A stretch of DNA of 38,021 bases, from the NCBI RefSeq assembly GCF_000721495.1, contig NZ_JOHY01000061.1, positions 1 through 38,021 on the forward strand, read 5' to 3'. Both the position numbers and the translations under genes were made by a program. Under the pieces are notes generated by a model. That model did no database searches. It saw only the letters and a program-made list of their open reading frames with translations, and was not told the origin of the DNA. This document shows positions 1-38,021 of this stretch, piece by piece; the first letter of the stretch is position 1, and each line of letters starts with the position of its first letter. Source of the DNA: Streptomyces sp. NRRL F-5123. Lineage in GTDB: Bacteria > Actinomycetota > Actinomycetes > Streptomycetales > Streptomycetaceae.

Positions 1-102
1 CCGGCGGCCGCCCCGGCCGCGGTTCCCGCCCCGGTCGCCGCCCCCGCCTCGGCCGAGCCCGCCGGGCCCGCCGGTTCCCGCACCCCGGAGGCCGCGGCAT
101 GA
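1..102 (+). CDS. C-terminal tail of an upstream gene, partial
   Basis: An open frame runs from the first base and ends at TGA 100-102. That stop overlaps the ATG of the next gene (ATGA, 99-102). The visible 33 residues are almost entirely Ala and Pro with a few Gly, Ser and Glu, which looks like a disordered C-terminal tail. Nothing in it identifies the family. The 4-bp overlap suggests translational coupling with the lysoplasmalogenase downstream, so the missing gene may act on the same membrane lipids, but that is inference only. Confidence 0.5.
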   Translation, partial: PAAAPAAVPAPVAAPASAEPAGPAGSRTPEAAA

Positions 103-815
103 CGCAGGGCACGCCGCGCGGCACGCCGCAGCCCGACACCGAGCGGGCGGCGCGCGTCATCGTGCTCTTCGCGATGCTCGCGGCAGTGCACATGACCGCC
201 GTGACCCAGCACTACGACGTCCTGGGGGCGGTGACCAAACCGCTGCTCATGCCCGCCCTCGCCTGGTGGGTGCTGTGCCTGCGCGGGCCCCGGCTGCTGG
301 TCGCCGCGCTGCTGTGCGGCTGCGGCGGGGACGTGCTGCTGGACGTCGGCGGCACCGTGCCCTTCCTGCTCGGCATGGCCTCCTTCGCCGCCGGGCACAT
401 CTGCTACCTGCGGCTCTTCACCCGGCTCGGCTCCTTCCGCGGCACCCGCACGGCGGTGGGCGTGCGGTGCGCGGCGTACGGCGTGGTGTGGGCCGCGCTC
501 GTCGTGGCCCTCTGGCCCGGGCTGGACGCCGGGATGCGTGTCCCGGTCGCCCTCTACAGCGTGCTGCTGACCGCCATGGCCGCGGGCGCGTACGGCGCCG
601 GGCCGCTCGCCCGCGCGGGCGGCCTGCTCTTCCTGCTGTCCGACAGCCTCATCGCGACCGACCTCGCGGACTGGCCGCTGCTGCCCGGCCACGGCGCCTG
701 GGTCATGGCGACGTACCTGGCCGGGCAGTGGCTGCTGGCCTTCGGCGTGGTCGTCACCGTGCGCGGCATCGTCCTGCGCCGGTCCCCGGCCGCCGCGGCC
801 CCGGCCCGCCCGTAG
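99..815 (+). CDS. Lysoplasmalogenase, YhhN/TMEM86 family
   Basis: A 238-residue polytopic membrane protein with about eight hydrophobic segments between residues 20 and 225. The pattern fits the YhhN family: an early KP in a TKPLLMP stretch (about residues 46-52), a GDVLLD motif (about 77-82), and a late segment with SDSLIA followed by a GxWVMATYLAGQWLL stretch. Characterised members hydrolyse the vinyl-ether bond of lysoplasmalogens, while many bacterial members are unassigned. The ATG overlaps the preceding stop codon, so the gene is probably translated in an operon with the unknown upstream gene. The last 15 residues are a short Pro/Ala-rich tail. Family call good; substrate inferred. Confidence 0.8.
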   Translation: MTQGTPRGTPQPDTERAARVIVLFAMLAAVHMTAVTQHYDVLGAVTKPLLMPALAWWVLCLRGPRLLVAALLCGCGGDVLLDVGGTVPFLLGMASFAAGHICYLRLFTRLGSFRGTRTAVGVRCAAYGVVWAALVVALWPGLDAGMRVPVALYSVLLTAMAAGAYGAGPLARAGGLLFLLSDSLIATDLADWPLLPGHGAWVMATYLAGQWLLAFGVVVTVRGIVLRRSPAAAAPARP

Positions 816-920
816 GCCGTCCCACCGCATGCCGTCCGCCTGCGCAGGGACTTGTCCGCGGCACCGCCTAGGCTGGAGGGAACGGCGGCGCGACCAGGCG
901 CCCGGAGGGAGGCGGAGCCC

Positions 921-1910
921 GTGCTCCTCGACACGTACGGACGCGTGGCCACCGACCTGCGGGTCTCGCTCACCGACCGGTGCAACCTGCGCTGCACGTA
1001 CTGCATGCCGGAGGAGGGCTTGGCGTGGCTTGCCAGGCCCGACGTGCTGACCGACGACGAGATCGTCCGGCTGGTGCGGATCGCGGTGACGGAGCTGGGC
1101 GTCACCGACGTCCGCTTCACCGGCGGCGAGCCGTTGGTGCGCCCCGGCGTCACCGGCATCGTCGAGCGGTGCGCCGCGCTCGTCCCGCGCCCGCGGCTGT
1201 CGCTCACCACCAACGGCATCGGGCTGGGCCGTACGGCCGCGGGGCTGCGCGCCGCGGGCCTGGACAGGGTCAACGTCTCGCTCGACACCCTGCGTCCGGA
1301 GGTCTTCCGCACGCTGACCCGCCGGGACCGGCACGCCGACGTCCTCGCCGGGCTCGCCGCGGCGGCCGCCGCGGGCCTGGCCCCGGTGAAGGTCAACGCG
1401 GTGCTGATGCGCGGCGTCAACGACACCGAGGCGCCCGACCTGCTGCGCTGGGCCCTCGACGAGGGCTACGAGCTGCGCTTCATCGAGCAGATGCCCCTGG
1501 ACGCGCAGCACGGCTGGCAGCGCGCGGGCATGGTGACCGCCGAGGAGATCCTGGCCGCGCTGCGCACCCGTTTCGACCTCGTCCCCGAGGGCGGTACGGC
1601 ACGCGGCTCCGCGCCCGCCGAGCGCTGGGTGGTGGACGGCGGGCCGGGGCGGGTCGGCGTGATCGCCTCCGTCACCCGCCCGTTCTGCCGCGCGTGCGAC
1701 CGCACCCGCCTCACCGCCGACGGCCAGGTGCGCAACTGCCTGTTCGCCCGCGAGGAGTCGGACCTGCGCGGGGCGCTGCGCGCGGGCGCGTCGGACGCCC
1801 AGCTGGCGGAGCTGTGGCGGACGGCGATGCGGGGCAAGAAGGCGGGCTCGGGCCTGGACGACCCGGAGTTCCTGCAGCCCGACCGCCCGATGTCGGCGAT
1901 CGGCGGCTGA
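921..1910 (+). CDS. moaA: GTP 3',8-cyclase MoaA
   Basis: Radical-SAM enzyme that starts molybdenum cofactor synthesis by cyclising GTP to 3',8-cyclo-GTP, for MoaC to convert to cPMP. The 329 residues carry both Fe-S sites. The N-terminal CxxxCxxC is Cys21, Cys25 and Cys28 within DRCNLRCTYC. The C-terminal cluster is Cys256, Cys259 and Cys273 (CX2CX13C), which binds the GTP-site cluster. The protein ends in the conserved Gly-Gly tail (SAIGG) needed in MoaA proteins. GTG 921 was chosen because GGAGGGAGG at 903-911 precedes it and the frame upstream has no homologous character. A -10-like TAGGCT lies at 869-874. No other moa gene is in the window. Confidence 0.95.
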   Translation: MLLDTYGRVATDLRVSLTDRCNLRCTYCMPEEGLAWLARPDVLTDDEIVRLVRIAVTELGVTDVRFTGGEPLVRPGVTGIVERCAALVPRPRLSLTTNGIGLGRTAAGLRAAGLDRVNVSLDTLRPEVFRTLTRRDRHADVLAGLAAAAAAGLAPVKVNAVLMRGVNDTEAPDLLRWALDEGYELRFIEQMPLDAQHGWQRAGMVTAEEILAALRTRFDLVPEGGTARGSAPAERWVVDGGPGRVGVIASVTRPFCRACDRTRLTADGQVRNCLFAREESDLRGALRAGASDAQLAELWRTAMRGKKAGSGLDDPEFLQPDRPMSAIGG

Positions 1911-1951
1911 GCCGGCGGCGAGGACGTCCCGGGCCTGCGGCGGCCGGCTCA
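1908..1951. terminator. Stem-loop between convergent moaA and the 74-residue gene
   Basis: Perfect 9-bp inverted repeat: TGAGCCGGC at 1908-1916 pairs with GCCGGCTCA at 1943-1951. The left arm begins with the moaA stop codon. There is no T-run, as is usual for GC-rich actinomycete terminators. It could serve both converging transcripts. Confidence 0.5.
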
Positions 1952-1956
1952 GGTCT

Positions 1957-1994
1957 GCGGTCTCACGCCCGCGGTCTCACGCCCGCGGTCTCAG
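1957..1994. repeat. 14-bp tandem repeat, 2.7 copies
   Basis: The unit GCGGTCTCACGCCC occurs at 1957-1970 and 1971-1984, with a truncated third copy at 1985-1994. The third copy contains the stop codon (TCA, 1991-1993) of the minus-strand gene, so the array extends downstream from that stop codon. Confidence 0.85.
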
Positions 1995-2215
1995 GACTGC
2001 GCGGCCGGGCGGCTCTCCCACTCGGCGAGCGTCACGACGTCCTTGAGGAAGCCGCGCATGCCGAGGAACTGCGTCAGGTGCTCCCGGTGCTCGTCGCACG
2101 CCAGCCAGGTCTTGCGCCGCTCCGGGGTGTGCAGCTTCGGGTTGTTCCACGCCAGCACCCACACGGCCGGCACGCGGCATCCCTTGGCCGAGCAGATCGG
2201 CGTCTCGTCGTTCAC
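1991..2215 (-). CDS. Conserved hypothetical small zinc-finger-like protein (74 aa)
   Basis: A short soluble protein beginning VNDETPICSAKGCR. It has a CxxxxC pair near the N terminus, a tryptophan-rich VWVLAWNNPKLHTPERRKTWLAC stretch (described here by its key residues W, N, H and C), and a CDEHREHL segment. The Cys and His residues could form one zinc site: Cys8, Cys13 and then C-x2-H. I recognise the sequence as a protein conserved in streptomycetes, annotated only as hypothetical (sometimes misnamed acetone carboxylase); no function is known. GTG 2215 was chosen because the long upstream extension in this frame is arginine-rich shadow sequence. It converges on moaA. Confidence 0.75.
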   Translation of the reverse strand: MNDETPICSAKGCRVPAVWVLAWNNPKLHTPERRKTWLACDEHREHLTQFLGMRGFLKDVVTLAEWESRPAAQS

Positions 2216-2620
2216 GCCACCCAGTAAACCCCACGGCCCGCGGCGCCCGGCACGGACGCCGGCAGGGTGCGGGCCCGGCCCGCGGACCTGCGGGCGGACG
2301 TGCACGCGGACATGGCGACGCCGGGCAGCCACGGGGGGAGCCGCCCGGCGTCGGTCCGTCGCCCCGACGGGGGATGCGGAGCGCCTAGGCAGTATGTCAT
2401 GCACTGACGCGCTCGTGGAGTGGAACGTCATGACGGATCTGAGCTTTTCTTGAGGTTTCGCTCACGTGTCCGGATGTGCCGCGCGCCGGCGCGTGAGCCG
2501 GTGCGCGGGACGTACGGGAGAAGTGCCGGAAAGGTGTCACGCCGGCCACACAAGCCACATCGGTCACACCGAACAGGCCGGTGAGGGCAGGTCAGGGCTC
2601 GTGCCGCGCAGGCTCGCCGG
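2216..2620. other. Gene-free stretch upstream of the 74-residue gene
   Basis: 405 bases with no supportable gene; frames here are arginine/proline-rich GC artefacts. It holds the stem-loop at 2479-2508 downstream of the DUF3099 gene. The leader of the minus-strand 74-residue gene is also here, including an AT-richer patch near 2385-2400 (CATACT and TAGGCG on the minus strand) that could contain its promoter. Nothing else recognised. Confidence 0.5.
2479..2508 (-). terminator. Candidate terminator downstream of DUF3099 gene
   Basis: 12-bp stem (2479-2490 with 2497-2508) containing one G-T wobble and a 6-nt loop, GCGTGA. It lies about 110 nt past the DUF3099 stop codon on the minus strand. No T-tail. 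Confidence 0.4.
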
Positions 2621-2971
2621 TCACGCCTCGGGCACGGGCTCCGCGTCCCGCTCGGCCCCCAGCTCCACCCGGCTCGCCTCCAGCACGGGCACGCTCGGCG
2701 GCGGGATGTACGTCGTCGTGGGCGCCTTCGGGGTGTTCTCCCGCCCGGCGTTGGCGACGACCACCGCGACGTAAGGCAGCAGCATGCCGAGCACCAGCAT
2801 CGCCCAGGCGAGCGGCCGCTCGACGTTCCACAGGATGACCGTGAGCAGGACGGACAGGGTGCGGATCGTCATCGCGACCATGTAGCGCCGCTGCCGCCCG
2901 CGTACGTCCTCGGTCAGCCCGGTCCGCGCCCCGGAGATCCGGAAAACCTCGGAACCGCCCTGCTTCCGCAT
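2621..2971 (-). CDS. DUF3099 domain membrane protein
   Basis: 116 residues. The first 35 (MRKQGGSEVFRISGAR then TGLTEDVRGRQRRY) form a basic cytoplasmic N terminus with the DxRGRQRRY signature I associate with DUF3099 proteins of streptomycetes. Two hydrophobic segments follow, at about 30-48 and 54-72, with a short turn between them. The C-terminal tail is Pro/Glu-rich and acidic. Function unknown. ATG 2971 fits the usual N terminus of the family; the Shine-Dalgarno is weak (GGTGG). The gene is divergent from the GlsB-type gene across 275 bp. Confidence 0.8.
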   Translation of the reverse strand: MRKQGGSEVFRISGARTGLTEDVRGRQRRYMVAMTIRTLSVLLTVILWNVERPLAWAMLVLGMLLPYVAVVVANAGRENTPKAPTTTYIPPPSVPVLEASRVELGAERDAEPVPEA

Positions 2972-3246
2972 CCATCCACCGCCCAGTCCAGGGGCCCGGC
3001 CCGCTGCTCACGGCTGGCAGCGCGCCGCGCCGGCTCCGCACCACGGTACGCGCCGCCCGCCGCCTGCCACAGAGCGGGGCGCCATCCGGAGGTACGGTCG
3101 CGCCGCCTTCCCGGAGATTGGCGCGATCCCGCCCCCTGCGCCCGACATGCGCCGCGTCCGGCCCCGGCGGAAACTGACGGCACGGCGCGCGGGGACACCG
3201 CGCCCGGCGGAAGAGGCGAAACGAAAGACAAAGAGGAGGCGGCTGC

Positions 3247-3537
3247 ATGGGCTGGCTGTGGGCGATCATCGTCGGACTCGTGCTCGGCCTGATCGCCAAG
3301 GCGATCCTGCCGGGCCGGCAGGTGCTGCCGCTGTGGCTCACCGTGCTCTGCGGCATGGGCGGCGGCCTGCTCGGCAACGGTGTGGCCGGCTGGCTGGGCG
3401 TCCGCGACACCAAGGGCATCGACTGGACCCGGCACGTACTGCAGCTCGTCGGCGCGATCGTGCTGGTCGCGGTCGGCGACGCGGTGTGGGCGGCGCACAA
3501 GGCGAACCAGCGCCGCCGCCGTACGACGACGCGCTGA
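3247..3537 (+). CDS. GlsB/YeaQ/YmgE family membrane protein
   Basis: A 96-residue protein with three glycine-rich transmembrane helices (about residues 2-18, 25-48 and 61-80) and a strongly basic C-terminal tail ending RRRRTTTR. The opening WLWAIIVGLVLGLIAKAILPG is the family hallmark of transglycosylase-associated or YeaQ/GlsB proteins, often stress-induced and of unclear biochemical role. GAGGAGGCGG directly before ATG 3247 is a good ribosome binding site. The 70 bp upstream are unusually adenine-rich for this genome. I found no SigB-type GGGTA motif. Probably monocistronic. Confidence 0.85.
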   Translation: MGWLWAIIVGLVLGLIAKAILPGRQVLPLWLTVLCGMGGGLLGNGVAGWLGVRDTKGIDWTRHVLQLVGAIVLVAVGDAVWAAHKANQRRRRTTTR

Positions 3538-3594
3538 CCCGCGCCCGTACCCGCGGTGGCGTACGTGTACGGGCCCGCGCGCCGGCGCCGGCCG

Positions 3595-4146
3595 TCAGGA
3601 CGGCAGCAGCCGCAGCCGCTCCGGCGGCACCGGGCCGCTCAGCCACACCCCGTTGGCGCTGAGCCGGAAGACGTGCCCGGCGGCGGCCAGCCCCGCGGCG
3701 TCCACCGCGAGCACGGCGGGGCGGCCGTGCCGTGAGCCCACCCGTACGGCGGTCTCCAGGTCGGCCGAGAGGTGGACGTCCTGCCGGGACATCGGCCGCA
3801 GCCCCTCGCGCAGGACGATCGGCACGGTCACGGTCGCCGTGCCGTGGTAGAGGACGTCCGGCGGCACCGCGGGGGCCAGGCCCAGGTCCACGGAGACCGA
3901 ATGGCCCTGGCTCGCCCGGATCCGCCGGCCGTCCTCGGAGATCGCGTACCGCTTCTTGTTGTTGGTCTCGACCACGTGCTCCAGCTCGGCCCGGCTCAGC
4001 CGCCTGCCGTGCGCCGCGCACGCGGCGAGCAGCACGTCGACGTCCACCCAGCCGCCCTCGTCGAGCGTCACCCCGATCAGCCCGGGTTCGTGCCGCAGCA
4101 CCCGTGCCAGGAACTTCGACGCCTTGACCGTCCGCTTCTCGTCCAT
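3595..4146 (-). CDS. kptA: RNA 2'-phosphotransferase, KptA/Tpt1 family
   Basis: 183 residues matching Tpt1/KptA, which moves an internal RNA 2'-phosphate onto NAD+ to give ADP-ribose 1'',2''-cyclic phosphate. The N-terminal winged-helix half has SKFLARVLRHEPG (about residues 10-22), including the Arg-His pair, followed by NNKKRYAI and R-x-SQGHS. The C-terminal ART-like half has LYHGTA and the PMSRQDVHLS segment. Eukaryotes use it in tRNA splicing; the bacterial substrate is uncertain. It starts 28 bp after the tldE stop codon on the same strand, so it is probably the third gene of the tldD-tldE-kptA transcript. The Shine-Dalgarno GAGGA sits very close to ATG 4146. Confidence 0.93.
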   Translation of the reverse strand: MDEKRTVKASKFLARVLRHEPGLIGVTLDEGGWVDVDVLLAACAAHGRRLSRAELEHVVETNNKKRYAISEDGRRIRASQGHSVSVDLGLAPAVPPDVLYHGTATVTVPIVLREGLRPMSRQDVHLSADLETAVRVGSRHGRPAVLAVDAAGLAAAGHVFRLSANGVWLSGPVPPERLRLLPS

Positions 4147-4174
4147 ATTCCTCGTGCCCCCCTCATGGGGCCTG

Positions 4175-5569
4175 TCAGACCCCCTGGCTCACCGAACTCA
4201 TGTTGAAGTCCGGGATCCGCAGCGCCGGCGCCGCGGCCCGGGTGAAGTAGTCGCTCCATTCGCGCGGCAGCGTCCGCTCGGTGCGGCCCGCCTCGGACGC
4301 GCGGCCCAGCAGGTCGACGGGCGACTCGTTGAAGCGGAAGTTGTTCACGACCCCGGACACCTCGCCGCCCTCCACGAGGTAGACGCCGTCCCTGGTCAGC
4401 CCGGTCAGCAGGAGAGTGGCCGGGTCGACCTCGCGGATGTACCACAGGCACGTCAGCAGCAGCCCGCGCTCGGTGCCGGCGACCATCTCGGCCAGCGACT
4501 GCTTGCCGCCGCCCTCCAGGACCAGGTTGTCCGCGGGCGCTGCGACCGGCAGCCCGGTGAGCTGGGCGCTGTGCCGGGTCGTCGGCAGGTGCCGCAGCGT
4601 GCCCTCGCGCACCCAGTCGACCGGGGCGACGGGCAGCCCGTTGTCGAAGACCGACGCGTCGTCGCCCGACGAGTGCGCCACCACGAAGGGCGCCGCCTCC
4701 AGGCCCGGCTCGCCCGGGTCGCTGCGCAGCGTCAGCGGCAGCGCCGACAGCTGCTCGCCGACCCGGGTGCCGCCGCCCGCCTTGCTGAAGACGGTGCGGC
4801 CCTCCGCGGCGTCCCGCGCGCCGGACGACCACATCTGGTAGATCATCAGGTCCGCGACCGCCGACGGCGGCAGCAGCGTTTCGTACCGCCCTGCGGGCAG
4901 CTCGATCCGCCGCTCCGCCCACGCCAGGCGCTGCGCGAGCTCGGCGTCCATCGCCAGCGGGTCGACGTCGCGGAAGTCCCGCGTCGCGCTGCCCGCCCAC
5001 GCCGAGCGCGCGGCGTCCGGCGACTTCGCGTTGACCTCCAGGGTGCCGGTCGGCTGGTCGTGGCGCAGCCGCAGCCCGGTGGAGGTGCCCAGATACGTCG
5101 ACGTCATGGAATGGAAGGCGAAGCCGTACAGCAGCCGCCCGCCCGCGCGCGCCGCCCCGAAGGCCTCGCCCAGCGCGGGCGCGAAGGCCGCGAAGACCTC
5201 CGAGCCGGTCTCGGCGGGCGGCGCGGTGAAGTCCGCCGCCTGCGGCACCCCGCTCACCAGCGGCTGCGCGTCCTCCGCGGGCCCGGCCTGACGGGCGGCG
5301 GCCTCCGCGGCCCGCACCAGCCCCTCCAGGTCGTCCGCCGTCACCGCCGACCGCGACACCACGCCGGACGCGGTGCCCTGCGCGCCGTCCACGGTCGCGA
5401 TGACGGTGAGCGTACGTCCCCGCGTCACACCGTTGGTGGTGAGCGCGTTGCCCGCCCAGCGCAGGTTGGCGCTCGACTCCTCCTCGGCGATGACCACGCA
5501 CCCGTCCGCCGCCGACAGGTCGAGCGCCCGCTCGACGATCTCGTGCGGCTTGCTCGCTCCGGAAGTCAC
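4175..5569 (-). CDS. tldE: TldE/PmbA-type metallopeptidase subunit
   Basis: 464 residues of the TldD/PmbA fold, lacking the HExxxH zinc motif of its partner, as expected for TldE, the non-catalytic half of the TldD-TldE peptidase. In other bacteria that complex degrades peptides and trims modified peptides such as microcin B17 and CcdA. Visible family segments include SSANLRWAGNALTTNG near residue 35, the C-terminal TGLTRDGVYLVEGGEVSG turn, and NNFRFNESPVDLL. GTG 5569 overlaps the tldD stop (GTGA at 5566-5569), so the two chains are translationally coupled in equal amounts. kptA follows by 28 bp. Confidence 0.9.
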   Translation of the reverse strand: MTSGASKPHEIVERALDLSAADGCVVIAEEESSANLRWAGNALTTNGVTRGRTLTVIATVDGAQGTASGVVSRSAVTADDLEGLVRAAEAAARQAGPAEDAQPLVSGVPQAADFTAPPAETGSEVFAAFAPALGEAFGAARAGGRLLYGFAFHSMTSTYLGTSTGLRLRHDQPTGTLEVNAKSPDAARSAWAGSATRDFRDVDPLAMDAELAQRLAWAERRIELPAGRYETLLPPSAVADLMIYQMWSSGARDAAEGRTVFSKAGGGTRVGEQLSALPLTLRSDPGEPGLEAAPFVVAHSSGDDASVFDNGLPVAPVDWVREGTLRHLPTTRHSAQLTGLPVAAPADNLVLEGGGKQSLAEMVAGTERGLLLTCLWYIREVDPATLLLTGLTRDGVYLVEGGEVSGVVNNFRFNESPVDLLGRASEAGRTERTLPREWSDYFTRAAAPALRIPDFNMSSVSQGV

Positions 5570-7101
5570 CGGCCCGCCTCCTGCGTCGTGTTGAGGATGT
5601 TCACGCCCGTGAAGAGCGCCGACGGGCAGCCGTGACTGACCGCCGCGACCTGCCCCGGCTGGGCCTTTCCGCAGTTGAAGGCCCCTCCGAGGACGTACGT
5701 CTCGGGTCCTCCCACCGCTTCCATGGAGCCCCAGAACTCGGTGGTCGTGGCCTGGTAGGCGAAGTCCTTGACCTGGCCGTCGAGGCGGCCGTTCCGGATC
5801 GCGTATGCCCTCTGACCGGTGAACTGGAAGTTGTAGCGCTGCATGTCGATCGACCACGAGCGGTCGCCGACCACGTAGATGCCGCGCTCGACCCCGCCGA
5901 TCAGCTCCTCGGTGGAGGGGCCGCCGGGGGCCGGCTGGAGGGAGACGTTGGCCATCCGCTGGACCGGGACGTGCCCGGGGGAGTCGGCGTAGGCGCAGCC
6001 GTTGGAGCGGTCGAAGCCCGTGAGCCTCGCGATCCGGCGGTCGAGCTGGTAGCCGACCAGGACGCCGTCCCTGACCAGGTCCCAGGACTGGCCGGCCACG
6101 CCCTCGTCGTCGTAGCCGACCGTGGCCAGGCCGTGCTCGGCGGTGCGGTCGCCGGTGACGTGCATGAGCGGCGAGCCGTAGCGCAGCGAGCCGAGCTGGT
6201 CGAAGGTGGCGAAGGAGGTGCCGGCGTAGGCGGCCTCGTAGCCGAGCGCGCGGTCCAGTTCCGTCGCGTGGCCGATCGACTCGTGGATCGTCAGCCACAG
6301 GTTGGACGGGTCCACGACCAGGTCGTACGCGCCGGCCTCGACCGAGGGCGCGCGCATCTTCTCGGCCAGCAACGCGGGGATCCCGGCCAGTTCGGCGTCC
6401 CAGTCCCACCCGCTGCCGGTCAGGTACTCCCAGCCGCGGCCGGCGGGCGGGGCGAGCGTGCGCATGGAGTCGAAGCCGCCGGTGTCCGGGTCGACGCTCA
6501 CCGCGGTGAGCTGCGGGTGCACCCGGACGCGCTGCTGGGTGGTCGTGGTGCCTGCGGTGTCGGCGTAGAACTTGTTCTCGTGCACCGCGAGCAGCGAGGC
6601 GTCCACGTGGCTGACGCCGTCGGCGGCCAGCAGCCGGGCGCTCCAGTCGGCCAGCAGCCCCGTCTTGTCGGCGTCCGGCACCTCGAACGGGTCCGTCTCG
6701 TACGCCGACACCCAGGTGCGGTCGGCGTGCACCGGCTCCTCCGCCAGCTCCACCCTCTCGTCCGACCCGGCGGCGGCGATGACCTGCGCGCTGAGCTTGG
6801 CCATCGCGACGGCCTGGCTCGCGACCTTCGCCGCCGCGTCCATCGTCAGGTCCACGCCGGAGGCGAAGCCCCAGGCCCCGCCGTGCACGACGCGTACGGC
6901 GTAGCCGAGGTCGGTGCTGTCGGCGCTGCCCGCGGGGCGGGCGTCGCGCAGCCGCCAGTGCGCGCTGCGCACCCGCTCCAGGCGGAAGTCGGCATGCTCG
7001 GCGCCCAGCGCGCGGGCTCTGGCGAGTGCCGCGTCGGCCAGCGCGCGCAGCGGGAGCGCGAGGAATGCCGGATCGACGTCACGGTCCAACTGTTGGGGCA
7101 C
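5566..7101 (-). CDS. tldD: TldD-type zinc metallopeptidase subunit
   Basis: 511 residues. The catalytic HExxxH is His273-Glu274-xxx-His278 (HESIGH), followed by the usual ELDRALGYEAAYAGTSFA segment. Near the C terminus are the Cys-containing segments GGAFNCGKAQPGQ and SHGCPSALF, typical of TldD. It forms the active half of a heterodimeric peptidase with TldE. GTG 7101 was chosen over earlier ATGs because AAGGGAAG lies 8 nt upstream and homologous sequence starts there (VPQQLDRDVDPAFL). The gene is divergent from the globin operon, with 239 bp between them. Confidence 0.93.
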   Translation of the reverse strand: MPQQLDRDVDPAFLALPLRALADAALARARALGAEHADFRLERVRSAHWRLRDARPAGSADSTDLGYAVRVVHGGAWGFASGVDLTMDAAAKVASQAVAMAKLSAQVIAAAGSDERVELAEEPVHADRTWVSAYETDPFEVPDADKTGLLADWSARLLAADGVSHVDASLLAVHENKFYADTAGTTTTQQRVRVHPQLTAVSVDPDTGGFDSMRTLAPPAGRGWEYLTGSGWDWDAELAGIPALLAEKMRAPSVEAGAYDLVVDPSNLWLTIHESIGHATELDRALGYEAAYAGTSFATFDQLGSLRYGSPLMHVTGDRTAEHGLATVGYDDEGVAGQSWDLVRDGVLVGYQLDRRIARLTGFDRSNGCAYADSPGHVPVQRMANVSLQPAPGGPSTEELIGGVERGIYVVGDRSWSIDMQRYNFQFTGQRAYAIRNGRLDGQVKDFAYQATTTEFWGSMEAVGGPETYVLGGAFNCGKAQPGQVAAVSHGCPSALFTGVNILNTTQEAGR

Positions 7102-7302
7102 GGCGGACTTCCCTTCGCATCGGCCTGTCCGCAGTGAATCATGGCCCGCCGCCCACCGGCTCCGCCACAGCATTGCACCGGCCACGGGCGACCCCATTTG
7201 CGCAGGCTGTCCAGAAGGATGCGTGGATTGTGGGCAATATCGGAGAGGAAACGGTCTGTCAAGATGACGCTTCGGTCGGCCGGTTGTTCATCTGTCCCAA
7301 AC

Positions 7303-7332
7303 TTGTTCGAGTCCCACGCCTCTGGCTAGAGT
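7303..7332 (+). promoter_or_regulatory. Candidate promoter of the globin gene
   Basis: TTGTTC at 7303-7308, an 18-bp spacer, then TAGAGT at 7327-7332. The predicted transcription start falls at about 7339-7341, essentially on the ATG at 7341, and no Shine-Dalgarno is present, so the mRNA may be leaderless. Confidence 0.5.
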
Positions 7333-7340
7333 CGGCCGCC

Positions 7341-7760
7341 ATGACCGCAGACCTCTCCCTGATCCGCAGCAGCTTCAAGGTTGTGGAGCCCCACGGTTCA
7401 CAGGTGACCGGATATTTCTACGAGCACCTTTTCGCCAACAACCCCGCGGTGCGGCCGCTCTTCGCCCCGCACATCGACGAGCAGCGCGACCGCCTGTGGG
7501 CGGCCCTCGGCGCCCTCGTCAACAACATAGACAACACCGAGACCCTGGTCGGCATGCTCCAGAACCTGGGCCGCCGGCACGCGGGCTACGGCGCTCTGCC
7601 CGAGCACTACCCGGCCGTCGGCGCCAGCCTGATCGCGACCCTGCAGCACTTCGCGGGCGACGCGTGGACCCCCGAGATCGAGGAGTCCTGGGTGGCTGTC
7701 TACGGCGTCATCAGCAGCACCATGATCTCCGCGAGCGAAGAAGCGGCGGCCTCGGCCTGA
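7341..7760 (+). CDS. Single-domain globin, flavohaemoglobin-type
   Basis: 139 residues covering one globin domain of the bacterial (Vitreoscilla/FHb) type. The HGSQVTGYFYEHLF segment supplies the helix-B Tyr position. LGRRHAGYGALPEHY carries the proximal haem His in the LGxxH context. AWTPEIEESWVAVYGV is the family C-terminal helix. Such proteins bind O2 or NO. The reductase half is missing here but present in the next gene, 88 bp downstream on the same strand. ATG 7341 was chosen because homology starts there. There is no ribosome binding site, consistent with leaderless translation. Confidence 0.88.
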   Translation: MTADLSLIRSSFKVVEPHGSQVTGYFYEHLFANNPAVRPLFAPHIDEQRDRLWAALGALVNNIDNTETLVGMLQNLGRRHAGYGALPEHYPAVGASLIATLQHFAGDAWTPEIEESWVAVYGVISSTMISASEEAAASA

Positions 7761-7848
7761 CGCGGCCGACGGCGGCTCCACCGCGGGCCGCCGCCCGGCT
7801 CCGCCGGTCCGCAAGATCCCCCGAAACACCAGCCACCGGAGGGTGGTC

Positions 7849-8955
7849 GTGAGCGATTCCCAGGCGTTGAAAGATTCCTTCGCCCTGGTCGGCAAGTCAG
7901 GGGACGAGGTACCCCGGTACTTCTACTCCTACCTGTTCCTCATCGCGCCGGAAGTCCGGCCGATGTTCCCGGTCAACATGGGCGTGCAGCGTGACCGTCT
8001 GGTCAACGCCCTGGGCCAGATCGTCTCCGACGTCGACGATCCCGACACACTCGTCCCGTTCCTCCAGCAGCTCGGCCGCGACCACCGCCGCTTCCAGGTC
8101 GTGGCGCAGCACTACGACGCGGTGGGGCGGGCGCTGCTGGCGACGCTGGGCTACTTCCTCGGCGAGGCGTGGACCCCCGAGCTGGAGAAGGGCTGGACCG
8201 AGGCGTACACCGTCGTGGCCGGCGCCATGGTCCAGGCCGCCGAGGCCGACAGCGCCGTCAACCCGGCGTGGTGGAACGGCGAGGTCATCGGGCACGAGCA
8301 GCGCGGCTTCGACCTCGCGGTCGTCACGCTGCGCCTCGACCAGCCCATGCGGTACGCCGCCGGGCAGTCCGTCATGGTCGAGACGCCGATGCTGCCCAGC
8401 ACCTGGCGGTCCTTCACCCCGGCGAACGCGGCACGCGCGGACGGCCTGCTCGAACTGCACGTCCGCTCCATCGACGGCGGCCTCGTCAGCCCGGCCATGG
8501 TCTACCGGCTGCGGCAGGGCGACGTGCTGAAGCTGGGCGCCCCGGTCGGCGAGCGGCTGACGCTGCGCGCGTCGGCGGGCCGCGACCTGGTGCTCGTCGC
8601 CGGCGGCACCGGCCTGGCCCCGCTGCGCGGCATCATCGAGGAGATCGCCTGGCAGGGGCCGCCGCGCCAGGTCGACCTCTTCTTCGGGGCGCGAGACGCC
8701 CACGGCCTGTACGACCTGCCGCTGCTGCGGCAGTACGAGCAGGCCAACCCCTGGCTTCGAATAACGCCGCTGGTCGGCCTGGACGCGGGCACGTTCGAGA
8801 ACCGCAGCATGGCGGGGCCCGTCCTGCGGTCCGGCGCATGGCACGGCCGCTCGTTCTACGTGTGCGGCTCGCCGTCCATGGTGTCAGCGACGGTGCGCGA
8901 TCTGGCGAACGCAGGCGTCCCTCACGACCTGCTGCACTTCGAAGACGCTCGGTGA
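7849..8955 (+). CDS. Flavohaemoglobin-like globin with FAD/NAD reductase domain
   Basis: 368 residues. A globin domain (about 1-135; proximal His in LGRDHRRFQ) is followed by a ferredoxin-reductase-type FAD domain and a NAD(P)H domain (LVAGGTGLAPLRG, then FYVCGSPSMV near the C terminus). By analogy it is an NO dioxygenase or globin reductase. The usual flavin motif RxYS is changed to WRSFTPAN. The globin half closely resembles the preceding gene (shared AWTPE, LGRxH and DxxTL segments), suggesting a tandem duplication. GTG 7849 was chosen over GTG 7843 because GGAGGG at 7838-7843 overlaps the latter and spaces correctly to the former. Confidence 0.88.
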   Translation: MSDSQALKDSFALVGKSGDEVPRYFYSYLFLIAPEVRPMFPVNMGVQRDRLVNALGQIVSDVDDPDTLVPFLQQLGRDHRRFQVVAQHYDAVGRALLATLGYFLGEAWTPELEKGWTEAYTVVAGAMVQAAEADSAVNPAWWNGEVIGHEQRGFDLAVVTLRLDQPMRYAAGQSVMVETPMLPSTWRSFTPANAARADGLLELHVRSIDGGLVSPAMVYRLRQGDVLKLGAPVGERLTLRASAGRDLVLVAGGTGLAPLRGIIEEIAWQGPPRQVDLFFGARDAHGLYDLPLLRQYEQANPWLRITPLVGLDAGTFENRSMAGPVLRSGAWHGRSFYVCGSPSMVSATVRDLANAGVPHDLLHFEDAR

Positions 8956-8965
8956 TCGGAGACAC

Positions 8966-9526
8966 GTGAACGAGACAGGAGCACGTCCGGCGGACCGCCG
9001 GGTGACGCCCGAAACGCTGCGGTCGATGACCTTCCCCCGCGCCCCGCTGACCCGCCGCGGCTACAGCGAGGACGCGGTGCACGACGCCCTGCGCCGCGCC
9101 GCGGCGACGCTGACCACGGTCATGGAGGAGAACGACCGGCTGCGCACGGACATGCAGCGCCACCGCGACTGGATCCGGGCCAACAACATCGGCGACGGCA
9201 GCAGCCCCACCGGGGTGCCCACCGTGGACGCGGTCCTCCAGCAGGCCCGCGCCCAGCAGTCGGCCGAGCAGACCGTCGTCGCCGCCCGCGAGCAGGCCCG
9301 CACCATGCTGCGGGCGGCCCGCGCGCAGGCCGAGGCGGTCCTGCAGCAGCTGCGCGAGCACGAGGGCGGCGAGGGCACCCAGGAGGAGACCGAGCGGCTG
9401 CTCACCTACCTGCGGCAGATCGCGGCGTCCCTCACCGTCACGGTGGACCAGTACTCCACCAAGCACACCCCGCCCGCCCCGTCCACCGCCGCCCCGGCCG
9501 CGAGCGGCAGCAGACAGGGCTACTGA
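8966..9526 (+). CDS. DivIVA-like coiled-coil protein
   Basis: 186 residues. A short N-terminal motif, MTFPRAPLTRRGYSEDAVHDAL (key residues FPRAPL, RRGY and the acidic helix), resembles the DivIVA/Wag31 membrane-targeting start. A long Ala/Gln/Glu/Arg-rich helix from about residue 60 to 155 is predicted to be coiled coil, and the last 25 residues are Pro/Ala/Ser-rich. Streptomyces has several such small DivIVA-domain proteins linked to polar growth or cytoskeleton. GTG 8966 lies 11 nt after the flavohaemoglobin stop, so it is probably in the same transcript, although the functional link is unclear. Confidence 0.72.
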   Translation: MNETGARPADRRVTPETLRSMTFPRAPLTRRGYSEDAVHDALRRAAATLTTVMEENDRLRTDMQRHRDWIRANNIGDGSSPTGVPTVDAVLQQARAQQSAEQTVVAAREQARTMLRAARAQAEAVLQQLREHEGGEGTQEETERLLTYLRQIAASLTVTVDQYSTKHTPPAPSTAAPAASGSRQGY

Positions 9527-9648
9527 CCCGAGGCCCCCGGGCCGGCGGGCGCGTCACGCGCCGTCGGCCCCCTCCGGTGTGCGCGCACCCCTCCCCGGGC
9601 GTGCGCGGCCCGGCCCGTGCGGCCGAACTGCCGTGACGGACACAGACC

Positions 9649-9677
9649 TTGGCATGGTCCAGACCAATCCCTATGCT
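9649..9677 (+). promoter_or_regulatory. Promoter of the LPMO gene
   Basis: TTGGCA at 9649-9654, a 17-bp spacer, and TATGCT at 9672-9677: one of the best sigma-70-type promoters in the window. The predicted start is near 9684, giving a 5' leader of about 54 nt with AAGGAG before the ATG. Confidence 0.7.
9653..9668. promoter_or_regulatory. DasR-type operator (dre)
   Basis: The core TGGTCCAGACCA at 9655-9666 differs by one base from the dre core TGGTCTAGACCA. It matches the TGGTCCAGACC elements described in Streptomyces chitinase promoters. It occupies the promoter spacer between -35 and -10, where a bound GntR-family repressor would block RNA polymerase. This predicts control by the N-acetylglucosamine-responsive regulator DasR. 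Confidence 0.75.
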
Positions 9678-9737
9678 CGACCTGCCGCCCTCGTGTGTGT
9701 CCCCCCGCAGTTTGCCCGCACGACAAGGAGCCCCCAC

Positions 9738-10646
9738 ATGTCCGTACGCCGCAAGGCCGCCGTTGTGGCCGCGGCCGGCGCCGCGACCCTCGCCGTCGCC
9801 GCCCTCACGCCCGGCACCGCCAGCGCGCACGGTGCGCTCAACACGCCCGTCAGCCGGATCGCCGCCTGCTACGCCGAAGGCCCGGAGTCCCCGAAGTCCC
9901 AGGTGTGCAAGGACCTCGTCGCCGACAGCGGCACCCAGCCGCTCTACGACTGGAACGAGGTCAACATCGCCAACGCCGCCGGGCAGAGCCGCAGCATCAT
10001 CCCCGACGGCCACCTGTGCTCGGCCAACCGCGACAAGTACCGCGCGCTGGACTGGGCCCGCACCGACTGGCCGGCCACCCCCGTCCAGGCCGGGCAGACC
10101 GACGTCAGCTTCCGGGTGACCGCGCCGCACCGCGGGGTCATGACGCTCTACATCACCAAGCAGGGCTACGACCCGACCCGGCCGCTGAAGTGGTCCGACC
10201 TCGACGACACCCCTGTCGCGACCTACAACACCGCGGTCACGGCGCCCGGTTACTACACCTTCACCGCGAACCTCCCGGCCCGCACCGGGCGGCAGCTGAT
10301 CTACCAGGTGTGGCAGCGTACCGACAGCCCCGAGGCCTTCTACGGCTGCGCCGATGTCGTCTTCGGACAGACCGCGGCCGCGGCGGAGGCGGCCACCGCC
10401 GACGTCGCCCAGGCGCCGACCGACGCGCAGATCGCCGCGGGCGCCGCGAGGTCCACCGTCGCCCACCACGGCCACGGCGGCGACGCGCCGGTGACCGCCG
10501 CCACGGGGACCCTCTCGACCAGCAACGCCGCCGCGAGCACCAGCACGCTGGAGGCCGCCCTGTCGGTCAGCGCGGTCCTGGCGAGCGGCGCGGTCGGGCT
10601 GCTCGTCCACAGCCGCCGCAGGGCCGCCGCCCGCACCGCGGACTGA
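9738..10646 (+). CDS. Lytic polysaccharide monooxygenase (AA10), membrane-anchored
   Basis: 302 residues. A signal peptide with RRK start is cleaved after ASA (residue 30), leaving His31 as the new N terminus, the first copper ligand of the histidine brace. His131 (VTAPHRGV) is the second ligand and Phe209 in ADVVF the likely axial residue. The AA10 domain (31-210) is followed by an Ala/Thr-rich linker with a VAHHGHGGD patch, then a hydrophobic helix (about 272-291) and an HSRRR tail. It should oxidatively cleave chitin or cellulose; the DasR-type operator favours chitin. There is no LPxTG signal, so anchoring is probably by the helix. AAGGAG precedes ATG 9738. Confidence 0.92.
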   Translation: MSVRRKAAVVAAAGAATLAVAALTPGTASAHGALNTPVSRIAACYAEGPESPKSQVCKDLVADSGTQPLYDWNEVNIANAAGQSRSIIPDGHLCSANRDKYRALDWARTDWPATPVQAGQTDVSFRVTAPHRGVMTLYITKQGYDPTRPLKWSDLDDTPVATYNTAVTAPGYYTFTANLPARTGRQLIYQVWQRTDSPEAFYGCADVVFGQTAAAAEAATADVAQAPTDAQIAAGAARSTVAHHGHGGDAPVTAATGTLSTSNAAASTSTLEAALSVSAVLASGAVGLLVHSRRRAAARTAD

Positions 10647-10652
10647 CGGCCG

Positions 10653-10689
10653 CCGGCCGGCCCTGTAGGAATCCCACAGGGCCGGCCGG
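10653..10689 (+). terminator. Strong stem-loop terminator after the LPMO gene
   Basis: Perfect 14-bp stem, 10653-10666 with 10676-10689, and a 9-nt loop. It begins 6 nt after the LPMO stop and separates that transcript from fabG. Confidence 0.8.
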
Positions 10690-10734
10690 GGCAGCCTGTC
10701 AGGGGCCGATTCCCCGGATCGGGTCCGCGACCGA

Positions 10735-10767
10735 TAGCTTCTCAGGGAGATTCTCGACCCTGAGGAG
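10735..10767 (+). promoter_or_regulatory. fabG upstream region: -10-like hexamer and inverted repeat over the ribosome binding site
   Basis: TAGCTT at 10735-10740 is a plausible -10. Immediately after it lies a perfect repeat, CTCAGGG (10741-10747) with CCCTGAG (10758-10764), extendable with wobbles to about 10737-10768. The right arm contains the GAGGAG Shine-Dalgarno (10762-10767) of fabG. It may be an operator, or a hairpin that hides the ribosome binding site if transcription starts further upstream. Confidence 0.45.
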
Positions 10768-10774
10768 TGATCCG

Positions 10775-11494
10775 TTGAGCCGCTCGGTTCTCGTCACCGG
10801 AGGAAACCGGGGCATCGGCCTCGCCATCGCCCGGGCTTTCGCCGACGCGGGCGACAAGGTCGCCATCACCTACCGCTCCGGCGAACCGCCGGCCGACCTG
10901 GTCGCGCTCGGGGTGCTCGCGGTGCGCTGCGACATCACCGACGCCGAGCAGGTCGACCAGGCCTACAAGGAGGTCGAGGCCGCGCACGGCAACGTCGAGG
11001 TGCTGGTGGCCAACGCCGGCATCACCCGCGACCAGCTGCTGATGCGCATGTCCGAGGACGACTTCACCGCCGTCCTGGACACCAACCTCACCGGCACCTT
11101 CCGGGTGGTCAAGCGCGCCAACCGCGGCATGCTGCGGGCCCGCAAGGGCCGGGTCGTGCTGATCTCCTCGGTCGTGGGCCTGCTCGGACAGGCCGGCCAG
11201 GCGAACTACGCCGCCTCCAAGGCCGGCCTGGTGGGCTTCGCCCGCTCGCTGGCCCGCGAGCTGGGCTCGCGCAACATCACCTTCAACGTCGTCGCACCCG
11301 GCTTCGTCGACACCGACATGACCCGGGCGCTCACCGACGAGCAGCGCGCGGACATCATGGCCCAGGTGCCGCTGGCCCGCTACGCGCAGCCCGCGGAGAT
11401 CGCCGCCGCGGTGCGTTTCCTGGCGTCCGACGACGCCGCGTACATCACTGGAGCCGTCATCCCCGTTGACGGCGGATTGGGCATGGGTCACTGA
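10775..11494 (+). CDS. fabG: 3-oxoacyl-ACP reductase FabG
   Basis: 239-residue short-chain dehydrogenase that reduces 3-oxoacyl-ACP with NADPH in type II fatty acid synthesis. TGGNRGIG (residues 8-15) is the cofactor loop, NAG (80-82) the structural motif, and Ser132, Tyr145 and Lys149 (SSVVGLLGQ then YAASK) the catalytic set. The sequence ends in GGLGMGH. It starts with the rare codon TTG 10775, supported by GAGGAG 7-8 nt upstream and by the start of homology (SRSVLVTGG). fabI follows after 5 nt. This is the same gene order as the mycobacterial mabA-inhA pair, so it is a dedicated reductase couple. Confidence 0.95.
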   Translation: MSRSVLVTGGNRGIGLAIARAFADAGDKVAITYRSGEPPADLVALGVLAVRCDITDAEQVDQAYKEVEAAHGNVEVLVANAGITRDQLLMRMSEDDFTAVLDTNLTGTFRVVKRANRGMLRARKGRVVLISSVVGLLGQAGQANYAASKAGLVGFARSLARELGSRNITFNVVAPGFVDTDMTRALTDEQRADIMAQVPLARYAQPAEIAAAVRFLASDDAAYITGAVIPVDGGLGMGH

Positions 11495-11499
11495 GCACC

Positions 11500-12270
11500 A
11501 TGAGCGGAATTCTCGACGGCAAGCGCATCCTCGTCACGGGTGTGCTGATGGAGTCCTCCATCGCCTTCCACACCGCCAAGCTGGCCCAGGAGCAGGGCGC
11601 CGAGCTCATCCTGACCGCCTTCCCCCGGCCCACCCTCACCGAGCGCATCGCCCGCAAGCTGCCGCGCCCGGCCAAGGTCGTGGAGCTGGACGTGACCAAC
11701 GCCGAGCACCTGGCAGGCCTGGAGGACGTGGTCCGCGCGGAGCTGGGCGGCCTCGACGGCGTCGTCCACTCGATCGGCTTCGCCCCGCAGGACGCGCTGG
11801 GCGGCAACTTCCTCAACACCCCCTTCGAGTCGGTCGCGACCGCGATGCACGTCTCGGCGTTCTCGCTGAAGTCGCTCACCATGGCCTGCCTGCCGCTCAT
11901 GCCGGAGGAGGGCGGCTCGGTCGTCGGCCTGACCTTCGACGCGAAGTTCGCATGGCCGCAGTACGACTGGATGGGCCCGGCCAAGGCCGCGCTGGAGGCC
12001 ACCTCCCGCTACCTGGCCCGCGACCTGGGCAAGCGCAACATCCGCTGCAACCTGGTCTCGGCCGGTCCGATCGGCTCCATGGCCGCGAAGTCCATCCCCG
12101 GCTTCGCCGAGTTGGCCGGGGTCTGGGACCACCGCTCGCCGCTGGCCTGGGACATGTCCGACCCCGAGCCCGCCGGCCGGGGCGTGGTCGCGCTGCTGTC
12201 GGACTGGTTCCCCAAGACGACCGGCGAGATCGTCCACGTCGACGGCGGCCTGCACGCCATCGGGGCGTAG
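11500..12270 (+). CDS. fabI: Enoyl-ACP reductase FabI (InhA type)
   Basis: 256 residues. NADH-dependent reduction of trans-2-enoyl-ACP, the last step of each elongation cycle. The divergent cofactor loop TGVLMESSIAFHTA (residues 13-26) matches InhA/FabI rather than ordinary SDRs. Tyr155 and Lys162 form the YxxMxxxK catalytic motif (YDWMGPAK). HSIGFAP at about 90-96 is also typical. The gene starts 5 nt after fabG with no strong Shine-Dalgarno of its own, so it is probably translated by coupling. The TAG stop is followed directly by the 201-bp tandem repeat. Confidence 0.96.
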   Translation: MSGILDGKRILVTGVLMESSIAFHTAKLAQEQGAELILTAFPRPTLTERIARKLPRPAKVVELDVTNAEHLAGLEDVVRAELGGLDGVVHSIGFAPQDALGGNFLNTPFESVATAMHVSAFSLKSLTMACLPLMPEEGGSVVGLTFDAKFAWPQYDWMGPAKAALEATSRYLARDLGKRNIRCNLVSAGPIGSMAAKSIPGFAELAGVWDHRSPLAWDMSDPEPAGRGVVALLSDWFPKTTGEIVHVDGGLHAIGA

Positions 12271-12672
12271 CGCTCGCCGCGGGGCGTTCCCGGGTACGGG
12301 GGCGCCCCGTCGTGCGGTCGCGGGTGCCCCGGGCTGCCGCGCCGTCCGTGCGGGGCGCCCGGTGCGGGGCTTCGGGCGTCGGGCGCCCGCGTCCGGTCGG
12401 ACCCGCCGGCGTGCGGGGTCGGCGTGCCTGGCGGCCGTTGTGGGTGAGTCCCGCTGGGGGTGGGCGCGCTGCGCTCGCCGCGGGGCGTTGTCGGGTACGG
12501 GGGCGCCCCGTCGTGCGGTTGCGGGTGCCCCGGGCTGCCGCGCCGTCCGTGCGGGGCGCCCGGTGCGGGGTTTCGGGCATCGGGCGCCCGCGTCCGGTCG
12601 GACCCGCCGGCGTGCGGGGTCGGCGTCCCTGGCCGCCGTTGTGGGTGAGTCCCGCCGGGGGTGGGCGCTCGC
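12271..12672. repeat. 201-bp tandem duplication
   Basis: Copy 1 spans 12271-12471 and copy 2 12472-12672, with about eight substitutions until the last few bases (about 96% identity). A degraded third start, with GGGGCGTTGCCGTACGGGGG, is visible from about 12675 to 12710. Copy 1 begins at the base after the fabI stop codon. The period is a multiple of three, but differences fall on all three codon positions, so coding use is not supported. Confidence 0.9.
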
Positions 12673-12805
12673 TGCGCCTGGCGCGGGGCGTTGCCGTACG
12701 GGGGTGGCCCGCGTGGGCACGTTCCGGCGTCGGGGCTGTCGCCCGGGCCGTCCGTAGCGGGGGCTGCCGTCGTGCGGCCGCCGTGTCGGTTCCGGCGCGG
12801 CGCGG
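12271..12805. other. Gene-free stretch between fabI and the FadR-type gene
   Basis: 535 bases between convergent genes. All six frames are partly open only because of GC content; the translations are Arg/Pro/Gly-rich with no recognisable motif. The stretch is dominated by the 201-bp tandem repeat, plus a decayed third copy. No terminator hairpin stands out from the repeats. Confidence 0.7.
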
Positions 12806-13501
12806 TCAGACCGGCGTGGTGTCCGCCGCAGTGCGGAAGCGGCAGTGGAAGGCGTGGGCGCGGGCCTCGGCCGCGGCCTGCTCGGGGTCGCCGGCGCGGA
12901 TCGCGGCGACCAGCCGGGCGTGGTCGAGGTGGTCCTCCGGGCGCAGCCGCGGGCCGACGTCCGCGCGCAGGAAGTCCCGCAGCACCTCGCCGAGGTCCGC
13001 GTAGAGCGCGGTCAGCACCTCGTTGTGCGAGCTGGCGACGACCGCCAGGTGCAGCGTCGCGTCCGCCGCCACGAAGGCCTCCTTGTCGCCGGAGTCCCAG
13101 GCCCGCTCGCGCCGCTCCAGCAGCGTGTCCAGCTGCCGCAGGTCCGCCTCGTCGCGCCGCTCGGCGGCCAGCGCCGCCGCCGACGCCTCCAGTGCCCGGC
13201 GCAGCTCGGCGATGTGCAGCGGCTCGGCGTCCGCGAAGCGCCGCTGCATCACCCCGGCCAGCTCGCTGGTCGCCACCACGTACGTGCCGGAGCCCTGCCG
13301 GATGTCGAGCAGCCCGTTGTGCGCGAGCGCCCGCACCGCCTCCCGGACGGTGTTGCGCGCCACCCCGAGCCGCTCGACCAGCTCGGGCTCGGTGGGGATA
13401 CGGCTGCCCACCGGCCACGCGCCCGAGGTGATCTCGGCGCGCAGCCGGGCGATGACCTGGTCGGCGAGCGTGGCGGGTCGGGGCACGGGTCCGAGATTCA
13501 T
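12806..13501 (-). CDS. FadR-type GntR-family transcriptional regulator
   Basis: 231 residues. The N-terminal winged helix-turn-helix (about 10-75) has the GntR signature IPTEPELVERLGVARNTVREA followed by LLDIRQGSGTYV. The all-helical FCD ligand domain (about 95-220) contains DATLHLAVVASSHN with metal-site-type Asp/His residues. Such regulators usually bind a carboxylate ligand. It is divergent from the MFS gene, with only 22 bp between the two ATGs, around a perfect palindrome, so it very likely represses both itself and the transporter. ATG 13501 has no spaced Shine-Dalgarno; a TAGAAT hexamer ends 6 nt before it, implying a leaderless mRNA. Confidence 0.9.
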   Translation of the reverse strand: MNLGPVPRPATLADQVIARLRAEITSGAWPVGSRIPTEPELVERLGVARNTVREAVRALAHNGLLDIRQGSGTYVVATSELAGVMQRRFADAEPLHIAELRRALEASAAALAAERRDEADLRQLDTLLERRERAWDSGDKEAFVAADATLHLAVVASSHNEVLTALYADLGEVLRDFLRADVGPRLRPEDHLDHARLVAAIRAGDPEQAAAEARAHAFHCRFRTAADTTPV

Positions 13502-13502
13502 C

Positions 13503-13519
13503 CCATCATTCTATGATGG
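13503..13519. promoter_or_regulatory. Operator and two back-to-back -10 elements
   Basis: CCATCAT (13503-13509), TCT, ATGATGG (13513-13519) is a perfect 7-3-7 palindrome. It contains TATGAT (13512-13517, plus strand) and TAGAAT (13513-13508, minus strand). Each hexamer ends exactly 6 nt before the ATG it serves (13524 and 13501). It is the likely binding site of the FadR-type regulator. Confidence 0.7.
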
Positions 13520-13523
13520 ACCC

Positions 13524-15086
13524 ATGCGCGACGACGAACCCCGCCCCCGCACCGCCCCCGACGACCCCGCCGCAGAGCCCGGGCAAGTGCCCGGCACGGC
13601 CCGGGACCGCGCCGGATCGGCGGCCGGGTCCGGGACGGGGACGCTGCCCGGCGCCGCCCGCGGGCGCGCGGCCGTGGCCGCCGCGGCACCCGCTGTCGGC
13701 AGCGCCTGCGCGGAGCCCGGGGCCGGGCACGGGCACGCCGCCGCTACTGCCACCGGCTCGGACGGCTCGGACGGCTCGGACGGTTCCGGTCGCGGCAACG
13801 GCACCGCTCCCGGCACCCGGCCCCCGGCGGGAGCGCCCGCCGGGCCGGGGGCCCGAGCGGGCACCGCATCCGCCGTCTGGATACGCCGGCTCGCCGTCGC
13901 CGGGCTGCTGCTCGCCGCCGTCAACCTGCGGCCCGCCGTCACCAGCCTCGGGCCGCTCATGAAGGAGGTCCGCTCCGGCCTCGGCATGAGCGGCGCCATG
14001 GCGGGCCTGCTCACCTCCGTGCCCGCCGCCTGCTTCGCGCTCTTCGGCTTCGCCGCGCCCCGGCTGGCCCGCCGGCACGGGCCCGGCGCCGTCGTCCTCG
14101 CCGGCATGGCCGCGATCACCGCGGGCCTGCTGCTGCGCCCCTTCGCGGGCAGCACCGCGCCGTTCCTCGCCGCGAGCGCCCTCGCGCTCGCGGGCATCGC
14201 GGTGGCCAACGTGCTGATGCCCGTCATCGTCAAGCGCTACTTCCCCGACCGGGTGGGCCCGGTCACCGGCCTCTACTCGATGGCCCTGTCGCTCGGCACC
14301 GCGCTGGCCGCCGCGCTGTCCGTGCCGCTCACCGACGCCATGGGCCACGGCTGGCGGCTGGGCCTGGGCGTGTGGGCCGCGCTCGCCGCGGTCGCCGTCG
14401 TGGTGTGGCTGCCGCTGGTACGCGACCGGTCCGCCGCCCCGCAGCCTGCGGCCCCGAAACCGGCTGCCCCGCAGTCGGCAGCGCGCCAGGCCGCCGCTGG
14501 GGAGCAGGGCCGGATCACCCGCAGCCGCACGGCCTGGACGATGGCCGCCTTCTTCGGCCTCCAGGGCACCTCCGCGTACGTCACGATGGGCTGGATGCCG
14601 CAGATCTTCCGGGACTCCGGCATCTCCGCCGGCCAGGCGGGACTCCTGCTCGCGCTCACCATGGTGCTGGGCGTGCCGCTGTCCTTCGTGCTCCCGCCGC
14701 TCGCCGCCCGGATGCGCTCGCAGGGGCCGATCGTGCTCGTCCTCGCGGCCTTCCAGGTCGCGGGCTACGCGGGCCTGTGGGCCGCGCCCGCCGCAGCGCC
14801 CTGGGCGTGGGCGCTGCTGCTGGGCGTCGCGAACTGCGCGTTCCCGCTCGTACTGACCATGATCGGGATGCGGGCGCGCAGCGGCGCCGGCGTCGTACGG
14901 CTGTCGGCCTTCGCGCAGAGCACCGGCTACCTGCTGTCGATCCCCGGCCCGATCCTGGTGGGCGCGCTCAACCAGGCCTCCGGAAGCTGGGGGCTGCCGC
15001 TCGCGATGATGCTCGCCCTCGTGGTGCCCCAGGCCGTCTGCGGCGTGCTGGCCGGGCGCAACCGGCACATCGAGGACGAACTGTGA
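13524..15086 (+). CDS. MFS transporter, CynX/NimT family
   Basis: 520 residues. A disordered N-terminal extension of about 115 residues (Pro/Ala/Gly/Asp-rich, with a Gly-Ser-Asp run near residue 80) precedes twelve predicted transmembrane helices. The first helix ends in LAAVNLRPAVTSLGPL, the CynX/NimT hallmark. RRHGP occurs in the helix 2-3 loop and a Pro/Ala-rich loop lies between helices 6 and 7. Family members move cyanate, 2-nitroimidazole or other small organic solutes; the substrate here is unknown. Divergent from and probably controlled by the adjacent FadR-type regulator. The long extension is unusual and could mean a later start, but no good internal start with a ribosome binding site is seen. 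Confidence 0.87.
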   Translation: MRDDEPRPRTAPDDPAAEPGQVPGTARDRAGSAAGSGTGTLPGAARGRAAVAAAAPAVGSACAEPGAGHGHAAATATGSDGSDGSDGSGRGNGTAPGTRPPAGAPAGPGARAGTASAVWIRRLAVAGLLLAAVNLRPAVTSLGPLMKEVRSGLGMSGAMAGLLTSVPAACFALFGFAAPRLARRHGPGAVVLAGMAAITAGLLLRPFAGSTAPFLAASALALAGIAVANVLMPVIVKRYFPDRVGPVTGLYSMALSLGTALAAALSVPLTDAMGHGWRLGLGVWAALAAVAVVVWLPLVRDRSAAPQPAAPKPAAPQSAARQAAAGEQGRITRSRTAWTMAAFFGLQGTSAYVTMGWMPQIFRDSGISAGQAGLLLALTMVLGVPLSFVLPPLAARMRSQGPIVLVLAAFQVAGYAGLWAAPAAAPWAWALLLGVANCAFPLVLTMIGMRARSGAGVVRLSAFAQSTGYLLSIPGPILVGALNQASGSWGLPLAMMLALVVPQAVCGVLAGRNRHIEDEL

Positions 15087-15117
15087 CCCCGCCTCCGGCC
15101 CGCACAGCTTCCGGTGC

Positions 15118-15123
15118 CAGACT
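15118..15123 (+). promoter_or_regulatory. -10-like hexamer before the 40-residue gene
   Basis: CAGACT ends 6 nt before ATG 15130, the spacing seen at the other putative leaderless starts here. No clear -35. The gene may instead simply be read from the MFS transcript. Confidence 0.3.
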
Positions 15124-15129
15124 GGGCGC

Positions 15130-15252
15130 ATGCCCGTACTCGAACCGAATCCCCCGCAGCCGCAGCGCCGGCTGCTGATCCTGTTCGGACTCATGATGGG
15201 GGTGCCCGCGCTGGTCGCCGTCGTCGCGATCATCGCCGCACGGATGGGATGA
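15130..15252 (+). CDS. SGM_5486-type transporter-associated membrane peptide
   Basis: A 40-residue open frame, too short for most gene finders. It begins MPVLEPNPPQPQRR and continues with one transmembrane helix (about residues 15-37), ending ARMG. The opening MPVLEPNP and the position just after a CynX/NimT-family MFS gene match the small protein family named SGM_5486 transporter-associated protein in streptomycetes, as I remember it. Probably a single-pass partner of the transporter. The start lies 43 nt after the MFS stop; there is no convincing Shine-Dalgarno. Confidence 0.75.
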   Translation: MPVLEPNPPQPQRRLLILFGLMMGVPALVAVVAIIAARMG

Positions 15253-15319
15253 CCGGCCCCTCCTCCCGGGGTGAGCGGTGCCGTACGCCCAGGCCACGGC
15301 CGACCCCCCGTCAGCGACC

Positions 15320-15385
15320 CTGAGGCGACCCTGAGTCCGGGGTGGGGACAACCCCACCATCCATGGGGGGTCAGGCTCAGGGACG
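15320..15385. promoter_or_regulatory. Repeat-rich upstream region of the 83-residue gene
   Basis: Two direct CCCTGAG copies (about 15328-15347 region) precede a perfect inverted repeat, GGTGGGG (15341-15347), ACAA, CCCCACC (15352-15358). A further CTCAGGGAC after it is a near-inverse of GACCCTGAG. Direct CCCTGA repeats are typical of response-regulator sites. No promoter hexamers are certain. Confidence 0.4.
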
Positions 15386-15504
15386 CATGGGTGGACGGCC
15401 GGATGGGTACCGGGGGCGCGTGACCGTAGCGTCGTGGTTGTCAGGCCGGCCCGCGCCGGCCGGCACACCCGGCAGCCCGACGGCACACCACGGAGGCGGT
15501 CACC

Positions 15505-15756
15505 GTGACCACGCAGTCCCCCCACCTCTACGCCCGGCAGACCCCGGCCGCGCCCGGCACCGCCGCCCGCCGCACGCCCGGCGCGGTGCAGACCCGGCTG
15601 CCGTGGTGGGCGGTCGCGCTCCCCGCGGTCGCGTTCGCCGCGCTGCTCCTGCTGATCACCGGCGCCCACGCCGACACCTCGGCCGCGGCCCCGGCCGGTG
15701 AGGTGTTCTCGCACGCCGCGACCGCCGTGTCCGGGGTCCTCGGCCACCTGACGTGA
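15505..15756 (+). CDS. Small single-pass membrane protein, hypothetical
   Basis: 83 residues. A proline/threonine-rich N-terminal third with three Arg residues precedes one hydrophobic helix (about residues 33-53), followed by an Ala-rich, probably extracellular tail of about 30 residues with little charge. GGAGG at 15492-15496 supports GTG 15505. I do not recognise a family. It lies between the transporter-associated peptide and the SixA-type phosphatase on the same strand, but has its own long upstream region with an inverted repeat. Confidence 0.65.
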   Translation: MTTQSPHLYARQTPAAPGTAARRTPGAVQTRLPWWAVALPAVAFAALLLLITGAHADTSAAAPAGEVFSHAATAVSGVLGHLT

Positions 15757-15849
15757 CCGCCCGCCCCCGGTCCGCGCCCGCCGGGAGGCCGTGCCGCCGA
15801 TCACGCCCATCCCGCGCCTGACTGCGGGTTTTCTGGAAAGCTGAAGGGC

Positions 15850-16371
15850 ATGACCGTCGATTCACCTCGCACCCTCGTCCTGCTCCGGCACGCGAAGGCC
15901 GACTGGCCGAACGTCCCCGACCACGAGCGGCCGCTGGCCGAACGCGGCCGGCTGGACGCCCCCGCCGCCGGCCGCCGACTCGCCGACGACGGCATCACCC
16001 CCGACCTCGTCCTGTGCTCCACCGCCGCCCGCACCCGCGAGACGTGGAAGCTCGCCGCCCACGAGATGCCGCACCGCCCCCGCACGGCCTACGAGGAGCG
16101 GCTGTACGAGGCGAGCCTCGGCGATCTGCTCGCGCTGCTGAACGAGACGCCGGACGACATCGGCTCGCTCCTGGTCGTCGCCCACAACCCGGGCATGCAC
16201 ACGCTGACCGAGGCCCTGACCGGCAGCGCCGACAGCGCGGCCCTGGCCCGTGTCAAGCAGGCCGGATTCCCCACCGCCGCCTTCGCCGTCCTGACCTTCA
16301 CCGGCCGGTGGAAGGACGTCGAGCACGGCGTCGCCCGGCTCGCGGCCTTCTGGGCCCCGCACGAGGCGTAG
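15850..16371 (+). CDS. SixA-type histidine phosphatase
   Basis: 173 residues of the phosphoglycerate mutase-like superfamily. LLRHAKAD (residues 11-18) is the RHG-like motif with the phospho-accepting His. The RPLAERGR segment follows. CSTAARTRETW gives the second Arg, YEERLYEAS the conserved Glu region, and VVAHNPGMH the second catalytic His. SixA proteins dephosphorylate phosphohistidine; small actinobacterial members are often of unknown substrate. GAAGGG lies 5 nt before ATG 15850. It converges with the 109-residue gene 34 bp away. Confidence 0.88.
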   Translation: MTVDSPRTLVLLRHAKADWPNVPDHERPLAERGRLDAPAAGRRLADDGITPDLVLCSTAARTRETWKLAAHEMPHRPRTAYEERLYEASLGDLLALLNETPDDIGSLLVVAHNPGMHTLTEALTGSADSAALARVKQAGFPTAAFAVLTFTGRWKDVEHGVARLAAFWAPHEA

Positions 16372-16405
16372 CCCGCCCGGGTCCCGTCCGCCGTACGGCC
16401 AGGAC

Positions 16406-16735
16406 TCAGGCCCTCGCCTCACCCTCCGGGTTCACGCGGTCCAGCACGATGTGGACGCGGTGCTCGACGTGCGCCACGCGCCAGCGCCTGCCGAGCAGGT
16501 CGACGGTGCTGCCCGCGACCAGCCCCGGGTGGTCCGACACGGTCTCGCCCTCGCGGTAGACCCGCAGGCCCCCGGCCGGCGCGGCGGTGGCGCCGGCGGA
16601 CGTACGGGCCACGACGAGGTGGATCCGGCCCCGGTGCCGCACGAAGTACGGCACGTGCCAGCGCACCGACCAGTGGTCCGGCGGGTACGTGCCCTCGGGC
16701 GGTGTGGAGGGCTCGCGGCGGGGCTGATCGCTCAC
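16406..16735 (-). CDS. 109-residue protein of the calpain cassette, unknown
   Basis: Soluble, mixed-charge protein with no signal peptide or transmembrane helix. It has a short Pro-rich start, then WSVRWHVPYFVRHRGRIHLVVAR, which reads as beta strands, and a C-terminal LLGRRWRVAHVEHRVHIVLDRV segment, also beta-like. I do not recognise the family. GTG 16735 overlaps the calpain-like gene's stop by 4 bp (GTGA, 16732-16735), so it is translationally coupled to the protease. It could be an inhibitor or immunity partner, a substrate, or unrelated; position alone supports the idea. Confidence 0.65.
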   Translation of the reverse strand: MSDQPRREPSTPPEGTYPPDHWSVRWHVPYFVRHRGRIHLVVARTSAGATAAPAGGLRVYREGETVSDHPGLVAGSTVDLLGRRWRVAHVEHRVHIVLDRVNPEGEARA

Positions 16736-18237
16736 GGGATCTCGAACTCCTGCGGATCGACGAAGTATTTGTCGAACTGCTCCTGCGAGACGACGACCTC
16801 GGGCGACGGGCTGCCCCACGGGTTGCCCAGCACGATCTTCCCGTCGCTGGTGAAGCGCCGCACGTAGTACGCGTGGTCGGTGTGGTAGCCGTCCGGAAGG
16901 TCCGCGGGAGGGTTGTCCTCGTCGCCGTCCGGGGTGAGGACGGTGATCGCCTTGCCCGAGTCGAAGATCTTCTTCAGGTCGGCGATGCTCTTGTCCTCGT
17001 GCTTGCCGATGCCCAGGAAGCCGCCGGTCTTGATGTCGCCGCCGGAGTGCCCGGTGATGTAGGGCACCGACTTGCCCGGGTTGTTGTTCTCGATGCCGCC
17101 GTAGCCCTTGTCGCCGCCGAAGGCGATCGCGAACGCCTTCTCGTAGTAGCCCGGCCAGGTGTCGCCGCTGCCCGTCGCGGACACCGGGTAGCCGTCCCCG
17201 TCCACCAGCAGGTCCGGCGTCACCGTCACCCAGCGGAAGTTACCCCCCTGGTCCCAGACCCGCACGCTCACCGTGCCGTTGGGGTTCTGCTTGATGCCGT
17301 CCTGGATGAACTTCGGGTCACGCTGCGCGACCGAGCACAGCGAGGAGAAGTACCAGCAGTCGCCCAGGCCGCGCTGGTGGATGTCGTCGACCGACACGCC
17401 GTCGGCGATGAGCGGGTCGGTGGGCACGCCCCAGTGCAGGCCGGAGGCGTTGACGCCGTTCTGGGTGTTCTCGCCGTCCTTGTACGCGCCGGTGCCGGTG
17501 AAGTCCGGCTGGACGCTGGGGAAGGCGGCGAGGAACTTGTCGAAGTTCTCCGGGCCGAGCCGGGACAGCAGGGTGTCCAGGGTGGTGTCGCGGGACTGCG
17601 CGGACACGCCGTTGGAGTCGAAGGGGTTCCAGCCGGAGTCCCCGTGGTCGTTCATCAGCTCGTTGTAGTGGGCGAGGTCGGCGGGGGAGGCCTTGGTGAT
17701 CACGGCGTCCAGCTCCGCCGAGGTCAGCCCGGTGAGGGTGGCGGCGAGGTCGTCGAGGTCGTCGGTGTCGCCGTTGACGCCGAAGTCGGTGTGCTGGAGG
17801 GCCTGGAGGGCCTTCAGCGCCGCGTCGACCTTCTTGCCGTCCGGCGCCTTCTCGTCCAGGAAGACCGAAGCGGCGTCCACCGGGTAGCCGGCCGCCGCGA
17901 AGACCTGGACGCCCTTGAGCTGGGTGATCCGGCGCTTGATCTCGCCCTGCATGGTGCCGAGTTCGGAGGTGAGCTTCGCCGGGAGCGGGGCGTTCGGGCC
18001 GGAGGGCGCGGGGGCCTGCTGCGGCAGCGGGGGCCACACGATCCCCGGGAAGACGGTGACGAGCTGCTGGAGGGCGGGGTCGTTGGAGGCCTTCTGCCCC
18101 GCCGGCAGGTTCTGCTGGACGCCGTCGAGCAGGGTGGTGAGCTGCTGGTGCAGACCCGCCGCGTGCCCGGCGAGCGAGTCGAGGGTGCCCGCGAAGCTGG
18201 TGAGCAGGTCGGGGTCGAAGCCGTGGAAGTCCGTCAC
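16732..18237 (-). CDS. Calpain-family (C2) cysteine protease with WXG-like N terminus
   Basis: 501 residues. The C-terminal catalytic domain (about 265-501) has the calpain triad: Cys294 in QRGLGDCWYFSS, His455 in DHAYYV and Asn472 in LGNPWG. The first 45 residues form two amphipathic helices (FDPDLLTSFAGTLDSLAGHA) resembling WXG100/LXG N termini. A helical middle region follows (about 90-240). There is no Sec signal, no transmembrane helix, and no calcium-binding EF-hand of eukaryotic type. The start GTG 18237 overlaps the WXG-like gene's stop by 4 bp. I infer a type VII-associated protease or effector, but no secretion machinery is in the window. Confidence 0.85.
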   Translation of the reverse strand: MTDFHGFDPDLLTSFAGTLDSLAGHAAGLHQQLTTLLDGVQQNLPAGQKASNDPALQQLVTVFPGIVWPPLPQQAPAPSGPNAPLPAKLTSELGTMQGEIKRRITQLKGVQVFAAAGYPVDAASVFLDEKAPDGKKVDAALKALQALQHTDFGVNGDTDDLDDLAATLTGLTSAELDAVITKASPADLAHYNELMNDHGDSGWNPFDSNGVSAQSRDTTLDTLLSRLGPENFDKFLAAFPSVQPDFTGTGAYKDGENTQNGVNASGLHWGVPTDPLIADGVSVDDIHQRGLGDCWYFSSLCSVAQRDPKFIQDGIKQNPNGTVSVRVWDQGGNFRWVTVTPDLLVDGDGYPVSATGSGDTWPGYYEKAFAIAFGGDKGYGGIENNNPGKSVPYITGHSGGDIKTGGFLGIGKHEDKSIADLKKIFDSGKAITVLTPDGDEDNPPADLPDGYHTDHAYYVRRFTSDGKIVLGNPWGSPSPEVVVSQEQFDKYFVDPQEFEIP

Positions 18238-18581
18238 TTGGGGCCGCTCGCCGGGGTGCCCGCGGCGGACTTGCTCTTCGCTCGGTCCTCCAGGTCGGAG
18301 GCCGCCGACTCCCAGCGGGCGGCGTCCGCCGTGAGCGAGGCGGCCATGGCGTGCAGCGCCTTCTGCCGCTGCGCCAGCGTCGTCGTGCACCGGTCGGCGT
18401 ACGGGCCGGTCCACATCGCGCCGCCGGTCAGGGCGCTGCCGGGCCGCGGCTGCGCCTTGGACACCGCGCCGTCCAGATACCCGCTCAGCGACTTCGCCAG
18501 GGTGCGGGCCTGCCGGGCGTGGTCGCGCAGCGCGGTCGCCCGCTGCCTCAGCACGACCGGATCGTCGTCCCCGTAGCCCAT
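18234..18581 (-). CDS. WXG100-like (Esx-type) protein
   Basis: 115 residues, almost entirely helical. Trp57-Thr58-Gly59 sits in a glycine-rich turn between two long helices (about 8-45 and 60-103), the geometry of WXG100 proteins. The last dozen residues are disordered. These proteins dimerise and escort or accompany type VII secretion substrates. ATG 18581 was chosen because GGGGAGG lies 7 nt upstream. A -10-like TAGGCT at 18645-18640 (minus strand) suggests a promoter separate from the lipoprotein gene 99 bp upstream. The stop overlaps the calpain gene start, so partner expression is coupled. Confidence 0.75.
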   Translation of the reverse strand: MGYGDDDPVVLRQRATALRDHARQARTLAKSLSGYLDGAVSKAQPRPGSALTGGAMWTGPYADRCTTTLAQRQKALHAMAASLTADAARWESAASDLEDRAKSKSAAGTPASGPK

Positions 18582-18680
18582 GGCCAGCCTCCCCCGCGGC
18601 GATGTCGACGGACCGTCAGCACGTCGCGGCCCGCCGGGGAGCCTAGCGGGCACCGTCCGGTTCCTGCCACCGGCCGGTTC

Positions 18681-19469
18681 TCATCCCTCCCGCGCGGTGA
18701 GCGTGACGGCCGTGCCGGAGGTGAGCGGCCCGACGGTGAGGAGCACTCCGCCGATCTCCACAGTGTCGCCCGGGCGCAGGGCCAGGTACTTCGCCGCGGT
18801 GGTGCCGGCGCAGTAGACGTCCAGCCCGGCGGTCCCGCCCGCGGGGTCGGCGTAGGTCGCGACCGCCATCAGCCCGGCCGCGGTGTCGTGCGGCCGGTGC
18901 ACGCCGAGCACCAGGGGGCGGCCGGGTGCCGGGAGGTCCGCGGTGCGGGCGGCGCGGGCTGCCGGGTCGGTGGAGAAGCACAGGGCGCGCAGGGCCGCCT
19001 GGTCCTTGCCCGCGGCCACCGACGTCAGGACGGCCGGCTTCGCCGCGGCCGCCGCCCGGTCCGCGGCCGCGCGCGGTACGAGGACGACGCGGTAGGCGCA
19101 GATCTGCGCGACGGTGTACGCGTGGCCCCGCAGGGTCACCCCGGCGCCGGGGCGTACCTTCGCGGTCTGCCGCGCGGGCCCGGCCGGGGGCTCCGCCACG
19201 GTGAGGGTGGCGGTGCGGGTGGCGCCGTCACCGGTGGTCCCGGCGGGCGTCGCGGGGAATTCCACGGACATGCCGCTGCCGTCGGGCAGCGGGACCGAGC
19301 CGCCGCGCAGCACGTGCAGGCCGTCCGCCGGGGCGGTACCGGAGCACACCGGGCCCCGGTCGGGGGAGGGCGGCAGGGTACGGGCCTTCCCGCCGCCCCC
19401 GCCGCACGCCGTGAGGGCGGTGGCCAGCGCCACCGCCACGAGCCCGCCGCATACCGTCCGGCACCGCAT
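18681..19469 (-). CDS. Lipoprotein, hypothetical
   Basis: 262 residues. A lipoprotein signal peptide ends in the lipobox LTAC with Cys22, followed by a Gly linker. The mature part reads as repeated beta segments with several Cys (near VCSGT, QICAYR, ALCFST and DVYCAG) that could form disulfides outside the membrane. I recognise no enzymatic motif. It follows serB by 32 bp on the same strand and precedes the WXG-calpain cassette, so it may be transcribed with serB. Whether it belongs functionally to the cassette is open. Confidence 0.72.
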   Translation of the reverse strand: MRCRTVCGGLVAVALATALTACGGGGGKARTLPPSPDRGPVCSGTAPADGLHVLRGGSVPLPDGSGMSVEFPATPAGTTGDGATRTATLTVAEPPAGPARQTAKVRPGAGVTLRGHAYTVAQICAYRVVLVPRAAADRAAAAAKPAVLTSVAAGKDQAALRALCFSTDPAARAARTADLPAPGRPLVLGVHRPHDTAAGLMAVATYADPAGGTAGLDVYCAGTTAAKYLALRPGDTVEIGGVLLTVGPLTSGTAVTLTAREG

Positions 19470-19501
19470 GCCCCACCCCCTCGGGGCGAGAGCGTAGCGG
19501 G

Positions 19502-20770
19502 TCAGTCCGTGGGCACGCCGTCCAGCGCGTCGGCCGCCTCGATCTCCTCGCGGGTGATGCCCAGCAGGAAGAGCACGGTGTCCAGGAAGGGCACGTTGAC
19601 GGAGGTGTCGGCGGCCTCGCGGACGACCGGCTTGGCGTTGAAGGCCACGCCGAGGCCGGCCGCGTTGAGCATGTCCAGGTCGTTGGCGCCGTCTCCGATC
19701 GCGACGGTCTGGCTCAGCGGCACCCCGGCCTGCTCGGCGAAGCTGCGCAGCAGCCGGGCCTTGCCCGCGCGGTCGACGATCGGCCCGGTCACCCGCCCGG
19801 TGAGCCGGCCGTCGACCACCTCCAGGGTGTTCGCGGCGGCGAAGTCCAGCCCGAGCCGCTCCCGGAGGTCGTCGGTGACCTGCGTGAAGCCGCCGGAGAC
19901 CACGCCGACCTGGTAGCCGAGCCGCTTGAGGGTACGGATCAGGGTCCGCGCGCCCGGCGTCAGCCGCACCTCGGACCGCACCTTGTCCACCACCGACACG
20001 TCCAGCCCCGCCAGCAGCGCGACCCGGGCGTGCAGCGACTGCTCGAAGTCCAGCTCACCGCGCATCGCGGCGGCGGTGACCTCGGCGACCTGCGCCTCGC
20101 ACCCGGCGTGCGCGGCGAACAGCTCGATGACCTCGTCCTGGATCACGGTGGAGTCGACGTCCATGACCACCAGCCGCTGCGCCCTGCGCTGCAGCCCGGC
20201 CGGCACCACGGCGACGTCCACCCCGCGCGCTGCGCCGGCCACCGCGAGCGCCGAGCGCAGCGCGACCGGCTCGGCGCCGGACACGGCGAATTCGACGGCG
20301 GTCACCGGATATTTCCCCAGCCGGAAGATTCGGTCGATGTTCCCGCCGGCGCCGGTGATGACGGCCGTTATGGCCGCCGCCGTTTCCGCGGTGAGCGGCC
20401 GCCCGAGCACCGTGACGTGCGAACGTCCTTCGCGGCGCGGCCGGTTGTCCCCGATGCCGGAGATGATCTCGGCCTCCATGCCCAGGCTCTCCGCCCAGCT
20501 GTGCACGGTGGCCCGCAGGTCACCCTCGCTGCCCGTGCCGGGCGCGGGGGTGGTCACCAGCGCGCACAGCATCATCCGGCCGCGGGTCACCACCTGCTCG
20601 ATGTCCACCACGTCCACGCCGTAGGCGGCGAGCGTGTCGAAGAGGCCCGCGGTGGTGCCGGGGCGGTCCTTGCCGAAGATCTTGACCAGCAGGGTCGGCA
20701 CGTCGTCCGCCGGAACGGGGGCGGCGGGCGTGACCGGTGCGGCGGAAGCGGTCTGCGAGGCGTCGTCCAT
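19502..20770 (-). CDS. serB: Phosphoserine phosphatase SerB
   Basis: 422 residues, last step of serine synthesis. Two N-terminal ACT-type domains (about 25-105 and 118-190) probably sense serine or another amino acid. A HAD phosphatase domain follows, with the nucleophile Asp204 and acid Asp206 in MDVDSTV, the second motif VVSGGFTQV, and motif IV GDGANDLDML. This is the ACT-ACT-HAD layout of mycobacterial SerB2. ATG 20770 was chosen; the first 22 residues are a disordered Ala/Pro leader. It is divergent from the FHA-ABC gene; a TACGGT hexamer lies 9 nt upstream of the start. Confidence 0.95.
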   Translation of the reverse strand: MDDASQTASAAPVTPAAPVPADDVPTLLVKIFGKDRPGTTAGLFDTLAAYGVDVVDIEQVVTRGRMMLCALVTTPAPGTGSEGDLRATVHSWAESLGMEAEIISGIGDNRPRREGRSHVTVLGRPLTAETAAAITAVITGAGGNIDRIFRLGKYPVTAVEFAVSGAEPVALRSALAVAGAARGVDVAVVPAGLQRRAQRLVVMDVDSTVIQDEVIELFAAHAGCEAQVAEVTAAAMRGELDFEQSLHARVALLAGLDVSVVDKVRSEVRLTPGARTLIRTLKRLGYQVGVVSGGFTQVTDDLRERLGLDFAAANTLEVVDGRLTGRVTGPIVDRAGKARLLRSFAEQAGVPLSQTVAIGDGANDLDMLNAAGLGVAFNAKPVVREAADTSVNVPFLDTVLFLLGITREEIEAADALDGVPTD

Positions 20771-20996
20771 GGTCTTTACACCGTATCCGCACCGCGCGCA
20801 CCTATCACCATCCGTCCCGCGTACCGGACACTGTGCCGAACGCCGCCGCCGGTCCACCGTCCGGTTGTCCGGATTCGGTTGCAGGAACAGGTCCGGGAGG
20901 GCGCTTTCTGTTACGAGACCGGGGCCTGCAATAGTTCCTCCCGATGTCCGCTATCCCTAGACTCCTCTGCACGGGGGACAACTCGGGGGACGAACA

Positions 20997-23666
20997 ATGG
21001 GGTTTGGGGTGCCAGAACTCGTACTGGAATTGAACGGCAGGACCTGGACGCTCGATGCGTCCCGGTCCTACAGCCTCGGGCGCGACCCGCAGAGCGATCT
21101 CGTCTGTGACGACCCGCGGGTCTCGTGGCGGCACGCCACGATCCGCCGCGCGGAGCGGGGCTGGGTGATCGAGGACCAGGGGAGCACCAACGGCACCTTC
21201 GTGCACGGCCGGCGGATCCAGACCACGGATCTGGGACCGGGCACCGCGATCAACCTGGGCAACGCCACCGAAGGCCCGCGGCTGAGCTTCTCCGCCGCGC
21301 AGGCCGCACCGGCCGCGCCCGCCCAGCAGCAGGCGTACCAGCAGCAGGCTCCGGCGCAGCAGCAGGCGTACCAGCAGCAGGCTCCGGCGCAGCCGCAGGC
21401 CTTCCAGCAGTCGGCGCCGCCGCAGTACGCGCCGCCGCCGCAGGTCCAGCAGGTGCCGCAGCAGCAGGCCGCCCAGGGCTACCCGCAGTATCAGCAGGCC
21501 CAGGCCGCCGCGGCTCCGGCCCAGCAGGCCGCCGCGGCGTACCAGCAGGCGGGTGTGCCGCAGCAGCCCGGTGGCGGGTGGCCGCAGCAGCCGCCGGCCC
21601 CGCAGGGCGTACCGCAGCAGCAACCGCAGGGGGCGCGTCCCGGCTACGGCGACCGCAGCCCGACGACCTTCCACCAGCTGGCCCTCGGCCGGGTGATGCG
21701 CATCGGCCGCGCGCTGGAGAACGAGCTGGTCGTTTCCGACCTGCAGGTCTCCCGCTACCACGCGGAGTTCCGCGCGCATCCCGACGGCCGCTACGAGATC
21801 GTCGACCTCGGCAGCCACAACGGCACGTACGTCAACGGCCAGCCGATCCAGCGGCATCTGCTCGGCCCGAACGACATCGTCGGCGTCGGCCACTCCACCT
21901 TCCGGCTGGTCGGCGACCGGCTGGAGGAGTTCGTCGACACCGGCGCGGTGTCCTTCTCCGCGCGCCGCCTGTCGGTGACCGTGCCGCACGGCAAGACGAC
22001 CAAGACGATCCTCAAGGACGTCTCCTTCGGGGTGCCGGAGAAGTCGCTGATCGGCGTGATCGGCCCGTCCGGCTCCGGAAAGTCGACGCTGCTGCGCGCC
22101 CTGACCGGCTACCGGCCCGCCGACCAGGGCGAGGTGCTGTACGACAACCGCAACCTGTACAAGCAGTTCGCCGAGCTGCGGCAGCGCATCGGCCTGGTCC
22201 CGCAGGACGACATCCTGCACAAGGAGCTCCAGGTCAAGACCGCGCTGCGGTACGCCGCCAAGCTCCGCTTCCCCGGCGACACCGCGTCGGCCGAGCGCGA
22301 GGCGCGGATCGACGAGGTGCTGCGCGAGCTCAAGCTCGACATCCACGCCGACAAGCGCATCACGTCGCTGTCCGGCGGGCAGCGCAAGCGGGTGTCCGTC
22401 GCGCTGGAGCTGCTCACCAAGCCGTCGCTGATCTTCCTGGACGAGCCCACCTCGGGCCTCGACCCGGGCATGGACCGCGACGTCATGAAGCTGCTGCGGG
22501 GCCTGGCCGACGACGGCCGCACGGTCCTGGTGGTCACCCACTCGGTGGCCGAGCTGGCGCTGTGCGACAAGCTGCTGGTCATGGCGCCGGGTGGGGCGGT
22601 GGCCTACTTCGGCCCGCCGGACGAGGCGCTCAACTTCTTCGGCTACGACAACTGGGCCGACGTCTTCTCCGCGTTCGAGACCTACCGCGACTACGACTGG
22701 ATGGGCCGCTGGCGCGGCTCGCAGCACTACCAGACGTACGCCGCCGACCTGGACTCCGCCGCGCCGCAGGCCGCGCACTACATCCCGAGCCAGGCCGCCA
22801 GGCCGCCCAAGCCGCAGGGCTGGGGCTCGCAGCTGGGGACCCTGGTCCGCCGCTACCTGTCGGTCATCGCCTCCGACCGCGGCTTCATAGGGCTCATGCT
22901 GATCCTGCCCACCGTGCTCGGCATCGTCAGCCTGCTCATCCCGGCGAAGGCCGGCCTCGGCTACGGCCCCGTGCGGGTGCACGGCCAGAACCGGGACGCC
23001 GGCACGATCCTGATGATCGTCGCGGTCGGCGCGTGCTTCGCGGGTGCCGCCAACTCGGTCCGCGAGCTGATCAAGGAACGCGTCATCTACGAGCGCGAAC
23101 GCGCGGTCGGCCTGTCGCGCTCGGCGTACCTGATGTCCAAGGTCATCGTGCTCGGCCTCATCACCGCGCTGCAGGGCGCGATCATCTGCGGCATCGGCTT
23201 CGCCCCGCGCGACAAGATGCCCGCCGAGGGTGTGATCCTGCACGGCCACCCGGCGATCGAGATGACCCTGGTCGTCATGGCCTTCGGCTTCACCTCGATG
23301 ATGGTCGGCCTGATCATCTCCGCACTGGTGAAGACGGCGGAGAAGACGATGCCGCTGCTGGTGATGTACGCGATCGTGCAGATCGTCTTCACCGGGGTGC
23401 TGTTCCAGATCTACGGCAAGCCCGGCATGGAGCAGGTGGCCTGGCTGATGCCGGCCCGCTGGGCGGTGGCCGGCACCGGTGCCACCGCGGATCTCAACAC
23501 GCTGCTGCCGTGGGACCAGACGCACAGGACGGTCGACACGCTGTGGAAGCACAGCGCGGGCACCTGGACCCTGGACGTCGTGGTGCTGCTCGCGATGGCG
23601 GCCCTGTGCGGCGTCGCCGTGGCCCGGCTGCTGCGCCGGCACGAGCCCGAGGTCATGCGCAAGTAA
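20997..23666 (+). CDS. FHA-FHA-ABC transporter, Rv1747-like
   Basis: 889 residues. FHA domain 1 (about 8-98; GRDPQSD and RVSWRHA) is followed by a Gln/Pro/Ala-rich linker (about 100-220). FHA domain 2 (about 225-300; GRALENE, QVSRYHAEF and GSHNGTYVNG) precedes an ABC ATPase (Walker A GPSGSGKST, signature LSGGQRKR, Walker B LIFLDEPTSGLD) and an ABCG-type membrane domain with about six helices (640-885). The FHA domains bind phosphothreonine, so serine/threonine kinases probably regulate export. The mycobacterial homologue is linked to export of cell-envelope lipid (PIM). ATG 20997 has GGGGGA upstream; GTG 21009 is an in-frame alternative that matches usual N termini. Confidence 0.92.
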   Translation: MGFGVPELVLELNGRTWTLDASRSYSLGRDPQSDLVCDDPRVSWRHATIRRAERGWVIEDQGSTNGTFVHGRRIQTTDLGPGTAINLGNATEGPRLSFSAAQAAPAAPAQQQAYQQQAPAQQQAYQQQAPAQPQAFQQSAPPQYAPPPQVQQVPQQQAAQGYPQYQQAQAAAAPAQQAAAAYQQAGVPQQPGGGWPQQPPAPQGVPQQQPQGARPGYGDRSPTTFHQLALGRVMRIGRALENELVVSDLQVSRYHAEFRAHPDGRYEIVDLGSHNGTYVNGQPIQRHLLGPNDIVGVGHSTFRLVGDRLEEFVDTGAVSFSARRLSVTVPHGKTTKTILKDVSFGVPEKSLIGVIGPSGSGKSTLLRALTGYRPADQGEVLYDNRNLYKQFAELRQRIGLVPQDDILHKELQVKTALRYAAKLRFPGDTASAEREARIDEVLRELKLDIHADKRITSLSGGQRKRVSVALELLTKPSLIFLDEPTSGLDPGMDRDVMKLLRGLADDGRTVLVVTHSVAELALCDKLLVMAPGGAVAYFGPPDEALNFFGYDNWADVFSAFETYRDYDWMGRWRGSQHYQTYAADLDSAAPQAAHYIPSQAARPPKPQGWGSQLGTLVRRYLSVIASDRGFIGLMLILPTVLGIVSLLIPAKAGLGYGPVRVHGQNRDAGTILMIVAVGACFAGAANSVRELIKERVIYERERAVGLSRSAYLMSKVIVLGLITALQGAIICGIGFAPRDKMPAEGVILHGHPAIEMTLVVMAFGFTSMMVGLIISALVKTAEKTMPLLVMYAIVQIVFTGVLFQIYGKPGMEQVAWLMPARWAVAGTGATADLNTLLPWDQTHRTVDTLWKHSAGTWTLDVVVLLAMAALCGVAVARLLRRHEPEVMRK
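21324..21400 (+). repeat. 33-bp coding tandem repeat in the Gln-rich linker
   Basis: Two identical 33-bp units (21324-21356 and 21357-21389) and a partial third encode the 11-residue unit QQQAYQQQAPA between the two FHA domains. This length-variable linker is likely to differ among strains. Confidence 0.85.
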
Positions 23667-23686
23667 CCGGGAATTCCCGGCAGGCG

Positions 23687-23724
23687 AAAGGGCGGTGGGA
23701 CTCCTCGGAGTCCCACCGCCCTTT
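23687..23724. terminator. Perfect bidirectional terminator
   Basis: 18-bp perfect stem (23687-23704 with 23707-23724) and a 2-base loop, between the convergent ABC and transglycosylase genes. CCCTTT at the end of each arm gives a short T-run on both strands. Confidence 0.92.
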
Positions 23725-23756
23725 GCCTTTGCGGATTACCCGTACGGAAACGCCGC

Positions 23757-24593
23757 TCAGTACGCGGAGTTGACGTTGTCCATTCCGCCGTAGACGTGCC
23801 AGGCGTAGTTGCACGCCGCGGCGATGTTCGCGACCGGGTTGTAGACGTTCCACGACGTACCGGAGACGTGGTACGCGTTGAAGGTCGGGTCGATGGTCTG
23901 GAGCAGGCCCTTGGAGGGAATGCCCTTGGCGGCGTTGGAGTCCCACAGGTTGATGGCGTTCGGGTTGCCGGAGGACTCGCGGATGATGTTGCGGTAGATG
24001 CCGTTGTAGGTCGGCACCGGGATGTTGTGCGCGGCCAGTACGGCGCGGGCCTCGCGAATCCAGCCGTCGAGGTTGTCGGGGTAGACGATCTTCGCGACCG
24101 GGGCCGCGGCGGCGACCTTCTGCGGGACGGCCTTCTTGACGACCGTCTTCCGGGCGACGGTCTTCTTCGGCGCCGGCTTCACCGCGGCGCGCTGCTTCGA
24201 CCGGTTCGCGGCGGCCCTGGCCTTGTCGCGGGCGGCGGCGTCGGCGGCCGCCTTCTTCTTCGCGGCCTCGGCGTCCGCGGCCTTCTTCTTCGCCGCCGCG
24301 TCGGCGGCGGCCTTCTGCTGGGCGGCGAGGGCGTCGGCGGCCTTCTTCCTGGCCGCGCTGTCCTCCTGGATCGCCTTCTGCGAGGCGAGCCCGGCCTGCG
24401 CGTCGAGGTCCTTGACCTGCTGGCCGTTCTCGACCGAGAAGCCGGTCGCCTCGCCCTTGGCCTCAGCGGTCCCGCCGGTCACCTGGAGACCGGTGACGGC
24501 CAGGACAACAGCAGCCGCGGCGGCGGCACCGGCCGCCGTGATCTTGTGCTTCTTGGACAGTCGGCCGATCTTCGGGATCGTGGGGAGCTGCAT
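23757..24593 (-). CDS. Secreted SLT-domain transglycosylase with Lys/Ala stalk
   Basis: 278 residues. A long basic N terminus and hydrophobic segment (about 20-38) form a signal peptide or anchor. Residues about 60-150 are a charged Ala/Lys/Asp coiled-coil stalk with repeated AADAxAAKKKA units. The C-terminal domain (about 175-278) has the transglycosylase features NIIRESSGNPNAIN (catalytic Glu), KGLLQTIDPTFNAY and ANIAAACNYAWHVYGG. It should cleave peptidoglycan glycan strands. The 267-bp upstream region is AT-richer and includes a CTACGA/TCGTAG hairpin. Related actinobacterial cell-wall hydrolases often have long regulated leaders, but I could not match a known riboswitch here. Confidence 0.88.
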   Translation of the reverse strand: MQLPTIPKIGRLSKKHKITAAGAAAAAAVVLAVTGLQVTGGTAEAKGEATGFSVENGQQVKDLDAQAGLASQKAIQEDSAARKKAADALAAQQKAAADAAAKKKAADAEAAKKKAAADAAARDKARAAANRSKQRAAVKPAPKKTVARKTVVKKAVPQKVAAAAPVAKIVYPDNLDGWIREARAVLAAHNIPVPTYNGIYRNIIRESSGNPNAINLWDSNAAKGIPSKGLLQTIDPTFNAYHVSGTSWNVYNPVANIAAACNYAWHVYGGMDNVNSAY

Positions 24594-24663
24594 GGAATGA
24601 CCTCTTCCGGTTGCGGACCCGAGAATTCTTAAGGGCTCGCAAAACGGGGGTCAATGAAGGCGG

Positions 24664-24682
24664 CTACGATTCGCTTTCGTAG
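24664..24682 (-). promoter_or_regulatory. Small hairpin in the transglycosylase leader
   Basis: CTACGA and TCGTAG (6-bp perfect arms, 7-base loop) lie 71-89 nt upstream of the ATG on the minus strand. Role unknown. Confidence 0.3.
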
Positions 24683-24796
24683 GTGCGGGCCGAAGGGAGT
24701 GCCGCATCCGGGAGAAATCCCGTGGGCCTTCTGGGGCGTTATTCCACTAGGGTGCTTAGTATGTGACGCACGTCCTGTAGGTCACCTCACACGGCC

Positions 24797-24833
24797 GCAC
24801 CCCCGGGGTCGCTGGGGGTGACCGCGGGGGTGC
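24797..24833 (-). terminator. Candidate terminator of queA
   Basis: GCACCCCCG (24797-24805) pairs with CGGGGGTGC (24825-24833), with a smaller GGTC/GACC hairpin possible inside the loop. It lies 28 nt past the queA stop codon. TTTAT follows on the plus strand only. Confidence 0.5.
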
Positions 24834-24860
24834 TTTATGTGAGCCTTATTGGGGTGCTCT

Positions 24861-26015
24861 TTACGGCAGCAGCAGGTTCACGTCGCCGAACTCGTGCCAC
24901 AGGTAACGCTCCTGGAGCGCGGCGGCGTAGACCCGCTCCAGCAGCGCGTCCCCGGACACCGCCCGCAGCATCAGCAGATGCGAGGCCTCCGGCTCGTGCA
25001 GCCCGGTCAGCAGCCCGTCCACCGCGCGCACCCCGCGCTCCGGGGTGACCACCAGCTCCGTCCAGCCCTCGGCCGCCCGCACCGTGCCGCGCCCGTCCGC
25101 CGCCGACTCCAGCGCGCGCACGGCCGTCGTCCCCACCGCGACGACCCGCCCGCCGGCCGCCCGCGCCGCGTTGACCTGCCACGCGGTGGCCGCGGGTACG
25201 GCGTAGGGCTCGGCGTACGGCGGCTCGTGCGCCTCGGCGGAGGCCACCCCGGTGTGCAGCACGATCGGCGCGATCTGCACCCCGCGGCTGACCAGCTCGG
25301 TCACCAGCGGCGTGGTGAAGGGCCGGGCCGCACTCGGCATCTCCGCCGAGGCCCGGCCGTCCGCCGAGGGGCGGGCGAAGACCGTCTGGTAGGCGGAAAG
25401 GGGCTGGTCGCGCTCGGTGTAGCCGTAGCGGATGGGCCTGCCGTGCCGGTGCAGCCGCGGGACCGGGTCGGCCATCGAGGGCGACGCGACCCACAGCCGG
25501 TCGGCACCCGCCACCAGCGGGCGGTCCAGCACCAGCTCGCCGCCGCCCCGCAGCCGCAGCGCCGCGCCCGCGGGCCCGCCCGCCCGGCGGACCGTCGAGC
25601 CCCGCCCGTCGGGGCTGCGGACCTCCACGACCCAGCGCCCGTCGTCCCGCCGGGTCGAGAAGTGCACCACCACCGGCTCGCCCGCCAGTTCGGCGTCGAG
25701 CGCTGCCGGCAGCGTCCTGGAGGTGTTCACGACCAGCACGTCACCGGCCCGCAGCAGGCCCGGCAGGTCACGGAAGGCGTGGTGCCCGACCGCCCCGGTG
25801 GAGCGCTCCCCGACCAGCAGCCGTACGGCGTCCCGGCGGGACGGCGGCGCCGCCGCGAGGGATCCGGACGGCACCCGGAAGTCCCGCAGGATCTCCGGAG
25901 CGGTGGAAATGTCCGAATAGCCACCCTTTCGGGATGTGCGGAGGGAATCTTTGCTGACCGTTTTCATCCTGTTTGTCGCAGGGTCTGTGCCACGCTCCCG
26001 GCTCGTCGTCGCCAT
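24861..26015 (-). CDS. queA: tRNA preQ1(34) S-adenosylmethionine ribosyltransferase-isomerase QueA
   Basis: 384 residues. Transfers and isomerises the ribosyl part of SAM to preQ1 at tRNA position 34, giving epoxyqueuosine. Recognisable QueA segments are HHAFRDLPGLLRAGDVLVVNTSRTLPAA, GYTERDQPLSAYQTVFA, APIVLHTGVASAEAHEPPYAEPY (shown in part: HTGV and the paired Glu), VVAVGTTAVRALE, and the C-terminal LLTGLHEPEASHLLML and YLWHEFGDVNLLLP. The first 45 residues are unusually long and poorly conserved. ATG 26015 overlaps the SDR stop (TGATG), implying coupling; ATG 25967 is an alternative. No other queuosine gene is in the window. Confidence 0.9.
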   Translation of the reverse strand: MATTSRERGTDPATNRMKTVSKDSLRTSRKGGYSDISTAPEILRDFRVPSGSLAAAPPSRRDAVRLLVGERSTGAVGHHAFRDLPGLLRAGDVLVVNTSRTLPAALDAELAGEPVVVHFSTRRDDGRWVVEVRSPDGRGSTVRRAGGPAGAALRLRGGGELVLDRPLVAGADRLWVASPSMADPVPRLHRHGRPIRYGYTERDQPLSAYQTVFARPSADGRASAEMPSAARPFTTPLVTELVSRGVQIAPIVLHTGVASAEAHEPPYAEPYAVPAATAWQVNAARAAGGRVVAVGTTAVRALESAADGRGTVRAAEGWTELVVTPERGVRAVDGLLTGLHEPEASHLLMLRAVSGDALLERVYAAALQERYLWHEFGDVNLLLP

Positions 26016-26737
26016 CACGCCCCCCGCAGTCCCGAGGCGGTGTAGCGCCCGCTCGCCGCGCGCCGCTCCAGCAGCCGCAGCAGCACCGGCGCGACCTCCT
26101 CCGGCAGCGTGCGCGCGTCGAAGTCCGGGTCGTCCGGCACCGCCGCCGCGTACAGCTCCGTCCGCAGGTCGCCCGGGTCCACCGCCCACACCCGCAGAGA
26201 CGGCTCCTCCACGGCCAGCACCGCCGAGAGCTGGTCCAGCGCGGCCTTGCTCGCCCCGTAGCCGCCCCAGTCCCCGTACGCCTCCACCGCCGCGTCCGAG
26301 CTGACGTTCAGCACCGCGCCCGAGGCCGCCCGCAGCGCCGGCAGCGCCTCCTGGACCAGCGCGAGCGGCGCGGTCACGTTGACCTCCAGCGCCCGCCGCA
26401 GCCCCGCCGGCGGCAGCTCGGCCAGCGGCACGAGCGGCTCGGCGCCCAGCGCACTGGCGTTGTTGACCAGCAGATCCACCCCGCCCAGCGCCACCGCCCC
26501 GGCCACCAGCGCCGCCCGGTGCTCCGCGTCGGTCACGTCCCCCGGCACCGCCCGCACCACCGCCCCGGTATCCCCTGCCGCACCTCCCCCCGCGCCTCGC
26601 TCCAGCTGCGCGGCCGCCGCCCGCAGCGCCGCCGCGTCCCGCCCGTCCAGCACCAGGGACCAGCCGCGCCCCGCCAGCTCCGCGGCCAGCGCCCGCCCGA
26701 GCCCCCTCGACGCCCCCGTGATGATCGCCACCGGCAT
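26015..26737 (-). CDS. Short-chain dehydrogenase/reductase
   Basis: 240 residues. TGASRGLG (residues 8-15) is the NAD(P) loop, NNAS (about 95-98) the structural motif, SSDAA then YGASK the catalytic Ser, Tyr and Lys. The substrate is unknown. A Gly/Ala insertion (GAGGGAAGD) lies around residues 49-57. GAGGGCGG before ATG 26737 supports the start over the ATG 30 nt upstream. Its stop overlaps the queA start by one base. The association of this SDR with queA may be positional only. Divergent from the histidine kinase across 248 bp that hold no other recognisable feature. Confidence 0.85.
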   Translation of the reverse strand: MPVAIITGASRGLGRALAAELAGRGWSLVLDGRDAAALRAAAAQLERGAGGGAAGDTGAVVRAVPGDVTDAEHRAALVAGAVALGGVDLLVNNASALGAEPLVPLAELPPAGLRRALEVNVTAPLALVQEALPALRAASGAVLNVSSDAAVEAYGDWGGYGASKAALDQLSAVLAVEEPSLRVWAVDPGDLRTELYAAAVPDDPDFDARTLPEEVAPVLLRLLERRAASGRYTASGLRGA

Positions 26738-26985
26738 GGTTCCGCCCTCGCTTCGTGATCGACGCACTCCGCCGCGCCCGCCGGAGCGCAGTCGCCCCGG
26801 CCGCCGCGGACACCGGCCCGGCCTGCCGCCGGACCCGCGCCCTCACCGTAGGAACCACCCGTCGCCGGCCGCGTCGGGCGGCCGCCCTACCCCGCGGGGT
26901 CACAAGGGCGTAGGACGAAAGTGCCCCGCGCCCCTCCGCCTGGCGCCGCATCCGGCCCGTGACCTGCCGCCGGTACGGTGGAGGC

Positions 26986-28137
26986 ATGTCGGACAGGCCG
27001 CCCAGGGGCGGGATCGAGGCGGTCAGCGCCGCCGTGCTGGCGATGAACCGCCGGCTGGAGGTGCGCGAGGTCCTGCAGACCATCGTCGCCTCCGCGCGCG
27101 AGCTGCTGGCCGCCGAGTACGCCGCGCTCGGCGTGCCCGACGACCACGGCGGCTTCGCGCAGTTCGTGGTCTCGGGCGTCAGCGACGAGCAGTGGAAGGC
27201 CATCGGCCCGCTGCCCCGCCAGCACGGCATCCTCGCCGCGATGCTGCACGAGGCCACCCCGCAGCGGCTCGACGACGTACGCGACTTCCCCGCCTTCGAG
27301 GGCTGGCCGCGCCGCCACCCGGTGATGCGGGACTTCATCGGCATGCCGGTCATGGACGGCGAGGAGATCCTCGGGGCCCTCTTCCTGGCCAACAAGGTGT
27401 GCGAGAAGCGCCCGGCCGAGCGGCACCACTTCAGCCAGGAGGACGAGGACCTGCTGCGCATCCTCGCCGACCACGCCGCCATCGCCCTCACCAACGCCCG
27501 GCTCTACGAGCGCAGCCGCGAGCTGACGCTCGTGGGGGAGCGGGCCAGGATCGCCCACGAGCTGCACGACGCGGTGTCCCAGAAACTCTTCTCACTGCGC
27601 CTCACCGCCCAGGCCGCGACGTCCCTCATCGGCCGCGACCCGGAACGCGCCAAGGAGCAGCTGCGCGAGGTCGTGCAACTCGCCGCCGAGGCCGCCGACG
27701 AGCTGCGCGCCGTGGTCGTCGAGCTGCGCCCGGCCGCGCTGGACGACGACGGGCTCGTGGCGACGCTGCGCACCCAGACCGACGTCCTCAACAGGGTGCA
27801 CTCCGCCAAGGTCACCTTCGAGTGCCGCGCCGTCCGCGCGCTGCCCGCCTCCCAGGAGGAGGTCGTGCTGCGCGTCGCCCAGGAGGCCCTGCACAACGCG
27901 CTGCGGCACGCGGGCGCGAGCGAGGTCGCCGTCCGGCTCGAAGGCCGCGGCAAGGGCGCCCTGCTGCGCGTCGGCGACGACGGGAGCGGCTTCGACCCCG
28001 ACTCGGTCCGCACTGCCGGACGGCACTTCGGGCTGGTGTCCATGCGGGACCGCGCGGGCGCCGTCGGCGGCCGCCTTAGCGTGCAGTCGGCGCCCGGCAA
28101 GGGCACCGTCATCGAACTGGAGGTGCCCGGTGGCTGA
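26986..28137 (+). CDS. GAF-domain sensor histidine kinase
   Basis: 383 residues without transmembrane helices, so cytoplasmic. A GAF sensor domain (about 25-175) includes HGILAAMLHEATPQRL and IGMPVMDGEEILGALFLANK. A HisKA_3 dimerisation domain has the phospho-accepting His194 in IAHELHDAVSQKLFSLRL. The ATPase domain shows an N-box (QEALHNALRHAG) and a G-box (DDGSGF). It phosphorylates the NarL-type regulator encoded next, which overlaps it by 8 bp. Ligand unknown; GAF domains in this group can hold haem or redox cofactors. TACGGT ends 6 nt before ATG 26986, suggesting a leaderless mRNA, although GGAGG also lies in the gap. Confidence 0.93.
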   Translation: MSDRPPRGGIEAVSAAVLAMNRRLEVREVLQTIVASARELLAAEYAALGVPDDHGGFAQFVVSGVSDEQWKAIGPLPRQHGILAAMLHEATPQRLDDVRDFPAFEGWPRRHPVMRDFIGMPVMDGEEILGALFLANKVCEKRPAERHHFSQEDEDLLRILADHAAIALTNARLYERSRELTLVGERARIAHELHDAVSQKLFSLRLTAQAATSLIGRDPERAKEQLREVVQLAAEAADELRAVVVELRPAALDDDGLVATLRTQTDVLNRVHSAKVTFECRAVRALPASQEEVVLRVAQEALHNALRHAGASEVAVRLEGRGKGALLRVGDDGSGFDPDSVRTAGRHFGLVSMRDRAGAVGGRLSVQSAPGKGTVIELEVPGG

Positions 28138-28783
28138 CAGTGTGATCCGCGTCCTGCTGGTGGACGACCACCAGGTCGTACGCCGCGGCCTGCGCACCTT
28201 CCTGGAGGTCCAGGGCGACATCGAGGTCGTCGGCGAGGCCGCCGACGGGCAGGAAGGCGTCGACCGCGCCCGGGAGCTGCGGCCCGACGTGATCCTGATG
28301 GACGTCAAGATGCCCGGCACGGACGGCATCGAGGCGCTGCGGCTGCTGCGCGACGCGGGCAGCGGCGCCCGGGTGCTCATCGTCACGAGCTTCACCGAGC
28401 AGCGCACCGTGGTGCCCGCGCTGCGCGCCGGGGCCTCGGGCTACGTCTACAAGGACGTCGACCCGGTCGCGCTCGCCGACGCCATCCGCTCGGTGCACGC
28501 CGGGCACGTCCTGCTCCAGCCCGAGGTGGCCGGCGCGCTGCTCTCCCAGGACCAGGGCGGCGGGCCCGGCTCCGGGCAGGGCCGCGGCGGCACACTGACG
28601 GACCGGGAGAACGAGGTGCTGGCCCACATCGCCGACGGCCGCTCCAACCGGGAGATCGCCCGCGCGCTGGTGTTGTCGGAGAAGACGGTCAAGACGCACG
28701 TGTCCAACATCCTCATGAAGCTGGACCTCGCCGACCGCACCCAGGCCGCCCTGTGGGCCGTACGCAACGGCGTCGGGGACTGA
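28130..28783 (+). CDS. NarL/LuxR-family response regulator
   Basis: 217 residues. The receiver domain (about 5-120) has the phosphorylated Asp58 in ILMDVKMPG, the acidic pair in LLVDDHQ, and Lys in YVYKDVD. A Gly-rich linker (about 138-152) leads to a LuxR-type helix-turn-helix (LTDRENEVLAHIADGRSNREIA then EKTVKTHVSNILMKL). It is the cognate partner of the upstream GAF kinase (8-bp overlap, GTG start). Its stop is 16 bp from the stop of the convergent hypothetical gene. Confidence 0.94.
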   Translation: MADSVIRVLLVDDHQVVRRGLRTFLEVQGDIEVVGEAADGQEGVDRARELRPDVILMDVKMPGTDGIEALRLLRDAGSGARVLIVTSFTEQRTVVPALRAGASGYVYKDVDPVALADAIRSVHAGHVLLQPEVAGALLSQDQGGGPGSGQGRGGTLTDRENEVLAHIADGRSNREIARALVLSEKTVKTHVSNILMKLDLADRTQAALWAVRNGVGD

Positions 28784-28799
28784 CCCCGGCCGGTACTGC

Positions 28800-29591
28800 T
28801 CAACCGCGGCGCCGCTCCGCCTCCTCCACGTACGCGTTGTACGCCGCCACCTGCGCGCGCCGCGCGGTGCGCTCCACCGGGCGCAGCAGGTCCGCGCGCG
28901 CCGCGATCTGCGAGGCGCTGACCGCCGCGCCGTGCCCGCCGCCCGCGATCTCCACCAGCGCCGCGACCCGCTGCGCGAGCTCCAGCACCCGCACCGCCCG
29001 TGCCGGATACCCCGGCGCCAGCACCTCCCGGCCGCGCTCCGCCCGCGCCCGGTAGGCCTCCAGCGCCGCGTGCGCGGTCGGGCCGCCGGTGCCCGCGACG
29101 TCCAGCGCCGTGAGCGCCGCCGTCGCGTCCCGCAGCGCCTCGGCCAGCTCCCGCTCGGCCTCGCCCAGCGACGGCACGTCGGCCGGCGGCGCGTCCCGTA
29201 CCGGCAGGCACCGCCACTCCACCTCGACGTGCACATCGCCCTCCGGGCCCGCCTCGTGCACCCGCGGCACCAGGCCCAGCGGCACCGCGCCCGCGGTCAG
29301 CACCGCCTCGCCCGCTTCCAACGCCAGGTCGTTGAACTCCGGCGGGCCGCTCAGCCCCAGCGGGTGCCCGGCCACCGGCAGCGCGAGCCGCAGCCCGGTC
29401 ACGCCCAGCGCCCGCAGCCGGCCCAGGCCCAGCGTCAGGCCCACCGGACCGTTCTCCCCGGGCAGGTACGCCATGCGGTGCACCGCGTCGTCCGCCACGA
29501 TCCGCTGCGCGACGTCATCGGGGGCGGCAAGTCCGGCAAGCAGGGCATTTCCCCATGCGGTCAGCCGCCCTGAACGAGGTTCATCAAGCAT
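28800..29591 (-). CDS. Conserved hypothetical protein (263 aa)
   Basis: Soluble protein with no signal peptide. The N-terminal half (LTAWGNALLAGLAAPDDVAQRI, then GLTLGLGRLRALGV and LRLALPVAGHPLGLSGPPEFN) reads as an alpha/beta domain. The C-terminal half (about 150-260) is Ala/Arg/Glu-rich helix, ending QVAAYNAYVEEAERRR. I have the impression of a streptomycete-conserved family but know no name or function. TAGGCT ends 6 nt before ATG 29591 with no separate Shine-Dalgarno, pointing to a leaderless mRNA. Divergent from the ABC ATPase gene. Confidence 0.7.
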   Translation of the reverse strand: MLDEPRSGRLTAWGNALLAGLAAPDDVAQRIVADDAVHRMAYLPGENGPVGLTLGLGRLRALGVTGLRLALPVAGHPLGLSGPPEFNDLALEAGEAVLTAGAVPLGLVPRVHEAGPEGDVHVEVEWRCLPVRDAPPADVPSLGEAERELAEALRDATAALTALDVAGTGGPTAHAALEAYRARAERGREVLAPGYPARAVRVLELAQRVAALVEIAGGGHGAAVSASQIAARADLLRPVERTARRAQVAAYNAYVEEAERRRG

Positions 29592-29597
29592 GCCCCC

Positions 29598-29603
29598 AGC
29601 CTA
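29598..29603 (-). promoter_or_regulatory. -10 element of the 263-residue gene
   Basis: TAGGCT on the minus strand with exactly 6 nt (GGGGGC) to the ATG at 29591. No strong -35 is seen. Confidence 0.45.
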
Positions 29604-29716
29604 TGGACTGGACCGGTCGTGCGGTGGCGTAAGTTTTCTCCCAAGGGGTCACCTCCGCGGACGTGCCGGACCGGCACCACCGGAATCACGAGACTGCAAT
29701 GGGAGACAACGCGCTC

Positions 29717-30504
<788 letters not shown>

Positions 30505-30508
<4 letters not shown>

Positions 30509-30573
30509 CCCGCGCCGGCCCCCGGCCCTGACCCGCGCCGGCCCCCGGCCCTGACCCGCGCCGGCCCCCGGCC
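30505..30573 (+). repeat. 23-bp tandem repeat, three perfect copies
   Basis: The unit begins CTGACCCGCGCCGG and ends in CCCCCGGCC. Copies lie at 30505-30527, 30528-30550 and 30551-30573. The first contains the TGA stop codon of the ABC ATPase gene. The CCGG-rich units could fold into short hairpins and may act as a transcription terminator. Confidence 0.9.
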
Positions 30574-30677
30574 CGGACCGGCCCGGACCCGCAGCGTGCG
30601 CCGGGCGCACGCACCCGGCGCACCTCCCGCACCCGGCTTTCACCGACGCGTACTGCCCCAACCACTGGGCAGGGCCC

Positions 30678-30683
30678 TACGAT
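30678..30683 (+). promoter_or_regulatory. -10 element of the NfeD gene
   Basis: TACGAT with exactly 6 nt to GTG 30690 and no Shine-Dalgarno, consistent with a leaderless mRNA. Confidence 0.5.
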
Positions 30684-30689
30684 TGACGT

Positions 30690-31112
30690 GTGGACGCATG
30701 GGTGTGGTGGCTGATAGCCGCAGTGGGACTCGGCATCCCGCTGGTGATCACGGCGATGCCGGAGTTCGGCATGTTCGCGGTCGGCGCGCTCGGCGGCGCC
30801 GCGGCGGCGGGAATGGACGGCGGGATCGTCGCCCAGGTCATCACCTTCGTGGTGATCTCCGTTGCACTCCTGGTCTTCGTCCGCCCGATCGCCTACCGCA
30901 ACCGGCAGACCGCCGGCCAGCGCAGCGGCATCGACGCGCTCAAGGGACGGCAGGCCGTCGTCCTGGAACGGGTCGACAGCGGCGCCGACGGCCGGATCAA
31001 GCTCGCCGGTGAGGTGTGGTCGGCGCGCGCGCTGGAGGAGGGCCGGGTCTTCGACCCGGGAGAGCAGGTGGACGTCGTCGAGATCGACGGGGCGACCGCC
31101 GTCGTCATGTGA
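30690..31112 (+). CDS. NfeD family membrane protein
   Basis: 140 residues. Hydrophobic segments at about 4-20, 26-42 and 48-66 are followed by a soluble OB-fold (about 80-140: LKGRQAVVLERV, GRIKLAGEVWSARA and GEQVDVVEIDGATAVV). This is the short NfeD type that typically pairs with an SPFH/stomatin protein, and such a gene does follow 143 bp downstream on the same strand. Together they are thought to organise membrane microdomains; direct biochemical function is unclear. GTG 30690 is preceded by a -10 hexamer and no ribosome binding site. Confidence 0.9.
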   Translation: MDAWVWWLIAAVGLGIPLVITAMPEFGMFAVGALGGAAAAGMDGGIVAQVITFVVISVALLVFVRPIAYRNRQTAGQRSGIDALKGRQAVVLERVDSGADGRIKLAGEVWSARALEEGRVFDPGEQVDVVEIDGATAVVM

Positions 31113-31255
31113 CGACACCGGCGGGGCAACCGCCGTCCGCGGACCGGCAATTCGCCGAACCGGCCCGCGGCGGGCTGCTGCTCTGCGAAGATCGATCACG
31201 TCGGAGTTCCTGGAGTCACACCGTATTCCGCCGACAACCGGTGCGGGGAGTGGAC

Positions 31256-32224
31256 ATGCAGCCCATCATCATCGTCCTGATCATCCTGGTGGTGCTCGTC
31301 TTCATCGCACTCATCAAGACGGTCCAGGTCATTCCGCAGGCCAGCGCCGCCATCGTCGAGCGCTTCGGCCGCTACACCCGCACCCTCAGCGCCGGGCTGA
31401 ACATCGTGGTGCCCTTCATCGACACCATCCGCAACCGCATCGACCTGCGCGAGCAGGTCGTGCCCTTCCCGCCGCAGCCGGTGATCACCCAGGACAACCT
31501 GGTCGTCAACATCGACACCGTCATCTACTACCAGGTGACCGACGCCCGCGCCGCGACGTACGAGGTCGCCAGCTACATCCAGGCCATCGAGCAGCTGACC
31601 GTCACCACGCTGCGCAACATCATCGGCGGCATGGACCTGGAGCGCACCCTCACCTCCCGCGAGGAGATCAACGCGGCACTGCGCGGCGTCCTCGACGAGG
31701 CCACCGGCAAGTGGGGCATCCGCGTCAACCGCGTCGAACTCAAGGCCATCGAGCCGCCCACCTCCATCCAGGACTCGATGGAGAAGCAGATGCGCGCCGA
31801 CCGGGACAAGCGCGCCGCGATCCTCACCGCCGAAGGTGTCCGCCAGTCGCAGATCCTCACCGCCGAAGGCGAGAAGCAGTCGCAGATCCTGCGCGCCGAA
31901 GGTGAGGCCAAGGCCGCCGCGCTGCGCGCCGAGGGCGAGGCGCAGGCGATCCGCACCGTCTTCGAGTCCATCCACGCGGGCGACCCGGACCAGAAGCTGC
32001 TGGCCTACCAGTACCTGCAGATGCTCCCGAAGATCGCCGAGGGCGAGGCCAACAAGCTCTGGATCATCCCCAGCGAGCTCAACGACGCCCTCAAGGGCCT
32101 CGGCGGGATAGTCAACCTCCCCGGTGTCGGCAACGGCGGCAACGGCGGCAACGGCGGTAACGGCGGCCAGGGCGCGACCGCCCCGGCACCCCGCCGCGAG
32201 GCCGCCCCCTTCGACAAGGACTGA
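31256..32224 (+). CDS. SPFH/Band 7 (stomatin-like) protein
   Basis: 322 residues. One N-terminal membrane segment (about 3-21) is followed by an SPFH domain (about 25-190: VPQASAAIVERFGRYTRTLSAGLNI-type start, then REQVVPFPPQPVITQDN and SREEINAALRGVLDEATGKWGI). An Ala/Glu/Gln coiled coil has repeated AEGE units (200-250), and the C-terminal tail contains a (GGN) glycine-asparagine repeat. It probably oligomerises at the membrane with NfeD encoded upstream. GGGGAG lies 5 nt before ATG 31256; GTG 31250 is an alternative. Confidence 0.93.
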   Translation: MQPIIIVLIILVVLVFIALIKTVQVIPQASAAIVERFGRYTRTLSAGLNIVVPFIDTIRNRIDLREQVVPFPPQPVITQDNLVVNIDTVIYYQVTDARAATYEVASYIQAIEQLTVTTLRNIIGGMDLERTLTSREEINAALRGVLDEATGKWGIRVNRVELKAIEPPTSIQDSMEKQMRADRDKRAAILTAEGVRQSQILTAEGEKQSQILRAEGEAKAAALRAEGEAQAIRTVFESIHAGDPDQKLLAYQYLQMLPKIAEGEANKLWIIPSELNDALKGLGGIVNLPGVGNGGNGGNGGNGGQGATAPAPRREAAPFDKD

Positions 32225-32292
32225 CGGCGGCCCCTACGGCAACCCCCCACGGCAGGGCGGCCACGGACCGGGACGCCCCTGACGGCGGCGCC

Positions 32293-32315
32293 GCGCTGTG
32301 ACATGATCACAGCGC
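32293..32315. promoter_or_regulatory. Perfect 9-5-9 inverted repeat upstream of the TSUP gene
   Basis: GCGCTGTGA (32293-32301), CATGA, TCACAGCGC (32307-32315). It lies 69 nt after the SPFH stop and 57 nt before the permease ATG. The TGTGA/TCACA arms look like a regulator operator, and CATGAT inside could be a -10; a terminator for the SPFH gene is the alternative. Confidence 0.55.
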
Positions 32316-32371
32316 CCCCCTCGACCGGGACGTACCGGCGGGGAGGAGGCGCACCGACCACGGAGAGCCCA

Positions 32372-33139
32372 ATGTCCCCACTGGAAGCCCTTGCCGTCCT
32401 CGCCGCAGGGGTCGGCGCCGGCACCATCAACACCATCGTCGGCTCCGGCACGCTGCTGACCTTCCCGGTCCTCGTCGCCGTCGGCCTGTCCCCGGTCACC
32501 GCCAACGTCTCCAACGCCCTCGGCCTCGTCCCCGGCTCGATCACCGGCGCCATCGGCTACCGGCGCGAACTGGCCGGGCAGCGCGAGCGGCTGATCCGCC
32601 TCGGCCTGGTCGCCCTGCTCGGCGGCGCCACCGGCGCCGTCCTGCTGGTCACCCTGCCCTCCAAGGCCTTCCACGCCATCGTGCCGGTCCTCATCGCCGC
32701 CGCCCTGGTGCTGGTCGTCCTCCAACCCCGGCTCAGCCGCGCCGTCCAGGCCCGCCGGGAGCGCCAGGGCACCACCGCCCCCGCCCACGGCGGCGCGCTG
32801 CTCGCCCTCGGGATGTTCGTGGCCAGCGCCTACGGCGGCTACTTCGGCGCTGCCCAGGGCGTCATCTACCTCTCCCTCATGGGCCTGATGCTCGACGAGA
32901 CCCTCCAGCGCATCAACGGCCTGAAGAACGTGCTGGCCGCCATGGTCAACGGCATCGCCGCGGTGCTCTTCATCTTCGTCGCCGACATGGACTGGGCCGC
33001 CGTAGGGCTCGTCGCCGTCGGCGCGACCATCGGCGGCCTCATCGGCGCCCGCGTCGGCCGCCGGCTGCCGCCCGCCGCGCTGCGCGGCCTGATCGTGGCC
33101 GTCGGCATCGTGGCCATCGTCCAGCTCATCCTCAAGTAG
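32372..33139 (+). CDS. TSUP (TauE/SafE) family permease
   Basis: 255 residues with eight predicted helices in two repeats. The first repeat opens with AGVGAGTINTIVGSGTLLTFPVLVAVGLSPVTANVSN (key GxxxGxxNxxVGGG-like motif) and the second with GMFVASAYGGYFGAAQGV, the two signature loops of the family. Members export or take up sulfite, sulfonates, sulfoacetate or related anions; the substrate here is not identifiable. GGAGAG lies 7 nt before ATG 32372. Preceded by the 9-5-9 inverted repeat and followed by a hairpin shared with the convergent HNH gene. Confidence 0.9.
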   Translation: MSPLEALAVLAAGVGAGTINTIVGSGTLLTFPVLVAVGLSPVTANVSNALGLVPGSITGAIGYRRELAGQRERLIRLGLVALLGGATGAVLLVTLPSKAFHAIVPVLIAAALVLVVLQPRLSRAVQARRERQGTTAPAHGGALLALGMFVASAYGGYFGAAQGVIYLSLMGLMLDETLQRINGLKNVLAAMVNGIAAVLFIFVADMDWAAVGLVAVGATIGGLIGARVGRRLPPAALRGLIVAVGIVAIVQLILK

Positions 33140-33154
33140 CCCCGCACGCACGAA

Positions 33155-33192
33155 GGCGGCCGGCCCCGTCGTCCCCGACCGGCCCGGCCGCC
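33155..33192. terminator. Stem-loop between convergent TSUP and HNH genes
   Basis: GGCGGCCGG (33155-33163) pairs with CCGGCCGCC (33184-33192), loop of 20. It is placed 16 nt after the TSUP stop and 25 nt from the HNH stop. Confidence 0.6.
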
Positions 33193-33216
33193 CTCCACAC
33201 CGTGCGCCCTACCCGC

Positions 33217-33720
33217 TCATGCCGTACGGGCCAGCCACTCCGGCAGCGCCGCGCGGTCCCGCACACCCAGCGCCAGCAGCAGCGCGTCCGCCGGTGTCGG
33301 CTCGAACGGCTGCGCCAGCAGCCGCATCCCGGCCTGCTCCGGCGTACGGTCCGCCTTGCGCTGGTTGTCCTCCGAGCAGGCCGCGACCGTGTTCAGCCAG
33401 CTGTCCGCGCCGCCGTGCGACTTGGGCACCACGTGGTCGACCGTCGCCGCCCGCCGCCCGCAGTACGCGCACCGGTGCCGGTCGCGCACCAGCACCCCGC
33501 GCCGCGACCACGGGGCCCGTTGTCGGAAGGGCACCCGTACGTACCGGCACAGCCGGATCACCTGCGGCACCGGGATGTCCACCTGGGCGGCACGGAAGCG
33601 CAGACCCGAATGCGCCTGCTCGACGACGGCCTTGTCCTGCATCACCAGGACCACCGCGCGGTGCAGCGACACCGTCGACAGCGGCTCGAAACTCGCGTTC
33701 AGCACCAGCGTCTCACGCAT
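33217..33720 (-). CDS. HNH endonuclease domain protein
   Basis: 167 residues. After an N-terminal region (VLNASFEPLSTVSLHRAVVLVMQDKA) lies the HNH core (about 90-130): CxxC in RCAYCGRRA, the DH pair in ATVDHVVPKSHGG, and NTVAACSEDNQRK. This is the widespread small actinobacterial HNH protein, usually housekeeping rather than part of a restriction system; its substrate is unknown. ATG 33720 has GGGAGG 9 nt upstream. Upstream extensions of the frame are shadows. No methyltransferase neighbours it. Confidence 0.87.
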   Translation of the reverse strand: MRETLVLNASFEPLSTVSLHRAVVLVMQDKAVVEQAHSGLRFRAAQVDIPVPQVIRLCRYVRVPFRQRAPWSRRGVLVRDRHRCAYCGRRAATVDHVVPKSHGGADSWLNTVAACSEDNQRKADRTPEQAGMRLLAQPFEPTPADALLLALGVRDRAALPEWLARTA

Positions 33721-34196
33721 TTCCGCCCACCTCCCGGCTCCGCTCCGCCCCTCGGCGAAGTGGCTCCACTGTGCCCGTGCGTTTGCCGCACGGACAACGC
33801 AATTTCCCCTCAGGGGACAGGAGATGGCCGCGAAAGGAGAGCGCGGCAAAGAGCCGGGGAACACTCCGCCCCCGGAAACAGGAAAGACTGCGCCCCGGAC
33901 GCCGTGAGGAGGTGGAATCCCCGGCATCCGGAGCGCTCCGGCCGGCGCGGACGCCCGGTCCGGACGACCGGGGCCCGGCAGGCGGCGGAGGGCGCGTGGT
34001 ACCGCCCAGCGCCACACCCCGCCGCCCCCGCCGAAGCGGTGCCGGCCTGCCCGGTGTCGAGCCGCGCCGCCCGGGCGCATGACCGGGGGCACCGGCGAGC
34101 CGGGCACCCACCACTGTGCGGCGCGGCGGCCGCGGGGCGCAACGCATTAACCGCCGGCCACCCCGCCTTCCCGCCACGGCCGGCGGGTACGGCGGC
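33721..34196. other. Gene-free stretch between HNH and PEBP genes
   Basis: 476 bases. The HNH promoter and its inverted repeat occupy the first 80. The stretch around 33800-33910 is AT-richer than its surroundings (runs such as GCGAAAGGAG and GGAAACAGGAAAG). A 27-codon frame from ATG 33824 exists but has no gene-like codon use. The remainder is GC-rich, with CCGGAGCGCTCCGG-type short palindromes near 33929. Nothing else supported. Confidence 0.55.
33768..33797 (-). promoter_or_regulatory. Candidate promoter and operator of the HNH gene
   Basis: On the minus strand TTGTCC (33797-33792), an 18-bp spacer, and CACAGT (33773-33768). The spacer is filled by a perfect inverted repeat: CCGTGCG (33775-33781), TTTGC, CGCACGG (33787-33793). 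The predicted leader is about 40 nt. Confidence 0.5.
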
Positions 34197-34733
34197 TCAG
34201 CCGCCCGACACCTCGTACTCGGCGATCAGCGCCGCCCGCGCCAGCGTGTGGAAGCGCAGGTTGAAGCCCACGACCGCGGGCGAGGCACCCGCGTCCACAC
34301 CCAGCTTCTCCTGGTCCACCGCGAAGACGGTGAAGACGTAGCGGTGCGGACCGTCCCCGGCGGGCGGCGCCGCCCCGCCGAAATCCCGCGTCCCGTAGTC
34401 GTTGCGGGCGTGCACCGCACCGTCCGGGAGCCCCACGAAATCCCCCGAGCCCGCACCCCGCGGCAGCTCCGTCACCGACGCGGGGATGTCGAACAGCACC
34501 CAGTGCCAGAAACCGCTGCCGGTCGGCGCGTCCGGGTCGTAGCACGTCACGGCGAAGCTCCTGGTCTCCGCCGGGAAGCCCTCCCACCGCAGATGCGGCG
34601 AGACGTTGCCCTCCGCGTGGACCTGGTCGTCGGGGAGCACTCCCTCGTGCGTCATCCCGTCGCTCACGACGGTGAACTCCGGCACCTGCGGGTGGAAGTC
34701 ATGGGGAAGCGGTCGCCGCGCTTGCTCGGACAC
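34197..34733 (-). CDS. YbhB/YbcL-type PEBP (Raf kinase inhibitor-like) protein
   Basis: 178 residues of the phosphatidylethanolamine-binding fold. Key ligand-site motifs are [21 protein letters not shown] (DPDAP and HWV), then GARNDYGT-like [13 protein letters not shown], and [12 protein letters not shown]. No signal peptide, so cytoplasmic. The function of bacterial members is unsettled. GTG 34733 was chosen because GAGAGGTG precedes it and homology starts there. It follows the Spo0M gene on the same strand by 62 bp. Confidence 0.88.
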
Positions 34734-34795
34734 CTCGACACCTCTCGATTCGATCAGTCGGTCTCGCACCAACCTGCCGGTCCGAGCGTAGGACC

Positions 34796-35587
34796 CTAGA
34801 ACCAGTTCCGCTTCGCTCCCACCTCGGCCAGCCACTGATGGAGGTAGTCCGCCCAGTCCGTGTGCTCAAAGGACTGCATGTTCATCACGAAGGAGCGGTG
34901 CGTGTCGCCACCGGTGAAGGCGCCCTTCTTGTCCATCTCCAGCACCACGTCCATCTCGTTGCCGTCGGCCACGAAGGTCAGCTCCACCTCCTTGAGCCCG
35001 CGGTACTGCTCCGGCACCTTGAACTCGATCTCCTGGTAGAACGGCAGCCGCTGCCGCGTCCCGTGCACGTGCCCCTTCTCCAGGTCCGCGCTGTGGAAGC
35101 GGAAGCCCAGCCGCCCGAAGGCCTCGAGCAGCGCGTCCTGCGCCGGCAGCGGGTGCACGTTCACCGGGTCCAGGTCGCCCTTGTCGACCGCCCGCGCGAT
35201 CTGCAGCTCCGTCGTCACACCGACGTTCATCCCGGTCAGCTGCCGCCCCATGAACATCGTCACCGGCGTCTCCCACGGCACCTCCAGCGCGAACTGCAGC
35301 GTGTGCACCGCCCGCGGCTGGATCACGAACTCCCCGCCCACCTGCAGCGTGTGGAACTCGATGTTCTGGTGGTACTCGGTGTCCTCGCCCTGGGCGTTCT
35401 TCGTCTCGACCTCGACGCGGGCCTGCAGCCCCACCGACACCCCCTGGATGCGCTGGTCGACCGAACCCCCCTCGATCCGCACCTCGCCGTGGATCACCCC
35501 GCCCGGCGTCACGTCCGCCTGGTGCAGCTCGGTCTCCACCGACGCCCCGCCCGCGCCCAGACTCGCCATCATCTTCCTGAAGCCCAT
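34796..35587 (-). CDS. Spo0M family sporulation protein
   Basis: 263 residues with an arrestin-like beta-sandwich N-terminal part: [25 protein letters not shown], then the [18 protein letters not shown] strand pattern and a PWETPVT turn. A C-terminal part contains [10 protein letters not shown] and [21 protein letters not shown]. Spo0M proteins affect sporulation or cytoskeletal control in Bacillus; actinomycete homologues are conserved and poorly defined. ATG 35587 was chosen for the typical [11 protein letters not shown] start. It is divergent from the DNA glycosylase across 111 bp containing a perfect 7-2-7 palindrome. Confidence 0.88.
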
Positions 35588-35661
35588 TACGGACACCCGT
35601 CCCCTTCGCTTTGCCGTGTCGTGCACAGATCTTGGCGAACACTACGAACGCAGCGCACCCC

Positions 35662-35690
35662 GGGGTGGTTCCACCCCGCTCCGGTACGCT
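35662..35690 (+). promoter_or_regulatory. Inverted repeat and -10 upstream of the glycosylase gene
   Basis: GGGGTGG (35662-35668), TT, CCACCCC (35671-35677) is a perfect palindrome, followed by TACGCT (35685-35690), 8 nt before GTG 35699. The palindrome sits where the -35 should be. A short leader or none is implied. Confidence 0.45.
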
Positions 35691-35698
35691 TCCGGACC

Positions 35699-36334
35699 GT
35701 GATCACCGCACCCGAGCGGGCCCCGCTGGACCGCGCGTTCTTCGACCGGCCGGTCCTGGAGATCGCGCCGGACCTCCTCGGCCGCGTCCTCGTCCGCACC
35801 ACCGACGACGGCCCGATCGACCTGCGGCTCACCGAGGTCGAGGCCTACGACGGCCCCAACGACCCCGGCTCCCACGCCTACCGCGGCCGCACCGACCGCA
35901 ACGCCGTCATGTTCGGCCCGCCCGGCCACACCTACGTCTACTTCACCTACGGCATGTGGCACTGCCTGAACCTGGTCTGCGGACCCGTGGGCAAGGCCGC
36001 CGGAATCCTGCTGCGGGCCGGCCACGTCACCGCCGGCGCCGACCTCGCCCGCCGCCACCGCCCCACCTCGCGCAAGGACACCGACCTCGCCCAGGGCCCC
36101 GCCCGGCTCGCCACCGCCCTCTCCGTCGACCGCGCCCTCAACGGCGCCGACGCCTGCGCCCCCGGCGGCCCCTTCCGCATCCTCACCGGCACCCCGCCCG
36201 ACCCCGCCGCCGTCCGCACCGGCCCGCGCACCGGCGTCGGCGGCGCCGGAGCCGCCCACCCCTGGCGCTACTGGATCGACGGCGACCCCACCGTGAGCCC
36301 TTACCGCGCGCACGCCCCGCGCAAGCGGCGGTAG
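35699..36334 (+). CDS. DNA-3-methyladenine glycosylase (AAG/MPG type)
   Basis: 211 residues. Removes alkylated bases such as 3-methyladenine and hypoxanthine in base excision repair. The family motifs are all present: [31 protein letters not shown] (catalytic Glu in the EVEAY segment), [25 protein letters not shown], and GPARLATAL. The C terminus is a little extended (RAHAPRKRR). GTG 35699 is supported by the start of homology; it has no clear Shine-Dalgarno but a -10-like hexamer 8 nt upstream. tyrS follows by 61 bp. Confidence 0.93.
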
Positions 36335-36395
36335 CCTGCCAGGGCGCGGAGCAGCAGCTCCGCGCCCATCAGCAGAACCAAGGAGACACGAAGCC

Positions 36396-37658
36396 GTGAC
36401 GGACATCGTCGACGACCTGAAGTGGCGCGGGCTCTTCTCGCTGTCCACCGACGAGGACGCCTTGCGCAAGGCACTCGCGGACGGTCCCGTCACCTTCTAT
36501 TGCGGCTTCGACCCGACCGCGGCCAGCCTGCACGTCGGCCACCTCGTCCAGGTCCTCACCGTGCGCCGCCTCCAGCTCGCCGGCCACCGCCCGCTCGCCC
36601 TCGTCGGCGGCGCCACCGGCCAGATCGGCGACCCCCGCCCCACGGCCGAGCGCACCCTGAACGCCCCGGAGACGGTCGCCGCCTGGGTCGGCCGGCTGCG
36701 TGCTCAGATCGAGCCCTACCTCTCCTTCGAGGGCGACAACGCCGCACTCATGGTCAACAACCTGGACTGGACGGCCGGTCTGTCGGCTATCGAGTTCCTG
36801 CGCGACATCGGCAAGCACTTCCGCGTCAACAAGATGCTCACCAAGGACGCCGTCGCCCGCCGACTGGAGTCCGAGCAGGGCATCAGCTACACGGAGTTCA
36901 GCTACCAGCTGCTCCAGGGCATGGACTTCCTGGAGCTGTACCGCCGCTACGGCTGCACCCTCCAGCAGGGCGGCAGCGACCAGTGGGGCAACCTGACCGC
37001 CGGCCTCGACCTCATCCACCGGCTGGAGCCGGGCGCCGACGTGCACTGCATGGCCACCCCACTCATGGTCAAGGCGGACGGCACCAAGTTCGGGAAGACC
37101 GAGGGCGGCGCCGTCTGGCTCGACCCCGAGATGACGACGCCCTACGCCTTCTACCAGTTCTGGCTGAATCAGGACGACCGGGACATCTCCACCTACATGC
37201 GTATGCTCAGCTTCCGCAGCCGGGCGGAGCTGGAGGAGATGGAGCAGCTCACGGCCGAGCGCCCGCAGGCCCGCACGGCCCAGCGCGCCCTCGCCGAGGA
37301 GCTCACCACCCTCGTCCACGGCGCCGACCAGTGCGCGGCTGTGATCGCCGCTTCAAGGGCGCTTTTCGGCCAGGGCGATCTCGCCGAACTCGACGAGCCC
37401 ACCCTGGCCGCGGCCCTCAGCGAGCTGCCGCACGCCCAGGTGACCGAGCCGGCCCCGATCGCCGACCTGCTCGCCCTGACCGAGCTGGTCCCGAGCAAGT
37501 CGGCGGCCCGCCGCACCATCAAGGAGGGCGGGGCCTACCTCAACAACACCAAGGTCACGGACGAGGACGCCACCCCCACGCGGGACGACCTCATCCACGG
37601 CCGGTGGCTCGTCCTGCGCCGCGGCAAGCGCAACCTGGCGGCGGTCGAGGTCCGCTGA
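36396..37658 (+). CDS. tyrS: Tyrosyl-tRNA synthetase TyrS
   Basis: 420 residues, class I aminoacyl-tRNA synthetase. [12 protein letters not shown] contains the HIGH-type motif (HVGH, about residues 46-49). Tyrosine-site segments include [13 protein letters not shown] and [18 protein letters not shown] (about 230) is the KMSKS loop in its KFGKT form. The C-terminal S4 RNA-binding domain (about 355-418) reads [27 protein letters not shown] 10 nt before GTG 36396 is a good ribosome binding site. No T-box leader is seen. It lies directly upstream of an rRNA operon leader. Confidence 0.96.
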
Positions 37659-37701
37659 CCACTGTCCCGACCGGGACGTGGCCGGAAAAATACGTTTGAA
37701 C

Positions 37702-37726
37702 GGCGGCCGAGCTTGACTCGGCCGCC
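37702..37726 (+). terminator. tyrS terminator overlapping an rRNA promoter -35
   Basis: GGCGGCCGAG (37702-37711) pairs with CTCGGCCGCC (37717-37726): a perfect 10-bp stem with loop CTTGA. The -35 hexamer TTGACT (37713-37718) spans the loop and the right arm. Confidence 0.7.
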
Positions 37727-37837
37727 ACATGTACGTAACGTAGTCCGAGTCGCCAAAACGGCCCGGAGACCTGGCTCACACCAGCTCCAGCCGCCGGGGC
37801 GGCCACCCAACTACCTACGCCCACCCCTTCAGCGGGG

Positions 37838-37861
37838 CGATTTTCGGTGTGCCGAAAATCG
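37838..37861. promoter_or_regulatory. 10-4-10 perfect inverted repeat in the rRNA upstream region
   Basis: CGATTTTCGG (37838-37847), TGTG, CCGAAAATCG (37852-37861). AT-rich relative to the genome. It is either a hairpin in a long pre-rRNA leader or a protein site upstream of the proximal promoter. Confidence 0.5.
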
Positions 37862-38021
37862 AAATGCTGAGCGGGAAACGGCCGATTATGAATCGGCTCG
37901 GGAGTCCGGTAAGCTGGGAAACACGAAGGGAAAGCCCGGAGGGGCCGGTGAAACGGTCTCGAAGGAAGCTTCCGTTCCTTGAGAACTCAACAGCGTGCCA
38001 AAAGTCAACGCCAGATATGTT

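What the first reader, a model, noticed from the sequence alone, without database searches (positions are those of the whole stretch)
16406..18581. Translationally welded WXG - calpain protease - unknown cassette
Seen: three minus-strand genes overlap by GTGA at both junctions. The first is a 115-residue helical protein with a W57-T-G59 turn. The second is a 501-residue protein whose C terminus has a complete calpain triad (Cys294, His455, Asn472) and whose N terminus is a WXG-like helical hairpin. The third is a 109-residue beta-rich protein of no known family. Known: WXG100 proteins pair with type VII substrates, and calpain-type C2 proteases occur sporadically in bacteria. Inferred: a protease effector with a chaperone and possibly a protective or accessory partner. 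Its own TAGGCT promoter hints at independent control. This is the best candidate for an undescribed system in the window.
Basis: partly seen in the sequence, partly recalled or inferred. Interest (0 to 1): 0.75.

Follow-up and report, generated by a model that had tools for sequence, protein, structure and literature searches.

The report
Calpain toxin cassette with paired inhibitors
A soil actinomycete carries a four-gene cassette that looks like a calpain-type protease weapon, its secretion partner and two related protective proteins, one inside the cell and one on its surface; this gives bacterial calpains and an unnamed protein family (DUF6406) a testable role.

The parts
16372..19501 (.). 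Inserted segment between the sixA-like gene (ends 16371) and the serB-like gene (its 3' end at 19502); holds the four cassette genes
   Evidence: In 17 of 17 same-genus relatives read (L219-L235) the two flanking genes lie within about 180 bases of each other and no cassette protein matches. The names sixA and serB are by eye, not from a family search.
18681..19469 (-). Lipoprotein, 262 aa, lipobox Cys22; C-terminal copy of the DUF6406-like domain: proposed surface immunity protein
   Evidence: The cytosolic-immunity profile A4 hits 18696-18890 at E 1e-5; plain BLASTP with gene 3 is not significant, E 0.077. Cys22-Gly23 invariant in 13 of 13. Homologues lie downstream of the calpain in relatives.
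18234..18581 (-). WXG-type partner, 115 aa
   Evidence: W57 and G59 invariant in 22 of 22; profile-profile match to WXG100-type proteins P 90.3, E 1.5e-6, with W-x-G aligned.
16732..18237 (-). Calpain effector, 501 aa
   Evidence: Pfam Peptidase_C2 42.4 bits, cut-off 23.8; 114 homologues at E up to 0.001.
17863..18237 (-). N-terminal delivery module of the effector (residues 1-125, GFD motif, helices 9-43 and 87-115)
   Evidence: Alignment A2, model; shared with an RNase A toxin in L033.
16735..17601 (-). Calpain protease core (residues 213-501), Cys294, His455, Asn472
16406..16735 (-). DUF6406-like all-beta protein, 109 aa, no signal peptide seen by eye: proposed cytosolic immunity protein
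   Evidence: Eight-strand model, mean pLDDT 82.1; 19 of 24 alignment members match DUF6406.

Best explanation
A horizontally acquired antibacterial effector cassette linked to type VII secretion. The WXG-type protein pairs with the N-terminal helical module of the calpain protein and routes it to a T7SS; the calpain domain is the toxin. The DUF6406-like protein binds the protease in the producer's cytosol, and a lipoprotein carrying the same domain protects the outer face of the producer and its kin. Shown: gene content, linkage, domain identities, toxin swapping on the same module, homology of the two protective proteins, and insertion into an otherwise empty site. Inferred: secretion, toxicity, inhibition, and the target.
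For: Linkage: 37 of 37 N-module calpain loci (of 58 loci with genes called, out of 62 returned) have the WXG gene upstream and an immunity-like domain downstream; 33 and 35 by profile, the rest recognised by eye in six frames at five loci where my gene caller missed a gene or ran it together. Toxin swap: L033 has a homologous WXG gene and module with RNAse_A_bac (4.3e-24), followed by CdiI_2 (1.5e-13). Calpains with other N-termini keep an immunity-like neighbour: a Pfam T7SS_signal domain (L088, 4.4e-6) and a weak WXG100 match (L092, E 0.07). Independent DUF6406 test: the only hit in 61 genomes is the gene after a calpain. In 396 phylum genomes, 2 of 5 full-length hits directly follow a calpain. 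Two compartments: cytosolic and anchored copies are 50-53% identical in 4 of 14 pairs compared (L024, L058, L060, L065); groups C2 and LC2 P 99.8. EssC-like ATPase within the flank in 9 of the 37 loci. Two EccC above cut-off in the own genome. Loss pattern: the standalone cytosolic gene is not seen without the module (12 of 12 with it), while the lipoprotein occurs without any calpain in 3 of 18 genomes. In L177 the lipoprotein remains beside the same two WXG100-type genes as in L035, without the other three genes.
Against: No experiment. The N-module has no significant profile match to WXG100 (P 4) and no Pfam match. Gene 1 does not reach Pfam's WXG100 threshold and shows no conserved YxxxD/E signal. 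No T7SS core gene was recognised in the window. In 7 of 14 pairs, the window's included, BLASTP between the cytosolic and surface protein is not significant, and group D does not match its own lipoprotein group LD (P 0.3). The cytosol-versus-surface loss difference (0 of 12 against 3 of 18) is too small to be significant, and these genome searches scored only the best few candidates per genome. Ten of 19 calpain loci without the module have no immunity-like neighbour. Three of the 5 full-length DUF6406 hits have no calpain nearby. No complex was modelled.
Confidence: 0.75

Rival explanations
1. A secreted processing or nutritional protease: the WXG gene and module export a calpain that matures other secreted proteins or feeds on extracellular protein, and the DUF6406 proteins are pro-inhibitors that prevent premature activity.
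For: The inhibitors would look the same in sequence; calpain-fold proteases have housekeeping roles elsewhere (recalled); no substrate is known.
Against: The same kind of module carries an RNase A toxin with a CdiI_2 immunity gene. Patchy presence (20 of 394 family genomes carry the module) and insertion between housekeeping-type genes fit a conflict system. The lipoprotein persists in 3 genomes without the protease.
Confidence: 0.12
2. An intracellular abortive-infection or toxin-antitoxin protease: the calpain is held by DUF6406 and freed on infection; the WXG-like hairpins only oligomerise it.
For: A protease-inhibitor pair would suit such a system; some DUF6406 genes occur alone.
Against: The lipoprotein copy is extracytoplasmic by its lipobox; there is a WXG-type partner; EssC-like neighbours in 9 of 37 loci; a Pfam T7SS_signal N-terminus in a relative. 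PADLOC: no match at E up to 0.1 for any of the four proteins.
Confidence: 0.06
3. The DUF6406 proteins are not inhibitors but adaptors or substrates that guide the protease to its site.
For: No structure of the pair; the fold gave no clear match.
Against: The position equals that of CdiI_2 in L033. The domain is retained without the protease (L034 has a TM-anchored copy fused to the module plus a second copy; L177-L179 have lipoproteins alone).
Confidence: 0.07

Closest known systems
Bacterial calpains with WXG100 domains (Rawlings 2015, PMC4631099; passages read)
   Same: Calpain C2 peptidase with a WXG-type delivery feature; a reviewer there suggests T7SS toxins
   Different: There the WXG100 domain is fused in one protein (Herpetosiphon, Segniliparus). 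Here the W-x-G sits in a separate upstream gene and the fused module is a different helical domain. The passages read name no immunity proteins.
EsxX with ExiAB and ExiCD of Staphylococcus aureus (PMC12744356; abstract and passages read)
   Same: T7SS toxin with separate cytoplasmic and extracellular-side immunity; surface immunity also found as orphan genes
   Different: EsxX is a membrane-depolarising LXG toxin and its two immunity families are distinct; here homologous domains serve both compartments, against a protease
Cpe1 and Cpi1 cysteine-protease toxin and immunity pair (PMC12136450; abstract and passages read)
   Same: Papain-fold protease toxin with an adjacent small immunity protein
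   Different: T6SS or CDI delivery in Gram-negatives, a papain-like rather than a calpain protease; one immunity protein in the passages read
Polymorphic toxin systems with papain-like peptidases such as Tox-PL1 (PMC3482391; passages read)
   Same: T7SS-linked actinobacterial toxins with C-terminal papain-like peptidases
   Different: 'Calpain' does not occur in the held text; no immunity family is listed for Tox-PL1 in the table passage read

Membership tests
Calpain (MEROPS C2, PF00648) | Profile match above curated cut-off | tested here: met
   42.4 bits, cut-off 23.8
Calpain (MEROPS C2, PF00648) | Cys-His-Asn triad and protease-core fold | tested here: met
Calpain (MEROPS C2, PF00648) | Calcium-dependent activity | not testable with these tools
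   Needs protein. Rawlings reports calcium site 1 in a Streptomyces viridochromogenes homologue; L042 comes from that species, but I did not check that it is the same protein
WXG100 superfamily (gene 1) | About 100 residues with W-x-G | tested here: met
   115 aa; W57 and G59 invariant in 22 of 22; helices of gene 1 were not modelled
WXG100 superfamily (gene 1) | Profile similarity to WXG100 proteins | tested here: met
   hhalign P 90.3, E 1.5e-6 for this single comparison, against ten WXG100-type proteins chosen by me; against PDB, EsxA and EsxB appear only at E 0.065-0.93, not significant
WXG100 superfamily (gene 1) | Pfam WXG100 gathering score | tested here: not met
   Only a weak DUF4407 match at E 0.004
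WXG100 superfamily (gene 1) | Conserved C-terminal YxxxD/E secretion motif (recalled definition) | tested here: not met
   No conserved Tyr in A3
T7SS polymorphic toxin system | Conserved N-terminal delivery module with exchangeable C-terminal toxin | tested here: met
   Module with calpain (window) and with RNAse_A_bac (L033); further uncharacterised C-termini in L134 and L135-L137
T7SS polymorphic toxin system | Cognate immunity gene directly downstream | tested here: met
   37 of 37 N-module calpain loci by position and homology; inhibition itself not tested
T7SS polymorphic toxin system | Export by a T7SS | not testable with these tools
   Two EccC above cut-off in the genome; EssC-like neighbours in 9 of 37 loci
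LXG effectors | LXG domain by Pfam | tested here: not met
   Only C2 listed for gene 2 at E up to 1
DUF6406 (PF19944), gene 3 | Profile match of the family | tested here: inconclusive
   Window copy E 0.1, below cut-off; 19 of 24 members of its alignment match at E up to 0.1, best 5e-10; weaker competing matches: Phage_attach 8 of 24, EFP_N 6 of 24
EsxX-type compartment-specific immunity | Separate cytosolic and surface immunity; only the surface one occurs as orphan | tested here: inconclusive
   Both forms present; orphans 3 of 18 (surface) against 0 of 12 (cytosolic)

The most novel reading that the evidence does not exclude
DUF6406-type domains are a dedicated family of protein inhibitors of bacterial calpains, made as paralogous cytosolic and surface-anchored copies. 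Calpains across Actinomycetota are largely conflict toxins delivered by type VII systems, so the protease family known from animal cells has a large bacterial weapon branch with its own calpastatin-like antidotes, of an all-beta fold that gave no clear match among solved structures.
Probability: 0.5. Interest if true: 0.72.

Novelty: new variant of a known kind. Interest (0 to 1): 0.58.

Why it matters
What bacterial calpains do is an open question, and Rawlings (2015) describes homologues as rare and scattered. A conserved effector, partner and dual-immunity cassette would explain that scatter in Actinomycetota and gives direct tests. It also proposes a role for DUF6406, a family whose name occurs in no paper of the searched library, and predicts a natural protein inhibitor of the calpain fold. 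Homologous immunity domains placed in two compartments would complement EsxX, where two distinct families do this.

Tried and rejected

Rows dropped and limits. L093-L096 (4 of 62 loci) were left out of gene calling as short non-actinobacterial matches. L076 and L077 match the module only weakly (2e-7, 9e-6) and have neither neighbour; with them the linkage count would be 37 of 39. The profiles of module, WXG partner and immunity groups were built partly from these same loci, so the per-locus hits are partly circular. Less circular are the homology between groups (A-C P 98.3, A-LA 97.6, C-C2 97.8, B-D 97.3, LC-LF 96.2, LB-LD 95.9, but E-B only 55, A-B 15 and D-LD 0.3; single-pair comparisons) and the Pfam-only test. 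In one search, 44 of 396 genomes have a DUF6406 match at E up to 0.001 and 6 a match over cut-off (8 rows). Five rows in three genomes are full length, one of them with a stop inside; the others are short stretches of the model, many inside open frames above 850 codons. I read the surroundings of six rows (the five and G566, L217, no calpain); two over-cut-off rows (G546, G773) and the weaker ones were not examined. The genome searches scored only 6 to 12 candidates per genome, so absences there are not proof. From I read 18 of the loci returned (L218-L235), not those of other orders.

Full report

THE FOURTH GENE AND THE INSERTION. In relatives its homologue lies downstream of the calpain. 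The profile of the third protein (A4) also hits the C-terminal part of this lipoprotein in the window's own genome at E 1e-5, although BLASTP between the two window proteins is not significant (E 0.077). Eighteen same-genus genomes were searched for the sixA-like neighbour; 17 had it, and in 17 of 17 the serB-like gene lies within about 180 bases of it and none of the four cassette proteins matches there. Both neighbour names are by eye. The four genes therefore form one inserted unit.

LINKAGE ELSEWHERE. A scan of one genome per species gave 62 loci; I called genes on 58 and left out four short non-actinobacterial ones. Thirty-seven calpains share the N-terminal module at E 1e-20 or better, in 17 clusters at 70% identity. 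The automatic count was 33 of 37 with the WXG gene directly upstream and 35 of 37 with an immunity-like gene downstream. Reading six frames at the five exceptions (L050, L053, L063, L067, L072), I recognised the missing gene by eye in each; in L050 the lipoprotein domain is read in one frame with the calpain, and the L063 domain turned out to be a lipoprotein. So 37 of 37 have both. Of 19 loci without the module, 9 have an immunity-like neighbour and 10 do not. Two further Frankia-type proteins match the module weakly and have neither. In total 46 of 58 have an immunity-like neighbour.

DELIVERY MODULE AND TOXIN SWAPPING. In L033 a homologous WXG gene and module are followed by an RNase A domain of CdiA-CT type (PF18431, 4.3e-24) and a CdiI_2 immunity gene (1.5e-13). 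L088 joins calpain to a Pfam T7SS_signal domain (4.4e-6); L092 joins it to a weak WXG100-like N-terminus (E 0.07). Module proteins with other, unrecognised C-termini occur in L134 and L135-L137. The module is found in 20 of 394 family genomes. The WXG gene matches ten WXG100-type proteins by profile (P 90.3, E 1.5e-6, W-x-G aligned), but the module itself does not. EssC-like ATPases lie in the flank of 9 of the 37 loci; three of these nine were scanned with NCBIfam and match EssC at E 6e-166 or better, below that model's cut-off. Extra WXG100-type proteins lie in the flank of 11 of the 37. The window's genome has two EccC proteins above cut-off.

THE PROTECTIVE DOMAIN. The third protein is modelled as eight beta strands (mean pLDDT 82.1) with no clear match among solved structures. 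Nineteen of 24 members of its alignment match DUF6406 at E up to 0.1. To avoid circularity I searched with Pfam's own DUF6406 model. In 61 genomes the single hit is the gene right after a calpain (the G063 locus). In 396 phylum genomes, 44 have some match and 6 a match over cut-off; of five full-length hits in three genomes, 2 directly follow a calpain without this module (L212, L214) and 3 have no calpain nearby. The domain comes in two forms: without a signal, and with a lipobox or membrane anchor. I compared 14 cytosolic and surface pairs by BLASTP. In L024, the window genome's second cassette, the two are 53% identical over 83 residues; in L058, L060 and L065 they are 50-52% identical; three more pairs reach E 0.0005 or better and seven, the window's included, are not significant. 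Profiles of the cytosolic and lipoprotein groups C2 and LC2 match at P 99.8, and A and LA at P 97.6; D and its own LD do not match, though they match B and LB.

LOSS PATTERN. Among 394 family genomes, the lipoprotein profile is found in 19 (18 without the weak G396) and the cytosolic profile in 16, of which 12 are separate genes and four lie inside lipoproteins. All 12 have the module; 3 of the 18 lipoprotein genomes have no calpain (G202, G303, G393). In G202 (L177) the lipoprotein sits beside the same two WXG100-type genes as in L035, and on its other side is a gene that by eye resembles one upstream of the cassette in L038 and L040, while partner, protease and cytosolic gene are absent. This resembles EsxX, where ExiAB accompany the toxin and ExiCD also occur alone (PMC12744356, abstract and passages read), but the numbers are too small to be significant.

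MECHANISM. Most likely the WXG protein and the module form the secretion-competent helical bundle. DUF6406 in the cytosol keeps the protease silent before export and is left behind. The released protease attacks neighbouring bacteria, and the anchored copy shields producer and kin. Whether the target is in the envelope or the cytosol is open; dual protection suggests activity on both sides of the membrane. All of this paragraph is inference.

KNOWN AND NEW. Rawlings (PMC4631099, passages read) lists WXG100 domains in calpains of Herpetosiphon and Segniliparus, and a reviewer calls them likely T7SS toxins. Zhang et al. 2012 (PMC3482391, passages read) describe T7SS-linked papain-like toxins; 'calpain' does not occur in the held text. 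Cpe1 and Cpi1 (PMC12136450, passages read) are a Gram-negative protease toxin and immunity pair. The searches listed no paper whose title or abstract start describes a calpain effector with DUF6406 or paired immunity for a protease toxin; each listing showed only the best 10 to 20, and the library holds open-licence papers only. No paper there holds the word DUF6406. I therefore call this a new variant of a known kind.

Noticed in passing
L024:8226-10708 (G000:C31): The window's own genome holds a second, divergent cassette of the same plan (33% identical calpain), with cytosolic and membrane-anchored protective proteins 53% identical to each other.
   Followed up: yes
L034:7278-9107: Module fused in frame to a membrane-anchored protective domain with the calpain domain missing, followed by a second copy of the protective protein.
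   Followed up: partly
L139:2841-5597 and L134:2747-4458: WXG partner (L139) and module-derived proteins with other short C-termini and downstream immunity-like genes; no Pfam match at E up to 0.1 for the C-termini, so possibly new toxin domains.
   Followed up: partly
L135:4441-6159, L136:4083-5777, L137:4334-6055: Module proteins of about 570 residues with a shared, unrecognised C-terminus; L136 and L137 also hold very long genes that by eye look like ATPase components.
   Followed up: no
L079-L082, L084-L086: A conserved calpain family of about 430 residues in Kitasatospora, Streptomyces and relatives with neither WXG partner nor protective neighbour found; probably another role.
   Followed up: no
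L213:6387-6650, L215:6556-6807, G127:C19:915585-915839: DUF6406 genes without a calpain nearby; candidate orphan immunity genes, one with a stop inside.
   Followed up: partly
L043, L050: Calpain frame split in two in L043; in L050 the calpain frame runs on into the lipoprotein. Sequencing error or decay not resolved.
   Followed up: no
window 30509-30573: Short near-perfect tandem copies of a GC-rich unit after the ABC-transporter-type ATPase gene; seen by eye.
   Followed up: no
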